Positions 1-61,477 of a stretch of 61,477 nucleotides of DNA are shown here, piece after piece. The stretch is from contig JAKQKQ010000297.1 of the NCBI GenBank assembly GCA_029560585.1, positions 1 through 61,477 of the forward strand, in the 5' to 3' direction. Each line of letters starts with the position of its first letter. Within the stretch, counting starts at the first letter, position 1. The DNA comes from Verrucomicrobiota bacterium. Lineage in GTDB: Bacteria > Verrucomicrobiota > Verrucomicrobiia > JADLBR01. The notes under the pieces were generated by a model. It worked only from the letters and a program-made list of their open reading frames with translations, was not told where the DNA came from and did no database searches. The position numbers were made by a program, and so were the translations under genes.

Positions 1-408
1 GGTGATGTCCTCCACCCGGCGCACGCTCACCCCCGCCAGGTACATCTCGATGAGCGCCTCCTCCACCGAGCTCTCCCGCCGGCGGTACCGCTCGATGATC
101 GCCGTCTCGAAGGGCGCGCTGCGAAGTTTCGGAACCCGCAGAGTCACCTCCCCGGCCTTGGTCCCGAGCCTGCGCTCATAGTGGCCCGCCCGCGTGTCGA
201 GCCGCTCCGCGCTGCGCTCGTACCGGCCCGCCCCGCAGAGCCGGGCGGCCTCCGCGTCCAGAAGCCCGTTGAGCGTCCGCTCCACGGTGTCGAGCACCAT
301 CTTGTCCAGATGGCCACGGATCCGCCCCTCGTCGATGTTGATCACGTTGCCCAGCCCGGATCCCTCCGCTGGCGCCAGTCCCTCGTTCTGCTTCGCCTCT
401 GTCTCCAT
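1..408 (-). CDS. IS256-family (Mutator-type) transposase, 5' part, runs off the left edge
   Basis: The first 136 residues of a transposase are present, starting at ATG 408. The segment VPKLRSAPFETAIIERYRR followed by a RRESSVEEALIEMYLAGVS stretch is typical of the N-terminal half of IS256/Mutator transposases, which use a DDE catalytic core to cut and paste the element. The catalytic core itself lies outside the window, so whether the copy is intact cannot be judged. Upstream DNA (409 to about 480) should hold one terminal inverted repeat, but its partner is not in the window, so I cannot fix its limits. The element sits 240 bp from a tRNA gene. Family assignment is firm; activity is unknown. 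Confidence 0.9.
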   Translation of the reverse strand, partial: METEAKQNEGLAPAEGSGLGNVINIDEGRIRGHLDKMVLDTVERTLNGLLDAEAARLCGAGRYERSAERLDTRAGHYERRLGTKAGEVTLRVPKLRSAPFETAIIERYRRRESSVEEALIEMYLAGVSVRRVEDIT

Positions 409-649
409 TGTCGCTGTCCCGGTTGTATCAACCCAGACCAGCCCCATCAAATGTGCGAAAAACAGCGTACGTTATCACAGCTTCTAGAACGGCGCGCGAA
501 AGGAACCATGGCACCATGATGTTCTTTCGTTGCACACCACTCTCTTCAATGAAGCCAGGCAATCCGAGACGGAACGGTGTTAAAATCTGATGTTAAATGT
601 ATTCCCGTTGGTTGCTTGTCATAATAATCCATTGATTCCCAAGTAGATA

Positions 650-720
650 TGCGGCGAGAGGGAATCGAACCCTCGCTACCAGCTTGGAAGGCTGGAGTCC
701 TACCATTAAACGACCGCCGC
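650..720 (-). tRNA. tRNA-Gly (anticodon UCC)
   Basis: Read on the minus strand, a cloverleaf folds with acceptor arm GCGGCGG/TCGCCGC (one G-U pair), D-loop TTTAATGGTA, anticodon stem CCAGC/GCTGG around loop CTTCCAA (anticodon TCC), and T-arm GAGGG/CCCTC around TTCGATT. The discriminator base is A. CCA is not encoded in the DNA, so it must be added post-transcriptionally. Confidence 0.95.
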
Positions 721-840
721 GCGGATGAGTTTCTCCTATAGCGCAGGACGGGGCGGCAGCCAAGGCGAATTGGGGACGGCTTGCGAATTGGCCTTTGTGC
801 CCCAGTTTGCCGCGATGAAAGACATGCACGGGAGGACGCG

Positions 841-1254
841 ATGATAAAGCTGCTCAAGATGGATTTCGTGCCGGGTTCGGCGGATGTGGGACTGCTCGCG
901 CTGCGGGCGTGGCTGGGGCTCACGCTGCTGCTGAACCACGGCTGGGACAAGCTGGTGCATTTTCAGACGAAGGCGGGGAGCTTTCCGGACCCGCTGGGCA
1001 TCGGTTCCCAGTTTAGCCTCGGGCTGGCGGTGTACGCGGAGGTGGCGTGCGCGGCGCTGCTGGTGCTGGGGCTATTCACGCGTTTCGCGGCGCTGTGCCT
1101 GTCGATCCAGATGACGGTCGCCTTCTTTCTCGTGCACAATGCCGCGCTCTCCGGGCAGCACACCGGGGAACTGGCCTTCGTCTATCTCGCGGGGTTCGTG
1201 GCCCTGTTCCTCTCGGGCGCGGGCCGGCTCTCGTTCGACGGCAGAGCGAGATAA
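841..1254 (+). CDS. DoxX-family membrane protein
   Basis: This 137-residue protein has about four hydrophobic segments. The N-terminal pattern ALRAWLGLTLLLNHGWDKL and the central YAEVACAALLVLGLFTRFAAL are typical of the DoxX family of small inner-membrane proteins, some of which act in redox or thiosulfate chemistry. ATG 841 was chosen because GGAGG lies at 831-835, five bases upstream; a longer in-frame TTG start at 781 lacks this. It stands alone between the tRNA and a reverse-strand phosphatase gene, so context does not show its substrate. Family confident, function unknown. Confidence 0.85.
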   Translation: MIKLLKMDFVPGSADVGLLALRAWLGLTLLLNHGWDKLVHFQTKAGSFPDPLGIGSQFSLGLAVYAEVACAALLVLGLFTRFAALCLSIQMTVAFFLVHNAALSGQHTGELAFVYLAGFVALFLSGAGRLSFDGRAR

Positions 1255-1377
1255 CCACGACGGCACGGAGGAGGACAGGAGGGCCCGCGAGCGACAGCCG
1301 TGTTGATCCGCGCGCAGTCGCGGTGAAACTGGGCCAGGGATGGGCGCGAATGCCTTCGTGTCCTCCGTGGTTACGAC

Positions 1378-2037
1378 CTACGCTTTCCTGCGGGTGGTCG
1401 CCAATCCCAGCAGCGACGGTGGGGCGTTGGCCAACCGCCTCCATCGGGAGCGCGCGAGCCGCCAGGCGACCTCGAGGAGGGCGATGTTGAAGGCCGCACT
1501 GGCGAGGCCGAGCCAGATCGAGCCGACGACGTCCGAGGGGTAGTGCGCCCCGCAGTAGACGCGCGCCACGCCCATCAGCGCGAGCCAGCCGATCACCGGA
1601 ACCGCCGTGGCCGGATACAGCCATGCGACCGCCGCACCCGTCGAGGCATTGTTGATCATGTGGCCCGAGGGGAACGACTTGCCGCCCGGTTTGTCATAAA
1701 CGCTCTGGATCGTGCCCACCTGAGGCCCCCCGTCGCGCCATCCGATCTTCCGCGTCCCGACGAGCGCCTCGTGCGGGCGCGGTCGTTGCACCACCGCGCG
1801 GATACCTCGGTTCACCAGCCCATCGCCGATCGCCAGATTCAGCGCCGCCACCGCCACCAGCAGCCGCCCCCGCGCCCCCCCGAACAGCAGAAACGCCACG
1901 ACGCCGACGCCGATGACCGGAGCGAAAAGCCTCTCGCTGGAGATCCCGGCGAACAGCCAGTCCCAGGCCGGGTGCGCGCAGCCCTGGTTCACGGCCCGGA
2001 AGATAGCCTCATCCAAAGCTTGTAATCGGTCGAACAC
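1378..2037 (-). CDS. PAP2-family membrane phosphatase
   Basis: A 219-residue integral membrane phosphatase of the PAP2 superfamily, which removes phosphate from lipids such as undecaprenyl pyrophosphate or phosphatidate. All three signature motifs are visible: an RP-rich motif 1 near residues 77-88 (RGIRAVVQRPRP), motif 2 PSGH at 123-126, and motif 3 with R159, H165 and D169. Five to six hydrophobic segments surround them. The start is GTG 2037. It is divergent from the next gene with only about 20 bp between start codons, so the two promoters must overlap coding DNA or one start is misplaced. The substrate cannot be read from sequence. Confidence 0.88.
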   Translation of the reverse strand: MFDRLQALDEAIFRAVNQGCAHPAWDWLFAGISSERLFAPVIGVGVVAFLLFGGARGRLLVAVAALNLAIGDGLVNRGIRAVVQRPRPHEALVGTRKIGWRDGGPQVGTIQSVYDKPGGKSFPSGHMINNASTGAAVAWLYPATAVPVIGWLALMGVARVYCGAHYPSDVVGSIWLGLASAAFNIALLEVAWRLARSRWRRLANAPPSLLGLATTRRKA

Positions 2038-2057
2038 GCGATTTCATGGGTAGTCAC

Positions 2058-2789
2058 ATGAAGACCCAACGACAAGTCTTTTGGGCAGTGGTCGCCCTTG
2101 CGCTAATCGCCCGGCCCGGGGACCGCCTCGGTGCCGCACCGGATCCCAAAGCGCCCATGCCCCCCGCCGAAATGATCATCGGGTTGCTCTGGAAGAACAT
2201 GGACCTCCAGGCGTTCACCCTCACGGGCCAGATCCGCGCATCCAAGAACCTCCATCCGATCGTCCTCAAGACCAACGGCCGCGAGATGATCTACGAGGCC
2301 CTCGATTCCCCGCTCCAGATACGCGTCCACCTCGACGCCGGCGGCTCCGAGGTCTACACCCGCGCCAGCGCCAATCAGCAGTGGAAGCGGGTCACCGGCA
2401 AGGCAATCACCGAGTCCGTCCTCGGCTCCGATATCACCTACGAGGAACTCGGTCTCCATTTCCTCAGCTGGCCCCGCATCGAACCCGTCGGCGTGGACAG
2501 CATCAAGACGTTCAAGAGCTATGCGTTCGACGCCTATCCCGAGGGCATCGCGAGCCGGTATGCCAAGGTGCGCTTCTGGATCACCCACGACCACTGCCTC
2601 ATGATCCGCGCGGACGGCTACAACAAGGACGACCAGGTCATCAAGCGGGTCGAGGTCAACGGTGTCGCCCAGATCAAAGACGCCTGGACGATCAAGCAGA
2701 TGATGATCTCCACGATGATTCCGGGGAGGGAGCTGTCGAAATCGCGAACCTACATCGATATCCATGACGGTTCGCCCGGCGTGGAGTAG
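2058..2789 (+). CDS. LolA-like outer-membrane lipoprotein-sorting family protein
   Basis: A 243-residue secreted protein with a signal peptide (MKTQRQVFWAVVALALIARP...). The body has the alternating beta-strand layout of the LolA-like COG2834 family: a LTGQIRA strand, a LQIRVHLDAGGSEVYTR strand, a GSDITYEEL motif and the final KQMMISTMIPGRELSKSRT strand. Members fold into a half-barrel that shields lipid acyl chains, and many are encoded beside lipid-export genes. Here the neighbours are PAP2 and a PHP protein, so a lipid or envelope role is an inference. ATG 2046, four codons upstream, is an alternative start. Confidence 0.7.
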   Translation: MKTQRQVFWAVVALALIARPGDRLGAAPDPKAPMPPAEMIIGLLWKNMDLQAFTLTGQIRASKNLHPIVLKTNGREMIYEALDSPLQIRVHLDAGGSEVYTRASANQQWKRVTGKAITESVLGSDITYEELGLHFLSWPRIEPVGVDSIKTFKSYAFDAYPEGIASRYAKVRFWITHDHCLMIRADGYNKDDQVIKRVEVNGVAQIKDAWTIKQMMISTMIPGRELSKSRTYIDIHDGSPGVE

Positions 2790-2838
2790 GGAAGAAACCG
2801 GAGATGCTAGGACACACCCCTCGGGCGGGCCGCGGGCC

Positions 2839-3591
2839 ATGAAGAAGCACAAGCTTGATCTGCACGTCCACTCGCAATTCAGCGCCGACTCCGTCGCCGA
2901 CCCGGAGGAGATCGTCGCCTCAGCCAAGAAGAAGGGGCTCCAGGGCATCGCCATCACCGATCACAACACCAGCGAGTGCGTCGATTATTACCTCGAACGA
3001 GGCCTGATGCGGGCGGACGGTCAGCCCGTGGAGGGATTCCTGATCATCCCGGGCCAGGAGATCACGACATCCGAGGGGCACCTCCTCGCGCTCGGCGTCC
3101 ACCTCCCCTACCTCAAGGGCATCTCCCCGCTCGAGGCCATCGGGATCATCCACGAGAAGGGCGGCATCGCCATCCCACCCCACCCCTACGATCAGTTTCG
3201 CGCGGGGATCCGCGAGAAGATCCTCGACGGCCTCGAGATCGATGCCATCGAGGTATTCAACGCCGCCGCGACCTTCCGCCGCTACAACCGGCACGCGTTC
3301 GAGTACGCGCTCCGACGAGGGCTGCCGATGATCTCCGCCAGCGACGCCCACCACCCCAGCGCGGTCGGCACCGCATTCACCATCCTCGGCACCGATGATT
3401 TCTCTCTCGCCGGCACCCTGACCGCCATCAAGCGCGGCGGCGAACTCCGACAGCGCTACCTATCCGTCCGCGACACCCTCAAAAAGACATTCAGCAACTT
3501 CATCCGCCTGAAGCCCACCCGCCTCGCCCGTCGCGCCCGCCCCATCCCAGCCAAGGCGAAAGCCGATACCGAACCCGGGCGCAAGACCTGA
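2839..3591 (+). CDS. PHP-domain metal-dependent phosphoesterase
   Basis: A 250-residue protein of the PHP superfamily, a TIM-like barrel that binds two or three metal ions and hydrolyses phosphoesters (for example 3',5'-nucleoside bisphosphates in the YciV/TrpH group). Visible metal ligands are LDLHVHSQFSADS (HxH, residues 6-10), AITDHNT near residue 44, the PGQEITT glutamate, PPHPYDQF, and ISASDAHH towards the C-terminus. The last 40 residues are basic and Pro/Arg/Lys-rich and lie outside the domain. It follows the LolA-like gene by 49 bp and may share its transcript. The substrate is not determined. Confidence 0.82.
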   Translation: MKKHKLDLHVHSQFSADSVADPEEIVASAKKKGLQGIAITDHNTSECVDYYLERGLMRADGQPVEGFLIIPGQEITTSEGHLLALGVHLPYLKGISPLEAIGIIHEKGGIAIPPHPYDQFRAGIREKILDGLEIDAIEVFNAAATFRRYNRHAFEYALRRGLPMISASDAHHPSAVGTAFTILGTDDFSLAGTLTAIKRGGELRQRYLSVRDTLKKTFSNFIRLKPTRLARRARPIPAKAKADTEPGRKT

Positions 3592-3609
3592 AGATTCAGA
3601 TGCCGGGCA

Positions 3610-3659
3610 GTAGGAGCCTGCTTGCAGGCGATTCGAATCGCGCGCAAGCGCGCTCCTAC
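3610..3659 (+). repeat. Y-shaped palindromic repeat, copy 1 (half copy at 3672-3699)
   Basis: The outer arms GTAGGAGC and GCTCCTAC are fully complementary and enclose two perfect hairpins: GCCTGC-TT-GCAGGC and GCGCGC-AA-GCGCGC. This predicts a three-way junction (Y fold). The right arm is repeated at 3672-3699, followed by the CGTCTCAT flank seen at other copies. It lies just after the 3' end of the PHP gene and fills most of the 300-bp gap before the NDK gene, where I see nothing else. Confidence 0.9.
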
Positions 3660-3891
3660 GGGCCATCCCGTGCGCGAATCGCGCGCAAGCGCGCTCCTGC
3701 GCGTCTCATCGTCATCCTCCGGTGGTGGGCATCCGCACCCTGAATGAGGCCCACCCCGAGGGTCCACCCACCGCCGATGGGCCCACGTCCGATTTTGCAA
3801 TTGCGCTGGATTGGGCTATTAGACCTGTTTACAAATGACCGGCCTCGATCTTTTTGACGAGCCGGGAAATCTTTGAAGGGCAGAGGTTGTT

Positions 3892-5058
3892 ATGGCAAAG
3901 GAACTGGCATTCGCACTCATCAATCCGTACACGCTACGCAAATCCCGGACTGGCGGCGTCATCGGGCGCCTGATGCTGCGGACGGGCTTGGACCTTGTGG
4001 CGGCTCGGATCTTCTGCCCGAATCAGGAATTGGCGAAAAGGTATTCGGATCAGCTGCGCGCCAGCCCGGACATCGAGCCTGGCACCCGTGACATCTTGGC
4101 GGACTACGTGCTCCGCGCCTACTCGCCGGACCCCAAGACGGGGCGCGGCCATCGGGCCATGATGCTGCTATTCGAGGGCGAGGATGCGATCCGCACCCTC
4201 TACCGCACGGCCGGCAGCCTCAAGCAATGCACGGGCTCGGGCGAGACCGTCCGCGACACCTACGGGGACTATGTCGTTAACGATTCGGGCAAGATCATAC
4301 ACGTCGAACCCGCCGTTCTGATCGGCCCCACGAGGGATGCCGTCAAGAAGACGCTGAAGCTGTGGTGCGAGTACACGGACACGTGCGGCGGCCTCGCCGA
4401 CGTCTCCGGCGACGTCTTCGCGGACCCCGCCCGGGTCCAGAAGACTCTGGTGCTCATCAAGCCCGACAACTTCCGATTCCCCAGCAGCCGTCCCGGCAAC
4501 ATCATCGATATTTTCTCGCAGGCCGCGCTGCGGATCATCGGTGTCCAGGTGCACCGCATGAGCGTGGCCGAGGCGCTCGAATTCTACGGGCCGGTGCAGA
4601 CGATGCTCAGGGAGAAATTCCGCGACAAGGCGGCGGAGATCGGCTGCAGGGCCCTCGGCGAGGCCCTCGGCTTCGCGCTGCCCTCGCAGATCCACGAGAT
4701 GCTCTCCGAGAAGCTCGGCCCGCTCTATGGCGACATTCAGTTCTATCGCATCGTGCAGTTCATGACCGGACTCTGGGTGCCCGACGTCAAGAAAGAGGAT
4801 TACCCCAAGGAAGGGGAGCAGCGATGCCTCGCGATCGTCTACAAGGGCGAGGACGCGGTCAGCAAGATACGCAGCATCCTCGGCCCAACCGACCCGACCA
4901 AGGCGGAGCCCGGATCGGTCCGCCGCGAGTACGGTCAGGACATCATGGTCAACGCCGCGCACGCATCCGACTCACCTGAAAGCGCCGAGCGCGAGATGGG
5001 CATCCTGAACGTGGGCCACGACAAGATCCGGGCCTGGTACCAGAAACACTACGCCTGA
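3892..5058 (+). CDS. Tandem (two-domain) nucleoside diphosphate kinase-like protein
   Basis: 388 residues, more than twice the usual NDK length of about 140. Two NDK-like halves are visible. The second (about 183-375) has KTLVLIKPD, a GPTDP-x-KAEPGS motif and the active-site strand MVNAAHASDSPESAEREMG with catalytic His357. The first (about 5-160) is more divergent: it begins FALINPYTL and ends with GKIIHVEPAVLIGPT, so His137 aligns with the phosphohistidine but the SDS motif is lost. The second half also carries an insertion of about 70 residues (roughly 225-300) between the first strands and the active site. NDK exchanges phosphate among NTPs and NDPs in the cytosol. The second domain looks catalytic; the first may be structural. 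Confidence 0.8.
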   Translation: MAKELAFALINPYTLRKSRTGGVIGRLMLRTGLDLVAARIFCPNQELAKRYSDQLRASPDIEPGTRDILADYVLRAYSPDPKTGRGHRAMMLLFEGEDAIRTLYRTAGSLKQCTGSGETVRDTYGDYVVNDSGKIIHVEPAVLIGPTRDAVKKTLKLWCEYTDTCGGLADVSGDVFADPARVQKTLVLIKPDNFRFPSSRPGNIIDIFSQAALRIIGVQVHRMSVAEALEFYGPVQTMLREKFRDKAAEIGCRALGEALGFALPSQIHEMLSEKLGPLYGDIQFYRIVQFMTGLWVPDVKKEDYPKEGEQRCLAIVYKGEDAVSKIRSILGPTDPTKAEPGSVRREYGQDIMVNAAHASDSPESAEREMGILNVGHDKIRAWYQKHYA

Positions 5059-5504
5059 CGCGGGAACCCATCCGCATCCCCGATCGGGGGCGGCGGCATC
5101 ACGCGCGGCACGACGCCCATCCGCCAGATGGGCACGTCACGCTTCATCACCTCTACGATATCATTGAGGCATCCCACGGCGGCGCTGCGATGGGGGGCCC
5201 TCACGGCGAGATACACCACGGTGTCGCCCGCCGGTACCAACCCGTGCCTGTGGATCAGCGTCACACCGATGGCCGCGTGGGTCCGGGCCAGCGTCGTGGC
5301 GATCTCCGAGAGTTTTGCAAGGGCCATGCTCTCGTAGACGTCGTATCGCACGGCGGAGACGGGCGCACCATCCAGCGCGGCGGGCACGACCCTTCGGAAT
5401 TCCAGCACCACCCCGCACCCCGGCCCCGGCGGCGGCGACGGCAGCGACGGCGGTATGGGTTCCAGGGTGAGCCTGGCGTCGATCTGGGGTTCGGGGTGCT
5501 CCAT
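5049..5504 (-). CDS. moaE: Molybdopterin synthase catalytic subunit MoaE
   Basis: 151 residues. MoaE with MoaD converts precursor Z (cPMP) to molybdopterin by inserting two sulfurs. Family features are the RYDVYESMALAKLSEIA helix, IGVTLIHRHGLVPAGDTVV (conserved HRxG), VRAPHRSAA and the C-terminal VMKRDVPIW. The usual lysine of the PIWKKE ending is changed (PIWRMG), although the upstream lysine in MKRDVPIW is kept. It lies 21 bp downstream of moaD on the same strand and overlaps the convergent NDK gene by 10 bp. A Pro-rich N-terminal extension of about 30 residues is unusual. Confidence 0.88.
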   Translation of the reverse strand: MEHPEPQIDARLTLEPIPPSLPSPPPGPGCGVVLEFRRVVPAALDGAPVSAVRYDVYESMALAKLSEIATTLARTHAAIGVTLIHRHGLVPAGDTVVYLAVRAPHRSAAVGCLNDIVEVMKRDVPIWRMGVVPRVMPPPPIGDADGFPRQA

Positions 5505-5525
5505 GCGACTCTCCTCGGCAATATC

Positions 5526-5765
5526 TCAGCCGCCGCTCACCGGGGGGATCACGGCGATCTCGTCCGTGGGCTCCAGCCGCGTCCCCGACGTTGCGTATTG
5601 GCCGTTGCGCGCGATGCGCGAAGACCGGCGCAGCGGCGCCAGCCCGTCGAAGGCCGCGACCAGCGCATCCCACAGTTCATCAACCGAGATCGCCCGGTCG
5701 ATATCCAATCGCACGTGGTCGCACCCGGCGATTTCCTTGGCCTGCGCAAAAAGCAGTATCTTCAT
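5526..5765 (-). CDS. moaD: Molybdopterin synthase sulfur carrier subunit MoaD
   Basis: 79 residues from ATG 5765, beginning MKILLFAQAKEIAG and ending in the diagnostic double glycine (IPPVSGG) that is adenylated and thiocarboxylated to carry sulfur to MoaE. The length matches the ubiquitin-like MoaD family. It is the first gene of a moaD-moaE pair on the minus strand, divergent from the Crp/Fnr regulator gene with a 163-bp intergenic region. Longer in-frame starts would add a low-complexity N-terminus atypical for the family. Confidence 0.88.
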   Translation of the reverse strand: MKILLFAQAKEIAGCDHVRLDIDRAISVDELWDALVAAFDGLAPLRRSSRIARNGQYATSGTRLEPTDEIAVIPPVSGG

Positions 5766-5928
5766 AAGGGCATCCGTGGCTCCCGGCCCATCCCCGCGCG
5801 AAGACCGCTGGAGCACAGTACCATTATTGATTATCTTATCGGAGATGCCGAAGAATGGCAGCTTTCGATTTCATCCCCTTTCCCATCTTCGTGTTGACGC
5901 CGCTGTCGCCATCGGGCGAAAATAGGTG

Positions 5929-6681
5929 ATGTCCACGTCGGCATGGGATTTGCCCTCGGCGCGCCTCACGGCGGTGGCGTCCACCCTCGCCAAGAGCCCG
6001 ATCTTTGCCGCCTCGCCCGCTGACGAGCTAAGCCAAATTGCCGCGGTCTGCCAGTCCATGCGGCTCGGGAAGGATGACTACCTCTTCCGCGAAAATGAGC
6101 CCGCGGCAGGATTTTTCGTCGTCCAGAGTGGCGCCGTCAGTGTCCATCGCATGGGCCCCGGTGGCAAGGAGATGGTCATACACGTGTTCCGCTCGCCAGA
6201 ATCATTCGCCGAGGCCGCCCTAGCGGCCGACGTCGGCTATCCTGCCGATGCCCGCGCCATCGAGCCCTCCACAGTCCTGCTCGTCCCGCGCCAGGCCTTC
6301 CTCGACCTCATCCGCCGGAAACCCGAGATGGCCCTCCGCATGCTCGCTTCCGTCAGCCTCCACCTCCGCACCCTCGTCTCCCGCCTCGACGACCTCCAAC
6401 TCAAAGACGTCGAAACCCGCCTCCTTTTCTGGATCGACGCCCGCCTTCGCGAGTCCGGGCCATCCACCAAATCCATCCAGATCCGCGGCACAAAGCGGTC
6501 GCTGGCGCTTGAGCTCGGCGTCACTTCCGAGACCCTCTCGCGTACTTTTGCATCCCTCCGCGAGCGCGCCCTCATCCGCATCGCCGGCACGCGCATCGAC
6601 GTCCCCAACCGCAGCAAGTTTGATCTCGCCCTGAAACAAAGGCTCTCGGCAGGAACCGATCCCAGCCCGAAAACAAACTGA
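5929..6681 (+). CDS. Crp/Fnr-family regulator, Dnr/Nnr-like
   Basis: 250 residues: an N-terminal cyclic-nucleotide-binding-type beta-roll (about 24-135), a long dimerisation helix (about 136-175), then a winged helix-turn-helix. The recognition helix ELGVTSETLSRTFASL contains E201, S204 and R205, the E-x-x-S-R triad by which FNR reads TTGA half-sites. The N-terminus has a single cysteine (Cys41), so it cannot bind FNR's 4Fe-4S cluster. The linker LVSRLDDLQLKDVETRLLFWI resembles Dnr/NnrR NO sensors. Two perfect TTGAY-N4-RTCAA sites precede the NO-linked operons near 45.5 and 47.5 kb, which makes it the natural candidate to bind them. NO or haem sensing is inferred. GTG 5926 is an alternative start. 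Confidence 0.85.
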   Translation: MSTSAWDLPSARLTAVASTLAKSPIFAASPADELSQIAAVCQSMRLGKDDYLFRENEPAAGFFVVQSGAVSVHRMGPGGKEMVIHVFRSPESFAEAALAADVGYPADARAIEPSTVLLVPRQAFLDLIRRKPEMALRMLASVSLHLRTLVSRLDDLQLKDVETRLLFWIDARLRESGPSTKSIQIRGTKRSLALELGVTSETLSRTFASLRERALIRIAGTRIDVPNRSKFDLALKQRLSAGTDPSPKTN

Positions 6682-6919
6682 TCGGCTTGCTGCTCGAACA
6701 TAGCCCCCGTTCTTCAAGCGGACCTATCCGCCATACGCCGCACCATTGACCCGGTCTCATCACTCAACAAACCGCGCGTGAGTGCAATAGTGGCGCATGG
6801 GTCATTATGGCGTTTTTGGCCAATCGTATAGTGTCATAAATATCCTATTTCTATTGACTGTCGTAGGTCTTCTATTTTCTATCATGTTGTTTATCAATTT
6901 CTTACATGATTTCATAGAT

Positions 6920-6935
6920 TGGCATGGCGGTTGCT
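6920..6935 (+). promoter_or_regulatory. Sigma-54 (-24/-12) promoter for hsp20
   Basis: TGGCATG-GCGG-TTGCT matches the RpoN consensus TGGCACG-N4-TTGCW at all but one position, with the invariant GG (6921-6922) and GC (6933-6934) separated by exactly 10 bases. Transcription should start near 6946, leaving a leader of about 44 nt before the Hsp20 ATG. The roughly 90 bp upstream (6820-6915) is strikingly AT-rich in this GC-rich genome, as expected for an enhancer or bending region. The 308-bp gap before hsp20 holds nothing else I can identify. Confidence 0.7.
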
Positions 6936-6989
6936 TCTTCTGGGGCAGAAAGGCAAGAGCAACAGCTCAAGATGAAAGGAGAAACAACT

Positions 6990-7385
6990 ATGAAACTTGC
7001 ACTGACAACCCCGCGATCATTCGTGGAACGACTCGATCCGCTCGGCTGGCTGGATGAATTCAACGATTCTTTCTGGGCCAGTGGCGGCACGGCGATACCC
7101 GGTCGTTGGCGGGAGACTGCCGAGGCGCTCGAATTCCAATTCGATCTGCCCGGAATCGACCGCAAAGACATCGGGCTGGTGGTCGAGGATGGCCTGCTGA
7201 AAGTGTCCGCGCGCCGCTACTTCTGGGAGAAGTCCGATGACGCGGGCGCGGAATACCGCACGGCCGTGAACCTGCCGGAGATCGCCGATTCGAATCGGAT
7301 TGACGCCAAGCTGGAACAGGGGGTCCTGCGCGTGCGCCTGCAGAAGCGGGCGGAGGCTCGCGCCCGGACCATCAACGTCGAGTGA
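6990..7385 (+). CDS. Small heat shock protein (Hsp20/alpha-crystallin)
   Basis: 131 residues. The alpha-crystallin domain (about 40-130) is recognisable from LEFQFDLPGIDRKDIGLVVE, the GLLKVSARR strand, an A-x-x-x-LP region (YRTAVNLPE) and the GVLRVRLQKR strand. These ATP-independent chaperones hold unfolding proteins in the cytosol. The C-terminal I-x-I/V anchor is short (RTINVE). ATG 6990 has AAAGGAG eight bases upstream. A sigma-54 promoter lies at 6920-6935 and an intrinsic terminator at 7413-7441, so it forms a monocistronic, separately regulated unit. Confidence 0.9.
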   Translation: MKLALTTPRSFVERLDPLGWLDEFNDSFWASGGTAIPGRWRETAEALEFQFDLPGIDRKDIGLVVEDGLLKVSARRYFWEKSDDAGAEYRTAVNLPEIADSNRIDAKLEQGVLRVRLQKRAEARARTINVE

Positions 7386-7412
7386 ATCAATAAAGGGAAC
7401 ACGAGACCCTCG

Positions 7413-7441
7413 GGGCCGCGCTCGCGCGCGGCCCTTTTTTT
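7413..7441 (+). terminator. Rho-independent terminator after hsp20
   Basis: Perfect 9-bp stem GGGCCGCGC/GCGCGGCCC with loop TCGC, followed by seven T residues. It ends the hsp20 transcript. Confidence 0.93.
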
Positions 7442-7525
7442 GCCATGGTGCCGCGCGCCCGGGCCCGGGAGTTCTCGGCTTGCCATGGAGCCCCGGTCCC
7501 ACATGATAATGGGAGGAGGGACGAC

Positions 7526-8257
7526 ATGATCGCGCTTACGTACTATGGTCATTCCTGTTTCTCGGTGAAGGCCGGCGGCAAGACTCTGCTCTTCGATCCC
7601 TTCATCTCGCCCAATGAACTGGCCAAGGGCATCGACGTATCCAAGGTCCGCCCCGATTTCATCCTCGTGAGCCATGGGCACGAAGACCACTTGGCGGATG
7701 CGGCCGGGATCGCCAGCCGCTGTGGGGCGACGGTTATCTCCACCTACGAGGTGGTCGTCTGGCTCCAGGGCAAGGGCGTTCAAAACGCGCACCCGATGAA
7801 CCACGGCGGTGGACGCGCCTTCGACTTTGGCCGCGTCAAACTGGTCAGCGCGGTCCATTCCTCCAGTTTTCCAGACGGGACGTACGCCGGAAACCCGTGC
7901 GGCTTTGTCGTCGATACCGCCGACGGCGCCTTCTACTACTCGGGCGACACGGCGCTCACCATGGACATGAAGCTCGTGGGGGAAATGCACCGGCTGGACT
8001 TCGCCGTTCTCCCCATCGGAGACAATTTCACGATGGGCGCGTCCGATGCCGCCCGGGCCGCGCAATGGGTCGGGGTGAACCAGGCGGTGGGCGTGCACTA
8101 CGACACGTTCCCGCCAATCCGGATCAACAAGGACGAGGCCCTTGCGACCTTCAGGTCCGCCGGGCTCAAATTGCTGCTCCCCGCGATCGGCGAGACGATC
8201 CAGATCACTGCTTCTGCCGCCATTCCCCCTCGGGCGTCTGGATCCACTCGCCCGTGA
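7526..8257 (+). CDS. Metallo-beta-lactamase-fold hydrolase (UPF0173-type)
   Basis: 243 residues of the metallo-beta-lactamase fold, UPF0173 subgroup. The metal site is visible as SHGHEDHLAD (HxHxDH, residues 51-56), with further ligands in the YYSGDTA strand (D) and GVHYDTFPP (H). It starts MIALTYYGHSCFSV, as family members do. ATG 7526 has GGGAGGAGGG just upstream. The gene begins 85 bp after the hsp20 terminator. Its 3' end overlaps the convergent lipoprotein gene by 53 bp. Family substrates are mostly unknown. Confidence 0.88.
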   Translation: MIALTYYGHSCFSVKAGGKTLLFDPFISPNELAKGIDVSKVRPDFILVSHGHEDHLADAAGIASRCGATVISTYEVVVWLQGKGVQNAHPMNHGGGRAFDFGRVKLVSAVHSSSFPDGTYAGNPCGFVVDTADGAFYYSGDTALTMDMKLVGEMHRLDFAVLPIGDNFTMGASDAARAAQWVGVNQAVGVHYDTFPPIRINKDEALATFRSAGLKLLLPAIGETIQITASAAIPPRASGSTRP

Positions 8258-8702
8258 AAGATTTCTCGCGCCACTGCTGCGCGTGGATTTTCTCGACCTC
8301 CTCGAACGGTTTCTTCTCGTTCCGCGACTTCTCGCTGTACAAGACCTGCCGGTCGTTGTTTTCCGCGTCGACGATCCTCCTGATATAATCCTCCTGGCCC
8401 TTCCACGAGGATGGGATCTCTCGCTGCGCGAGATAGCCTTTGTTATTCTCGCCAACGATCCGGTTGTTCTTGAGGTTCTGGATTTCCTCCATCCGCGTGC
8501 GCCGGCTGGTGCCCACGGGCCCATCGGCATCAGCGCCCTCTTTCTTGATCGGGGCGATGTTGACCTTGACGCTGACATCAATCTTCACCGGCTCGGGCGT
8601 CTCGAGTCGCACCGGCGGGAGGCTGCACGCGGTCGCAAGGGTGGTCGCGGCCGCAACCGCGCAGGCCCTGGCGACATCAGTTGGGCTGGTTTTCCGAATC
8701 AT
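8205..8702 (-). CDS. Lipoprotein joining YnbE-like and YdbL-like (DUF1318) modules
   Basis: 165 residues with a lipobox LATAC (Cys26 becomes the lipidated N-terminus). Residues 27-50, LPPVRLETPEPVKIDVSVKV, match the short outer-membrane lipoprotein YnbE. Residues from about 68 carry DUF1318/YdbL marks: RMEEIQNLKNNRIVGENNKGYL and the ending GEWIQTPEGEWRQK. In E. coli YdbH, YnbE and YdbL are three separate proteins that build an inner-to-outer membrane lipid bridge, with YdbL thought to control YnbE assembly. Here the two small partners are one polypeptide. Its start overlaps the 3' end of the YdbH-like gene by 26 bp, implying translational coupling. Confidence 0.82.
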   Translation of the reverse strand: MIRKTSPTDVARACAVAAATTLATACSLPPVRLETPEPVKIDVSVKVNIAPIKKEGADADGPVGTSRRTRMEEIQNLKNNRIVGENNKGYLAQREIPSSWKGQEDYIRRIVDAENNDRQVLYSEKSRNEKKPFEEVEKIHAQQWREKSFTGEWIQTPEGEWRQKQ

Positions 8703-11202
8703 GTTGGTACGTCACGTCAAAGTCCCTTTTCCCCTCCGCGCCGCGGAAGTGCGCGCGCAGGTAGCTCTGGGGTGGCTTGTATAAGAAATCCGTTTCACCG
8801 CTCGTGTAATGGTAGGTGCGAAAGGCACTCAGCACAATCCCCGCGAGATCCTTCTTCGTGGCCTCCCACTCGACCGGCAGGCGCTTGAGCAGTTCGTCCA
8901 GGGCCATGATCTCCAGCCTGCCCTTGTCCAGCAGCCCAAATTTGCCAGAGCATTCCCGGATGGTCCTCTCGCAGCCGCGGACGACCAGTGCGCCGTTGCC
9001 CCTGCCCGTGAGCCTCACGTACTCCGGCACGATGGCGTCCGCGACGCCGCCGAGATCCACTTTGGTCGCCGCCACGGAGGCAACCCATTCCCTCGCATCC
9101 TTGAAAAGCAGCGTGGCGTCACCGTTGACGTAGCCGCCGTATCCTTCGCCTCCAAACCGGCCGTAGACGCCGTTGACGTCGAACGTCACAGACACCCACG
9201 TGTTGCTCGACGCCAGATTCCTCCACGCGATCCGGTCGGCCTTGAGGGTGTTGACCACGTTATTGGCGCCCCCCTGTTCCCTCGGGAGGGCGAATTCGAG
9301 CTTGCCGCGGAGGTTGTCCACGGCGATGCCGTACCGCTCCCGATAGTCCAGCGACACCGGAACCACATCGATCGCGGCGCTCATGTGCATGTCCTCCAGG
9401 CTGCCAAACCGCATATCCTTCTGCGATGACGTGAATACCAGCGGCAGCTCCAGGTCGGTCTCGCCCTGGGTGGCCACGATCACGCGCCCCCCCCGGATAC
9501 CGAATTTGCCGACGGTCCACGGCTTGCCCTGCGGGAGATTTGAGGTCTCTTTCTTGAGGAGATCCGAGAACCAAAAAAGGTCCTGGCCCACGTAGATCGT
9601 GGGTTCGACAAATTCTATGCTATCGAGGCGGTTCTCGAGGAGACCGCGCACCGAAAACGAGATGTCGATGTTCTTGAGCCGCAATACCGTCGCAAGAGGG
9701 TCGTACGGCGAGCGCAACGTCCAGTCGCGAACATGGATGGTCAGTGGTTTGGTCGCCGAGCGGTGATCCCGACTCGCGCCGAAAACCACGTTGGAAATGA
9801 CCTGGTCGATGGGGATGGGCAGCGGCGGCAGGCTCGGACCAAGATTCTTCACCTGCACGAGACCCTCGCGCACCTGCACCCGTCCGATCTCGATCAAGGG
9901 GCCGCCGGGCAACGGAGTCTCGCGGGCCGCGCTTCGCTGCTGCACGTCCAATATCTCCTCGCGACTGATGGACAGGTGCGGCTGGTCGATAACAACCTCG
10001 TCGATGGCCAATTCCGGCTGACCGCCCGACCTCGCGGCCTGCCGGAGCGCACGGATCACCCCGGACGGATCGAAGCGGGCGCGCACCGAACGGATCCGTC
10101 CCGAATCGCCCAGGGAGATGCCCGAGACCACCAAATCGGTCAGATTCGTCTTGTCTGGCGTGGCCGCGTCGGGTCGGATGGCCGCGGCAACAGCGTCGGC
10201 GAGGTCCAGGCGCACGCTCACCGACTCGATCCGGCCCGTCGGACCGAGGGCTATCCCCGAAACTGCAATCTCGGTCAGCCCGGTCGATCCCGGCATGGCC
10301 ACCCGCGATGGATCCATCGCAGCAGCGATGGCTGACCCGAGATCCACGCGGGCACGCACCGCCTCCACCCGGCCCGTGGAACCCATTGAGAGCCCCGACA
10401 GATTGATATCGGCGAGGTTGGTCGAGCCCACCATCGCCGCGTTGCTCGGCCCCATCGCCTGCGCGATAACCCCGCCAAGATCGAACTTGACCCGCACCGT
10501 ATCCACGCGCCCGGTTGGATCCAGCGCGATCCCGGAGATCGAGATCTCGACCGGATTCGCGCCACGGCCCGGCCACCGCACGGGATCACGCAGGCTGGCG
10601 ATGGCATCCCCCAGATCAAACCGCATCCGGACGGACTCCACCCGGCCCGTGGGGAACAGCGCGATATCCGACAAGACCAGCTCGGCGGGATTCTTGGCCG
10701 CGGGGACGGTCCCGCGATCGCGGTTCATGGCCGCCGCCACGGCCTGCCCCAGATCCGCCTTGAGGTTTGCCGAGCCCAGCTTCCCGAGGCCACCGACCGA
10801 CACATCGGTCAACCGCAGCGTCTCTCGATCCCCCCCCTCGTGCGGCGGTTCCAGCCCGATGAGTTCCCGATAATCAAAGGTCATGCTGGCGGAACCCACC
10901 CGATTGCTGCCACCGACCGCCAACCCCAAGACTTCAATCTCACCGGCAGAAACCCACCGCGCCGCATCCAGTCCGATCAGGTTACCCCGACCACCCACGG
11001 CGGCCATCAAGGGGCGCAGGATCCACACGGGCCGAAACACGAGGATCCAGGCCGCGGCACATACCAACAACAGGCCCGCCGCACCGGCACCCAGAACCCA
11101 AAACAACCAGCGCCAACGACGCCCGACCGGCCCCGGCCGGGACGCGGGCGCTTCCGTCCCCGGCTGCCTCGCCGACGCCTCCTCTTGTGGCGGTCCTTCC
11201 AT
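8677..11202 (-). CDS. YdbH-like AsmA-superfamily lipid-bridge protein with tandem beta repeats
   Basis: 841 residues from ATG 11202: a cytoplasmic Pro-rich tail (1-28), one transmembrane helix (about 33-57), then a long periplasmic beta-rich body. YdbH in E. coli (about 880 residues) forms a hydrophobic groove carrying phospholipid between membranes. The assignment rests on topology, size and the YnbE/YdbL partner immediately downstream. Between residues about 88 and 400 there are seven units of 45-46 residues, best seen from 178, 223, 269, 315 and 360, each with pattern SGIAL-x-PTGR-[IV]-ESV-R-x-[RK]-x-DLG. The start is uncertain because no clear Shine-Dalgarno is visible; ATG 11259 would add 19 residues. 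It is divergent from gltX. Confidence 0.75.
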   Translation of the reverse strand: MEGPPQEEASARQPGTEAPASRPGPVGRRWRWLFWVLGAGAAGLLLVCAAAWILVFRPVWILRPLMAAVGGRGNLIGLDAARWVSAGEIEVLGLAVGGSNRVGSASMTFDYRELIGLEPPHEGGDRETLRLTDVSVGGLGKLGSANLKADLGQAVAAAMNRDRGTVPAAKNPAELVLSDIALFPTGRVESVRMRFDLGDAIASLRDPVRWPGRGANPVEISISGIALDPTGRVDTVRVKFDLGGVIAQAMGPSNAAMVGSTNLADINLSGLSMGSTGRVEAVRARVDLGSAIAAAMDPSRVAMPGSTGLTEIAVSGIALGPTGRIESVSVRLDLADAVAAAIRPDAATPDKTNLTDLVVSGISLGDSGRIRSVRARFDPSGVIRALRQAARSGGQPELAIDEVVIDQPHLSISREEILDVQQRSAARETPLPGGPLIEIGRVQVREGLVQVKNLGPSLPPLPIPIDQVISNVVFGASRDHRSATKPLTIHVRDWTLRSPYDPLATVLRLKNIDISFSVRGLLENRLDSIEFVEPTIYVGQDLFWFSDLLKKETSNLPQGKPWTVGKFGIRGGRVIVATQGETDLELPLVFTSSQKDMRFGSLEDMHMSAAIDVVPVSLDYRERYGIAVDNLRGKLEFALPREQGGANNVVNTLKADRIAWRNLASSNTWVSVTFDVNGVYGRFGGEGYGGYVNGDATLLFKDAREWVASVAATKVDLGGVADAIVPEYVRLTGRGNGALVVRGCERTIRECSGKFGLLDKGRLEIMALDELLKRLPVEWEATKKDLAGIVLSAFRTYHYTSGETDFLYKPPQSYLRAHFRGAEGKRDFDVTYQHDSENQPN

Positions 11203-11408
11203 CTGCCGAGAGGTCTTACTCTTCCGCCACAGATGCGCAAGAGGTCCCCAACGGATCATGCGAGTGGCCGTGTCCGGGAACCTTCCCGCCTGTGCATTGG
11301 CCGGATGGCGGCGCGCATGGGCGGACCGCCATGGATACCGCACCGAGCGATCAGGGTCTGGAGGAAGGGGTTTGCCAGATTTGCTGCGGTCGGCACTATG
11401 CTTGCGCT

Positions 11409-12716
11409 ATGGCCAGTGTGAGAGTCCGCTTCGCCCCGTCGCCCACGGGAATGCTGCACGTCGGGGGCGCCAGGACCGCCCTGTTCAACTGGTTGTACGC
11501 CCGCCACACCGGCGGCCGATTCATCCTGCGCATCGAAGACACCGACCGCGCCCGCAGCACCGACGAGGCCGTCGCGATCATCTTCGACGGCCTCCGTTGG
11601 CTCGGATTGGACTGGGACGAGGGACCCGGCGTCGGCGGATCCCTGGGACCTTACTTCCAATCTCAGCGCACGGAAATCTACGCAGGGTACGTGGACAGAC
11701 TGCTCTCCTCTGGCACGGCCTATGAGGCCGACGGCGCAATCCGGTTTCGGATGCCCAAATCCCCCTGCATCATCCGCGATCTCATCTGCGGCGACGTTCG
11801 CTTCGACCGCTTGGAGGAACCAGACATCGTCATCCGGCGATCCGACGGGTCCCCCGTGTTCCACCTGGTCAATGTGGTCGATGACATCGAGATGGGCATA
11901 ACCCACGTTATCCGGGGCGAAGACCACCTCTCGAACACGCCGAAACACATGGCGCTCTTCGAGGCACTTGGGGCCCCCATTCCCCAGTACGCCCACATCC
12001 CGCTCATCCTCAATCCCAACGGCTCCAAGATGAGCAAGCGCGATGAGGGCGCCAGCATCGGCGAGTACATCCGCTCGGCCTTTGTTCCCGAGGCGGTCCG
12101 CAACTACCTGTGCCTGCTCGGCTGGTCGCCCAAGGACGACCGCGAGATCCTGCCCATCGACGAAGTGGAGCGTCTGTTTGACCTCGGCAACGTCAATCGG
12201 GCCAACGCGCGGTTCGACCTCCGCAAGCTCGTCTGGATGAACGGCCAGTACCTGCGCGCACTTTCGCCGCGCGCAATCCGAGAACTGGCCCAGCCGCTCC
12301 TCGCCGCCGCCGGCCTGGCCGATGCCAGCGCCGACCCCGCCCACACGGAGGCCGTCATCGGCTTGTTCCGCGAGAAACTCCAGCGCGCCGACGAGTTGCC
12401 TGGCCGGGCGGTTTACTTCTTCAAGGATGACTATCCGGTCGAGCCCGATGCGGCGGCCAGGCTGGCCGACCCGGCCAACCGCGAGAACCTTCGCCTCCTC
12501 GTCCCGGCCTTCGAATCCCTCGGGGAGTTTACGGCCGCTGCGACGGAGGCCGCCGTCCGCGATCTCGCCGCGAAATCCGGCCAGAAGGCCGCCACCTTCA
12601 TCCACCCATGCCGGGCAGCCGTGTCGGGTTGCACGGCCGGTCCGTCCCTTTTCCATATGCTCGAGGTCCTGGGCCGTGAGACCACGCTGATCCGCTTGCG
12701 GTCCGCCTCCGCCTAG
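11409..12716 (+). CDS. gltX: Glutamyl-tRNA synthetase, compact form lacking the zinc-segment insertion
   Basis: 435 residues. It charges tRNA-Glu in the cytosol. The class I signatures HVGG (17-20) and KMSKR (207-211) are intact, with the GluRS motifs RIEDTDRARS and ITHVIRGEDHLSNTP. In typical GluRS an insertion of about 45 residues with C-x-C...Y-x-C follows the AYxC strand near residue 105. Here the chain passes directly from TAYEADGAIRFRMP to IIRDLICGDVRFD, so the insertion is missing. The C-terminal anticodon-binding part (about 270-435) is kept, so this is not the truncated GluQ-RS. A second copy elsewhere cannot be excluded. It leads a probable gltX-pgsA-yhaM run. Confidence 0.9.
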   Translation: MASVRVRFAPSPTGMLHVGGARTALFNWLYARHTGGRFILRIEDTDRARSTDEAVAIIFDGLRWLGLDWDEGPGVGGSLGPYFQSQRTEIYAGYVDRLLSSGTAYEADGAIRFRMPKSPCIIRDLICGDVRFDRLEEPDIVIRRSDGSPVFHLVNVVDDIEMGITHVIRGEDHLSNTPKHMALFEALGAPIPQYAHIPLILNPNGSKMSKRDEGASIGEYIRSAFVPEAVRNYLCLLGWSPKDDREILPIDEVERLFDLGNVNRANARFDLRKLVWMNGQYLRALSPRAIRELAQPLLAAAGLADASADPAHTEAVIGLFREKLQRADELPGRAVYFFKDDYPVEPDAAARLADPANRENLRLLVPAFESLGEFTAAATEAAVRDLAAKSGQKAATFIHPCRAAVSGCTAGPSLFHMLEVLGRETTLIRLRSASA

Positions 12717-12750
12717 TCCAGCATCCCGCATGACTCTGCTCGGGGGGCCC

Positions 12751-13347
12751 ATGCAGCCAGTCAATCTGGCCAACCGCATCACCATCGCCCGCTTCCTGTT
12801 GATCCCCCTATTCATCTTGCTCTTGAGCTATTATATCGAGGACGCGCGACACGGGATCATTCTACCCGCGCTCAAGAATGGGGCCCTGGCTGTGTTTATC
12901 ATCGCAGCGCTGTCTGACGCGCTTGACGGCTTCATCGCCCGCCGCTTTCACCAGACAACATCCCTCGGGCGATTCCTGGACCCGATCGCGGACAAAATGC
13001 TGGTCGCCGCCGCCATCGTGATGCTGAGCATCTGGGAAGTGCCCGGCCTCCATCGTTTCCCGCTCTGGTACCCGATCCTCATCTTCAGCCGAGACCTGAT
13101 GCTCCTGATCGGCTCCGTGGTCCTGCACGTTCTCTGCGCTCGCGTGGAGGTCAGGCCGCACATCGTCGGAAAGGCGTCGACCGCATTGAATCTGGTCGCG
13201 GTTATCGCGGCCATCGTTTGCGTCCCGTGGCTGCCGTGCGCGCCCATCGTCTGGATCGCCGGTGCGTTCACCGCCTGCTCGGCCATCCTCTACTTCTTCG
13301 ACGGCATCAGACAGCTCCACGGAGTCCCCGAAAAACCCCAGCCCTGA
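12751..13347 (+). CDS. pgsA: CDP-diacylglycerol-glycerol-3-phosphate 3-phosphatidyltransferase
   Basis: 198 residues, an integral membrane enzyme of phospholipid synthesis that makes phosphatidylglycerophosphate from CDP-diacylglycerol. The CDP-alcohol phosphotransferase motif D-x2-DG-x2-AR-x8-G-x3-D-x3-D is complete at about 48-74 (SDALDGFIARR...GRFLDPIADK). It starts NLANRITIARFLLIPLF like other PgsA proteins and has about five transmembrane helices. ATG 12751 follows a GGGGGG run; ATG 12730 is an alternative seven codons upstream. It lies 34 bp after gltX. CDP-alcohol transferases resemble one another, so a related head group is possible. Confidence 0.87.
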   Translation: MQPVNLANRITIARFLLIPLFILLLSYYIEDARHGIILPALKNGALAVFIIAALSDALDGFIARRFHQTTSLGRFLDPIADKMLVAAAIVMLSIWEVPGLHRFPLWYPILIFSRDLMLLIGSVVLHVLCARVEVRPHIVGKASTALNLVAVIAAIVCVPWLPCAPIVWIAGAFTACSAILYFFDGIRQLHGVPEKPQP

Positions 13348-13428
13348 TCTTGTGCGACAGACAGATTCCGCTATTCCCAGACCCATGAGAGAGATTACGC
13401 CACCCATCCCTGCGATTGACGGTCCCGC

Positions 13429-14418
13429 ATGAAACGCCCCATCACACTGGCCGATGCCCTCGCCTCCGCCGCCCAGGAGGAATGGACCGGTTTCGTCGTC
13501 CTCAAAAGCGCCGAGCGGCGGTCCGCCAGAAACGGGACCTCCTTCTACCGCACCACTTTTGCGGACGCCTCCACGGCCGTGGCGGCGAACATCTTCGAAG
13601 ACCGGCCCGCGTTCCGCCCTCTCGCAACTCAAGAGTGGAAAATCGGGGATCACTTCAAGGCCGCAGGCCGCGTAACCTCGCACCCCCAGTACGGACGACA
13701 GATCGAGATCTCGAAAATCCGGCCAGTGGAGCCGCGCGATGCGGAGGAAGGCTACTCGCCCGACGCCCTCATGGAGACGGCACCCGTGGACCTCGAAGCA
13801 TTCTGGGCCGAACTCCAGGCCGCCGTCGCCGCCCTGGGGCCAGAGCCCCTGCGTGCCACGGTCGCGGGAATATTCGCAGAACACGGCGATGCCTTCAGGA
13901 AATCTGCCGCGGCCAAACAGGCGCACCACGCCTATCGGGGCGGCCTCCTGCAACATACCGTCATGATGCTGCGCGAGGCGTCCGCCCTCATGTCCCTCCC
14001 CGATTTCCCACCCCTCAATCGGTCGCTCGTCGTCGCCGGCATCCTGCTCCATGACCTCGGGAAAATCTCGGAATTGGAACCGTACCCGAGGACCGAGTAC
14101 ACGGAGGAGGGCAACCTCCTGGGGCACATCCAGATTGTCCTCCAGTGGCTCGACGCCCACGCGCGGGCGGCCGGGCTCACGGGCCCGCTGCTCACACACA
14201 TCAAACACATCGTGCTGAGCCATCATGGCGAACATGAGTTCGGCGCGTCCATACTGCCCCAGACGCCCGAAGCCCTCCTGGTTCACATCATCGACAACCT
14301 CGATGCCAAGATGAACATGGTTTCGAACGCCATCGCCAAGATGCCGGAGAATAGCACCACGACCGAGAAACTCTGGGCGCTGGACAATCGCACTTTCCGG
14401 CCGCCCCCCGCCTCTTGA
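13429..14418 (+). CDS. yhaM: YhaM-type 3'-5' exoribonuclease (OB fold plus HD domain)
   Basis: 329 residues. An N-terminal OB-type nucleic-acid-binding domain (about 15-105, with FYRTTFADAST and WKIGDHFKAAGRV) is followed by an HD metal-dependent phosphohydrolase domain: residues around HAYRGGLLQHTVMML, the HD dyad in LLHDLGK, then HIVLSHHG and VHIIDNLDAKM. This order is that of YhaM, a 3'-5' exonuclease acting on RNA and DNA ends. It follows pgsA by 81 bp. Its 3' end faces DUF192, with a Y repeat between them. Confidence 0.85.
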   Translation: MKRPITLADALASAAQEEWTGFVVLKSAERRSARNGTSFYRTTFADASTAVAANIFEDRPAFRPLATQEWKIGDHFKAAGRVTSHPQYGRQIEISKIRPVEPRDAEEGYSPDALMETAPVDLEAFWAELQAAVAALGPEPLRATVAGIFAEHGDAFRKSAAAKQAHHAYRGGLLQHTVMMLREASALMSLPDFPPLNRSLVVAGILLHDLGKISELEPYPRTEYTEEGNLLGHIQIVLQWLDAHARAAGLTGPLLTHIKHIVLSHHGEHEFGASILPQTPEALLVHIIDNLDAKMNMVSNAIAKMPENSTTTEKLWALDNRTFRPPPAS

Positions 14419-14457
14419 TCGCGGCATCGTCTGGCTCGAAAATTCAGTTGCCGAACA

Positions 14458-14514
14458 GTAGGAGCCTGCTTGCGGGCGACTCCATGCGCGAATCGCGCGC
14501 GAGCGCGCTCCTAC
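14458..14514 (+). repeat. Y-shaped palindromic repeat, copy 2
   Basis: Outer arms GTAGGAGC/GCTCCTAC enclose GCCTGCTTGCGGGC and GCGCGC-GA-GCGCGC hairpins. The flank CGTCTCACTTTCACC followed by GGTGGTGCCCCGAATGCCCG recurs at the 47.3-kb copy, so the repeated unit is longer than the palindrome. The stop codon of the neighbouring DUF192 gene (TAG, minus strand, 14511-14513) lies inside the right outer arm. Confidence 0.9.
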
Positions 14515-14936
14515 GTCTCACTTTCACCCTCGGTGGTGCCCCGAATGCCCGCCGCCTGCCGGATATCAATCTGATCGCCGATGGCGCAACCGGCGCGCGC
14601 CAGGGTTCCGGCTGGCAACTCCAGCACCGACCAGGCGGACCAAACCGGACCCACCATCCGCCAAGGTGCCAGATCGCGGACGACGCGCACCACCCCCAGA
14701 TCCCGGGTCAGGAAGAGCGCATCGATGGGAAACCGCATGAAAAACATGTGGATCGAATTGGTCGGCCTTATCCAAAGCCCCTCGCCAGACCCCAGCCCCT
14801 CACATCCAAGCAGGCCCCGCATGCGCCCCAATGGGGTCGCCGCCAGACGGATACGATTACCGAGTTCCACCCCCAGCGTCACATCACGCGCCCTCAGCAG
14901 CCCTTGGCGCACGGCCCCTCCCCCAAGCATCGTCAC
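14511..14936 (-). CDS. DUF192-family protein
   Basis: 141 residues (GTG 14936, or ATG two codons later). The DUF192 signature is clear: ATPLGRMRGLLGCEGL, GEGLWIRPTNSIHMFFMRFPIDALFL and VLELPAGTLARAGCAIGDQI. These small single-domain beta proteins have no agreed function; many have signal peptides, but this one does not. It follows tadC by 22 bp on the same strand and may be the last gene of the pilus operon. Its final residues (TEGESET) and TAG stop are encoded by a dispersed Y repeat and its flank, so the natural C-terminus may have been altered by repeat insertion. Confidence 0.85.
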   Translation of the reverse strand: MTMLGGGAVRQGLLRARDVTLGVELGNRIRLAATPLGRMRGLLGCEGLGSGEGLWIRPTNSIHMFFMRFPIDALFLTRDLGVVRVVRDLAPWRMVGPVWSAWSVLELPAGTLARAGCAIGDQIDIRQAAGIRGTTEGESET

Positions 14937-14958
14937 ACCCCTCAGCCAGCTCCCACCA

Positions 14959-15885
14959 TCAGGGACTCAGCAGCTTGTCTTTGATCGAGATCACCGCCGG
15001 GCCGAGGATGACCACGAACATCGCAGGAAAGATAAAAAACACCAGCGGGATCATCATCTTCACCGGCGCCTTCATGGCTTTCTCCTCGGCGCGCTGACGC
15101 CGCTTGACGCGCATCGCCTCGGCCTGGACGCGAAGGACGTCGGTCAGGCTGCCGCCGAGATCCGAGATAAAGGAGACCGCCGACACAAAGCTCTTGAGAT
15201 CGTCGACGCCGGTCCGGTTTCCCAAGTCCATGAGGGCATGGTTGCGCGGTTTCCCAAGCCTGATCTCGGTCAGCGTCCTGGAAAACTCGTCGGTCAGGGG
15301 ACCCCGCGAGCGCTCGGTGACGGCCGCCATCGCGCCATCGAAGCCCATCCCGGCCTCGACGCTGATGCCCAACAGATCGTACGCGAAGGGAAGCGCCTTC
15401 ACGATCTGCTCCTTTCGGCGCTTCGCGCGGACCCGGAGCAAGATGCTGGGGAGACGAAGGCCAATCATCGCGCCCAGGATCACGAAGCTCACCTTGAATG
15501 CGAACGAGATCGGGCTCGCCAGATACGCCACCCAGATGATCGTCGGAATGCACAGGCACAGAATCCAGCTGAATCCCGCCAGCTGCGCCCCGCTCAGAAG
15601 ATTCGTCAGCCCCGCCTCGGCAAGCAACTTCGCCGAGTCCTGCGTGATGCTCGAGGGCGTGTACCTCCCGAACACTTTCGCGAAACTGTCCGACATGGGC
15701 ACCAGCACGCGCTCGAAGAAACTGCGATTCAGCTCCTCCTCATCCCGAACCACGGCGCCACGATGCACCTTCTTGACCCGTTCCGCCACGGAGACGGTCT
15801 TGGCCGCCGGGGCGAACATCGCCTGGAACAGCAGGAAAAGGCAGCCCCAAAAGCAGACACCGATTATGATGAACGAGGTTTCCAT
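14959..15885 (-). CDS. tadC: Tad pilus inner-membrane platform protein TadC
   Basis: 308 residues with a type II secretion F domain (about 140-270: AKRRKEQIVKALPFAYDLLGISVEAGMGFDGA..., SRTLTEIRLGKPRNHALMDLGNRT) and four transmembrane helices: one at the N-terminus, two in the middle and one at the C-terminus. With TadB it forms the inner-membrane platform on which the TadA ATPase assembles Flp pilin. ATG 15885 overlaps the tadB stop (TGATG), showing coupling. Confidence 0.9.
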   Translation of the reverse strand: METSFIIIGVCFWGCLFLLFQAMFAPAAKTVSVAERVKKVHRGAVVRDEEELNRSFFERVLVPMSDSFAKVFGRYTPSSITQDSAKLLAEAGLTNLLSGAQLAGFSWILCLCIPTIIWVAYLASPISFAFKVSFVILGAMIGLRLPSILLRVRAKRRKEQIVKALPFAYDLLGISVEAGMGFDGAMAAVTERSRGPLTDEFSRTLTEIRLGKPRNHALMDLGNRTGVDDLKSFVSAVSFISDLGGSLTDVLRVQAEAMRVKRRQRAEEKAMKAPVKMMIPLVFFIFPAMFVVILGPAVISIKDKLLSP

Positions 15886-16883
15886 CAGACGTCGATCGTT
15901 ATGATTTTCTTGATCGCCAGGACGCCGCACAGCTGCATCGTCGCCCCAATGCCCACGAGCATTCTTCCGAGCTCCGTCGAAAACAGCAGTCCGATGTAGT
16001 CGGGGTTCATCTGGTACAGCAGAAGGCCGAGCGCAATAGGCAGCAGGCCGACGATCCACCCAGAGAGCGCCCCCTGCGCGGTCAGCACCCGGATCTGCCC
16101 CTGGAGTTTGACGCGCTCCCGGATCGTGGCGGCCACTTTCTCCATCACCTCCGCCAGATTGCCGCCGATGTTCTTCTGGATAACAAACGCCGTGGCGGTG
16201 ATCTCGAGATCGGGGCTCGGAACGCGCTGCACCAAATTCTGGAAGGCCGCCTCAACAGGAAGGCCAAGGTTGGTCTCCTGGATAAGGAGTTTGAACTCCG
16301 AGGCGATCGGCTCGGGCGATTCCTTGGTCGCGTGGTCGGCCGCCTGGAGGAACGTCTGCCCTGCCCTCAGCGCATTCACGAGGAGGATCAGGAACTCCGC
16401 CAGCTGGTTGTTGAACTTGGTGATCCTCGCCTGGGACCGGCCCTTCAGGATCGCCGGGGGCAGCACGAGCCCCACGATCCCGAGAAAGACCCCCAGCATC
16501 AAATTGTGGAACGCGAACCAGAAGATCAGGAGGGGACCGACCGCGAGCAGGAACCTCATCAGTATGTATTCCGAGCACCGCATCGGAATATCGGCCGCAG
16601 CCAGCGAGCGGTCGAGCTTCTCCACGTAGGATGCGCCCGTCACCTTGGCGAGCACCTTCGATAAATCGACCTGCTGCTTGCCCTCCTCCTCCCGGATCAG
16701 CTTCTCCCACTCCGGCGGCACGTCCTTCTGTGCGGTGACCCTCTCCTTCTGAAGCTGCATCAGCCTCTTCTTGACACTGTCGTCGCCGCCCGTGAACGCG
16801 GCCTGTAGGGTGAGCAGAAACATGGCCACCCCCGCAAACAACAGGAGCGCGATCACCCAGACATTTAGATCGAGCCCCGCCAT
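15885..16883 (-). CDS. tadB: Tad pilus inner-membrane platform protein TadB
   Basis: 332 residues. An N-terminal transmembrane helix, a cytoplasmic linker (KKRLMQLQKERV...) and a GspF/TadB domain (about 165-290: KFNNQLAEFLILLVNALRAGQTFLQAADH, ITATAFVIQKNIGGNLAEVME) are followed by two C-terminal helices. It is the second platform subunit, upstream of and overlapping tadC and four bases after tadA. Gene order tadA-tadB-tadC matches the canonical Tad locus. Confidence 0.9.
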   Translation of the reverse strand: MAGLDLNVWVIALLLFAGVAMFLLTLQAAFTGGDDSVKKRLMQLQKERVTAQKDVPPEWEKLIREEEGKQQVDLSKVLAKVTGASYVEKLDRSLAAADIPMRCSEYILMRFLLAVGPLLIFWFAFHNLMLGVFLGIVGLVLPPAILKGRSQARITKFNNQLAEFLILLVNALRAGQTFLQAADHATKESPEPIASEFKLLIQETNLGLPVEAAFQNLVQRVPSPDLEITATAFVIQKNIGGNLAEVMEKVAATIRERVKLQGQIRVLTAQGALSGWIVGLLPIALGLLLYQMNPDYIGLLFSTELGRMLVGIGATMQLCGVLAIKKIITIDV

Positions 16884-16887
16884 GCGA

Positions 16888-18279
16888 TCAGATCTCCATC
16901 ACGCTCTGGAATACGTCGGTCGGCACCGGTGATCCCAGGCGTTTGAACCGGTCGAGGTAGCGCGAGATGATGCCGGTGCCCCTCATCTCGCCGTAGATCC
17001 TTCCCTCCGCGTTGACGCCCTTTGCCTCAAAGCGGAAAAGCTCCTGCATCGTGATGGTCTGTCCCTCCATTCCCTGGAGTTCGGTGATGCTGGTCACCCG
17101 GCGGCTGCCGTCGGCGAGCCGGGTCGTCTGCACGACGTAGTTGATGGCGGCCGAGATCTGCTCCCGTATGGCGCGCTGGGGGAGATCCATCCCGGCCATC
17201 ATGACGAGTGTCTCGCAGCGCGCGAGGCAGTCCCGGGGCGTGTTGGCGTGCAGGGTGGTCATCGAGCCATCGTGGCCGGTGTTCATGGCCTGGAGCATGT
17301 CCAGGGCCTCGCCACCGCGGCACTCTCCAACGATGATCCGGTCTGGGCGCATCCGCAGCGAGTTTCTCACGAGGTCGCGGATGGTGACTTCACCCTTGCC
17401 CTCGATGTTCTTGGGCCGGCTCTCCAATCGCACGATGTGCTCCTGCTGGAGCCGCAATTCGGCGGCATCCTCGATGGTCACGATCCTCTCGTGGTTCGGG
17501 ATGAACGACGAAAGGATATTGAGCATGGTCGTCTTGCCAGAGCCCGTGCCACCGGAGATCAAGACGTTCATTTTCGCGCGGACCGCCGCAGAAAGGAACA
17601 GCGCCATGCCCTGCGAAAGACTCTTGAACCGCAGAAGGTCCTCGATCTTGAGCGGGTCGGAACGGAATTTCCGGATCGTGATGGTGGGCCCGTTCAGGGA
17701 GAGGGGCGGAATGATCGCGTTAACGCGCGATCCGTCGGGGAGGCGGGCGTCCACCATGGGGCTGGACTCGTCGATGCGCCGACCGAGGGGCGAGATGATC
17801 TTGTCGATGATCCGCCGGACATGAGCGTCATCCATGAACTTCACGTCGCTGGCCTCGATCTTGCCCGAGCGCTCGACGTACACGCTGAAGGGGCCGTTCA
17901 CCAAGATGTCCATGATGTCGTCGTCGCGGAGGAGGGGCTCCAGCGGCCCGAATCCAACCATCTCATCGACGATCTCGGTCAGCAGCCTCGAGCGGAGGTG
18001 GCGTCCGATGGGGATGCGCTCGGCCTTCAGTCGCTCGTCGACGAGTTCCTCGATCCTCGCACGCAAGAACTGGTCATTGCCCGGCTGCAGCAGGCGGGGA
18101 TCGATGTTCTGGATGAGGTGGGGGAGAACCTGCTCCTTGAACTTCAGGCAGAATTCCTGCGACGGATCCCGGACCTGCATCTTCGGGGCGCGCGCCTCGG
18201 CGGGCGGGGCGGGGTTCTGCGAGCCTGGCGCCGGCCGATGTTGCTGCTGTTGCATTTGGGCTGGATTGACAAGTGCCAC
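16888..18279 (-). CDS. tadA: Tad pilus assembly ATPase TadA/CpaF
   Basis: 463 residues, a hexameric secretion ATPase of the TadA/CpaF family that powers Flp pilus extension and, in some species, retraction. Walker A is SGGTGSGKTT (about 242-251); the Asp box ERIVTIEDAAELRL, the His-box region MTTLHANTPRD and Walker B DRIIVGECRGGEA are all intact. The first 40 residues are Gln/Pro-rich and probably disordered. The start is GTG 18279. A 101-bp gap to tadZ contains nothing recognisable. Confidence 0.95.
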   Translation of the reverse strand: MALVNPAQMQQQQHRPAPGSQNPAPPAEARAPKMQVRDPSQEFCLKFKEQVLPHLIQNIDPRLLQPGNDQFLRARIEELVDERLKAERIPIGRHLRSRLLTEIVDEMVGFGPLEPLLRDDDIMDILVNGPFSVYVERSGKIEASDVKFMDDAHVRRIIDKIISPLGRRIDESSPMVDARLPDGSRVNAIIPPLSLNGPTITIRKFRSDPLKIEDLLRFKSLSQGMALFLSAAVRAKMNVLISGGTGSGKTTMLNILSSFIPNHERIVTIEDAAELRLQQEHIVRLESRPKNIEGKGEVTIRDLVRNSLRMRPDRIIVGECRGGEALDMLQAMNTGHDGSMTTLHANTPRDCLARCETLVMMAGMDLPQRAIREQISAAINYVVQTTRLADGSRRVTSITELQGMEGQTITMQELFRFEAKGVNAEGRIYGEMRGTGIISRYLDRFKRLGSPVPTDVFQSVMEI

Positions 18280-18380
18280 GGCTTCGTCCCTGCTGTAGAA
18301 AGTCTATGCCCTGACGCCCCCGACTTCAAGTGGGCTCCGCGGGCGAAATCGGAGACAGGCGCCGACCCTGTTGGCATTCC

Positions 18381-19613
18381 TCATCGCGGTCCTTGCCTGA
18401 CGCTGCCCCAGATGGCGCCCGTGCCCGAGGTCGGTCTAGATGAGCGTCCCGAGCCCTTCTCGGGCGCCTTCCTCTTTTCGTCGGACCAGCGGTTGAAGGT
18501 CAGTTCGGCCAGTTTTGACAAAACGACGGCGAGGGGCTGTTTCGGGTCGCTGATGGTGAGCGGCTTGCCGCTATTGATCGAATATGTCGCCGGCTCTGGA
18601 TTCGAGGGCAGATAGGCCGCCACGGGATGCTCCAGGATGGACTCGATCTCGCCATCCGAGATCTCGGCCCCGACCTCGGCGGTATTCACGAGGACCTTGA
18701 TCTTTTCTGATGTCACGTCCCAATCCGCGAGCTTCTTGATGAAGCGCTGTGTCGCCAGGAGACGCACCACGTCGCGCGTTGTGAGCACGAACGCGAGGTC
18801 GCATTCCGCCAGGGCGGCCTCGGTGGCGGGCACATCGGGTCGCCCGGTGTCGATGACGATGTACTCGGAGATCTGCCGGAGGTTCGACGCGACATCGCGG
18901 GCGATGGGCTTGGTCAACTCGGCGACGTCGAACTCCTGCGAGGGCGAGGCCAGAAATCGCAAGCCCAGGGGATGGTCCGCCATCAGGGTCTCCAGGAATT
19001 CCGCGTCAATCTGCTCGCCGACGCTGAGGAGATCCGCGACCGTGTTGCGCGGGACGGCGTCGAGCATCACGGAGAAGTCATTGGGCTGGCCGCTGAAATC
19101 GACCAGGGTGACGTTGGGGTTCCACTGCGCCAGGCAGGCGGCGATATTCGTTGCCACCAGCGTCTTCCCCACGCCGCCGCGCGCGGAGGCAATCGTCACC
19201 AGATAACTGTTGCCAGCCACGAGATCGTGCTCCGCCGACGAAGGCACCGCCTGGAGGCTCTGCGCGATGGCCTGCCGGATCGACTCGACGTCGAGGGGGG
19301 GCGTGATGACGTTGCGCAGGCCGAGCTGCAGGATCCGCTGCCACACGTCGGGGCCCTCATTGCCCTCGAGGGTCAACACGAACTGCAGGCCCGGCTTGCG
19401 CTGGGCGAGATTGGCCACGAGGTCGAGGCCACTCATGTCCGGCAGATTGACGCGGATGAAGGCCACGTCGGCGCGCCCCGTGGCCAGCATGAACATCGCC
19501 TCCTGCGCCGACCGGGACTCGCTGACGATCTGGTGGCTTCCGATGGCGGCAAGCGCCTCCCGGATCTGTGAGCACTGCAGCTCGTCGTCGTTGACGAGAG
19601 AAATGGCGGCCAT
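18381..19613 (-). CDS. tadZ: TadZ/CpaE pilus-positioning ATPase with degenerate receiver
   Basis: 410 residues. Residues 1-120 form a response-regulator-like fold; 130-390 are a ParA/MinD-type ATPase with deviant Walker A ASARGGVGKT (142-151) and the switch strand YIVIDTGRPDVPATEAAL. TadZ/CpaE localises the Tad machine, often to a pole. In the receiver-like domain the strand reads VAFIRVNLPDMSG, so the phospho-acceptor Asp is replaced by Arg54 and phosphorylation is unlikely, which is common in this family. It is 8 bp downstream of the secretin gene. Confidence 0.9.
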   Translation of the reverse strand: MAAISLVNDDELQCSQIREALAAIGSHQIVSESRSAQEAMFMLATGRADVAFIRVNLPDMSGLDLVANLAQRKPGLQFVLTLEGNEGPDVWQRILQLGLRNVITPPLDVESIRQAIAQSLQAVPSSAEHDLVAGNSYLVTIASARGGVGKTLVATNIAACLAQWNPNVTLVDFSGQPNDFSVMLDAVPRNTVADLLSVGEQIDAEFLETLMADHPLGLRFLASPSQEFDVAELTKPIARDVASNLRQISEYIVIDTGRPDVPATEAALAECDLAFVLTTRDVVRLLATQRFIKKLADWDVTSEKIKVLVNTAEVGAEISDGEIESILEHPVAAYLPSNPEPATYSINSGKPLTISDPKQPLAVVLSKLAELTFNRWSDEKRKAPEKGSGRSSRPTSGTGAIWGSVRQGPR

Positions 19614-19621
19614 CGCGGACG

Positions 19622-21622
19622 TTACCGTGGCCTCAGCGTGGGCGCGGTGGGCCTTGGCAGGTTGTTCAGCGGCGTTTCGGCCGAAGGCGCCGGAGCGGCA
19701 CCGGACGACGGCACGACCTGCGCCGGTGGCACGGGTGCGGGCGGCACATCAGCCATGGGAATCGGTTGGATGGTGCCCACCGCCGGGACCGGTGCTGCCG
19801 GGGCAACCGCCGCCGGAAGCGCCTCTGCCGGTGGCGCCGCTGGCGCCGCTGGCGCCGGAGGCGGGACCGCCTTCTTGGCCACGGTCGCCTTCCTAGGGGC
19901 CGGGGCGCGTTTCGGGGCGGCCTGTTCGACGGGAATCTCCTCGATCGTGTAGGGGCCGGACTGCCCACGGGCGATCCGCGCATCCCGCTCGGCCTCGGCG
20001 AGCGTCATGGGTGCCGCGGCGGCGTATGTCCGCGGTTCGAAACGGGGCCCCTTGGACGCCATGTCGGGATTGGCTGTGCCAAATGCCCGCTCGCGCTGCA
20101 GCAGCGCCTTGGTCTCACCCATCTCCGTCTCCATCGTCGCATCGACAGCGGCATAGGCGGGGCTGTGCACGATGTCCGGCGTCACTAGGAACATGACCTC
20201 CGAGAATCGATGCCCGCGGATCGTGTTCTTGAACAGGTATCCCAGGATGGGGATGTCCGAGAGCCACGGGAACTTGTTTTGATTGAGGCTCTCGTCCACG
20301 CGGAAGAGGCCCGAGAGCACGATCGTGTCACCCGACCTCACCTCGACGTTGTTCCGGGTGTTGCGCGAGTCGATCCGGAACGACCCGTCGGCGAACTCCA
20401 CCGGGACCTCCGAGACCTTGGGTGTCACGAAAAGATTGATGTTGCCATTGGGCATGATCTTCGGCCGGAAAAACACCTTCACGCCAAACTCTTCTGTCTG
20501 CGTCGTCGTCTGGAAAATCCCCCCGATGATCGAGGATGTGGACAGGATCACCTTGCCGCCCGCCAGGAACGAGGCCTCCGCGCCATCGAGCGTCACGAGC
20601 ACGGGCTTGGCCAAGATCTTCGCATCGCCGCTGGTCTCCAGCGTCCGCAACGACACGGTGTACGCGGCGTCGCTGCCCTCGGGCATCACCGTGCCATGCG
20701 TCAGACTTCGGACCTGGTCCGAGAGCCATTGCCCGCCCGCGCCAGGGCCGGGGATGTTTTCGATATAGCTGATGCCATAGGTCACCTGGTCGCCGAAGCG
20801 GAGCCCGAAATCCTTGGATCCTTCCTTGGTCAGGGCCACCACCACCACCCGAAGCCGCACCTGCTTCTGGTTGCGTATCCTCATGAAATCTAGGATCCCC
20901 TGCGGCGTGGGCTGGGTGTATGAGGTGGCGTCGGAGACGTCGCCCTCGGTCGTGTTGTCGCCGGCGGGAAACTGCGTGGTGTTGTACACGTTGGCAGCGC
21001 CGGTCGACTTGGCCTCCGACGGGCGGACCGCGGACAGGAATGCCGATGCGATCGACACCGCGCGATTGCGCTCGTCCTGATCCTCGACCTCGCCCTCCAG
21101 GATGATGTTCTCCTCGGCGATGAGGACGTTCACGTTCGGGTAGCCGATGGCGCTCTTGACGCGCATGGCCAGCGCCAGATCGTTATGGGCCACGAGCACC
21201 CGGACCTGCCGCTCGCCCGACTGCTCGAAGAGCGTGATGATCGTGGTCCCGGGTTTCTTCGCGTTCAGCACCAGCACCTCGGTCGTCACGGGCACGACCT
21301 CCACGATCTCGGGGTCGGATATGACCACCTTCTGGACCCCCGCCACGCTCAGCTTGTGGGACTCGCCAAGGAAGATCTGGACAGTCTCGGGTTCCACCAC
21401 GGGATACGTCTGGGTTGGCTTGTCCGGCGGCGCCACCTGGACGGTGGTCCCCAGCACCTGGGGAACGGGCTGCGCCACTGGCTGGACCGGCTGCGCGGGT
21501 AGCGCGGCGCGCGGCGGCTCCGAGGTCAGCTGGCAGAGGCCGACGACAGGGGCGCCGGCCAAGGCGCAGGCTAGCGGCAGCGCCAGACGGCGGCCCACGC
21601 GCGTTGATCGTTGCGTTCTCAT
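19622..21622 (-). CDS. cpaC: Tad pilus outer-membrane secretin RcpA/CpaC
   Basis: 666 residues. A signal peptide (about 1-30) is followed by the pilus-assembly N domain (about 75-150, ETVQIFLGESHKLSV...KKPGTTIITLF), a BON-like segment (VKSAIGYPNVNVLIAEENIILEGEV) and the secretin barrel domain (about 235-500, ending PWLSDIPILGYLFKNT...EVMFLVTPDIV). The last 110 residues are a long Pro/Ala-rich tail. It forms the outer-membrane pore through which the Flp pilus leaves. GGAGAAT lies seven bases before ATG 21622. No separate pilotin gene is seen nearby. Confidence 0.92.
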   Translation of the reverse strand: MRTQRSTRVGRRLALPLACALAGAPVVGLCQLTSEPPRAALPAQPVQPVAQPVPQVLGTTVQVAPPDKPTQTYPVVEPETVQIFLGESHKLSVAGVQKVVISDPEIVEVVPVTTEVLVLNAKKPGTTIITLFEQSGERQVRVLVAHNDLALAMRVKSAIGYPNVNVLIAEENIILEGEVEDQDERNRAVSIASAFLSAVRPSEAKSTGAANVYNTTQFPAGDNTTEGDVSDATSYTQPTPQGILDFMRIRNQKQVRLRVVVVALTKEGSKDFGLRFGDQVTYGISYIENIPGPGAGGQWLSDQVRSLTHGTVMPEGSDAAYTVSLRTLETSGDAKILAKPVLVTLDGAEASFLAGGKVILSTSSIIGGIFQTTTQTEEFGVKVFFRPKIMPNGNINLFVTPKVSEVPVEFADGSFRIDSRNTRNNVEVRSGDTIVLSGLFRVDESLNQNKFPWLSDIPILGYLFKNTIRGHRFSEVMFLVTPDIVHSPAYAAVDATMETEMGETKALLQRERAFGTANPDMASKGPRFEPRTYAAAAPMTLAEAERDARIARGQSGPYTIEEIPVEQAAPKRAPAPRKATVAKKAVPPPAPAAPAAPPAEALPAAVAPAAPVPAVGTIQPIPMADVPPAPVPPAQVVPSSGAAPAPSAETPLNNLPRPTAPTLRPR

Positions 21623-21640
21623 GATATTCTCCGTTCCTGG

Positions 21641-22480
21641 TTAACGGGGCACCGACACACTGGTCTTGTTGGCACCGCTAAAAATCTCGATCGTCGGCTG
21701 CTGCTTCGGGGCCGGCACCTCGGTGATCGTCGGCGCGCTCGTCCTCCCAAGCATCTCGCTGATCGACGTGCCATCCGACTGGACCTCCGCGCTATCCCGG
21801 AAATTGCGCAATGTGAAGTGGATCCTGGCGGCCAATTCGGTGAGCACCAGAACCTCGGCCTGCTCCGGACTCACCGCAAGCGTCACAACCGGCCGCTGGC
21901 TGGTCGTCTGATTCGGGCTGTTGCCCATGTTGATCTCCAGGACCTCCACGTCCTGAAGCACCGTCTGGGTCTGCTCGGTCGACTCCTTCCCCTCCTCGTC
22001 CAGCTTGAACTGGCCGATCACGTCAACGTGATCGCCCGGCACGATCGCATACCCCACCGCCTTGGCCTCGTCTATGCCCACGGTCACCGCCCGCTTGCCC
22101 TCGGGGATCCGGAAACTCAGCGCGGTCGCCTCCTCCCGGGTCGTGAGCTTCCCGCGCCGCAGGATTTCGTTCGCCACCATCGGCACCTTGGAAAACAGGG
22201 CCCTCGTCTCCTCCGGCGTGGAGAAAACGTCGGCCTCCACGCCCATCGCTTGTACCGCCTTCTTGGGGATGGCCTTAATCGTCAGCATGTCCGAGTGGAT
22301 CTCGGTGCGCATGGGGATGTCGCGGGCCGTGAAAACCACGTTGACCATTTCTTCGGGCGCCTGGGGTCCCACGACCTGCTTAGAACGCCGCTCGATCACG
22401 TCTTTCATCAGCCAAATCCCCAAACCCGCCAGGGCCGCCGACACTAATAGCAGGAGGAGTGTCGATCTCGATCTTCCCAT
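21641..22480 (-). CDS. cpaB: Tad pilus periplasmic protein CpaB/RcpC
   Basis: 279 residues with one N-terminal transmembrane helix (LLLLLVSAALAGLGIWLM). A SAF-like domain (about 48-115: VVFTARDIPMRTEIHSDMLTI, NEILRRGKLT) and the RcpC/CpaB domain (SFRIPEGKRAVTVGIDEAKAVGYAIVPGDHVDVI) follow. RcpC proteins help the secretin complex and may contact peptidoglycan. It is the first gene of the assembly operon, separated from the pilin gene by an intrinsic terminator. Confidence 0.92.
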   Translation of the reverse strand: MGRSRSTLLLLLVSAALAGLGIWLMKDVIERRSKQVVGPQAPEEMVNVVFTARDIPMRTEIHSDMLTIKAIPKKAVQAMGVEADVFSTPEETRALFSKVPMVANEILRRGKLTTREEATALSFRIPEGKRAVTVGIDEAKAVGYAIVPGDHVDVIGQFKLDEEGKESTEQTQTVLQDVEVLEINMGNSPNQTTSQRPVVTLAVSPEQAEVLVLTELAARIHFTLRNFRDSAEVQSDGTSISEMLGRTSAPTITEVPAPKQQPTIEIFSGANKTSVSVPR

Positions 22481-22602
22481 AGTATCAACAACTTACTAAC
22501 AGAGGATGGCGTTTGCAACCAAAAAAACTGTTGCTTTAGCGTGACAGTCCCAAACCCCAACGGGTCGTGGCCAAAGGCAGGCCCCGGCCCCACGGATGGT
22601 AC

Positions 22603-22634
22603 AAAAAAGGGGCGGCGGGAAGTCCCACCGCCCC
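22603..22634 (-). terminator. Rho-independent terminator after flp-1
   Basis: On the minus strand a GC-rich hairpin (GGGGCGG..., closed by ...CCGCCCC, loop around ACTT) is followed by six T residues. It lies between the flp-1 pilin gene and cpaB, so it should cap pilin mRNA and lower read-through into the assembly genes, giving more pilin than machinery. Confidence 0.88.
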
Positions 22635-22685
22635 TAGGAGCCAGCACGTTTGCGTGTCGCAAACGGCGCAAGATGCAAGCCGAAC

Positions 22686-22847
22686 TTACGTGCCGCTCAG
22701 GTGCGACGTAGCCTTGCCGAAGGCCGTGGATATACCACCCTTCAGTGCCGTGAGCGCCGCAATCAGAAGAACAGAAACCAACGCAATGATCAAAGCGTAT
22801 TCAACGAGCGTCTGACCCTTGCTGTCCCTTAGTACGAGTGCTTTCAT
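22686..22847 (-). CDS. flp: Flp-type pilin 1
   Basis: 53 residues. The prepilin leader is MKALVLRDSKG and the hydrophobic stretch begins QTLVEYALIIALVSVLLIAAL. The G-Q-T-L-V-E-Y core is the Flp signature, with Glu5 and Tyr6 of the mature pilin after cleavage at G11|Q12. The subunit polymerises into the Tad pilus. A near-perfect Shine-Dalgarno, AGGAGGTGAG, precedes ATG 22847, consistent with high expression. It ends at the 22603-22634 terminator. No TadV prepilin peptidase is in the window, so that enzyme must be encoded elsewhere. Confidence 0.95.
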   Translation of the reverse strand: MKALVLRDSKGQTLVEYALIIALVSVLLIAALTALKGGISTAFGKATSHLSGT

Positions 22848-22935
22848 TTTCTCACCTCCTTTCTCTCTCTATGCTCAATCTTGTGCTTGATGCCGAAAAC
22901 GCGCGATCGTCAATCAGTGCCGCGAAAATCTCTAT

Positions 22936-23124
22936 CTAAGGAGTACTGCCTGAATACGCCTTCTGGAGTTTGCTGTTGCTGTCCGCTATGTTGCCTTCAA
23001 TGGCTGTCGAGAGTGTCAAGAGTGCCCCCACCACCGCCACCGCCACCAGCGCGATGATCAGTGAGTATTCCACAAGCGTTTGTCCACGCTTCTTCCTTTT
23101 CAGGCTTGGGACCTCGTTATTCAA
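22936..23124 (-). CDS. Flp-type pilin 2
   Basis: 62 residues, a second Flp pilin: basic leader ...LKRKKRG, cleavage before Q, then QTLVEYSLIIALVAVAVVGALL. It shares the Flp core with pilin 1 but has a longer leader and a different C-terminus (SKLQKAYSGSTP). The only in-frame start after the upstream stop is TTG 23124, with a weak TGAGG before it. It lies 88 bp upstream of flp-1 in the same direction. It may be a minor pilin or an alternative major subunit. Confidence 0.88.
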   Translation of the reverse strand: MNNEVPSLKRKKRGQTLVEYSLIIALVAVAVVGALLTLSTAIEGNIADSNSKLQKAYSGSTP

Positions 23125-23136
23125 CCTCAGAACAGC

Positions 23137-23153
23137 AGCAGCTTCCGTGCCAA
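23137..23153 (-). promoter_or_regulatory. Candidate sigma-54 promoter upstream of flp-2
   Basis: Minus strand TTGGCACG-GAAG-CTGCT: the -24 element is perfect and the -12 element has one mismatch; GG and GC are 10 bases apart. The predicted start site would be only about 2 nt before the TTG start codon, which weakens the call unless translation is nearly leaderless. Confidence 0.4.
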
Positions 23154-23157
23154 TGCC

Positions 23158-23199
23158 CTAGCAGCCTGTCAGACTTTCGAGAGTTCGATAGGCTGCTAG
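23158..23199 (-). repeat. 10-bp perfect inverted repeat upstream of flp-2
   Basis: CTAGCAGCCT and AGGCTGCTAG are perfectly complementary and enclose a 22-nt spacer. It lies immediately upstream of the candidate sigma-54 site, so it could be a regulator site, an insertion relic or a terminator-like hairpin without a T-run. The rest of the gap up to 23473 holds nothing else recognisable. Confidence 0.6.
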
Positions 23200-23473
23200 T
23201 AAGCAAAACCGCTTGGCACTTAATTGGTTGCTGTGCATGAGGGAGAAGAGGGATCGCCCGAACGCCACCTTGAGCCAGGGACCTGCTATCTTTGCTAACT
23301 AGTTCACCTGCATAGTATTGTGCAGTCATCACCCCGGCGACTGCTTTCCTGTAAAGGGATAGCCGACCAGCCCCGTTGAATCCGGTCGCCCAACTGAATC
23401 GCGATGTCCGTTGGGAAGATGCTCTAAATGTGGGCAGTAGTGAAAACTTATCGTGACACACTGTTTTCCTAAG

Positions 23474-24751
23474 TTAACACCCTGCTGGGTTTCTCTTATA
23501 GAGTATCGGGGCGGAAACGAGCGGTATCGATTGTGCGGTAATCAGCAACCCTACCCAGGGGATCCACCAGAGACCGGTCTCCCCGTCCACCGATTGGACC
23601 TTGGCGGCAAACCAGACCACGCTCAATGTGAGCCACGTCAAAAGAGCCAACGCCTGCGGCACACGATGCTGCAGCACCAGCGCAGTCAATGCAGTCCAGA
23701 AGGCGGGCAACAAGAGAACGAAATCGTAGCTGTATGCATGCGGCACGAGCACCAAACCCACCGCGCACACCATGGCAAGGCCGCAGGCCAGGCCATTGCC
23801 GCTGTGCGTATCGTCGGAAACAAGGTGGCGTCGGCCAAGCGTCCAGCCCGCAACAAATCCCCATAGCCCCGCGCAGATCCACGCACCGTACCAAAAGGCA
23901 GCAAATCCCCCCCCAAGCGCGCGACTGGCCAAGGCAGCCAGCGTTGCCGCCTGAACGCTTGAGGGGCGACTGGACCGCACAAAATCCAAAAAATCACCCC
24001 AGGCTTCGGCCACAAAGCACGTCGTAATCGCACACCAAACCAAGGCGCAAAACGCAAATGCCCACACCGTCCTTGTCCGTCGCATGCCACACCCGTATCC
24101 CAGCGAGAACGCCACCGCTACCGCCGCAATATGGGGTTTGACCAAGACTGCCACCAGCAGCGCACCGGCGACCGTCGGCATCCCGCGCGACTGGTATGCC
24201 AACCACGCGGAGACCCCTAGCAAGGCCCACGCACTGCACTGGCCCGTGCCCAGCAAATTGAGACAGGGAAGCCAAAGGACCCACGAACAAGCGCACAGAA
24301 CGCACGCGGCCCAGTTCCGTCTGGTGCCTGATACCACGCCCCCCCAAAACCATCCCGACACTGCAAGCAGAACCACATTGACCGCCACATTGATCCATGT
24401 CGCACACCGAAAATCCAGCTGCGAGATCGCCAAAAATGGCAGCAGGGAAGGCGGCGGGTGAAACAGGGGCCGGTATGCATACTCGCTCGGCCCCAACGTG
24501 TCCTCCGGATGATATGCGTTTCCTCCGCTCAGAGCCGCCCGACAGCCCAGATAAAAGTGAATGAATGTCTCGGCACCAAAGGGCGGGCGCTTGCCGAGGA
24601 CCGCATCACTTTCCACCGCATGCCCGCCCAGGCCAGCGCGCGGTTGCAGGTACCCCCAGCCGATCATCAGGACTGTGGCGGCGATGACGGCCACGCCAGA
24701 GATTCGGCGAAATGGACCACATATCGAACGGGCACCCCAGCCTCCAGCCAT
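23474..24751 (-). CDS. GT-C membrane glycosyltransferase (DUF2029/GT87-like)
   Basis: 425 residues with about ten transmembrane helices. The pattern FIHFYLGCRAALSGGNAYHPED, AYRPLFHPPPSLLPFLAISQL and the loop LNLLGTGQCSAWALLG fits DUF2029/GT87 polyprenyl-phosphate-mannose-dependent mannosyltransferases, whose active site is periplasmic. The Asp of the first large loop is not obvious, so activity is uncertain. ATG 24751 is chosen; longer starts would run into the divergent neighbour. Base composition is slightly less GC-rich than the surroundings. It may decorate envelope glycans or the adjacent pilus; that is inference. Confidence 0.65.
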   Translation of the reverse strand: MAGGWGARSICGPFRRISGVAVIAATVLMIGWGYLQPRAGLGGHAVESDAVLGKRPPFGAETFIHFYLGCRAALSGGNAYHPEDTLGPSEYAYRPLFHPPPSLLPFLAISQLDFRCATWINVAVNVVLLAVSGWFWGGVVSGTRRNWAACVLCACSWVLWLPCLNLLGTGQCSAWALLGVSAWLAYQSRGMPTVAGALLVAVLVKPHIAAVAVAFSLGYGCGMRRTRTVWAFAFCALVWCAITTCFVAEAWGDFLDFVRSSRPSSVQAATLAALASRALGGGFAAFWYGAWICAGLWGFVAGWTLGRRHLVSDDTHSGNGLACGLAMVCAVGLVLVPHAYSYDFVLLLPAFWTALTALVLQHRVPQALALLTWLTLSVVWFAAKVQSVDGETGLWWIPWVGLLITAQSIPLVSAPILYKRNPAGC

Positions 24752-24828
24752 CACGCAACGGATAGACTCTGCAGTAGAGGAATTCAAGCACTTGAACCCT
24801 CTCCTTTTTCTTACATGCTTCACTCCCA

Positions 24829-26415
24829 ATGGGGCACGTAAATCCCGGCGCGACCGCCAACCGCCCCCGGCAGAGCGATCAGCACGCGAACTGGCGCCTC
24901 TGGCTCCGACCGGGACTAGGCGAGCTGGGTGCCGCGCTGCTGGCCGGTGCCCTCGCGTCGGCGATATCATATTGGTGCGGTCTGCCGACGCCCGCGATCC
25001 ACGACGAGTTCAGCTACTTGCTCGCCGCCGAAACTTTCGCTTCTGGCAACGTCACCGCGCCTCCTCATCCGAACTGGATCCACTTCGAGTCATTTCACAT
25101 CCTGCAGCAGCCGACATGCTCGTCAAAGTATCCCCCGGGCCAGGGGTTGCTCTTGGCCGCGGGATGGAGGATCTTTGGGCATCCCGCGGCAGGTGCTTGG
25201 CTGGGCGCGGCGCTCTCATCGGCGGCGGTTTGCTGGATGCTGCGGGGCTGGACCACGCCCAGGTGGGCTGTCTTTGGTGGCGTCGTCGCGGCAACCCACC
25301 CCGAGGTTCTGGCATGGAGCCAGACATACGAAGGCGCTCACGTGGCCATCATGGGCGCCGCCATCTTGCTCGGTGCGCTGCGCCGCATCGCGGGCCGTCG
25401 ACCCGCGCGCAATGCAGCCCTCATGGCCCTGGGATGTTTCCTCCTGTTCATCAGTCGACCGTTCGAGGGGTTGGTCCTGGCCGCCATTTCCGCCCTTTGG
25501 CTGTCGGTGCGCGCATTCTGGGACGCGAGGCTTCGGCGCGCCCTGTTTTCGATCCGGGTATGGATCGCCTTGATGACTGTCGCGCTACCATCCGGGGTCG
25601 CCATCGCGTATCACAACGCAAGGGTCACCAACAACCCCGCCCGTCTGCCGTACGCCGCGTACCAGGACACCTATGGCTACTCACCGATTTTCCTCTGGCA
25701 GACCATCGGCCCGGTCAAGGCCTATAGGCATGACATCATGAGAGACTTTTACATTGGCTGGGAAGCCGACGCCTACCGCGCACTGCACACCCCGGATGGT
25801 TTCGTGAAGGGTATGCCCAACAAACTCTTGCGCTTCCTCCAGGCGGTTTTCGGGTGCTGGTTGCCCTTCCTGCCCCTCTTCGCTCCTTTCTGGACCGCCC
25901 GCCCATCCCGGTTTGCCCTCGTGGCGATCGGGGGGGTCTTCTGCGCCATCCTCGCCGTACCTTGGCTGACCCCGCAGTATGCGGCGCCCGCCATTCCTCT
26001 CGGGTGTCTGACGATCATCTCGTGGATGCGCGCCGCGGCCAAGGCACTCGCTCGCCATCGCTTGTCGGTCGCCCCCCTCTTGGTTCTCGCCATCGGAGGA
26101 TCCCTCACCAATGCCGGAACTGGCGCGATCGCTGCCGCAGTCCACCGACCCGTCTGGGCCATTCACAGAACCATTCTGGAGTCCACCCTCGAGCGGCTCG
26201 GTGGCAAGCACCTGATCCTCGTCAGGTACGGCGCCGGACACTCCCCGCATGAAGAGTGGGTGTACAACCACCCTGACATCGATCGCGCGCATATCGTGTG
26301 GGCCAGGGCGATCCAACCAACCGCGGACAGCCACCTGATTGAAAGCATGCCCGACCGGAAACCATGGCTCCTCATGCCAGACGAATCCGGTGGCCCCGCC
26401 CTGATTCCGTATTAG
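24829..26415 (+). CDS. GT-C membrane glycosyltransferase (PMT/ArnT-like)
   Basis: 528 residues with about ten to twelve transmembrane helices. The first periplasmic loop holds PAIHDEFSYLLAAETFASG, with the acidic D-E pair typical of GT-C enzymes of the PMT/ArnT/GT39 type; SSKYPPGQGLLLAAGWRIFG is the usual KYPPG loop motif. These enzymes transfer sugars from polyprenyl-phosphate donors. It diverges from the GT87-like gene with 77 bp between starts, forming a two-glycosyltransferase locus. Its TAG stop is completed by the first bases of a dispersed hairpin repeat at 26414. The acceptor is unknown. Confidence 0.7.
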   Translation: MGHVNPGATANRPRQSDQHANWRLWLRPGLGELGAALLAGALASAISYWCGLPTPAIHDEFSYLLAAETFASGNVTAPPHPNWIHFESFHILQQPTCSSKYPPGQGLLLAAGWRIFGHPAAGAWLGAALSSAAVCWMLRGWTTPRWAVFGGVVAATHPEVLAWSQTYEGAHVAIMGAAILLGALRRIAGRRPARNAALMALGCFLLFISRPFEGLVLAAISALWLSVRAFWDARLRRALFSIRVWIALMTVALPSGVAIAYHNARVTNNPARLPYAAYQDTYGYSPIFLWQTIGPVKAYRHDIMRDFYIGWEADAYRALHTPDGFVKGMPNKLLRFLQAVFGCWLPFLPLFAPFWTARPSRFALVAIGGVFCAILAVPWLTPQYAAPAIPLGCLTIISWMRAAAKALARHRLSVAPLLVLAIGGSLTNAGTGAIAAAVHRPVWAIHRTILESTLERLGGKHLILVRYGAGHSPHEEWVYNHPDIDRAHIVWARAIQPTADSHLIESMPDRKPWLLMPDESGGPALIPY

Positions 26416-26457
26416 CCCGGATATTTCACAGCCCGCAGGCTGTGAAATATCCGGGCT
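26414..26457 (+). repeat. 44-bp hairpin repeat, solo copy
   Basis: Perfect 20-bp inverted repeat: AGCCCGGATATTTCACAGCC, loop CGCA, then its exact complement. The same hairpin opens the 225-bp composite elements at 36703 and 59751 and a degenerate copy at 47279. Its first two bases supply AG of the TAG stop of the preceding gene. The remaining 160 bp before the SulP gene holds nothing recognisable. Confidence 0.93.
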
Positions 26458-26617
26458 CTGGCCCACGACCAACAACCACCTCTTCTTCGCCCACGAAAAG
26501 CCACAACACGCAGCCAGGAGAGGCAGCGGGACAAACGCCCGGCCCCGACACGGAGACGCGACATTTCGAACTGCATTTCCCCTTGGACGAACCGCGCCCC
26601 GCGAGTAAACTCTAGGC

Positions 26618-28396
26618 ATGGCCTCGCGGCGGTGGCTCCTGGGTGCTCGCAGAGAGCTCGGCCGACTGAAGCATATCCCCTTCCCCCTGATCCGCGTCAT
26701 CAGCGGATATACGGGCGCCGATTTCCGCGGCGACGCGGGTGCGGCGATCCAGTCCGCGCTGATGTCGTTCCCGCGCGCGCTGTGCTGCGCGTTCGTCGCC
26801 GGACTGCCCGTGTCTTTCGGCCTGGTGGGGGCGGCGGTGGGCTCGATCATGGGGTCGCTGCTCGCCACATCCCGATACCTCGTGCTGCTGCCAACGAGGA
26901 CATCCGCCATCCTGCTGCTTAGCCTGCTACTGACCCGCCACCCTGATTCCAACCCCGCGGAAGTGGTCAGTCTCCTGACGATGCTGGTCGCCGTGCTGCT
27001 GGTGGTCGCCTCGTATTTCGACCTGGGCCGCGCCGCGCGTCTCATCTCCAGGAGCGTGTTCGTGGGGTACGCCTGCGGGGCGGGCCTGCTGGTGCTCTTC
27101 AGCCAACTGCATTGGGCGCTGGGGTTCGATATCCCGAGGGTCGATACGTTCTATGAGGTGTGCGACGAGACCTTCCGCCGGCTAGGTCAAGGGTGCCTGC
27201 CGTCGCTGGCGGTCGGCGCGGGCACGGCGGCCGCCTGGCTATTCATCTCGATAAAGTGGCCGGCCTCCCCATCGAGCGCGATCGTCCTGGCGCTCGCCTC
27301 GATCGCGGGCGCGGCGCTGCAGGCCCATGGCGTCGCGATCGCCACGATCGCGCCGGTCCACGTGGACGCCCTGCGGCCGCACGTGCCCAACCTTAGCCTT
27401 TCGGAATTCAGTTCCGTGGCGAGTTCGGCGGTGGCGATCGCGCTGCTCGGCATCGCCGAATCCAGTTTCGTGGCGAAGCGCATCGGCGCCCAGGCCGGCG
27501 AACCGGACCACACGAACCGCGAGATGTTCCGCATCGGGGTGGCCAATGCGGTCGCCTCATTCTTCATGGCGATGCCCGCCTTCGCTTCGCCATACTGCAG
27601 CCGGGTGAGGTTCAGCGGCGGGGCGAGGACCCCGATGAGCTGCCTCTTCACGGGGGTGCTGCTGACGGCGGGCGTGATCTTCTTTGGCACGATGCTCCGC
27701 TGGACACCGCTGCCGGCCGTCTCCGCGGTGGCGATCTGCATCTGCGTGCGCCTCGTCCGCCCGTCGGACATCCGAATCGCCGCGTGCTCCACGGTCGAGG
27801 ATTCGATCGTGTTCCTGACCACTTTCTTCGCGACGCTGCTGACGCCGCTCGACATCGCGCTCTATTTCGGAATCGGCTCATCCGTGCTGTTCGTCCTGCG
27901 CCGGCTCCCGGAGCCCAGCCTGGCCGAGTACACCATCGACCGTTCCGGCCAACTCGCGCCCCTCGCCACGGAAGGACAACGCGCAGAGCCGGCCGTCACC
28001 ATGTTGCACATCGAGGGGGAGAGAACGTTTGGATCTGGCGATGCCCTCTTCGCGCAAGTCTGCCGCGTCTGCCACGAAAGCCGAATCCGGGTGGTGATAC
28101 TCCAGCTCCGTGCGCCCAGGGCGCTGGACGCCAGCAGCCTGATCGCCATTCGCGAACTTCTCGAATTCCTGCACCGCTCCGGCCGCCATCTCATCATCGT
28201 GGGCGCCTCGCGAGAGGTGCGCGGGGCTTTGCGGAACTCGGGCCTGATCGATGCGATCGGCGCGCCCAACGTCCTGATCAGCGGCCGCGGCAATCCGCTG
28301 CTCGCCACGCGCGAGGCGCTCACGCGCGCGTCAGAAATACTCGAAAGAGAGCCTCCGGCAACTGCCCGGCCAGCCCTGGCCGGACTCGACATGTGA
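26618..28396 (+). CDS. SulP-family anion transporter with C-terminal STAS domain
   Basis: 592 residues. The membrane part (about 30-425) has the SulP/SLC26 layout of about 12-14 helices in a 7+7 inverted repeat: DAGAAIQSALMSFPRALCCAFVAGLPVSFGL, the IALLGIAESSFVAKRIGAQAGE helix with conserved E-S near the ion site, and ANAVASFFMAMPAFASPYCSRV. A STAS domain follows (about 465-570: TMLHIEGERTFGSG..., VVILQLRAPRALDASSLIAIRELLE). Such proteins carry sulfate, bicarbonate or other anions. The substrate cannot be read. No operon partner is visible. Confidence 0.85.
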   Translation: MASRRWLLGARRELGRLKHIPFPLIRVISGYTGADFRGDAGAAIQSALMSFPRALCCAFVAGLPVSFGLVGAAVGSIMGSLLATSRYLVLLPTRTSAILLLSLLLTRHPDSNPAEVVSLLTMLVAVLLVVASYFDLGRAARLISRSVFVGYACGAGLLVLFSQLHWALGFDIPRVDTFYEVCDETFRRLGQGCLPSLAVGAGTAAAWLFISIKWPASPSSAIVLALASIAGAALQAHGVAIATIAPVHVDALRPHVPNLSLSEFSSVASSAVAIALLGIAESSFVAKRIGAQAGEPDHTNREMFRIGVANAVASFFMAMPAFASPYCSRVRFSGGARTPMSCLFTGVLLTAGVIFFGTMLRWTPLPAVSAVAICICVRLVRPSDIRIAACSTVEDSIVFLTTFFATLLTPLDIALYFGIGSSVLFVLRRLPEPSLAEYTIDRSGQLAPLATEGQRAEPAVTMLHIEGERTFGSGDALFAQVCRVCHESRIRVVILQLRAPRALDASSLIAIRELLEFLHRSGRHLIIVGASREVRGALRNSGLIDAIGAPNVLISGRGNPLLATREALTRASEILEREPPATARPALAGLDM

Positions 28397-28500
28397 CGCT
28401 CGGCGGGTGCCCCTGCCTGCGGCGGACACGGGACCCCGGCGAAACCCCCGACCCAAGGGGCGCCCATTTGCCCGACGGGCATTTGGCGCTACATTTCTCC

Positions 28501-29004
28501 ATGATAAGCCAAAAAATCAGCCAGCTCGTCAACGAACAGGTGGGGCACGAATTCGCGGCATTCATCCAGTACGTCGCCGTCTCCGCCTATTTTGAATCAT
28601 TGGCCCTTCCCAAACTTGCGCGTTACTTCGCCAAGCAGGCCGAGGAGGAAAAAGTCCACGCGCTGAAATTCATAAAATTCCTCAACGACACCGATCAGGC
28701 CGTCGCCATCCCGCCGATCCCGCAGCCCGCATGCGCATTCAAGTCGGTGGAGGACGCCATCCAACTCGCCTACGAGCAGGAGGTTCGCGTCACCAAACAG
28801 ATCGAGGCGATCTACAATCAGGCCGCCTCCGAATCCGACCGCATAACGCAGAACTTTCTCCAGTGGTTCCTTGCCGAGCAGCTCGAGGAGGTCTCCAGCA
28901 TGGATACGCTGCTCAAGATCACGCGGCGCGCCGGAGACAATCTCTTCCGCATCGAGGACTACGTCGCGCGCGAAGGGCATCCCGAGGAGGCGATCGCCGG
29001 ATGA
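28501..29004 (+). CDS. Ferritin (FtnA-like non-haem iron storage protein)
   Basis: 167 residues forming the four-helix ferritin bundle. Ferroxidase ligands are visible: E17 in NEQVGHEFAAFIQY, E50 and H53 in AEEEKVHALKF, and the third-helix glutamates in AYEQEVRVTKQIE, plus Q127 in AEQLEEVS. It starts MISQKISQLVNEQ, as many FtnA proteins do. It stores iron as ferric mineral and limits Fenton chemistry. It stands alone 104 bp after the SulP gene; no Shine-Dalgarno is evident. A DPS or encapsulin cargo identity is unlikely because the full ferritin helix set is present. Confidence 0.92.
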   Translation: MISQKISQLVNEQVGHEFAAFIQYVAVSAYFESLALPKLARYFAKQAEEEKVHALKFIKFLNDTDQAVAIPPIPQPACAFKSVEDAIQLAYEQEVRVTKQIEAIYNQAASESDRITQNFLQWFLAEQLEEVSSMDTLLKITRRAGDNLFRIEDYVAREGHPEEAIAG

Positions 29005-29034
29005 CCCCCGAGACCGATTCTCCAATACCGCCGC

Positions 29035-30696
29035 TCAAGGAAACCAAATCGGCACCGCCCACTTGCCGATGGTGACAGAATCACCCTCGGCGCATTCCCT
29101 CTGGTAGAGCGTGCAGAAGTTCCCGGAGGAGGAAGGGTTGAACAACGGCACCTCGGGCACGGCGACCTTCCTAAAGCCCTGTTTGATGAGCGCCTCCGCC
29201 TGACTGTCCTTGTTTCGATCGGGTGCCGGCGTGAGGAAGTGCAGCATCCCGGCGCGGCTGCACCGAACGGCCTTCGAACCGTTCAGCGCAACGCGCAAGA
29301 ACCTCGCGCCCTGCAGCGCCTCCGGAACATCGCTCGCGACGTAACCGCGATCGGTGAAGAGGGTCTCGCCGACGTCCAACGAAAAAGCCCCCGCGCCCTC
29401 GATGGCCAGCGCGGCGGCCGGGGCCTTGCGCAACGGTTCGCTATCCTTGTTGTCCCGAGGGGCAACCGGTTTTGCCTTGGGCGCTTCCATCCCGCCCGAC
29501 GCCTCGCTGACAATCTGGCGCAGTCGGACGGCACCGCTGACCGCCTTGCCCGCGGACGCGTCTTCCTCGCGAAAACTCGCCATCAGGATGTGGCGATCAC
29601 CCGTGCGGCTGTAGTCATAAATGATGCGGATCAGGCCGTCGGCGGTCTGCTGGCCGTCGGGATAAGACACGCCGTTGCGCTCGTCCAGCAGCAGCCCGCC
29701 GCCCCACGTCTTGCCGTCATCCGCCGAAACGAAGGCAGTCAGATGCGAGCGGCCCGTCTTCTCGGCGATCGGGCCGTGTTTGACCAACAGGAGGTTGCCG
29801 GAATTCAGGCGGCTGATGAAGAAACGCGCGCCAGGATGGACAATTGCAGAAGGCGCCAGTTCGGGCCACGTTGCACCACGATCCGTTGATACACTCTCCC
29901 CGATCCCGTACTTCGTTCGGACCAGCAACCAGAGAGAGCCATCCTTGCGCTCGACGAACATGTGTTCGTCAAACTGGCGGGCCGCCACCGGCACATTGCA
30001 GCCCCCGCGGATCGACCACGTCTTCCCCCCATCCGTGGACACGACCATCTTCGCGCTGTTGTCCGTCTGCCGCCAAGTCGAGGCCGGCAGCACCCACTCG
30101 CCTGTGGAGAGGACCAGCGGCTTGCACATCATCACGCCGTTCGAGATGCGCGCCGGCCTGCCCCACGACGGTTGCCCCGATTCCGGGTTGGCGATCTCCA
30201 TGCACCAGACCCCTCCGACCGTGGATTCGTGCCCGACCGTCTGCGCCCAGAACACGCGCAGTTTCCCATCCGGCGCCATCCAGAGTTCCGGATCGAAGGT
30301 GCGCACGGGGCCATCGCCATCCGGATCAACCACCAGCACCTCGCGCCAAGTCTTCCCGGCGTCCCCGCTGGTGCTGAGCACCACGTAATTGTTCTGATCC
30401 TCGCCGGGCGTCTTGCCCGCATACCAGTCCGCCCAGAGGCGCCCGCCGGGCGTGACGGCCATGCTCGGGATCCCCTGAAAAGCCCGGTTGGTAACGGCGT
30501 GCTGCGCCTGTGGCGGCCCCACATAATGCGCCGGGGCGAGAAACACGGCGTCGTCCGCGGCCATGGCCCCCAACGCGACGAAAAGAAGGCCTATCGTCGG
30601 AAGGCACCGGCATCCCGTCCGCCCGCGGACGCCCATCGACGGCGAACCCCATCCCCGCTTTGTCCCCGGCGCGCGTCGTCGCGCGCCGCTCTTCAT
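29035..30696 (-). CDS. Secreted BNR-repeat exo-sialidase-like protein
   Basis: 553 residues with a basic N-terminus and signal peptide (GCRCLPTIGLLFVALGAMA). A six-bladed sialidase-type propeller is indicated by four Asp boxes (STSGDAGKTW, STDGGKTW, STDRGATW, SADDGKTW) and an upstream FQGIPSMAVTPGGRLWADWY strand. A C-terminal extension of about 150 residues (KAPAAALAIEGAGAFSLDVGETLF...) is not part of the propeller. BNR proteins of this type in PVC-like bacteria are annotated as exo-alpha-sialidases, but the Arg triad cannot be confirmed by eye, so the glycan substrate is open. GTG 30711 or 30717 are alternative starts with a better AGAGGG site. Confidence 0.75.
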   Translation of the reverse strand: MKSGARRRAPGTKRGWGSPSMGVRGRTGCRCLPTIGLLFVALGAMAADDAVFLAPAHYVGPPQAQHAVTNRAFQGIPSMAVTPGGRLWADWYAGKTPGEDQNNYVVLSTSGDAGKTWREVLVVDPDGDGPVRTFDPELWMAPDGKLRVFWAQTVGHESTVGGVWCMEIANPESGQPSWGRPARISNGVMMCKPLVLSTGEWVLPASTWRQTDNSAKMVVSTDGGKTWSIRGGCNVPVAARQFDEHMFVERKDGSLWLLVRTKYGIGESVSTDRGATWPELAPSAIVHPGARFFISRLNSGNLLLVKHGPIAEKTGRSHLTAFVSADDGKTWGGGLLLDERNGVSYPDGQQTADGLIRIIYDYSRTGDRHILMASFREEDASAGKAVSGAVRLRQIVSEASGGMEAPKAKPVAPRDNKDSEPLRKAPAAALAIEGAGAFSLDVGETLFTDRGYVASDVPEALQGARFLRVALNGSKAVRCSRAGMLHFLTPAPDRNKDSQAEALIKQGFRKVAVPEVPLFNPSSSGNFCTLYQRECAEGDSVTIGKWAVPIWFP

Positions 30697-30862
30697 CGCC
30701 AATGTCTTCACCTGCACCCTCTTTCTCTATCGCGCCGCCCACGCGCCGCCGAAGTGCGCAAGAGCATGCCGCCACCGTGCGCTTTTTGGAAATCTAATTG
30801 TATTTGAATCACCGGATGATCCCATCCGGCGGCTGCCGGACCACCGGGGGTGAAAATGAGAC

Positions 30863-30919
30863 GCAGGAGCGCGCCTGCGTGCGATTCGCGCATGGGATCG
30901 CCTGCAAGCACGCTCCTAC
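30863..30919 (-). repeat. Y-shaped palindromic repeat, copy 3 (inverted)
   Basis: Minus-strand copy with arms GTAGGAGC and GCTCCTGC and two inner palindromes, one slightly decayed; the flank CGTCTCATTTTCACCC matches copies 2 and 5. It lies in the 531-bp gap between the two sialidase genes. Confidence 0.88.
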
Positions 30920-30987
30920 GATTCGGTGTCTGAATCTTCGAGTCAGCGCGGGATAATCCAGAATGAAATTTCTGGGGGCGGAGCCGT

Positions 30988-31131
30988 TTTGGAGTGCGTT
31001 GGCAAAGCGAAGCGGCGACACCGCTTTTGCCCCCGGCGGAGCCGAAGCCGATGGCCCCGGCTCCCGCTTCGCGCGCCGCCAAAGCGGTGGCGCCGTCCGG
31101 CCGTTGCCGGACTCTGCCACCGCAGTCCAAA
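30988..31131. repeat. Long imperfect inverted repeat (about 144 bp)
   Basis: Ends TTTGGAGTGCGTTGGCA and TGCCACCGCAGTCCAAA are near-complementary; inside, GGCGACACCGCTTT and AAAGCGGTGGCGCC form a second complementary pair. A long hairpin with a GC-rich head is predicted. Similar GGAGTGCGG...CCGCACTCC elements are, to my recollection, common in Verrucomicrobia-like genomes. Only one copy is in this window. Confidence 0.7.
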
Positions 31132-31227
31132 GCCCTCCAGGCCCGGATCCTGGGTCGGGGCACGAGCCGCGCCCGCGAACAGCGACGTGGAGTTTCTGGC
31201 TAGCCCAAACGCGTGCGAAGTTTCAGG

Positions 31228-32634
31228 TCAGCGATCAGGGCCCGCCGCGGACCTGAACCACTCCTCGCCGATGACGCGCCCCAGGAGGAAGAACTTTCGC
31301 TCCGGGTACCAGAGCACTGCCTTTCCGTTGCGGACGGTGAAGCTGGAATAGAGCGCAAGATCCAGCCGGCCCTTGGTGCCGGGTTTGCCGAGGCTCACGC
31401 CATCGTGATCCATGAAGAACCTCGGTTCGTCGAACCACACCGGCTGATCCGCGCTCGCATGGAAGCGGCCCGGAACGAGATAGATCGGGCGACGGTGGTA
31501 GCTGGTGTCCGTGGGTCCGAAATTCTTGTAATGGCCGTCGTGGTTGTGGATGAAGAGCGCGTAGCGACCGCTGCCGGCCTCGTTGCCTCCCACGTCGTAC
31601 ATGGGGCATGGCGAGAGGGGTTGAAGCAACGGCGCGCCGCCGTCCTTGCGCAGGAGCGGGCGCGGCTGGCTCCATGTTTCTCCGACATCCGCGCTCACGC
31701 TCCAAAATGGGCTGCCCGATGCGGTGCGCATCACGCAGAACAGCCGCCCGTCCGGCAGCTTCACGACGGTCGGTTCCTGGCAGGCGCTGACGTCCGGATG
31801 CCCCGGGAATGGGACCGCCAGGGCCCTCTCGTTCGCGGCGAACCAACTGATCCTCAGGTCCTGCGGTTCCGGGTTCTCGTCCACGTTCTCGAAGCGCATG
31901 AACTCGACGCGCGAGTCCGCGGAGATCCATGACTTCGTCGGGTTCTTGCGCACCGCGAAACTCGTCCATCGCGTGAAGCCCGCGAAGTACCTCCCGCCCT
32001 TGCCGAGCCGCAGTGGCTTCTGCCAGCAGAGCATGTTCGGCGGCATGGTCAGATCGGGGTTGTCGTTGATGCTGCGCGCGATCGGGACGTTCTGCGGCTG
32101 CGACCACGTCGCGCCGTTGTCGTCGCTGCGAATGCCGTGCAGCCAGCCGGTGTGGTGCGGGAAGTTGTCCACGCGACCGATGTGCTGGCTGTAGAGCACG
32201 TAGATCCGCCCCTTCTTGCTCACGAGCGGGTAGCCCCAGCTCGCGATGTGGCCATCGCCCGGTTTCTTGGGCCCCGCGATGATGCGCGGCTTGGTCCACG
32301 TGACGCCCTCGTCGGCGCTGCGCGCAAACGCGATGTGCTGGTCCGGCTGCGCCTCCGCGGAACTCTGCGTCCAGACCGCCATCAGCGAGCCGTCCGGTCC
32401 ATCGAAAACGAGAAAATGCTCATTGCCGGTGTCGTTGACGCCCACGTCGGTGACCTCCGGGACAAAGACAACGTAATCCGGCTTCGTGATGCGAAGCTGC
32501 GACGGTATTCGCGCCTTAAGGTCGGCGGGCGAGGCGATGAAATTCGCGTCGGTGTCTGCGGGGGCGGCGGCCTGCAGTTGTGCGATCAGGCCCCATGCCG
32601 CGGCCCCAAAGATGAGGCATGCGATGCTCTTCAT
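31228..32634 (-). CDS. Secreted BNR-repeat sialidase-like protein
   Basis: 468 residues. The signal peptide MKSIACLIFGAAAWGLIAQLQA is followed by a propeller with three Asp boxes (SADEGVTW, SDDNGATW, SADVGETW). GGAGGG lies before ATG 32634. Distinct from the neighbouring sialidase-like protein in sequence, it has DGHIASWGYPLVSKKGRIYVLYSQHIGR and a C-terminal YSSFTVRNGKAVLWYPERKFFLLG. It ends 531 bp before the other sialidase gene and begins 27 bp after the Gfo/Idh gene in the same direction, so it may belong to that catabolic operon. Confidence 0.75.
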   Translation of the reverse strand: MKSIACLIFGAAAWGLIAQLQAAAPADTDANFIASPADLKARIPSQLRITKPDYVVFVPEVTDVGVNDTGNEHFLVFDGPDGSLMAVWTQSSAEAQPDQHIAFARSADEGVTWTKPRIIAGPKKPGDGHIASWGYPLVSKKGRIYVLYSQHIGRVDNFPHHTGWLHGIRSDDNGATWSQPQNVPIARSINDNPDLTMPPNMLCWQKPLRLGKGGRYFAGFTRWTSFAVRKNPTKSWISADSRVEFMRFENVDENPEPQDLRISWFAANERALAVPFPGHPDVSACQEPTVVKLPDGRLFCVMRTASGSPFWSVSADVGETWSQPRPLLRKDGGAPLLQPLSPCPMYDVGGNEAGSGRYALFIHNHDGHYKNFGPTDTSYHRRPIYLVPGRFHASADQPVWFDEPRFFMDHDGVSLGKPGTKGRLDLALYSSFTVRNGKAVLWYPERKFFLLGRVIGEEWFRSAAGPDR

Positions 32635-32661
32635 GGATCCCTCCAATGTCTTGGTCCCGAT

Positions 32662-34071
32662 TCACGCCCCCACGAGCGTTTCAATCTCCCAGCCCTTGCG
32701 GTACTGGCGCCGTACGAGGGCGGTGGCGGCGGGGTCGTCGAAAGTCATGGTCCTGGCGTCCCACGACAGCTTGCGCTCCGGCAGTCGCTGCGCGATCGTC
32801 CCGAGCACCACGGTCTCATTCAGTGGCCCGGCATAGTCGAAATTCGAATTCGCCTGTTTTCCCGCGAGGATCGCGTCGGTCCACATGCGATAGTGGTCCT
32901 GCGCTTCCATCTCGGCGTACGCCTGCTTGAGCGTGGTGCGGCTGTAATCCAGGAAATCGGCCTGCGGGTAGAGCCGCGGTATCGATGGCGAATGCGCGGT
33001 GACCAGCGTCCCCTTCTCTCCGACAAAGATCGAACCCGCGCCCGGCAGCTTCTGTCCCTCCGGCATCCGCGCGATCTCCACGGCCGGCAGCTTGCCCCCG
33101 TGGTACCACGTGAGCCGGAAGCCCTCCGCGGCAAACTTCGTGCCCGCGAACTCGTAGCCCACGATGCTCCATTCCGGATAGGTCTGGTCGTTGACGCCAC
33201 TCACCTGCGCCGAGACGTTCCGCGGCGCCCCCAGCTCAAGGCTCCACACGACGGGATCCATCACGTGGCACCCCATGTCGCCCAGCGAGCCGCAGCCGAA
33301 TTCCCGCCAGCCCCGCCAATTGAAATTGTGATACACCTGATGCTTGTAGGGCCTCGGCTTGGCGACCCCTATCCACAGGTCCCAGTGGATGCCCTCCGGG
33401 ACAGGATCCTCCCCGGGAGGCATGCCCATGCCCTGCGGCCAGTTCGATCGTCCGACCCAGCAATGGGCCTCCTTCACCTTGCCGATGACCCCATCGCGGA
33501 TGACCTTCACGAGACAACGGTAGCCCGCGCTTGAGTGGGCCTGGTTGCCCATCTGCGTCACGACGCCCTTGGCTTTCGCAAACTCCCGCATGACGCGCGA
33601 CTCGTGCACCGTCTGCGTCAGCGGTTTCTGAACGTAGACGTGCTTGCCAAGCGCCATCGCCGAAAGCGCGATCGTCGCATGCATGTGGTCCGGCGTCGCC
33701 ACCGTCACCGCATCAATGCCTTTCTGTTCCAGCATCCGCCGGAAATCCGCATAGCGCGTCGCGCCGGGGAACTTGCGCGCCGCCGCGCCTATCCCAAGCG
33801 GGCGCGCGGCCTGACCTTTGCCGAGGTTGTCGGGCTGGTCGCCACCGTCCCGATGGTCGATGTCGCACAGCGCCACCACGTCGTGCAATTCGCCATCCCC
33901 GCTCGCGCCGATCAGGTCCTCCCATCCCTTGCCCGCGACCCCTACGCACCCCAGCCTCAGGCGGCTGTTGGGCGAGGCCGCCCGCGCCCGGCGATGTACC
34001 GCCAGCGGCGCGAGGGCCCCGCCAAATACAAACGTCCTGACCAGCTGTCTCCGCGTGACATCCAGACTCAT
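32662..34071 (-). CDS. Tat-exported Gfo/Idh/MocA-family oxidoreductase
   Basis: 469 residues. A twin-arginine signal (TRRQLVRTFVFGGALAPLAV) leads into a Rossmann domain (about 38-190: RLRLGCVGVAGKGW, the KGIDAVTVATPDHMHATIALSAM strand, and GKHVYVQKPLTQTVHESR with the catalytic EKP-like motif changed to QKP). The GFO/IDH C-terminal domain follows, with WREFGCGSLGDMGCHVMDPVVWSL. Secreted members with Tat signals abound in PVC-type bacteria and act on sugars with tightly bound NAD(P). The Glu to Gln change in the EKP motif is notable. Next genes on the same strand are PfpI upstream and the sialidase-like gene downstream. Confidence 0.88.
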   Translation of the reverse strand: MSLDVTRRQLVRTFVFGGALAPLAVHRRARAASPNSRLRLGCVGVAGKGWEDLIGASGDGELHDVVALCDIDHRDGGDQPDNLGKGQAARPLGIGAAARKFPGATRYADFRRMLEQKGIDAVTVATPDHMHATIALSAMALGKHVYVQKPLTQTVHESRVMREFAKAKGVVTQMGNQAHSSAGYRCLVKVIRDGVIGKVKEAHCWVGRSNWPQGMGMPPGEDPVPEGIHWDLWIGVAKPRPYKHQVYHNFNWRGWREFGCGSLGDMGCHVMDPVVWSLELGAPRNVSAQVSGVNDQTYPEWSIVGYEFAGTKFAAEGFRLTWYHGGKLPAVEIARMPEGQKLPGAGSIFVGEKGTLVTAHSPSIPRLYPQADFLDYSRTTLKQAYAEMEAQDHYRMWTDAILAGKQANSNFDYAGPLNETVVLGTIAQRLPERKLSWDARTMTFDDPAATALVRRQYRKGWEIETLVGA

Positions 34072-34099
34072 GCCAAGCCTCCCGAGGGCGATTCGACCC

Positions 34100-34684
34100 T
34101 CAGCCCTTCTTGGATTTCTCGCGCTGCGCGATCAGCGCCTTGATCCAGGGCCCGCAGTACGCCCAGTGATCGTGGAACGTCCGGCCGCTGAACAGATTCC
34201 CGTCGATCACGCAGGGCTCGTTCACGAAGGTGCCCCCGCAGACCTCCAGGTCGAACTGGCACTTCGCGACGGTCGCCATCTTGCGCCCCTTGACGCAGCC
34301 CGCGTAGGCCGGGATCTCGACACCGTGGCACACGCACCCCACCGGCTTGTTCGCCTCGAAGAAATGCCGCGTCAGCCTCACCAGATCCTTGTCGTAGCGC
34401 GTGTACTCGGGCGCCCGCCCTCCGCTGAAGAAGATCCCCGCGTACTCGTCGTAGTGCTCAGGCAGGATGTCCTTGAAGGCCGCGGTCGCCTCGATGGTGT
34501 AGCCCTCCCATTCGCGCGTGATGGTCCAGCCCGGCTTCACCTCGTGCATGACCATGTTGTAGCGCTGCTTGATCGGGCCAGCGACGACCGCCTCGAAGCC
34601 CTCCTCGCGCACCCGATAGAACGGGTATAGCGTGTCCACCGTCTCCGTGGCGTCGCCCACCACGATGATCACCTTGTTCATCAT
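34100..34684 (-). CDS. DJ-1/PfpI-family protein
   Basis: 194 residues of the class I glutamine amidotransferase-like fold. The nucleophile elbow GCVCHGVEIPA carries the conserved Cys-His pair, preceded by the acidic strand GIFFSGGRAPEY. Family members act as glyoxalases, deglycases, chaperones or proteases. AGGAG lies seven bases before ATG 34684. It is 28 bp upstream of the Gfo/Idh gene and likely co-transcribed. A role in detoxifying reactive carbonyls during sugar breakdown would fit the context but is inference. Confidence 0.85.
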   Translation of the reverse strand: MMNKVIIVVGDATETVDTLYPFYRVREEGFEAVVAGPIKQRYNMVMHEVKPGWTITREWEGYTIEATAAFKDILPEHYDEYAGIFFSGGRAPEYTRYDKDLVRLTRHFFEANKPVGCVCHGVEIPAYAGCVKGRKMATVAKCQFDLEVCGGTFVNEPCVIDGNLFSGRTFHDHWAYCGPWIKALIAQREKSKKG

Positions 34685-34744
34685 ATGCTTGCTCCTTTTC
34701 TGTCTGTTGATCGACCAAACCCGTCAGCGCCTGACCAGACCCCC

Positions 34745-34794
34745 GCAGGAGCCTGCTTGCAGGCGATGCGAATCGCGCGCAAGCGCGCTCCTAC
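34745..34794 (+). repeat. Y-shaped palindromic repeat, copy 4
   Basis: GCAGGAGC and GCTCCTAC arms enclose the perfect GCCTGC-TT-GCAGGC and GCGCGC-AA-GCGCGC hairpins. It sits between the sugar phosphate isomerase gene and the PfpI gene. Confidence 0.9.
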
Positions 34795-34855
34795 GGACGG
34801 GCGCATTTTGGAAACCGCGCCCCACTGACGAGACCGCGCATGTGTGTTGAAAAGT

Positions 34856-35779
34856 TCAAGGTACCCCTGCCAGCATCTTCTCCAGATACTCCCGGCTGCG
34901 GTTGATCTCCGCGGTCACCGCCGAGGCCGGTTCAAGGATCGGTATGCCTCGCGGGAACGGGTGCATGAAGATCTCCACGAAACCCCCATAGGCCATCTTC
35001 TTGAGCGCCGCCACGGACGGGCCAAAATCCAGAGGGCCGCGACCGGGCATCTGCATCAGCTCTTTCCCCTTGGGCTGCGGGCCCGTGGCCCATCCCGCGC
35101 CCTGCGCGTAAAAGAACTTGATCGCCGGACCTAGTTCCGCGACCAGCGCGCCCTGCATCGCCCCATCCTGTGGCAGGTGGTGCGGCGCGAACGCCAGACC
35201 GAGGCGGGGAGAAACCGATGCCTCGGCAAAATACCGCATCGAATCCGCGCTGTGCAGCAGCGATCCCGAGTGATTCTCGATCGCGATCGTCACGCCCCGC
35301 CGCTCCGCCTCCTCCACGTGCACCATCATCTCCCCGGCGAACTCCCGCACCGCCCTCTTCAGGTCCTCGCCCGCGAGATTCTTCGGCCCCTTCGCTCCGG
35401 TGACGATCACCTCTGCCCCAAGGCGCCTCGCCAGGGCCAGTTCCTCCTTCAGCCCGAACGGCCCGAGGTCATAGCGCGTGATGCAGCCGAGCTTCACCCC
35501 ATGTTGCACCAGCAGCGCCGCGAACTTCTCCTCGCCCATCTCCGTCAGTTGCTCGCGCTGGTTGCCGTGCGCCGCCGGCCAGATGTCCAGATGCCCCGCG
35601 CCAATCTTCGGCACCTCCGGCACGATCTCGGCCAGCGGCGCTTTGCCGTACATCGGCGAGGCCAGGATGTATCGAAATCGATAGTCCCCCGCCGCAAGGG
35701 CACGCGCGGGTGCCGCCACCAGCGCCGCCAGCCGCATGCAAAAATCCTTCCTGCCGATGCCCGACGACGACCCACTCAT
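34856..35779 (-). CDS. Sugar phosphate isomerase/epimerase-like TIM-barrel protein
   Basis: 307 residues of the xylose-isomerase-like (AP endonuclease 2) TIM barrel. The Glu metal ligand in VTIAIENHSGSLLHSADSM, the RLGLAFAPHHLP strand and FFYAQGAGW are recognisable, as is the final YGGFVEIFMHPF glutamate. The N-terminus GRKDFCMRLAALVAAPARALAA looks like a decayed Tat leader (RK instead of RR). Its start region is divergent from the AraC gene. With the Gfo/Idh, PfpI and sialidase-like genes downstream on the same strand it forms a likely catabolic operon. Confidence 0.8.
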   Translation of the reverse strand: MSGSSSGIGRKDFCMRLAALVAAPARALAAGDYRFRYILASPMYGKAPLAEIVPEVPKIGAGHLDIWPAAHGNQREQLTEMGEEKFAALLVQHGVKLGCITRYDLGPFGLKEELALARRLGAEVIVTGAKGPKNLAGEDLKRAVREFAGEMMVHVEEAERRGVTIAIENHSGSLLHSADSMRYFAEASVSPRLGLAFAPHHLPQDGAMQGALVAELGPAIKFFYAQGAGWATGPQPKGKELMQMPGRGPLDFGPSVAALKKMAYGGFVEIFMHPFPRGIPILEPASAVTAEINRSREYLEKMLAGVP

Positions 35780-35822
35780 CTATATCTTTTTCCTACAGTT
35801 CCCTTGCCATTCCAATGCCGAT

Positions 35823-36704
35823 ATGCGCATATTTTGTGTCCTTTTACGAATCGCCGTGCCACCTCACACCTGCCGTCGCGACTACCGCAGCCCGTTCACT
35901 CGGCTCGGCACCAGTTTTGCGGACATGGACCACGGCAGGCAACCCGCCTTCGTCGTGCACGAGTGCGGCTTCATGCGCTACGAGGACTGGAACCACCGCG
36001 GCATCCGCAGTCCCTACTGGCGCCTCCACCACAATGGCGCACCCGGCAACGCCCTCCGCGCCGCGGGCAACACCTTTCCGCTCGAGCCGCGGTCCGTCCT
36101 GATCACCCCGCCCGGCGTCACCTTCGACACCATCGGGAGGAGGACCGTACCGCACATGTGGGTCCACTTCACCCCCGCGCATGAATTCGCCCTTTCCCTG
36201 AAAACCCCGCTGGCCATCCGCGTATCCGGCCCGATCCGGCCCTTGCTCTCCGCCTGCGCCAAGTCCTGTGACGCTGGTGGAGCGGCCGTGGACCATCGGC
36301 GCCTCCACCACCTGTGCATCGCCCTGCTCCATGCCGTTTTCGCCGCCATGCCTGCCGTTCATTACCACGGCTACCCGCCCAGGATCCTCAAGATCCTCGA
36401 ACACATTGCCCGCCACCCCTCAACCGACCTCTCAAACTCCCGGCTCGCCACCCTCGCCGGCCTCGGCCTGCGCTCTTTCGAAAAATGGTTCAAGTTCCAT
36501 GTGGACATGAGCCCGGCCGCATACGTGTCCACCACCCGCATCCGGCTCGCCTGCCGCCAACTCGCCCTCTCCGAACGGCCCATCGACGAAATCGCCGAAT
36601 CCCTCGGATTCCCAGACCGTTACTACTTCAGCCGCGCCTTCAAACGCCACATGGGCTGTGGGCCCGCCACCTTCCGCAAGGGAGGTGGTGGACGCGAGAA
36701 TTAG
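35823..36704 (+). CDS. AraC-family transcriptional regulator
   Basis: 293 residues. An N-terminal cupin-like sensor (WRLHHNGAPGN..., FPLEPRSVLITPPG) is followed by two C-terminal helix-turn-helix motifs (about 200-285): LATLAGLGLRSFEKWFKFHVDMSPAAYVSTTRIRLA and IDEIAESLGFPDRYYFSRAFKRHMGCGPATFRK. Divergent from the isomerase-sialidase cluster, it is the probable sugar-responsive activator. ATG 35823 is chosen to clear the neighbour; ATG 35736 or 35757 would overlap it. Its TAG stop is completed by the first bases of a composite repeat. Confidence 0.88.
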   Translation: MRIFCVLLRIAVPPHTCRRDYRSPFTRLGTSFADMDHGRQPAFVVHECGFMRYEDWNHRGIRSPYWRLHHNGAPGNALRAAGNTFPLEPRSVLITPPGVTFDTIGRRTVPHMWVHFTPAHEFALSLKTPLAIRVSGPIRPLLSACAKSCDAGGAAVDHRRLHHLCIALLHAVFAAMPAVHYHGYPPRILKILEHIARHPSTDLSNSRLATLAGLGLRSFEKWFKFHVDMSPAAYVSTTRIRLACRQLALSERPIDEIAESLGFPDRYYFSRAFKRHMGCGPATFRKGGGGREN

Positions 36705-36927
36705 CCCGGATATTTCACAGCCTGCCGGCTGTGAAATTCCGGGCTCTGGGAAAACCGCGCCATGAAAGCCATTTATTGGGAAAGGTCAGGCAAAGACTGG
36801 GTTTTTTCGCGGTTGCGGAGTGTGTTTCGCGGACCGGTGGCCCCAGACCCTTCAAAGTCGCGTTCTTCGGAGCGCGGTTTTCTTTTGAGCCTGCATATTT
36901 CACGCGGAAGCGTGAAATATGCAGGCT
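36703..36927 (+). repeat. 225-bp composite repeat bounded by two hairpins, copy A
   Basis: It opens with the AGCCCGGATATTTCACAGCC hairpin (same as 26414) and closes with a second perfect hairpin, AGCCTGCATATTTCACGC/GCGTGAAATATGCAGGCT. Copy B at 59751-59975 has the same length with no gaps and about 21 substitutions by hand count (roughly 91 percent identical). It fills the gap between the AraC gene and moaA and provides the AraC stop codon. Confidence 0.93.
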
Positions 36928-36974
36928 AGAGCGACCATGATTGGCAGGCCTTATTCATCGGGGGAGGGGATGGA

Positions 36975-37949
36975 ATGAACGCCGATTCCTTCGGGCGCAC
37001 GGTGGATTACCTGCGCATCTCTGTCACCGACCGCTGCGATGAGCGGTGCCTCTATTGCATGCCCGAAGGCTACAGGGGCTGGGTCCAGCGTGACGATCAC
37101 ATGACCGCCGATGAAATCATTCGCGTGGCGGAGGCCGCCACCCGCCTGGGTTTCCGGAAATTCCGGGTCACTGGGGGCGAGCCGCTCGTCCGGGCGGACA
37201 TCGCGGAGATCGCGCGGCGGCTCTGGGATCTGCCGGGCGTGCAGACGCTGGGCATCTCCACGAATGGCACGCGATTGGCATCCGTGGCGAAAGATCTGAA
37301 ACGGGCCGGCGTCCGCTCGATCAACGTCAGCCTCGATGCGCTCGCTCCCGAACTCTACCGGCGGATCACCGGCGGGCGGGTCGAATCGGTGCTGGCGGGA
37401 ATCGATGCCGCGCTGGGGGCCGGATTCGAGGTAATCAAGATAAACTGCGTCCTGATGCGGGGGATCAACGAGGGGGAAGTGCTCCCCTTGACCCGATACG
37501 CCGCGGAACGGGAGATGCCGATCCGTTTCATCGAACTCATGCCGGTTTCGCGGGCAGACGTGTTGGACCGCTCGAGTTTTCTATCCGTGCAGGAGTTGAT
37601 GCGGCGCCTGGAACGGGAAGGGATGCTTTTGCCCCTTCCCGACTTTCGGCCCGGTCACGGGCCCGCGAAATACTATGCCTACGAGCCGATCGGGGCGAAG
37701 GTGGGTTTCATCGGTGCGCTAACAACGCGGGGTTTCTGTGAGACGTGCAACAAGCTTCGCCTGACCGCCGATGGGAAGCTGCGGCCGTGCCTGGGCCGAC
37801 ATGGCGAGATCGATCTGCTGGGATCCCTCCGTGCAGGGCAGACCGACCCCGCTGGGCCTCTGCTCCAGGCCATCGCCAACAAGCCCGAGAATCACGAGTT
37901 CGCCGCCTGCTACGAGCCCGGTCGACCGATGACCGCGATCGGCGGTTGA
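36975..37949 (+). CDS. moaA: GTP 3',8-cyclase MoaA (molybdenum cofactor synthesis)
   Basis: 324 residues. The radical-SAM CxxxCxxC is CDERCLYC (19-26), and the second Fe-S cluster is bound by C-x2-C-x13-C in FCETCNKLRLTADGKLRPC. The protein ends in the conserved Gly-Gly. With MoaC (not in the window) it converts GTP to cyclic pyranopterin monophosphate, the first step of the pathway that moaD/moaE and mobA elsewhere in this window continue. GGGGAGGGGATGG precedes ATG 36975. The following 352 bp up to the ClC gene holds no gene; I see only a loose inverted repeat around 38080-38150. Confidence 0.93.
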   Translation: MNADSFGRTVDYLRISVTDRCDERCLYCMPEGYRGWVQRDDHMTADEIIRVAEAATRLGFRKFRVTGGEPLVRADIAEIARRLWDLPGVQTLGISTNGTRLASVAKDLKRAGVRSINVSLDALAPELYRRITGGRVESVLAGIDAALGAGFEVIKINCVLMRGINEGEVLPLTRYAAEREMPIRFIELMPVSRADVLDRSSFLSVQELMRRLEREGMLLPLPDFRPGHGPAKYYAYEPIGAKVGFIGALTTRGFCETCNKLRLTADGKLRPCLGRHGEIDLLGSLRAGQTDPAGPLLQAIANKPENHEFAACYEPGRPMTAIGG

Positions 37950-38301
37950 GCACCGGACGCATCCTCCGTGCGTGTGCCGGGCTTGCCCGCTGGGTCTTGG
38001 GTCTGGTAATTCTGGCGTCACGCCCCCATGGGTGCTAGTAGAGGACAAGACCTTGAGGAATCGGCGTCGGCGCTCTCATCAGGAACTCAGGGATTCAGGA
38101 AGGGGTCGGAAGTTCCGCGCCGGTCGGTTCTCCCTGCCTTCCTGAGTTGCTGATTGCCTGCGACTGGCGTTGGTCACGCTGGACGGCGGGAGTCCCGTTA
38201 GGTGGCCAGAATAGCCAGAGAATTGCCCACGGAATGCCTTGAGGAGCCCAAGAATTGGGCCACGGGATTTGCAGGGATGGATAAGGACGCGATGGTGGAT
38301 C

Positions 38302-40071
38302 ATGTCTGAGTCGCCGGGGAACGTCGTGGGAAAGTGGGAGAAGAGGCTGCGGCGGCGCCTGGTCCGTCTGCTGAAGCTTCGCGTCTGGGTCGCCGAGATC
38401 ATCCATCCGAGCGAGCTGCAGATCACGTTGGTTTGGGCGGGAGTGGTCGGTTTCCTCGGAGGGGGCTCCTCGATCGTTTTCCGGTGGCTGACCCGCCTTC
38501 TAAATAGTGCCCTCACGCAACAGCAGGGGACGGGCGGGCTGGTGGAGAGTTTTTCGCACCTCGCGGGATGGCAGTGCTTTTGTCTCCCTGCGCTGGGCGG
38601 TATCCTCGCCGGGTTGGTGCTGCTGCTGGGCGAGCGATGGCGGGGTAAGAGCAGCACGGACTACATGGAGGCGATTGCGGTGGGCGACGGGGTGGTTTCC
38701 GCGCGCAGCAGCCTCACCAAGTCGGTCTCCGCGATGTTCACGATCGCTTCGGGCGGTTCCATCGGCCGCGAGGGACCGTTGGTCCAGCTTGCGGCGATGC
38801 TGGCCTCGCTCTTGGGGCGGATCGGCCGATGGCCGCCCACCCGGCGGCGATTGCTCGTGGCCTGCGGGGCGGCGGCGGGGATCGCGGCGGCCTACAACGC
38901 GCCCATCGCGGGCGCACTGTTCGTGGCCGAGATCATTCTGGGCTCACTGGCGATGGAGATTTTTGGGCCACTCGTATTCTCATCGGTGGTGTCCACGCTG
39001 ACGGTGCGCTCGATCCTAGGGGGCAAACCGCTCTTCGAGATACCGCAGTTCCAGCTCAGTTCGGGATGGGAGATGATCCCGTGTATGGTGCTTGGCCTGT
39101 TCGGCGGACTCCTTGCGCCCTGGTTTCTCGCGCTGCTCCGTTGGAGCGAGCAGAGTTTCATGAGGATGCGCGCGCCCGGCTTTGTGAGGATGGGGATCGG
39201 CGGCCTTATCGTTGGCGCGCTGGCTGTCAACTATCCCGAGGTGTGCGGAAACGGTTACAGCACGGTGAACACGATTTTGCACGGTGGCTGGGTGTGGCAA
39301 GGATTGCTGGTTGTCCTGGTTTTGAAAATGGTCGCCACGAGCGCCACGTTCGGTTCGGGGGCGGTGGGGGGCGTCTTCACCCCGACGCTGTTTGTCGGCG
39401 CATGCCTCGGCTATCTTTCCGGAACGATGCTGGCGTGGTTGCCGGGATGTCACGGTATCAGCCCGATCGCGTTCGCCCTGGTGGGCATGGGTTCATTTCT
39501 CGCCGGGACAACCCACGCGCCCATCATGGCAATACTGATGCTTTTCGAGATGACGCTCGATTACCAGATGATCCTCCCGCTGATGCTGGCTTGCGTGGTC
39601 GCCTACTACACATCATTGCATTTTGACAAGCGCTCCATCTACAGCGAATCGTTGAGGCGCAAGGGGGCGCTCGATTTCCGCCTCCAGCTTTCCGGCCTGA
39701 AGGTTGCCGATCTCATGAGGAGATCGCCGGTCACGGTGAATGAGACCGCGCACTTTTCGGAGATCGGGCGCGCCTTCATCCAGAACCGATTCAATTATCT
39801 TTACGTGACGGATGATCGCGGGCGATTTCGGGGGGCGGTATCGCTGCACGATGTAAAGGGCTATCTGAACGAGCCCGAACTGGCGGAGCTGGTCATTGCG
39901 CGCGACATAACGCGAGATGACTTCCCGACGGTTGCCGACGATGTCACGCTGGCCGAAGCGCTGGACAAATTCCTGCACCACGACGGCGAGCGTCTGCCTG
40001 TGGTCGGCCGAGACAGCAGATTGGTCGGCAGCATCTCGAAAACGGACATCATCCTGGCGTTGGCGCTTTGA
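38302..40071 (+). CDS. ClC-family chloride channel/transporter with CBS pair
   Basis: 589 residues. The ClC membrane domain (about 45-430) shows GGSIGREGPLVQLAAM, with the gating glutamate of the GREGP loop, and GSGAVGGVFTPTLFVGACLG, the GxFxP filter loop. Two CBS domains occupy the C-terminus (about 470-585: VADLMRRSPVTVNETAHFSEI and ITRDDFPTVADDVTLAEALDKF...GSISKTDIILAL) and probably sense nucleotides. It catalyses chloride passage or Cl-/H+ exchange across the inner membrane. The first-loop GSGIP motif is not obvious, so ion selectivity may differ. Confidence 0.9.
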   Translation: MSESPGNVVGKWEKRLRRRLVRLLKLRVWVAEIIHPSELQITLVWAGVVGFLGGGSSIVFRWLTRLLNSALTQQQGTGGLVESFSHLAGWQCFCLPALGGILAGLVLLLGERWRGKSSTDYMEAIAVGDGVVSARSSLTKSVSAMFTIASGGSIGREGPLVQLAAMLASLLGRIGRWPPTRRRLLVACGAAAGIAAAYNAPIAGALFVAEIILGSLAMEIFGPLVFSSVVSTLTVRSILGGKPLFEIPQFQLSSGWEMIPCMVLGLFGGLLAPWFLALLRWSEQSFMRMRAPGFVRMGIGGLIVGALAVNYPEVCGNGYSTVNTILHGGWVWQGLLVVLVLKMVATSATFGSGAVGGVFTPTLFVGACLGYLSGTMLAWLPGCHGISPIAFALVGMGSFLAGTTHAPIMAILMLFEMTLDYQMILPLMLACVVAYYTSLHFDKRSIYSESLRRKGALDFRLQLSGLKVADLMRRSPVTVNETAHFSEIGRAFIQNRFNYLYVTDDRGRFRGAVSLHDVKGYLNEPELAELVIARDITRDDFPTVADDVTLAEALDKFLHHDGERLPVVGRDSRLVGSISKTDIILALAL

Positions 40072-40180
40072 GCGGCCGGATGTTGTCGGCGCCAGTGGAT
40101 CCTCGAATCAGAATTCCTTTCGACCGCTGGGTTTTCTTAGCCGGATTGACCGTCTATCTGGATGGTTGTATTCTCACAAA

Positions 40181-41728
40181 ATGAAACAGGGGGCTTGTCT
40201 CGCAATCGCCGCGATTTTGTCGATTCCGGGGGCCTCGGCCCAGGAACCGGTCACTTTGGCGGACATCCAGATCGAGCGCATCGGGGGCGGGAAGCAGCGC
40301 AACGTGATTTTCATTCTCGCCGACGACCACCGCTATGACGCGCTCGGATTCATGGGGCACCCGTTCCTGGAGACGCCCCACATGGACTCGATCGCGCGCA
40401 ACGGGGTCCACCTGCGCAACGCGATGGTGGCGACCGCCCTGTGCTCCCCGAGTCGCGCGTCTATCCTGACCGGGCTTTACACCCATCGGCACCGCGTCAT
40501 CGACAACAATCGGCCTGTGCCCTCCGGCGTGCGATTTTTCCCGGAGTATCTCCGGAAGGCTGGCTACGAGACAGCTTTCATCGGCAAGTGGCACATGGGG
40601 GGTGAGAGCGACGAGCCCCGGCCCGGCTTCGATCACTGGGTCAGCTTCAGGGGCCAGGGCAGCTACCTGCCCACGCCAGCCGGGCTCAACGTTGACGGCA
40701 GGCATGTCCCGCAAAAGGGATACATCACCGATGAGTTGACCGACTACGCGCTGGAATGGCTCGGATCGCGCGATCTCAAGAAGCCGTTCTTTCTATATCT
40801 GTCCCACAAGGCCGTTCACGCAGACTTTGTTCCGGCTGCGCGCCACGCCGGACGATACGCGAGCGCGAAGTGGGAACTGCCTCGCACGGCGCAGGCCTAC
40901 GATGGCTATCGGAACCAGCCGCGCTGGATGCGGGACCAGAGGAACTCGTGGCACGGCATCGACTTTCCGTACCACAGCGACCTCGATGTGACGCAGTATT
41001 ACAAGAGCTACTGTGAGACGCTGCTGGCGGTCGACGATGGCGTCGGCAGACTCCTGGCCTGGCTCAAGGCGAAAGGGCTCTTTGAATCCACGCTCGTCCT
41101 TTACATGGGGGACAACGGCTTCCTTTTTGGCGAGCACGGGCTCATCGACAAGAGGGTCGCCTACGAGGAGTCGATCCGCGTGCCCATGCTGATGCAGTGC
41201 CCGGAACTCTTTCCCGGCGGTACCGTGGTGACGCAGGTCGTGGCGAACATCGACGTGGCCCCCACCATCCTTGAGGCCGCCGACGTCAAGGAACCGGCGC
41301 ACATGGACGGCGCCAGCTTCGTTTCACTTGCGCAGGGAAAGTCCGTTCCATGGCGCGCGGATTTCCTGTACGTGTATTATTGGGAGAAGAACTTCCCGCA
41401 GTCCCCGACGGTGTTCGCGCTGCGCGGCGACCGCTACAAATACGTGACGTATTACGGGCTCTGGGATTGCGACGAGTTCTACGACCTTCAGGACGATCCG
41501 GGAGAGACGGTCAACCTGATCAGCAGCAAGGAGCACCAGCAGCTCATTCGGAAGATGGAAGGCAGGCTTTACTCCGTTCTCGGGGAGCGCGGTGGCATGA
41601 TGATCCCACTCAATCAGCCAAAGGGCGGATCGCAGAACAAGCGGCTCGAGACCCGCGGCGGCCGTCATGCCGCGGACTTTCCGGATTCCCTGGTCGTCCC
41701 GGCACCGCTGAACAAGGGCGCGAAATGA
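40181..41728 (+). CDS. Secreted type I sulfatase
   Basis: 515 residues. Signal peptide MKQGACLAIAAILSIPGASA is followed by the sulfatase fold: NVIFILADDHRYDALG (metal-binding DD), the formylglycine motif CSPSRASILTG (Cys near residue 88 is converted by FGE), AFIGKWHMG, and GDNGFLFGEHGLIDKR (second metal site). It hydrolyses sulfate esters, probably on host or algal glycans outside the cytoplasm. A formylglycine-generating enzyme is not in the window. It lies downstream of the ClC gene without an obvious shared promoter. Confidence 0.92.
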   Translation: MKQGACLAIAAILSIPGASAQEPVTLADIQIERIGGGKQRNVIFILADDHRYDALGFMGHPFLETPHMDSIARNGVHLRNAMVATALCSPSRASILTGLYTHRHRVIDNNRPVPSGVRFFPEYLRKAGYETAFIGKWHMGGESDEPRPGFDHWVSFRGQGSYLPTPAGLNVDGRHVPQKGYITDELTDYALEWLGSRDLKKPFFLYLSHKAVHADFVPAARHAGRYASAKWELPRTAQAYDGYRNQPRWMRDQRNSWHGIDFPYHSDLDVTQYYKSYCETLLAVDDGVGRLLAWLKAKGLFESTLVLYMGDNGFLFGEHGLIDKRVAYEESIRVPMLMQCPELFPGGTVVTQVVANIDVAPTILEAADVKEPAHMDGASFVSLAQGKSVPWRADFLYVYYWEKNFPQSPTVFALRGDRYKYVTYYGLWDCDEFYDLQDDPGETVNLISSKEHQQLIRKMEGRLYSVLGERGGMMIPLNQPKGGSQNKRLETRGGRHAADFPDSLVVPAPLNKGAK

Positions 41729-41909
41729 TGCTGTCCTTTCTGATGCGAAAGAGATTGATGCGCCCATAGGGGCGGGTCGGTGCCCCGATTGAAAGAGAGA
41801 AGACGCGGGACTTGCCGTTGGGGTGGATGTGGCGAAATTGTTGGCGATGTTGAAAAGCGCGAGCTCTAGCCACTATCCGGTGCCCCCGCGGGGCCGTGCG
41901 GGATCGGCG

Positions 41910-43286
41910 ATGGGGAGGGGCATCCTATTATTTCTCATTTTCGGTTTTCCGCTCTTGTGCGGTGCGGCGGTGGAGCCGTGCCGCATCGAGATCGTCGAGA
42001 AGGGCAGCGGGTGGCCGGTCCCATTGGTGGAGCTGCGCACGACACACAATGTGCGCCTCGTCACCGATAACGCGGGGGTCATCGCCTTTGACATGCCAGA
42101 GCTGATGGGGCGGGTCACGTGGTTCAGCGTTGTCGGGCACGGCTATGAGGCTCCCAAGGACGGGTTTGGCATGGTGGGTTTCCGGCTGAAACCGGAGGCC
42201 GGCAAGACGCTTCGGGCGGAGGTCAAGCGGACGATCGTCGCAAAGCGCCTGGGGCGAATGACGGGTGGCGGGCTTTTTGGAGAGAGCCAGCGATTGGGGC
42301 GCGAACTCGACGTGACCGAATCGGGCATCCTCGGCTGCGACAGCGTGCAGAACGCCGTGCACCGCGGGCGGCTCTTTTGGGCCTGGGGCGACACCATCGT
42401 GCCGGGATATCCGCTGGGCATTTTTGACATGACCAGCGCGACCACGGCAGTGCGGCCCCTTGGGTCGTTCGAGCCGCCGCTGCGTTTGAAGTTCACGTAC
42501 TTCACCGACGACAAGGGCGTGCCACGGGCCGTGGCGAAGATGCCGGGCAGCGGCCCCACGTGGGTGAGCGGCTATGTCAGCCTGCCGGCCAAGGACGGGG
42601 ACGCCCGACTCGTGGGCACATACGTGAAGATCAAACCCCCGCTTGAGGCGTACGAGTGCGGCCTGTGCGTGTGGAATGACAGTGCGGAGAAATTCGAGCG
42701 CCATCGTGTCCTTTGGGCCAAATCGGACTCTTCGCCCAAACCGACGCCGGCGCCCGAGGGGCACCCGACCTTTTGGAAAGATGCGCGGGGCAAGGAGTGG
42801 GTGCTGTTTGGCAACCCTCTGCCCACGCTCCGATGTCCGGCCACGTTTGAGGCCTGGCAGGACAGTTCTACCTGGGAGGTGCTCAAGCCGCAGGAGAGTC
42901 TCGTTTCCGCCGCCGACGGCAATCCGGTGAAGCCGCACAGCGGCTCGATCGCGTGGAACGCATTTCGCCGGCGTTGGGTGACGGTCTTCATGCAGAATGG
43001 CGGCAAGCCGTCTGCGCTGGGCGAGCTATGGTATGCGGAGGCGGATTCACCCACCGGGCCATGGGGCAAAGCCGTGAAGGTGCTGACGCATGACATATAC
43101 ACCTTCTACAACCCTCGGCTCCATCCCGAGATCACGCCCGAAGATTCGCCGGTCCTGATCTTTGAGGGGACGTACACCCATACGTTCAGCAGTGCCAAGG
43201 AACCCACGCCGCGCTATGATTATAACCAGATCCTGTATCGCCTGGACCTCGATGATGCCGCGCTGCGTCCGGCGCAGGGACCCTGA
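41910..43286 (+). CDS. Secreted protein, beta-propeller/GH43-like, function unknown
   Basis: 458 residues with a signal peptide (MGRGILLFLIFGFPLLCGAA). After a small N-terminal beta domain (about 25-110, VPLVELRTTHNVRLVTDNAGVIAFD), it has repeated strands of a five-bladed-propeller type: RGRLFWAWGDTIVPG, TWVSGYVSLPA, GHPTFWKDARGKEWVLFGN, HSGSIAWNAFRRRWVTVFMQ, LGELWYAEADSPTGPWGKAVKV and DSPVLIFEGTYTHTF. The tag SPTGPW plus the HPEIT...FEGTYT ending resembles unannotated GH43/GH32-like proteins in PVC-type bacteria. Catalytic residues cannot be assigned. It follows the sulfatase gene by 181 bp, suggesting a shared glycan target. Confidence 0.6.
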   Translation: MGRGILLFLIFGFPLLCGAAVEPCRIEIVEKGSGWPVPLVELRTTHNVRLVTDNAGVIAFDMPELMGRVTWFSVVGHGYEAPKDGFGMVGFRLKPEAGKTLRAEVKRTIVAKRLGRMTGGGLFGESQRLGRELDVTESGILGCDSVQNAVHRGRLFWAWGDTIVPGYPLGIFDMTSATTAVRPLGSFEPPLRLKFTYFTDDKGVPRAVAKMPGSGPTWVSGYVSLPAKDGDARLVGTYVKIKPPLEAYECGLCVWNDSAEKFERHRVLWAKSDSSPKPTPAPEGHPTFWKDARGKEWVLFGNPLPTLRCPATFEAWQDSSTWEVLKPQESLVSAADGNPVKPHSGSIAWNAFRRRWVTVFMQNGGKPSALGELWYAEADSPTGPWGKAVKVLTHDIYTFYNPRLHPEITPEDSPVLIFEGTYTHTFSSAKEPTPRYDYNQILYRLDLDDAALRPAQGP

Positions 43287-43299
43287 TTTGTTCGTTGAT

Positions 43300-43620
43300 T
43301 CAGCCGATCTGCCGGAAATTCAGTTGGCCTTGGCCGGCGGCATTGATCCGGTCCGGGGTCCATGGTGGATCCCACACCAACCGCACATCGACGCGCCCGA
43401 TGCCTGGGATATCCGAAAGGGCGTTGCGCGCGCCTTCCACCATGAATCCTTCCAGGGGGCATCCACGCGTGGTCAGCGTCATATCGATTCTCAACTCTCC
43501 GGAGCGCCCATCCAATTCGACCCGGTAGATCAGCCCGAGGTCCACGACGTTCAATCCGAGTTCGGGATCGATCAGTTTCCTGAGCCTTCGCGTCACTTCT
43601 TCCTCAAGGTCATCCGCCAT
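43300..43620 (-). CDS. MIP18/PaaD-like (DUF59) Fe-S cluster assembly protein
   Basis: 106 residues: IDPELGLNVVDLGLIYRVEL and MTLTTRGCPLEGFMVEGARNAL are the DUF59/MIP18 signature, with Cys in TRGCP. Such proteins (SufT, PaaD, the N-terminus of ApbC) help load iron-sulfur clusters. GGAGG lies ten bases before ATG 43620. It begins one base after the upstream haem-copper-like gene, in an operon with a double DUF2249 protein. The 3' end faces the secreted-protein gene 13 bp away. Confidence 0.87.
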   Translation of the reverse strand: MADDLEEEVTRRLRKLIDPELGLNVVDLGLIYRVELDGRSGELRIDMTLTTRGCPLEGFMVEGARNALSDIPGIGRVDVRLVWDPPWTPDRINAAGQGQLNFRQIG

Positions 43621-43621
43621 G

Positions 43622-44920
43622 TCAGACACTCCTCCCTGATTCTTCGGTGGTGGGCCGATTGGCTCCCACGAACCAATGTCGCATCACGAGCGCCACGTTG
43701 CCCGCAAAACAGAGCATGCCGCACAACCAGACGACGGCGCCCCCGATCACGGGTGCGGTCTCGGTCCCGAAAATGCCGGCGACCAGCAAGAGAAAACCGA
43801 CTAGGAGGAGGGTGGCCGCAGCGGACTGGAGGATCGGCGAAACCATGTCGGCGAAAACCGGGACCGGTTCCCGGCCAACGCGCGGTCCATACACCCTGTG
43901 CCAGACCAAAAAAGGGAGAATCTTGTAGAGCATGCCAACGATCGAGGGAACCACGACGCCGAACAACGCGGCAAATGGATACGCGAGCTGAAAGCTTTGA
44001 CCAAGCTGCCCGCCGCCCAACCGGACCGCCGCGATCCCCAGGGCGCAGGTCGGCAGGAGCATGGCGACGCCCCCGAGAAAGGTGATCAGCCCCCAGTCGA
44101 TTTCGGCGCGCCTTCGGATTCGGAGGATCGCGACGAGTTCGATGGCGTGGAGGGAGAGGCCCATCGCGATGGCCACCGCGGCCAGGCCGGCGCCGAGGTT
44201 CCAACCGAGGGGCAGGGATATGACCAAGACGGCAAGCCCCCCATTGACGAGTCCCCAAAGCCACCACGCGCGACGTCCCTCGCGCCACTCGGCAAGCGTG
44301 AACATGGGCACGAGTTTGAGCGAGATCCCGATGATCAGGTTGATAAAGATGCCCAGTATCCCGAGATGGGCATGTGCCTGCAACCAGCCCATGGGGTCAC
44401 CCGGTAACAGTGGCCGGAACTTGGCGGTGACCATCGTCAGCCCCAGCCCGGTGGTCGCGAGCATCCACCCGAGCGTCGTTGTGACAAATGCGGCCGTTAT
44501 GTCGAACCGCGCCAGTTTTCCCAGCGTCCGGACCATGTTGTGGACGAACATCAGCACGCCACAGAACACGAGTGTGCCACCGAGCGCGACGCCCCGCATC
44601 TCCCATGCGAAGAATGCCGGAACCATGGCGCTGACGCCCAGCAGGTGAAATGCGGTGTGTGCCGAGGCCATGCGCGGGCTGAACAGCGATACCTCAAGCG
44701 CCACGGGCACCAGTTGGTACATCGCGCCCAGGCATACCGACATCGCGCAACCCAAGACGACGAGATGGGCGAGGGCGACCGTGTGGGGACGATAGTAGGG
44801 TCCCGCGATCGTTCCCGGCTCAAGAATAAGCCAGAACGATGCCGCCAGGATGCACGCCACGCCGAACAGGATAAACCGCAGCGGGATTACGGTCGGGGGT
44901 GCCTGGCGCCCAGAGACCAT
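43622..44920 (-). CDS. 12-TM haem-copper oxidase subunit I-like (NnrS/cbb3-like) membrane protein
   Basis: 432 residues with about twelve transmembrane helices. Histidines cluster in membrane motifs: YYRPHTVALAHLVVLG, ASAHTAFHLLG, FVHNMVRTLG and WLQAHAHLGILG. This pattern recurs in small proteins annotated as cbb3-type subunit I or NnrS-like and linked with NO metabolism. The full oxidase metal set (six ligands plus the Tyr-His pair) is not evident, so I would not call it a terminal oxidase. It lies between the DUF2249 and MIP18 genes in a tight operon headed by a perfect FNR-type box. A haem/copper role against NO is inference. Confidence 0.72.
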   Translation of the reverse strand: MVSGRQAPPTVIPLRFILFGVACILAASFWLILEPGTIAGPYYRPHTVALAHLVVLGCAMSVCLGAMYQLVPVALEVSLFSPRMASAHTAFHLLGVSAMVPAFFAWEMRGVALGGTLVFCGVLMFVHNMVRTLGKLARFDITAAFVTTTLGWMLATTGLGLTMVTAKFRPLLPGDPMGWLQAHAHLGILGIFINLIIGISLKLVPMFTLAEWREGRRAWWLWGLVNGGLAVLVISLPLGWNLGAGLAAVAIAMGLSLHAIELVAILRIRRRAEIDWGLITFLGGVAMLLPTCALGIAAVRLGGGQLGQSFQLAYPFAALFGVVVPSIVGMLYKILPFLVWHRVYGPRVGREPVPVFADMVSPILQSAAATLLLVGFLLLVAGIFGTETAPVIGGAVVWLCGMLCFAGNVALVMRHWFVGANRPTTEESGRSV

Positions 44921-44938
44921 CGCCTTTTTTTCTCCGGA

Positions 44939-45454
44939 TCATGCCCCCGGGGCACAACCCTTTCGGATCACTGTCTCCCAGCCACCGGACGGCAGTTCGT
45001 GGCTTTCTGCGGCAAAACCGCGCTCCGCCAACGTGTCGAGGAGATGCATCGGCCTCCGGTCGGTCAACGCCCTGAGGGAACCCGTTGCCGGGAGCGTCTC
45101 GAGGGCGGTCAGGATTCGCATCATCGGCTGCGGCGGTTCGAGACCCCGGGCGTCGATGTCAATCATGCCGGCCGCTGCGCCGCATGGGGCCATGGGTCCA
45201 CCTTGAGAGATCGGCCCATCGGTTGGCAGATCGTCGCCAAATTCGATTTCCCAATGCTCGGGTCCCACCTGGCGGCTCTTGTGCCCGAGACCGCGCGAGC
45301 GGAGCAGTTGGATCAGCGGCATGGGTTCAAATATCGCGATCACCCGCAATCGGCCGCCTGGGGGCAGAGCCGCCGCAGCTGCCAAGATTTGGGGCAGAGG
45401 GTGCCGCCCCGATCGCAGATCCTCGCGCACGTCTAAGACAGTGACCTGACTCAT
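44939..45454 (-). CDS. Double DUF2249 protein
   Basis: 171 residues with two DUF2249 modules. Module 1 is VTVLDVREDLRSGRHPLPQIL...LRVIAIFEPMPLIQLLRSRG...WEIEF; module 2 is IDIDARGLEPPQPMMRILTALE...ALTDRRPMHLLDTLAERG...WETVIRK. Both share the DxR...P-x-I/M pattern of the TusA-like fold, but the TusA Cys is missing in both. DUF2249 domains occur beside NO reductases, hemerythrins and Fe-S repair proteins. ATG 45454 coincides with the predicted transcription start, suggesting a leaderless mRNA. A TTG at 45502 would add 16 residues but overlaps the FNR-type box. Confidence 0.8.
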   Translation of the reverse strand: MSQVTVLDVREDLRSGRHPLPQILAAAAALPPGGRLRVIAIFEPMPLIQLLRSRGLGHKSRQVGPEHWEIEFGDDLPTDGPISQGGPMAPCGAAAGMIDIDARGLEPPQPMMRILTALETLPATGSLRALTDRRPMHLLDTLAERGFAAESHELPSGGWETVIRKGCAPGA

Positions 45455-45488
45455 GCCGGGAACATAGCCCAGGATCGGCTGTGGCGGC

Positions 45489-45502
45489 TTGACCTGCGTC
45501 AA
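45489..45502 (-). promoter_or_regulatory. FNR/Dnr-type operator, class II position
   Basis: Minus strand TTGAC-GCAG-GTCAA is a perfect 5+5 palindrome matching the anaerobox consensus TTGAY-N4-RTCAA. A -10-like TATGTT lies at 45466-45461, placing +1 at 45454, the A of the DUF2249 ATG. The box centre is then at exactly -41.5, the canonical class II FNR activator position. It overlaps the stop codon of mobA. Confidence 0.78.
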
Positions 45503-46110
45503 AAAGTTGGATTTTCGCGAAATCCGCCGGGAGGCACGTCGTCCGGCGAGTTCCAGTTAGCGAACAGAGGCGCGTCGCTTGCCGGGACATCCCAGCGCAT
45601 GCAGAAGCCCAATCGGAGGCAGTCCGCGGCCCAGGCGCGGACGGAGAGCGCGGCCTGGGCCAGCGCGCGCGTTGCGGGATCCAGGCAGTCCCGCGTGTAC
45701 ACGGCCGCGAGCGGCTGGGCCTCGCCATCGACGTGCGGGATCACGCCAGAGTTTGCGCCGCACCGGGCCAGCAGCCGCGATATGATTCCCTTGTTCAGCG
45801 CGGGCATATCGACCGCCAGCACCAAGAGATGCGTGCCCCGGCAAGCGTCAATGGACGTCGCGATGCCAGAAAGGGGTCCCAAATCCACCCTGGTGTCGAC
45901 GACCTGTTCGGTGGCCGGACGCCCGAGATTCTGGTCTGGGCGCACCGACAGGAAAACGCGGCTGGCACCGGATGCGAGCGCCAACTGGGTCTGTCGCCGC
46001 CAGAGGGGCTCACCGTCGATTTCCAAGAGGGCCTTGTCTCGGCCCATGCGGCGAGACCTTCCCCCGGCTAGCACGGCGGCCTCCACTTGGATGGCGCACG
46101 AATTACTCAC
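45499..46110 (-). CDS. mobA: Molybdenum cofactor guanylyltransferase MobA
   Basis: 203 residues. The nucleotide-binding loop LAGGRSRRMGRDKALLEIDG, the VDLGPLSGI motif and LVLAVDMPAL (metal-binding DMP) are the MobA signature. It attaches GMP to Mo-molybdopterin, giving the bis-MGD cofactor used by nitrate reductases and other DMSO-reductase-family enzymes. The start is GTG 46110, eight bases before the MOSC gene stop, so translation is coupled. The MOSC protein is encoded just upstream. Confidence 0.92.
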   Translation of the reverse strand: MSNSCAIQVEAAVLAGGRSRRMGRDKALLEIDGEPLWRRQTQLALASGASRVFLSVRPDQNLGRPATEQVVDTRVDLGPLSGIATSIDACRGTHLLVLAVDMPALNKGIISRLLARCGANSGVIPHVDGEAQPLAAVYTRDCLDPATRALAQAALSVRAWAADCLRLGFCMRWDVPASDAPLFANWNSPDDVPPGGFRENPTF

Positions 46111-46588
46111 GACACAGCGAGCCGCTCGTCAGGATCTTCGCCCGCAGCCCGCCGCGTCCGCGCAAGAACGCCTCGGCGCCCGGGCCGATCGCCTGATCCA
46201 TCCAGTAGCATGGTCGGCTTTCCTCAATGCCGGCGAAACGGACACCCTGCAAATCGAACTCTTGGCCAATGAGGGCGTTCAAGTCCACTCCCTCGATAAT
46301 CACGTTGCGGCGCGGCGCCGAGGGATCTCGGCGCCCGACGCCCAGTGTCTCCCATGCTGCCAGGAGCACCTCCCACGAGAAGAAGGTGATTTGCCCCTTG
46401 TAGTCGGGTTTGTAGTCGAAAAACCTGTCGCCGACGATGCCGCGGCCCGCCACGCACTCGAGGCGTTCCACCTCCAGGATCGGATGGGTGTCTGCCGTCT
46501 GGCCGTGCCTGCCAAAAAAATTGTGTCCCGGGGATATGAAAAGATGCCGGATCTGCGGTGCCTTTGGCGCTCCCGATGACAGGGTCAT
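46103..46588 (-). CDS. MOSC-domain protein
   Basis: 161 residues. LFISPGHNFFG, VERLECVAGRGIVGDRFFDYKPDYKGQ, RRNVIIEGVDLNALIGQEFDLQGVRFAGIEESRPCYWMD and GRGGLRAKILTSG are characteristic of MOSC domains, which bind molybdenum cofactor or carry sulfur (the CYWMD cysteine is in the usual place). GGGAGG lies before ATG 46588. Overlap with mobA by 8 bp indicates an operon. It might pass sulfur or mature Moco to MobA-dependent enzymes. The 264 bp upstream, towards the divergent OsmC gene, holds nothing recognisable. Confidence 0.87.
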   Translation of the reverse strand: MTLSSGAPKAPQIRHLFISPGHNFFGRHGQTADTHPILEVERLECVAGRGIVGDRFFDYKPDYKGQITFFSWEVLLAAWETLGVGRRDPSAPRRNVIIEGVDLNALIGQEFDLQGVRFAGIEESRPCYWMDQAIGPGAEAFLRGRGGLRAKILTSGSLCRE

Positions 46589-46852
46589 GATACCTCCCGC
46601 CCTTCCGCGGACGCCTCCCCGGATCCGCCGGGGTGATGCTTTGCTAACATGGAGAAAACGATATCCCCATTTGGACGGAAAGGAAGCGTAGGGGAACACG
46701 GGTGGGACACCATCTGGCCAATGGATCGAAAATCCGAGATTCGAAACTACAGGATTGGCGCGCATGGCTGCAGGTCTGTGGCCTTGACGCGTTATGGGGG
46801 GACTTCGACATGTGCGTTTCTGCGGCTATTGTGTGTGATGCAAGGAGGTCCA

Positions 46853-47242
46853 ATGGCGGTGGTTGTTCATGGGGGGCTAGACCCTTTGGCAAAGCAGGTG
46901 GAGATTCGATCTCACCATCTGGTCGTGGACGAAGGCGCAGCTGTCGGTGGTGCCGACGTCGGCCCGAGCCCGCACGACCTGCTGGATGCCGCGCTGGCGT
47001 CGTGCACCGCGCTGACGCTGAACTTGTACGGCAAGCGCAAGGGTTGGCCAATTCAGAACCTGCGCGTCGAGGTTACCCATACCGAAGGACAGGGTCTCTA
47101 CGAGTTCCATCGCCGCATTCAGATCGAGGGCGATCTGGATGAATGTCAGCGCACGCGCCTTCTCGCGATCGCCGAAAAGTGTCCGATCCACCGGGTCTTG
47201 GGCGGGCGGATCACGATCGACAGCGAGTTGGCTGACGCCTAG
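46853..47242 (+). CDS. OsmC/Ohr-family protein
   Basis: 129 residues: GGADVGPSPHDLLDAALASCTALTLNLYGKRKGWP carries the first active Cys (in ASCTALT), and LLAIAEKCPIHRVL the second (EKCP). The Cys pair and the motifs match OsmC-type thiol peroxidases that reduce organic hydroperoxides. AAGGAGGT lies three bases before ATG 46853. It is divergent from the MOSC-mobA pair and precedes the DUF6448-norB unit. Confidence 0.9.
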   Translation: MAVVVHGGLDPLAKQVEIRSHHLVVDEGAAVGGADVGPSPHDLLDAALASCTALTLNLYGKRKGWPIQNLRVEVTHTEGQGLYEFHRRIQIEGDLDECQRTRLLAIAEKCPIHRVLGGRITIDSELADA

Positions 47243-47278
47243 CCGCCTGTTGAAATTTGGAAACTCCGGTAGACTCCT

Positions 47279-47320
47279 AACCCGGAAATCTCACAGCCTG
47301 CGGCCGTGAAATTCCGGGCT
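47279..47320 (+). repeat. Degenerate copy of the 44-bp hairpin repeat
   Basis: AACCCGGAAATCTCACAGCC, loop, then GGCCGTGAAATTCCGGGCT matches the 26414 hairpin with several changes. It lies 22 bp from a Y repeat (47342) in the 415-bp gap between the OsmC gene and the DUF6448 gene. Confidence 0.85.
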
Positions 47321-47341
47321 CGAAAACTCAAACACCAGATC

Positions 47342-47398
47342 GTGGGAGCCTGCTTGCAGGCGATCCCATGCGCGAATCGCGCGCAAGCGCGCTCCTGC
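47342..47398 (+). repeat. Y-shaped palindromic repeat, copy 5
   Basis: Arms GTGGGAGC/GCTCCTGC around the two standard hairpins, with a CCATGCG linker as in copies 2 and 3, and the CGTCTCATTTTCACCG plus GGTGCCCCGAATGCCCG flank shared with copy 2. Confidence 0.9.
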
Positions 47399-47529
47399 GT
47401 CTCATTTTCACCGCCAATGGTGCCCCGAATGCCCGCCGTCGGGCGGACGACCGGAGCATGATGTCTGACCTGAATTCGGATTTGGGGCAGCGCATCGGTG
47501 GTGGTGGCCTAATGCCTATTGGCAGCCCC

Positions 47530-47543
47530 TTGATCCAGATCAA
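47530..47543 (+). promoter_or_regulatory. Consensus FNR/Dnr-type operator upstream of DUF6448-norB
   Basis: TTGAT-CCAG-ATCAA is a perfect match to the FNR/Dnr consensus. It lies 115 bp before the DUF6448 start codon. No good -10 sits at the class II distance; a CATGTT at 47595-47600 would place the box centre near -70, a class I position. The rest of the gap is otherwise unannotated. Confidence 0.75.
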
Positions 47544-47657
47544 CGATACGGCCAATTTTCCACTTCGCGCGGTTGAAGGGCAGGCCGCGTGCTCCATGTT
47601 GAGCGATCAGTCAGTGGTGATTGGATCGGGTGGTTTAAGGAAAAGCGAAAGGTGCGC

Positions 47658-48308
47658 ATGAAATACATATCGGCGGGAATGATAATGGCCGGTGTTCTGA
47701 TGGGCGGGGGAGCACTGGTCCCTTCGTCGGCTCTGGGGCACTGCGACACGATGGATGGCCCGGTCGTGCGATCGGCCAAGGTCGCGCTCGAGGCAAAGGA
47801 CATTACGCCCGTGCTTAAGTGGGTGCACGAGGGGGGCGAGGCCGAAGTCAGGTCGGCATTCGCGAAGGCCCTGGCTGTTCGCACTCAGGGCAGCGATGCT
47901 CGTGAACTCGCGGACCAGTTCTTCTTCGAGACGCTGGTCCGCGTGCATCGCGCGGGCGAAGGGGCACCCTACACAGGCCTGAAGCCCGCAGGCACGAGAT
48001 TGGAACCGGGCATTGAAGAGGCCGACAGAGCCATCGAGCTTGGCTCCGTGGACAAGGTGATCGGTCTCGTCACAGACGATGCAGCCGCGGGCATTCGCAG
48101 GCGCTTTGCCGCGGTTCGGGAGGCGGCGAAGCACGCCGAACACAACGTGGGGGCGGGGCGCCAGTTCGTGGCGGCTTACGTGGACTATGTCCATTACGTC
48201 GAAGGGGTGCTCCGCGCGGCGCAGGGGGGCGGGCACCATGCGGAGGGAGCCGATACGGCGGCCCCCGATGGCGCCCATGGCGAGTGCGCATCGCAGCATA
48301 AACACTGA
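47658..48308 (+). CDS. Secreted DUF6448-family protein, His-rich, paired with NO reductase
   Basis: 216 residues. Signal peptide MKYISAGMIMAGVLMGGGALVPSSALG leads to HCDTMDGPVVRSAKVALEAKDITPVLKWV, the DUF6448 start, with a His-Cys-Asp cluster at the new N-terminus. The helical body ends in a histidine tail (GGHHAEGAD...GAHGECASQHKH) that looks metal-binding. It ends 26 bp before norB in the same direction and shares an FNR-type box upstream, so the two are almost certainly co-expressed. A role delivering or sensing metal or haem for NO reductase is inference. Confidence 0.78.
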   Translation: MKYISAGMIMAGVLMGGGALVPSSALGHCDTMDGPVVRSAKVALEAKDITPVLKWVHEGGEAEVRSAFAKALAVRTQGSDARELADQFFFETLVRVHRAGEGAPYTGLKPAGTRLEPGIEEADRAIELGSVDKVIGLVTDDAAAGIRRRFAAVREAAKHAEHNVGAGRQFVAAYVDYVHYVEGVLRAAQGGGHHAEGADTAAPDGAHGECASQHKH

Positions 48309-48334
48309 GTGTGGAGCTGAAACGAGGAGAGATC

Positions 48335-50647
48335 ATGAGTGAGAAGCAAAGCTCCTATCGTGGATTGTGGTTGAGTCTGACCAGTGTCATCGGGCTTTCC
48401 TTCCTTGTGCTGGGCTACTACGGGTCGGAGATATATCGCCTGGCCCCACCGGTGCCTGGGAAGGTCATGACAGCGGATGGCAAGGTGCTGTTCACGGGCC
48501 AGGACATCAAGGATGGCCAGAATGTTTGGCAATCGATGGGAGGGCAGGAGGTGGGCACGGTCTGGGGTCATGGTGCCTACGTCGCGCCAGATTGGTCGGC
48601 GGACTGGCTCCACCGTGAATCCGTGTGGTTACTGAACCACTGGGCGGCGGAAGAGGGTGGCAAAACCTACGAGCAACTCCCCCCGGAGAAGCGGGCGGCG
48701 CTCCGGGAGCGATTGAAAGGAGAGCTGCGCACAAATACCTATAACCCACAGACGGGCGACTTGGTCATCTCTCCTGTCCGGGCGAAAGCCTTCGAGGCGA
48801 TCGGCGCGCACTACGATGGGCTCTTTGGCGCCGATCCTGAGCTTCGGGAATTGCGCGAGGCGTACGCGATCCCGGTTAATTCGATCAAGGATTCGGCGCG
48901 CAGGCGGGCGATGAACGCGTTCTTCTTTTGGACCGCGTGGGCGTGCGGCACCGAGCGCCCCGGTAGCAAGATCAGCTATACCCAAAACTGGCCGCCGGAA
49001 TCCCTCATCGAAAATCGTCCCACCGGTTCCGTGGTGGTTTGGTCGGTGGTGAGTTTCGTCGTGTTGTTGGCCGGGGTGGGGGCCATGGTCTGGTACTTTG
49101 CCAGACAGAGGCACAAGGATCAGGAGGAGCGGATCGAGGTCCCGGGCGTGGATCCACTGCTGGCTCTCAAGGCGACGCCATCGATGAGGGCGACGCTGAA
49201 GTACTTCTGGGTGGTGGCGGCCCTGGTCGTGGTCCAGGTGGGGCTTGGGGCGGTGACCGCGCATTACGGGGTTGAGGGTGACGGTTTCTATGGGATTCCG
49301 CTCAGCACATGGCTGCCCTACTCCGTGGCGCGCACGTGGCACACGCAGCTCGGGATCTTCTGGATCGCGACCGCCTGGCTCGCCACGGGGCTGTTCGTGG
49401 CGCCAGCGGTGTCGGGCAACGAGCCGCGCTGGCAGAAAGCCGGCGTTGATTTTCTATTCGTCTGCCTGCTCATCATCGTGGGTGGTTCGCTGGTCGGCGA
49501 GTGGCTGGGCGTGCAGCAGCGCCTGGGGTTGATCGGGAACTTTTGGTTCGGTCACCAGGGATACGAATACGTCGATCTGGGCCGCGCGTGGCAGATCTTC
49601 CTGTTGGTGGGATTGTTTCTGTGGCTGTTTCTGATGGGCAGGGCCCTGTGGCCCGCGTTGAAGGATCCCGGGCCGAATCGTCACCTGCTTGCTTTGTTCA
49701 TCGTGGCGTCGGCCGCCATCGCCCTGTTCTACGGGGCCGGCCTGATGTGGGGACGGCAGACCAATCTGGCGGTCGCCGAATACTGGCGGTGGTGGGTGGT
49801 CCATCTCTGGGTGGAAGGTTTCTTTGAGGTGTTCGCCACCGTGGTGGTCGCATTCCTGTTCACGCGCATGGGGCTCCTGAGGACAGACAGCGCCACTAAA
49901 GCCGTGATATTCTCCACCGTGATCTTTCTGGCGGGCGGGATACTCGGGACCTTTCACCACCTCTATTTTACGGGCACGCCCACGGCGGTGCTGGCCTTGG
50001 GGGCGACGTTCAGCGCCCTCGAGATCGTGCCGCTGGTGCTGATAGGATTCGAGGGCTACGAGAATCTGACGTTGAGTCGTGCGCGCCCGTGGGTATCGGC
50101 CTACAAATGGCCGATCTACTTCTTTGTGGCGGTCGCATTCTGGAATCTGGTGGGCGCGGGCCTGTTCGGTTTTCTTATCAATCCCCCCATCGGCCTCTAT
50201 TACATGCAAGGCTTGAACACGACCCCGGTGCATGGGCACGCCGCGTTGTTCGGCGTGTACGGGATGCTGGGCATCGGGCTGATGCTGTTCTGCCTGCGAG
50301 GGCTGACGCGGCAGGAGGCGTGGAAGTCGGGTGCGCCAGCATTCAGCTTCTGGGCGATGAACATCGGGCTCGCGCTCATGATCCTGTTGAGCCTCCTGCC
50401 GGTTGGGCTGCTGCAGACGTGGGCGAGCGTGGAGCATGGAATGTGGTACGCGCGCTCCGCAGAGTTCATGCAGACCGGGCTGATGGACAAGCTGCGCTGG
50501 ATGCGCGTCATAGGCGACACGATCTTCGCGCTCGGGGCGGTGGGACTGGGCTGGTTTGTGCTGGGTCTGAAGACGGGGTGGTCTTTGGCGGGACCGCGCG
50601 ACAACGCGACACTTTCGGCAGAAGGTTCTGCCCAGACGGGTGGCTGA
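48335..50647 (+). CDS. norZ: Quinol-dependent nitric oxide reductase (qNOR)
   Basis: 770 residues. A fused NorC-like N-terminal extension without haem c motifs (about 30-225, with QNVWQSMGGQEVGTVWGHGAY) precedes the NorB core with about 12 helices. Ligands visible are His336 (TWHTQ, low-spin haem), His490 with Glu494 and Glu498 (HLWVEGFFE, Fe-B site and NOR-specific glutamates), His541-His542 (FHHLYF), and His633/His635 (HGHAAL). qNOR reduces 2 NO to N2O using quinol. It follows the DUF6448 gene by 26 bp with GAGGAGA before the ATG. No other denitrification reductase is in the window, so the job may be NO detoxification. It is often labelled norB. Confidence 0.95.
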   Translation: MSEKQSSYRGLWLSLTSVIGLSFLVLGYYGSEIYRLAPPVPGKVMTADGKVLFTGQDIKDGQNVWQSMGGQEVGTVWGHGAYVAPDWSADWLHRESVWLLNHWAAEEGGKTYEQLPPEKRAALRERLKGELRTNTYNPQTGDLVISPVRAKAFEAIGAHYDGLFGADPELRELREAYAIPVNSIKDSARRRAMNAFFFWTAWACGTERPGSKISYTQNWPPESLIENRPTGSVVVWSVVSFVVLLAGVGAMVWYFARQRHKDQEERIEVPGVDPLLALKATPSMRATLKYFWVVAALVVVQVGLGAVTAHYGVEGDGFYGIPLSTWLPYSVARTWHTQLGIFWIATAWLATGLFVAPAVSGNEPRWQKAGVDFLFVCLLIIVGGSLVGEWLGVQQRLGLIGNFWFGHQGYEYVDLGRAWQIFLLVGLFLWLFLMGRALWPALKDPGPNRHLLALFIVASAAIALFYGAGLMWGRQTNLAVAEYWRWWVVHLWVEGFFEVFATVVVAFLFTRMGLLRTDSATKAVIFSTVIFLAGGILGTFHHLYFTGTPTAVLALGATFSALEIVPLVLIGFEGYENLTLSRARPWVSAYKWPIYFFVAVAFWNLVGAGLFGFLINPPIGLYYMQGLNTTPVHGHAALFGVYGMLGIGLMLFCLRGLTRQEAWKSGAPAFSFWAMNIGLALMILLSLLPVGLLQTWASVEHGMWYARSAEFMQTGLMDKLRWMRVIGDTIFALGAVGLGWFVLGLKTGWSLAGPRDNATLSAEGSAQTGG

Positions 50648-50835
50648 GATCGCCGGGTCATGGCCCAGATGTTGGCGGACGGCCTCTCCGATCGACGGCC
50701 CTGGGGCCGCCGGACATTTTCGCGCATCGGCGTCCGGGCGCTTGCCACAATGGCTTGCGCCGGCGCCGCGGGGCCGCGTAGGCTAGCGGCCGGGGCAGGG
50801 GGGGAACGGCATCGGAGCGGAACGCGAGGAGCACT

Positions 50836-51603
50836 ATGAAAGTTAGGATCATGCCCTGCCTGGACATGCAGGGCGGGCGCGTCGTCAAGGGTGTGCGATT
50901 TGTCGATATCCGCGATGCGGGTGACCCGGTGGAATGTTGCCGCGCCTACTGTGCGGCCGGGGCCGACGAGATTGGCCTGTTGGACATAACGGCCACGGTC
51001 GAAGGCCGTGCAACGATGCTTGAGGTCGTCAGGAAAGTTGCCGAGGTGGCCACTCTGCCTTTCACCGTGGGTGGGGGCATCAAGGACGTGGCGACGGCAG
51101 CCGACGTGCTCGGCGCCGGGGCAACGAAGGTGTCAACGAGCAGTGCGGCATTTCGGAGTCCGACTGTGATCCGGGACATGGTGAAGGAGTTTGGCCGGGA
51201 TAGGGTGACGGTGGCCATTGATGCCGCGGCCAATCCCGCCATGCCATCTGGCTACGAGGTCTTTATCGACGGGGGCCGAACGGCCACGGGGGCTGATGCC
51301 ATCGATTGGGCCAAGAGGGTGGACGGTTTCGGCGCGGCGACGATTCTGCCAACGAGCAAATCGACCGATGGCGTCCGGACAGGATACGATCTCCCGCTTA
51401 TCCGCCGGATCAAGGAGGTTACATCCGCCGAGGTCGTGGCGTCCGGGGGCGCCGGCAAACTCGAGCACTTCCTGCAGGCCGTTGAGGCTGGCGCGACCAT
51501 CCTCCTCGCCGCATCGGTGTTCCACTTCAACGTCATCAGCATCCCCGACCTGAAGGCATTTCTTCGGTCCCGGGGCGTTGACGTGGTGGCCTCCCGGATT
51601 TAG
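50836..51603 (+). CDS. hisF: Imidazole glycerol phosphate synthase cyclase subunit HisF (or paralogue)
   Basis: 255 residues of the HisF TIM barrel: CLDMQGGRVVKGVRF with catalytic Asp near residue 10, LLDITATVEGR, FTVGGGIKD, VTVAIDAAANP with the second catalytic Asp, and VVASGGAGKLEHFLQAVEAGATILLAASVFHFN. It uses ammonia from HisH to make IGP and AICAR in histidine synthesis. Several normally fixed loops differ (SSAAFRSP instead of NSAAV; ILPTSKSTDG instead of LLTSMDRDG). No other his gene is nearby, so a HisF paralogue for another pathway is possible. CGAGGAGC precedes the ATG. The 188 bp after norZ holds nothing recognisable. Confidence 0.82.
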   Translation: MKVRIMPCLDMQGGRVVKGVRFVDIRDAGDPVECCRAYCAAGADEIGLLDITATVEGRATMLEVVRKVAEVATLPFTVGGGIKDVATAADVLGAGATKVSTSSAAFRSPTVIRDMVKEFGRDRVTVAIDAAANPAMPSGYEVFIDGGRTATGADAIDWAKRVDGFGAATILPTSKSTDGVRTGYDLPLIRRIKEVTSAEVVASGGAGKLEHFLQAVEAGATILLAASVFHFNVISIPDLKAFLRSRGVDVVASRI

Positions 51604-51652
51604 GGGGGGACGGCCGGAGACCGCTCTACCTCGAAAATTCGGATGCCGGGCA

Positions 51653-51709
51653 GTAGGAGCCTGCTTGCAGGCGATTCCAGGCGCGAATCGCCCGCAAGCG
51701 CGCTTCTAC
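51653..51709 (+). repeat. Y-shaped palindromic repeat, copy 6
   Basis: GTAGGAGC arm, perfect GCCTGC-TT-GCAGGC hairpin, a slightly decayed second hairpin (CGCCCGCAAGCGCG) and GCTTCTAC arm. It sits between the convergent 3' ends of hisF and the GH39-like gene. Confidence 0.88.
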
Positions 51710-51716
51710 GGGCCGA

Positions 51717-53186
51717 CTACTTCAGGACGACATTGCGATCCGCGATCACCACGGGTGAGTCATAGAGGGGGATGTCCTTCAACGCCATCTGTCCCTGGGA
51801 GGTCGCCACCGATTCCTTGGGGATCTCATAGACGCGGCCGCTGATGACATCCACCCAAACGGGATCTGCGAGCCTGCCGCCCTTCACATCGATGGTCGCG
51901 TTGCGCGTTGCGTTGGAATCCGAGGGGATGTTATTCCCGTCCCACAACACCAGCAGATCTTGGCCAGAGTTCTTGAGGCGATACGCGAACCACGTGATGG
52001 GCACGTCAGATTTGACCTCGGCATCGTACTCCTTTTGCCGGACGAGATTGCCGTCGAAAATGGCGACGGTATTCTGCACCGCGTAGTAGGCCATCTTGAC
52101 CTTTGCCAGGGACGTCTTGTCGTTGATTTTCAGCAGGCCCTTACGGTTGATCTCGCGCCCGGTGTGATCGAAATCGCAGATCGTGAAGACCGAGGAGATG
52201 ACGTCGTGCCCCAGGTCGCCCAGCATGCGGCGGGTGTCCCACTTTGCCTGCGTGAGTTCGGACCAATCATGCCCCGACAGCGCGAATTTGGTGGTCCGCT
52301 CTGAAGGGCAACCGTTTTCCCCCTGCCACATCGCGAGCCGCGGCGAATACGTTCGCACGACCTCGCGCATCTTCTCGACATTTGCGTAGGCGTCGTCCGG
52401 GTTCTTGGTGTAGCCGTGATAGATGACCCATGTGAACAGGTCCAGTTTGCCGCGGTCGGAGAATCGCCGCATGCATTTGTCGAGGAATTCGGGTTTGATG
52501 GACGCGAGGGAGAGCGCGCCGATCCGAGCCGAGGGAATGACCCGCCTGATGATCTCGGCCGTGCGGATATTGAAGTCGGCGATGTCGGGCGGCGTATGCT
52601 GCTTGTTGATATCGGGCTCGTTCCACATGGCCCAGTCGTTGACCTTGCCCTTGTACCGGATGGCCATGGCCTCGACCCACTTGTCCCACGCGGCCAGCGC
52701 GACCTCAGAGGTGGGGAATCCGCCCGCCAGATCGCGGCCTCCGCCGCCCTCGTAGATCGGGTTTCCGTAGTCCGTCTCGAGCCAGATGTCCAGGCCGCGT
52801 CCTTTCGCGTCCGCAATGATGTCATCCAGCCATTTGAAATTATAGACGCCGGGGGCCTGCTCGGTCTTGGCCCATCCGCCCTGCAGGCGGATCCGCCTGA
52901 TGCCCAGGGGGACGAGGTACTCTTTATACAGGTTGTAGTCGATATAGTCCCTGCAGAGAGTTTCGCAGCCCAAGGTCCAATTCTGGCTCTCGATCTGGCC
53001 CACGCTGCGGGGTCGGACGGTTCCGATGCATTTCCATCCGATGGCCAGGGTTGTCTGTACCCGGGAATCCGAGCGATCCAACATTTGCGCCTGAAGCGGG
53101 GTGTCACACGTGGCGAGAAGGAGCGCCGCGACCAACTGGGGCAGCATCGGGGCAAAGGGTCTTGTCGATGGCGTCAGGGATGTCAT
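51717..53186 (-). CDS. Secreted clan-A glycoside hydrolase (GH39-like)
   Basis: 489 residues with an N-terminal signal sequence (about 10-35). A TIM barrel of GH clan A is suggested by LGIRRIRLQGGWAKTEQAPGVYNFKWLDDII, GLDIWLETDYGNP and DWAMWNEPDI (the acid/base Glu after Asn) and by LAMWQGENGCPSE (nucleophile Glu). A C-terminal beta domain follows. GH39 enzymes include beta-xylosidases and alpha-L-iduronidases; the true substrate is unknown. AAAGGAAA lies before ATG 53186. It fits the glycan-degrading character of the locus. Confidence 0.78.
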   Translation of the reverse strand: MTSLTPSTRPFAPMLPQLVAALLLATCDTPLQAQMLDRSDSRVQTTLAIGWKCIGTVRPRSVGQIESQNWTLGCETLCRDYIDYNLYKEYLVPLGIRRIRLQGGWAKTEQAPGVYNFKWLDDIIADAKGRGLDIWLETDYGNPIYEGGGGRDLAGGFPTSEVALAAWDKWVEAMAIRYKGKVNDWAMWNEPDINKQHTPPDIADFNIRTAEIIRRVIPSARIGALSLASIKPEFLDKCMRRFSDRGKLDLFTWVIYHGYTKNPDDAYANVEKMREVVRTYSPRLAMWQGENGCPSERTTKFALSGHDWSELTQAKWDTRRMLGDLGHDVISSVFTICDFDHTGREINRKGLLKINDKTSLAKVKMAYYAVQNTVAIFDGNLVRQKEYDAEVKSDVPITWFAYRLKNSGQDLLVLWDGNNIPSDSNATRNATIDVKGGRLADPVWVDVISGRVYEIPKESVATSQGQMALKDIPLYDSPVVIADRNVVLK

Positions 53187-53287
53187 GCTATTTCCTTTAA
53201 GGTCTTTTAGCGTTTCTGACAATTGGTTCGTGCGGGGCCGGGACCGAAGACGGCGTTGGCCGAGGTTGCTGGTGGGGTGGTCATCGC

Positions 53288-54418
53288 TCAGCATCCCGCC
53301 TCCGCCAGGACGGCCCGGGCGATGTCCATCCTCTGGATCTTAGCCTTATCATGATCGCCCGTGCGGTTGCTGAGGACCACCACATAAGCGTCCGTGCCGG
53401 GGTCTATGTAGAGAGACTGGCCAGTCCATCCGGTATGATAATATGTCTGGTCTGTGAGGTTGGAGGGCCGGAGTTCCGGGGCGAGGTCCCAGCCGAAGGC
53501 GCGGGGGTGATGGGGCGGCTGATTCAAGCGGCGCTCGAAGAGGCTGACGGTTTCTGGTGAAACGATCCGAGCGCCGTCGCGGGCGCCGCGGCCGATCAGC
53601 ATCTGGGCGAAGCGCGCAAGATCGGGGGTGGTGGAGAAGAGGCCCGCGTTGCCGAGCGGGCGCCGCGCCGCGCGGGCGGGCTCGTCGGAGATGACCCCGG
53701 GGTCGGCGTTGAGCATCTTGACGACGCGAGGATCGCCGCCATCGACTGGACCGAAATGCGTGTCGTGCATCCCAAGCGGCCGGAAGATCTGCCTTTCGCA
53801 AAACTCGTCGAGCCTCATGCCGGTGACCGCCTCGACCACGAGGCCCAGAAGCATGAGGTTGATGCAGGCATATCTGTATTGTTCGCCGGGTTTACGGACC
53901 GGGCGCTCGCGCTGGATCGCCGCGACTGGATCCGCGCCCCTCAGGACAGAGGCGAGATAGTTCTTTGTGTTGTCGTACCCCGACATGTGGGTGGCGAGAT
54001 CACGGATGAGGATGTCGCGTCCCGCTTCCTCGATTCCCGGCAGATAGCGGCCCACGGGCGCATCGATGGCGATCAGGCCGCGGTCGAGGCAGATTGCGCA
54101 CGCCGTTGCGGTGGCCACGACCTTGGTGACGCTGGCGATATCGAATATGGAGTCGGGGCGCATCGGCACGGCCGGGTCTGTGCGCGCCCGTCCGAACGCC
54201 TCGTGGAATAGCGTTTTGTCGCCGCGCGCCGCCAGGACCACTACGCCATGCGCCATGCCCTCGGCGATATCGAGAGCGATCAACTCCCTGAACGATTGCT
54301 TTCTTTCTCCATCGGCCCGCGAGGACAGTCCGAGAATGGCGAAGCCGCCGAGGGCGGCCGTGGCGGCATGCCGCCTCAGAAAATCTCTTCGGGTCAGCGG
54401 CGATTGTTCTTTGAGCAT
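53288..54418 (-). CDS. Tat-exported serine hydrolase (beta-lactamase class C / PBP4* fold)
   Basis: 376 residues. The Tat signal SPLTRRDFLRRHAATAALGG is followed by the serine beta-lactamase-like fold: DIASVTKVVATATA (SxxK nucleophile), QYRYACINLMLLG (Y-x-N), and HTGWTGQSLYIDP in place of the KTG box. These proteins are esterases, D-aminopeptidases or carboxypeptidases rather than true beta-lactamases. It is 102 bp from the upstream region of the GH39-like gene, on the same strand as the RND operon, but not clearly part of it. Confidence 0.85.
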   Translation of the reverse strand: MLKEQSPLTRRDFLRRHAATAALGGFAILGLSSRADGERKQSFRELIALDIAEGMAHGVVVLAARGDKTLFHEAFGRARTDPAVPMRPDSIFDIASVTKVVATATACAICLDRGLIAIDAPVGRYLPGIEEAGRDILIRDLATHMSGYDNTKNYLASVLRGADPVAAIQRERPVRKPGEQYRYACINLMLLGLVVEAVTGMRLDEFCERQIFRPLGMHDTHFGPVDGGDPRVVKMLNADPGVISDEPARAARRPLGNAGLFSTTPDLARFAQMLIGRGARDGARIVSPETVSLFERRLNQPPHHPRAFGWDLAPELRPSNLTDQTYYHTGWTGQSLYIDPGTDAYVVVLSNRTGDHDKAKIQRMDIARAVLAEAGC

Positions 54419-54535
54419 GGCGCAGGCTCCCGCGCGCGATCATGGCGGCCGCTCGGCCGGATGGACATCATATTTCCGCGCCATGGCGGCTGGGAGCACG
54501 CCCCACGTCCGCCCATGGGCGGCTGGAGCAGTAGA

Positions 54536-57500
54536 TTATCGCCGGGTTTCGGCGGGGAGTTTGCCTTCGAGGACCCTGCGGATAACGACGTAGAAGACCG
54601 GGGTGAGGAAGATGCCGAAGATCGTGACACCGAGCATGCCCCAGAATACGGCGGTGCCGATCGATCGGCGCATCTCCGCACCGGCGCCTCTCGTCAGCAT
54701 CATGGGAAGGACACCGAAGGCGAAGGCGAGGGAAGTCATGAGGATGGGGCGGAGGCGCAACCGGCTGGCCTCGAGCGCGGCATCGATACGATTCTTGCCT
54801 GCATCCTGGAGCTGCCTGGCGAACTCCACGATGAGGATGGCGTTCTTGCAGGCCAGTCCCATGAGGGCGACGAGGCCGATCTGGGTGAACAGATTGTTGT
54901 CCAGGTCTCGGGCCCAGGTGCCGGCGATGGCGAACAGCAGGCAGAGGGGGACGATGAGGATGATGGCCAGCGGCAGCGACCAGCTCTCGTACTGTGCCGC
55001 CAGGACGAGGAAAACCATCATCACGCAGAAGGGGAAGATGAGGACGGCGGTGTTGCCGGCCGATTTCTGAAGCAGGCTAAGCTCCGTCCACTCCATCCCC
55101 ATGCCGGGCGGGAGGATCTTGGCGGCCAGCTCTTCCATGGCGCGCATGGCCTCGCCGCTGCTGACGCCGGGTGCCGTGGTGCCGGTGATCTCGGCCGTGG
55201 GATACATGTTGAAGGTCCCGACCGAGACAGGGGCCGCGACCTCTCCCACTTTGACGATGGTGCCGAGCGGGACCATCTGCCCGTCCGCGTTGCGGGTCTT
55301 CAGGTTGACGACATCCTCTGGTTTGGCCCGGAACGGCGCGTCGGCCTGGGCGGTGACGCGATAGGGTCGGCCGAAGGCGTTGAAGTCATTCACGTAAAGT
55401 GAGCCGAGGTAGATCTGGAGCGTGTCCCAGACGCTGCTCAGGGGCACGCGCATCGTCTTGGCCTTGTCGCGGTCCACGTCGAGGAAGACCTGTGGGACGG
55501 TGGCGCGGAAAGTCGATAGCGCGCCGCCAATGCGCTTGTCCTGATTGGCCGCTCCCATGAGCTGGTAGGTGGCCGTTTGGAGTGCCTGGAAACCGAGGTT
55601 ATTGCGATCCTGGACCTGGAGCTTGAATCCCCCGACTAGGCCGAGACCGTCCACGGGAGGCGCGCCAAACACGCCGACGAAACCATCCTGGACAACCGCC
55701 AAGCGGGAGCGGAGGTTGGAGATTATCTTGTCTGCGGTGAGCCCGCGTTTCGCCCGTTCGGAGAAGGGTGCGAGCGGGATGAAGAAGCTGGCGGCGTTGG
55801 CCTGGTTGCCGAGCGTGACGAACGATAGGCCGCAGACCTCGATGACGTGGCCGATTCCGGGCACCTCGAGCATGATCTTGGCCATCCGGTCGGCGGTGGC
55901 CTTGGTGCGTTGGGAGGAGGCCCCGTCGGGGAGCTGGACGTAGGCGATGATGTATCCCTTGTCCTGCGATGGCACAAACCCCGTGGGCACGTGGCCGAAC
56001 CCCTGCCATGTCAGCGCGATGAGGCCCGCGTAGAGCGCCAGGCCGATGCCGCAGTGCCGCACCAGTCGGCCCAGCGCGCGGATGTAGCCATTGCGGCTGG
56101 CCTCGAAGAGGCGATTGAAACCGGCGAAGATCCAGCCCCCCGAATAGTGCACGAGTCTGCCAACGAAATCGTGCTTCTCGTGGTGCGGGCGAAGCAGCAG
56201 GGCGGCCAGCGCGGGACTGAGGGTGAGGGAGTTGAACGCGGAGATGAGGGTGGAGACCGCGATCGTCAGCGCGAACTGGCGGTAGAACTGGCCGGTCAGG
56301 CCGCTGAGGAATGCGGTGGGGATGAAGACCGCCGCCAGCACCAGGCCGATGGCGATGACGGCGCCGCTGACCTCGTCCATCGCCTTGCGCGTGGCATCGG
56401 CGGGCGGGAGCCCCAGGGCGATGTTGCGCTCCACGTTCTCCACGACGACGATGGCGTCGTCGACCACGATGCCTATGGCCAGCACCAGGCCGAAGAGCGA
56501 GAGGTTGTTGAGGGAGAAACCGAGCATGGCCATAGCGGCGAACGTGCCTATCAGCGACACGGGGACGGCCAGCAAGGGGATGACCGAGGCGCGCCAGTTT
56601 TGCAGGAAGAGGATGACCACGATGACGACCAGCGCCATCGCCTCGACCAGGGTCTTGAGGACCTCGCGGATGGATTCGCGAATGAACTCGGTCGTGTCGA
56701 AATCGATGCGGTACTCCATCCCGGGCGGGAAGTCCCGCGCGAGTTCTTCCATCGCCTCGCCGATGGCATCGCGGGTCTGGATGGCGTTGGAGCCCGGGAG
56801 CTGGAAGACGGCCAGCCCGACGGTTGGCTCGCCGTCGAGATAGTTTCGGATGTTATAATCGTTGGCGCCCATCTCGATGCGGGCGATGTCGCGGAGGCGG
56901 GTGACCTGCCCGTCGGACCCGGTCTTCAGCATGATGGCGCCGAATTCTTCGGGGGTGTTCAGGCGGCCTTTGGTCAGCGCGGTCAACTGGAACAGGTTTG
57001 CGTCCGGTTGCGGCGCCTGGCCGAATACTCCCGCGGCCACCTGGACGTTCTGTTCTCGGATGGCCGCTATGATTTCGGAGGCCGTCAAATCGCGTGAGGC
57101 GGCCTTGTCCGGATCGATCCAGACGCGCATGCTGTATTCGCTGACGCCGAAGATGCGAGTGTCGCCCACACCGGGGAGGCGCGCGATGCGGTCCTTGACG
57201 TGCAGGAAGGTGTAATTGGCCATGTAGAGGGAGTCGTACGTCCGGTTGGGCGAGACGAGGTTGATGATGGCCGTGATACTGGGGGAGCGCTTGAGGGTCG
57301 TGACCCCCAGCCTCCGCGCCTCTTCCGGCAGGCGGGGCTCGGCGATGGCGACGCGGTTCTGGACCTGGACCTGGGCCGCGTTGAGGTCGGCCCCGGTCTT
57401 GAACGTGACCGCCAGGCGCAGTTGTCCGTCGCTGCTGCACGACGAGGACATGTAGAGCATATCCTCGACCCCGTTGATTTCCTGCTCCAGCGGCGTGGCG

Positions 57501-57688
57501 ACGGTCGCGAGGACGGTCTCCGCGCTGGCGCCCGGATAGCTGGCCATGACGAACACGGTGGGCGGCGTCACCTCCGGGTACTGGGCGATGGGCAGGGTGA
57601 GCAGCGCGACGATCCCCAGCACCACCGTGATGATGGAGAGTACCGCGGCGAAGATCGGTCGCCTGATGAAGAAGTGAGAGAATTTCAT
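54536..57688 (-). CDS. RND-family multidrug efflux transporter (HAE1, AcrB/MexB-like)
   Basis: 1050 residues, the usual size of AcrB. It starts MKFSHFFIRRPIFAAVLSII and shows IGIVVDDAIVVVENVER (the Asp pair of the proton relay in TM4), PTAFLSGLTGQFYRQFALTIAVSTLISAFNSLTLSPALAALLL, and the pore motif regions FVPSQDKGYIIAYVQLPDGAS. It drives drugs or lipophiles from the periplasm through a trimer using proton influx. It is the last gene of tetR-mfp-rnd, each on the minus strand. No outer-membrane TolC-type gene is in the window, so the pump probably borrows one. Confidence 0.95.
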   Translation of the reverse strand: MKFSHFFIRRPIFAAVLSIITVVLGIVALLTLPIAQYPEVTPPTVFVMASYPGASAETVLATVATPLEQEINGVEDMLYMSSSCSSDGQLRLAVTFKTGADLNAAQVQVQNRVAIAEPRLPEEARRLGVTTLKRSPSITAIINLVSPNRTYDSLYMANYTFLHVKDRIARLPGVGDTRIFGVSEYSMRVWIDPDKAASRDLTASEIIAAIREQNVQVAAGVFGQAPQPDANLFQLTALTKGRLNTPEEFGAIMLKTGSDGQVTRLRDIARIEMGANDYNIRNYLDGEPTVGLAVFQLPGSNAIQTRDAIGEAMEELARDFPPGMEYRIDFDTTEFIRESIREVLKTLVEAMALVVIVVILFLQNWRASVIPLLAVPVSLIGTFAAMAMLGFSLNNLSLFGLVLAIGIVVDDAIVVVENVERNIALGLPPADATRKAMDEVSGAVIAIGLVLAAVFIPTAFLSGLTGQFYRQFALTIAVSTLISAFNSLTLSPALAALLLRPHHEKHDFVGRLVHYSGGWIFAGFNRLFEASRNGYIRALGRLVRHCGIGLALYAGLIALTWQGFGHVPTGFVPSQDKGYIIAYVQLPDGASSQRTKATADRMAKIMLEVPGIGHVIEVCGLSFVTLGNQANAASFFIPLAPFSERAKRGLTADKIISNLRSRLAVVQDGFVGVFGAPPVDGLGLVGGFKLQVQDRNNLGFQALQTATYQLMGAANQDKRIGGALSTFRATVPQVFLDVDRDKAKTMRVPLSSVWDTLQIYLGSLYVNDFNAFGRPYRVTAQADAPFRAKPEDVVNLKTRNADGQMVPLGTIVKVGEVAAPVSVGTFNMYPTAEITGTTAPGVSSGEAMRAMEELAAKILPPGMGMEWTELSLLQKSAGNTAVLIFPFCVMMVFLVLAAQYESWSLPLAIILIVPLCLLFAIAGTWARDLDNNLFTQIGLVALMGLACKNAILIVEFARQLQDAGKNRIDAALEASRLRLRPILMTSLAFAFGVLPMMLTRGAGAEMRRSIGTAVFWGMLGVTIFGIFLTPVFYVVIRRVLEGKLPAETRR

Positions 57689-57716
57689 GGCTGTGGCGCG
57701 CGGGTCTTGCCTGTCG

Positions 57717-58862
57717 TTATTGCGCCTTGGGCTCCTTCGAGTCCGACGCCTGTGGTTCCACGACTTCGACCTTCGATCCCCGTCGCGCCATCATGAGGCC
57801 ATTGATGATCACGCGGTCTTGTGGTGTCAGTCCCTCCGTCACAGCGCGCATGAGGCCGTGGATTCGGTCAGCCTTGATCGGGCGGGATTCGACGATGCTG
57901 TCTTTGTTGACGATCAGGACGAATTTGTTTCCCTGATCGGAGCCGATGGCGACGGCTGGGATCAGGAGGGTTTCTACGGGGGGGCCCGCAGGCACCCGCG
58001 CCTTTGCGAACATCCCTGGCACCAGGATGCGGCCGGGATTCTTCAAGATGGCGCGCATCCGGATGGTGCCGGTCTTGGGATCGACCTTGTTGTCGAAGAA
58101 ATCGACGTGACCTTTGTGGGGGAAGCCGTCCTCGCCGGCCAGGGCGACCTCGCAGGCGAGAGAGGACGGGTTCTGCCCGTGTCCGGTGATCTGGCGGTAG
58201 CGCAGGAGGGACTTTTCGTCGGCATCGAAGTAACAGTAGATTGGATCGGCGCTCACGAGGGTAGTGAGGACGGTGCCCGGGACCATGCCGCCGCCCTGGA
58301 CGAGGTTGCCGGCGGTCACAAGCCGTCGGCCTATGCGCCCGCTGATGGGGGCTTTGATGCGGGTGTAGTCGAGGTCGACTTGTGCCGAGTCCTCTGCGGC
58401 TTTTGCGGAGGCCAGTGCGGCCTCGGCCTCGCGCGCCATCTTGCTGCGGTTGTCGAACTGCTCCTCAGAGATCACCTGGGTTTTGAGGAGGTTCTCGGCG
58501 CGAGCGAGTTCATTGCGGGCAAGTTCCGCGCGGGATTCGGCGCGCTGGTGTTCGGCCTGCATCCGCTCGAGGGTCGCCTGGTACGGTTTTGGGTCGATCT
58601 CGAAGAGCAGATCTCCCGCTTTGACCTCTGAGCCGTCCTCGAAATGAATCGCTTCGATATAGCCCGAGACGCGAGGTCGGATCTCGACGGATTCGACCGC
58701 CTCGATGTGCCCGGGATACTCGTCCCAGTTGGTGACGGTGGCCGATTGGGGGAGGGCCACCGTGACCTTGGGAGGGGGTGGGGCGGGGGGCTTGTGGCGC
58801 GAACAGGCGCCCAGCGCGGCCAGAGCGATAGTCACCGGGAGTATTGCGTTTGCGCTTTTCAA
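57717..58862 (-). CDS. RND efflux periplasmic adaptor lipoprotein (MFP)
   Basis: 381 residues. Lipobox LGAC (Cys20) is followed by the adaptor order: lipoyl halves (PGHIEAVESVEIRPRVSGYIEAIHFEDGSEVKAGDLLFEIDP), a coiled-coil hairpin (about 80-140, QAEHQRAESRAELARNELARAENLLKTQVIS), and the beta-barrel and membrane-proximal domains. It links the RND pump to the outer-membrane channel. The start is TTG 58862, overlapping the TetR stop (TTGA). The rnd gene begins 28 bp after this one ends. Confidence 0.93.
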   Translation of the reverse strand: MKSANAILPVTIALAALGACSRHKPPAPPPPKVTVALPQSATVTNWDEYPGHIEAVESVEIRPRVSGYIEAIHFEDGSEVKAGDLLFEIDPKPYQATLERMQAEHQRAESRAELARNELARAENLLKTQVISEEQFDNRSKMAREAEAALASAKAAEDSAQVDLDYTRIKAPISGRIGRRLVTAGNLVQGGGMVPGTVLTTLVSADPIYCYFDADEKSLLRYRQITGHGQNPSSLACEVALAGEDGFPHKGHVDFFDNKVDPKTGTIRMRAILKNPGRILVPGMFAKARVPAGPPVETLLIPAVAIGSDQGNKFVLIVNKDSIVESRPIKADRIHGLMRAVTEGLTPQDRVIINGLMMARRGSKVEVVEPQASDSKEPKAQ

Positions 58863-59509
58863 GGCCGCTCTCCCGCCAATAGGCCTCTTTCCATGAAATC
58901 CGTCATGAACGCCTCAATCTCACCGATATGTTCCCCTTCGGGTGCTCGCAGGTAGCGCAGGAGAATCTCATTGGTGAGTCCTGAGATCGCCGTGACCACC
59001 AGGACGGGATCCGCCGATCGAAATTCCCCCGACCGCATCCCTTCCTCGATTGCTTCTCGCGTCATCGTCAGGCACCGCTCCCTCAACTCCCTCGCCTCGG
59101 GCGTCAATGCCGCGGCCATCGACGTGGCCTCAGGCACGAATTCCTGGGCGAAAATCCGAAGGAACTCGCGGTTCTGACGGAAGAAATCCATCTTGGCGCG
59201 CACGAGTGTCCGGAGTCTATCCCGCGGAGATGCCTGCGCATCGAACCGCTCGCGCAGGTGATCCAGGTACGCCGCCAGCTTGCGCTCCAGCAACTCACCG
59301 TACAATGCCTCCTTCGATTCGAAATATCGGTAGATCGTCCCCGTCCCATATTCCGCCAATCGGGCGATGTCCTCCATCGTCGTCTGCCGGTATCCCTTCT
59401 CAGCAAATAACCGCTCTGCCGCCCGCAGAAAATCCTCCACTCGCAGTCGTCGATCCCGCTCTTTCCGGGGGGGTGGAACCGGCGCATCTTTTGGTGAATC
59501 AATATTCAC
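58859..59509 (-). CDS. TetR-family repressor of the RND operon
   Basis: 216 residues: N-terminal HTH (about 23-70: RRLRVEDFLRAAERLFAEKGYRQTTMEDIARLAEYGTGTIYRYFESKEALYGELL) and a helical ligand-binding domain. It is the first gene of the efflux operon and probably represses it until a drug binds. The start is GTG 59509, which overlaps a 16-bp palindrome (59494-59509) that could be its operator. If so, the true start may lie downstream. Confidence 0.9.
   Translation of the reverse strand: MNIDSPKDAPVPPPRKERDRRLRVEDFLRAAERLFAEKGYRQTTMEDIARLAEYGTGTIYRYFESKEALYGELLERKLAAYLDHLRERFDAQASPRDRLRTLVRAKMDFFRQNREFLRIFAQEFVPEATSMAAALTPEARELRERCLTMTREAIEEGMRSGEFRSADPVLVVTAISGLTNEILLRYLRAPEGEHIGEIEAFMTDFMERGLLAGERP
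59494..59509 (-). promoter_or_regulatory. Candidate TetR operator
   Basis: GTGAAT-N4-ATTCAC is a perfect 6+6 inverted repeat overlapping the first codons of the TetR gene. Size and position suit autoregulation, though operators usually lie upstream of the start codon. No other palindrome is seen in the upstream 200 bp on this strand except mobile repeats. Confidence 0.5.
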
Positions 59510-59664
59510 AAATTAAAATCTAGGGCCATTTCTATGACTGTCACGTTTATTCTTTTGGGGTTTGGGCAAGTTGGTGCCGTTTCCTGAAGGGAAGGCGGAA
59601 CCCCGAATGCCCGGCTATGGGATTTCGAGACCATCACCCCCACGCTGGCGTGTCAATAGCAGTT

Positions 59665-59749
59665 GGGAGGGACGCCGTCCGCGGCGTCCGCGTTCCACTA
59701 GCCGCGCAACGCCCGTGCCAACCCGGCCCGCGAGGCCGCGGGCCCTCCC
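59665..59749 (+). repeat. Second Y-shaped palindromic repeat family
   Basis: Outer arms GGGAGGG/CCCTCCC enclose hairpins GGACGCCG/CGGCGTCC (loop TCCG) and GGCCCGCG/CGCGGGCC (loop AGGC). Sequence is unrelated to the GTAGGAGC family, but the architecture, a short stem with two hairpins, is the same. The composite repeat copy B starts two bases after its right arm. The 517-bp gap (59510-60026) is almost wholly repeat DNA. Confidence 0.8.
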
Positions 59750-59750
59750 T

Positions 59751-59975
59751 AGCCCGGCTATTTCACAGCCTGTCGGCTGTGAAATTCCGGGCTCTGGGAA
59801 AACCGCGCCATGAATGCCATCTATTGGGAAAGGTCAGGCAAAGACTGGGGCTTTTCGCGATTGCAGGGTGTGTTTCGCGGATCGGTGGCCCGAGGCCATC
59901 CAGAGTCGCGTTTTTAGGAGCGCGGCTTTCCTTTGAGCCTGCATGTTTTACGCGGAAGCGTGAAATATGCAGGCT
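59751..59975 (+). repeat. 225-bp composite repeat bounded by two hairpins, copy B
   Basis: Opens AGCCCGGCTATTTCACAGCC, closes GCGTGAAATATGCAGGCT. Gapless against copy A at 36703-36927, with about 21 substitutions by hand count. Lies between the TetR operon and the GH42-like gene. Confidence 0.92.
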
Positions 59976-60026
59976 AGGAGGCACGCATGGCGCATCCATC
60001 GAAAGGCCATGAGCCAATCCGATGTC

Positions 60027-61477
60027 CTACGGGATGAGTTCGAACAGGGCGGTGTCGGGTGTTTTGAACGTGTATGAGAAACGCCGCCCTGCCACGGGGA
60101 TAATGCGATCGGAATAGAGTTCTCTGACCTGCCGGAAATCGGCCGGCAGGGTTATGGTCTTCTCGCCTCCCTGGGCCATGTGGATTGCGACGAGATGCTC
60201 ATTGGCGTAGACCGGTACGGCGTCCTCGCAGTAGATCGTTACGCCGGCCTCCGCGGCGCTTTGGCGGAGAGCCTGGGGGGTGATTTCATCATATCCGGGC
60301 GCGTAGATTGCCTTCCAGCCATCCTTTTGGACGGAGCTGACGCCGGGCGTTTTGAATGCCGTGCCGGTGAGCTCTTTGACGCGGTGGGGGTCTAGGGTTT
60401 TGCCATCGCTGATAGCGGGAGCGTAGGCGAACAACACCGAGCGATCATCCTTGAGCACGTGTCTTTTCAGGATGGCGAGTTTCTCCGGCGTGAGTTCAAA
60501 GAGTCCGGGGAAAACGAACAGTCTATACTGGCGCAGGTCGGCGCGCGATAGGTCATTGAAGGAGAAGACCTCGAACGGGGCGCCGATGCGATTCAATTTG
60601 TTCCGCGTGCCCTGGTAGATGTGCGGCACGGAGGGATGGCGGTCGTTGATATAGCGGGCGCTCTGCGGATCGACGATCAGCGCCACTTGCGCGCGAGTCT
60701 TCATTGGGGCGTCGGCATTCTGGTCCCAGATCCGTTTGGCCTGCGCGACCAGGCGCATGGTCTCCGGCGTTTTGAAAACTCCGCCCCACATGTCGAAGCA
60801 CCAGAGGGATGTCCCGTTAATCGTCGCCAACGCGAACTCGCGCTTCAAGCCCGCGTCGACCTCCGCCTGGTCTTTCCAAGGGACCATCCAGGCGATGGAG
60901 ACGAACTCGTCAAGATTGACGTTGTAGGTTGGCGTGCGGTGGTCGATCTCGTGCAGGAACCCCTTGTTGTGGAGCCGCCGCGTCCCGTTGGGCACCATAG
61001 AACCGCTGCCGCCGCCCATCGGCCGGTCGCCGTAGGTGCCTGGGCTGATGAAGAAGTCGATGTCCGGTGATGCATAGAGCCGCTCATACTCCAGGTGGCC
61101 CGCCCAGACCAGGCGAGAACCGGTCAATTCGAGAATGTACCCGAAGAACATGCCGATCTGGCGGTGCTTGGGAATCAGCGCTCGGGTTTTGGCAGCCAGT
61201 TCCAGGACCGTGTCCGCAATCAGGTCGCCCGTGAACTGAGCGTAATCCACCACATCCTGCTCCGTCGCTGGATCGCGGATCAGGTTGCCGAACGCCGCGC
61301 GGTCGAGCCGCTCCAGGGCGGGAACCGGCACGTCCGCCTTGCCATGCGATTGCAGCCAGGCCTTCCAGGCCTGGGTCTTGGTGCGGCCCGCCACGCCGCG
61401 ACTGTAGTCCATCCACTCATCGGTCTGACCACAGGCCAGCAGATAGGCCCGCACGCGGTCGCCGTACCGGGCTTCCA
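60027..61477 (-). CDS. GH42-like / beta-galactosidase-trimerisation-type protein, partial
   Basis: About 483 residues to the right edge, with the 5' end missing; the reading frame is open past the in-frame GTG at 61454, so that codon is probably internal. Segments SPDIDFFISPGTYGDRPMGGGSGS, KGFLHEIDHRTPTYNV and INGTSLWCFDMWGGVF suggest a TIM barrel, and RAQVALIVDPQSARYIND...LRQYRLFVFPGLFELTPEKLAILKRHV looks like the beta-galactosidase trimerisation (GATase-like) domain of GH42 enzymes. The C-terminal beta domain ends FELIP. The catalytic glutamates cannot be assigned safely. Glycan degradation is likely. Confidence 0.65.
   Translation of the reverse strand, partial: EARYGDRVRAYLLACGQTDEWMDYSRGVAGRTKTQAWKAWLQSHGKADVPVPALERLDRAAFGNLIRDPATEQDVVDYAQFTGDLIADTVLELAAKTRALIPKHRQIGMFFGYILELTGSRLVWAGHLEYERLYASPDIDFFISPGTYGDRPMGGGSGSMVPNGTRRLHNKGFLHEIDHRTPTYNVNLDEFVSIAWMVPWKDQAEVDAGLKREFALATINGTSLWCFDMWGGVFKTPETMRLVAQAKRIWDQNADAPMKTRAQVALIVDPQSARYINDRHPSVPHIYQGTRNKLNRIGAPFEVFSFNDLSRADLRQYRLFVFPGLFELTPEKLAILKRHVLKDDRSVLFAYAPAISDGKTLDPHRVKELTGTAFKTPGVSSVQKDGWKAIYAPGYDEITPQALRQSAAEAGVTIYCEDAVPVYANEHLVAIHMAQGGEKTITLPADFRQVRELYSDRIIPVAGRRFSYTFKTPDTALFELIP

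Follow-up and report, generated by a model that had tools for sequence, protein, structure and literature searches.

Messages made from known class II FNR promoters carry a 5' leader as a rule. Such promoters, described in E. coli and in the gonococcus (PMC3032703), combine a palindrome centred at -41.5 with a -10 element approximately 22 nt downstream and have no -35 element. The DNR/NnrR regulons of denitrifying Proteobacteria use a box of the same type and a regulator of the same fold. Leaderless genes led by a TA signal (TANNNT approximately 12 nt upstream of the start codon) have been described as genome-wide classes, both by Zheng 2011 (PMC3160421), whose main text does not mention Verrucomicrobia, and in Akkermansia muciniphila, in which 10% of TSS are leaderless by Cappable-seq (PMC4782308). 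SD motifs are scarce in some Verrucomicrobia (PMC10783764). DUF2249 proteins, for their part, are expressed in nitrate respiration in Thermus (DrpA/DrpB; PMC6282519) and induced under denitrification in Haloferax (PMC11218638); these cases resemble the one proposed here in their induction, but involve other regulators and motifs. Class II promoters of FNR and leaderless mRNAs have each been described before; a regulon in which geometry couples the two is, as far as we found, undescribed: no paper on leaderless FNR/DNR regulons in Verrucomicrobiota was found in the open-access literature, most subscription papers being outside the scope of the search.

The locus under study lies in a 61,477-nt stretch of contig JAKQKQ010000297.1 from a Verrucomicrobiota bacterium (hereafter the window). 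On the minus strand, TTGACGCAGGTCAA is followed after 22 nt by TATGTT, then by the 6 nt CCCGGC and by the ATG at 45454 (Table 1). The box centre falls between 45496 and 45495, hence at -41.5 when 45454 is taken as +1. The first-pass annotation had proposed a perfect box at exactly this position, followed by TATGTT and an ATG at +1, and was accurate to the base when the positions were re-read; the overlap that it reported between the box and the mobA stop codon is also present, as the mobA ORF ends at 45499 with its TGA inside the box. The locus has the marks of a class II promoter (a TTGAY-N4-RTCAA palindrome, with a -10 placed for a box at -41.5) together with those of a leaderless gene: the -10 is approximately 12 nt upstream of the start codon, the same signature used by Zheng 2011 (PMC3160421), and no SD-like motif is seen in the sequence upstream of 45454.

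Table 1. Features of the window relevant to the DUF2249 operon and its putative regulation.
Feature	Position	Strand	Remarks
DNR-like Crp/FNR-family regulator, candidate activator	5926..6681	+	recognition helix S-E-T-L-S-R; one Cys
MIP18/FeS_assembly_P protein, last gene of operon	43300..43629	-	domain match
432-aa membrane protein, weak COX1 (haem-copper-like) match	43622..44920	-	domain match
DUF2249-DUF2249/TusA protein, 171 aa, first gene of operon	44939..45454	-	domain matches; orthologues
ATG start codon	45452..45454	-	A is the predicted +1 (leaderless, from geometry)
-10 hexamer TATGTT	45461..45466	-	occupies -12 to -7; 22 nt after box
FNR/DNR-type palindrome TTGACGCAGGTCAA	45489..45502	-	centre at -41.5 relative to 45454
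mobA-like gene, upstream of operon	45499..46110	-	3' end carries box
Second perfect box TTGATCCAGATCAA	47530..47543	+	upstream of DUF6448-qNOR
Quinol-type nitric oxide reductase (NorB)	48311..50647	+	likely same regulon

The content of the operon is as first annotated (double DUF2249, haem-copper-like, MIP18), with the qualification that the COX1 match is weak; the second DUF2249 domain of the 171-aa protein also scores as TusA. The same protein set is present in rhizobial and Gemmobacter nirK/nor/NnrS clusters, with homology of 40% for the DUF2249 protein, 26% (E 8e-10) for the 432-aa protein and 41% for the MIP18 protein, and a homologue of the 432-aa protein adjoins a DUF2249 gene in Mesorhizobium. 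With a homologous operon in rhizobia, the locus shares the targets DUF2249, MIP18, nirK and nor with the DNR/NnrR regulons. A C. necator hypothetical protein encoded beside MIP18 was also considered as a homologue of the 432-aa protein and was rejected, as no convincing homology was seen.

We propose that transcription of the operon depends on an activator of the Crp/FNR family, probably of the DNR type, acting at a class II promoter. A dimer would bind TTGAC-N4-GTCAA at -41.5, where it would replace the -35 element, and would help a sigma-70-type RNA polymerase to initiate at the first base of the DUF2249 ATG. The resulting mRNA would therefore be leaderless (0-1 nt), and the DUF2249, haem-copper-like and MIP18 proteins would be translated from it under NO or low oxygen. 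We consider this explanation, including the generality of the layout in the NO regulon of the class, to be highly probable as a whole. An AUG at +1 is no proof of translation in itself: in Neisseria gonorrhoeae, a perfect -41.5 site drives an FNR-activated RNA that has AUG at its 5' end and yet is not translated (PMC3032703).

Conservation was checked on orthologous DUF2249 operons, as the first-pass annotation had suggested, and both the box and its spacing to the start codon are conserved. The nearest relative, the congeneric Verrucomicrobiia bacterium SJ186 (71% protein identity), has a near-perfect box, TTGAGCCGGATCAA, situated within the mobA ORF and followed by CATGTT and, again at a distance of 48, by an ATG; the 34-nt spacer has nonetheless diverged, with matches at only 16/34 positions. 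Box-to-start distances in several other class members are 47, 48 or 49.

PF10006 is present in 70/385 genomes of the class, and 88 regions around DUF2249 genes were analysed. Only perfect TTGAY-N4-RTCAA boxes were counted, on both strands, with the distance d measured from the first base of the box; start codons were taken from an ORF-based scan (ATG/GTG opening ORFs of at least 70 codons), which was used in place of a profile-based DUF2249 gene set (27 seeds) that missed many members. In these 88 regions, the numbers of start codons at d=47-51 are 18, 34, 9, 10 and 8, a sum of 79 versus 16.2 expected, with 34 versus 3.2 expected at d=48 alone; the genomes are related, such that the counts are not fully independent, and several are MAGs. 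The concern over kinship is limited by the divergence of the spacers and by the involvement of 17 families. When the promoters are aligned, 78% have A at -11 and 74% have T at -7. TANNNT is offset from the box by 22 nt in 33/80 cases, by 21 in 7 and by 23 in 2, and almost never occurs elsewhere. A pyrimidine precedes the start codon in 72/80, fitting a YR start at the A, and the ATG:GTG ratio is 68:12 at box-linked starts versus 218:282 in the background.

A further set of promoters was assembled blind to start codons, by the presence of a box and of TANNNT at 21-23 nt (n=66). In 43/66 of these promoters, drawn from 17 families, the predicted +1 coincides with an ORF start (46-52 nt from the box), whereas control windows of equal width have a mean of 8.7 and a maximum of 16. 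These counts support the leaderless reading that had been put forward for the operon; the other 23/66 class II promoters are not leaderless. The reversed motif has zero sites in the class regions, and positional control relied instead on proteobacterial regions and on off-position windows. The sampled proteobacterial regions show no excess of starts at d=47-51. In denitrification regions of Proteobacteria, the -10 lies 21-22 nt from the box, yet only 1/10 promoters are leaderless, compared to 43/66 in the class (Fisher P 0.001). Herein lies the difference from the described systems: in most class members the start codon coincides with the predicted +1, unlike in known class II FNR promoters and DNR/NnrR regulons. 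Genome-wide, the excess at d=47-51 in genomes G246 and G055 is modest (11 versus approximately 7.6 expected), and most of their palindromes look like chance occurrences; the rule accordingly applies to sites that are accompanied by a -10 or lie in NO clusters, and not to all palindromes.

The leaderless signature is also found apart from the box. In this genome, with box genes excluded, TANNNT occurs 15 times at -12 of an ATG versus 3.3 (sd 1.6) for the remaining offsets; SD motifs are slightly enriched (0.13 versus 0.10). The proteobacterial regions lack a TANNNT peak, and their SD signal is clear (0.171 versus 0.066).

The proteins that start at d=47-51 include 29 DUF2249 proteins, 16 cupins, 12 TusA matches, 4 YgbA_NO and 4 multicopper oxidases, counts taken from regions chosen around DUF2249 genes; others are copper proteins, cytochromes c, Crp-type regulators and one hemerythrin, among others. 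A short cupin-type protein (e.g. MSEKPLID...ETRFAPNGI) is the second commonest gene with a leaderless promoter in the class regions. The genes downstream of class boxes belong largely to NO/denitrification families. This content (multicopper oxidases, YgbA_NO, hemerythrin and cytochromes) supports the proposed NO or low-oxygen control, as do the DNR-like regulator in the window, which has the E..SR pattern, and similar regulators beside DUF2249 genes.

The regulator encoded at 5926-6681 is the only Crp/FNR HTH protein above the cut-off that was found in the genome (95.7% complete). Its best match among solved structures is DNR (3dkw, E 4e-23, phmmer). It has the E..SR recognition-helix pattern of the FNR type (SETLSR), and similar regulators (e.g. 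KRVLAAELGTxSET[LF]SRT) occur at 26 places in the DUF2249 regions. It has a single Cys, compared to the four that hold the [4Fe-4S] cluster of FNR, so this regulator cannot carry an FNR-type cluster. The box had been called FNR-type: the palindrome type stands, but it is better read as FNR/DNR-type, given that the only clear candidate regulator lacks the iron-sulphur cysteines of FNR.

Other explanations of the locus differ in where the message starts, in what binds the box, and in whether the box is used at all. Transcription from the same class II promoter might begin a few nt upstream or downstream of the A, giving a leader of 1-8 nt or a trimmed message that is leaderless only in a loose sense. 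We regard this as possible, though the less favoured reading: the spacing between a -10 and the start normally varies by a few nt, and the start codons are spread over d=47-51 beyond 48 alone, but the mode at 48 and 47 is sharp and the strong pyrimidine preference at -1 is what a YR start at the A would give. Binding of an oxygen-sensing [4Fe-4S] FNR or of a repressor, in place of a DNR-like activator, is unlikely; an FNR box cannot be told from a DNR box by its sequence, and an FNR protein could be missing from an incomplete genome, but the only Crp/FNR HTH protein found above the cut-off is closest to DNR and lacks the FNR cysteines, and a box with a -10 at 22 nt is the geometry of an activator.

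Since the 3' end of mobA carries the box, a second, leadered transcript could also arise by read-through. That the operon is translated mainly from such a mobA-DUF2249 mRNA, independently of SD motifs and with the box adding only a minor transcript, is improbable: mobA is on the same strand and overlaps the box, and SD motifs are scarce in the lineage, but the conserved -10 and fixed spacing would then have no reason. Least probable by far is a chance palindrome. The box alone is weak evidence, because TTGAC-N4-GTCAA has 2 sites in the 7.06-Mb genome versus 4 for a reversed-pattern control (TTGAY-N4-RTCAA has 13 versus 5). The case against chance is made by comparing sequences, namely by the position kept in SJ186 despite its diverged spacer and by the class-wide pattern of box-to-start spacing.

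Not every box in this genome fits the preferred reading of a leaderless class II promoter. The site TTGATCCAGATCAA lacks a -10 where a class II promoter would have one, and ATG 47661, likely the start of DUF6448-qNOR, is approximately 130 nt away and preceded by an SD-like AAAGG; given this distance and the missing -10, DUF6448-qNOR is not leaderless. At hcp (C17:5060-5073, minus strand), a box is followed by TAGAGT at an offset of 22 and then by AGTAGGAGAAGTGATG, and the message is predicted to have a leader with a clear SD despite the same promoter type. The leaderless form is therefore frequent and not obligatory, and on this evidence the layout appears general, though not universal, in the NO/denitrification regulon of Verrucomicrobiia. 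A multihaem cytochrome c gene (C109:43826-43839) has a box, CATGGT and an ATG at d=51.

Previous work on TA-led genes concerns genome-wide classes, whereas here the regulon of one activator would be leaderless by geometry. The same layout in 17 families suggests that much of a stress response may be made from RNAs without a leader. Whether the regulon is largely leaderless by design in Verrucomicrobiia, the activator site fixing the start codon at +1 and so coupling transcriptional control to SD-independent translation in a stress response that could be switched as a whole, we judge to be evenly balanced. If the proposal is true, TSS, genuine start codons and the members of the regulon can be predicted from sequence alone by the box-to-ATG rule, across a large class that is mostly uncultured. 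The retention of leaderless translation in a stress response could also be studied in a clean system, as the hcp gene of this genome seems to combine this promoter type with a leader that carries an SD. The hcp gene and the DUF2249 operon form a natural contrast of leadered and leaderless messages from one promoter type.

Contigs C101, C184 and C217 of this genome carry identical copies of TTGATTATTATCAA with identical flanks, near contig ends; these are probably copies of a repeat element that breaks the assembly.
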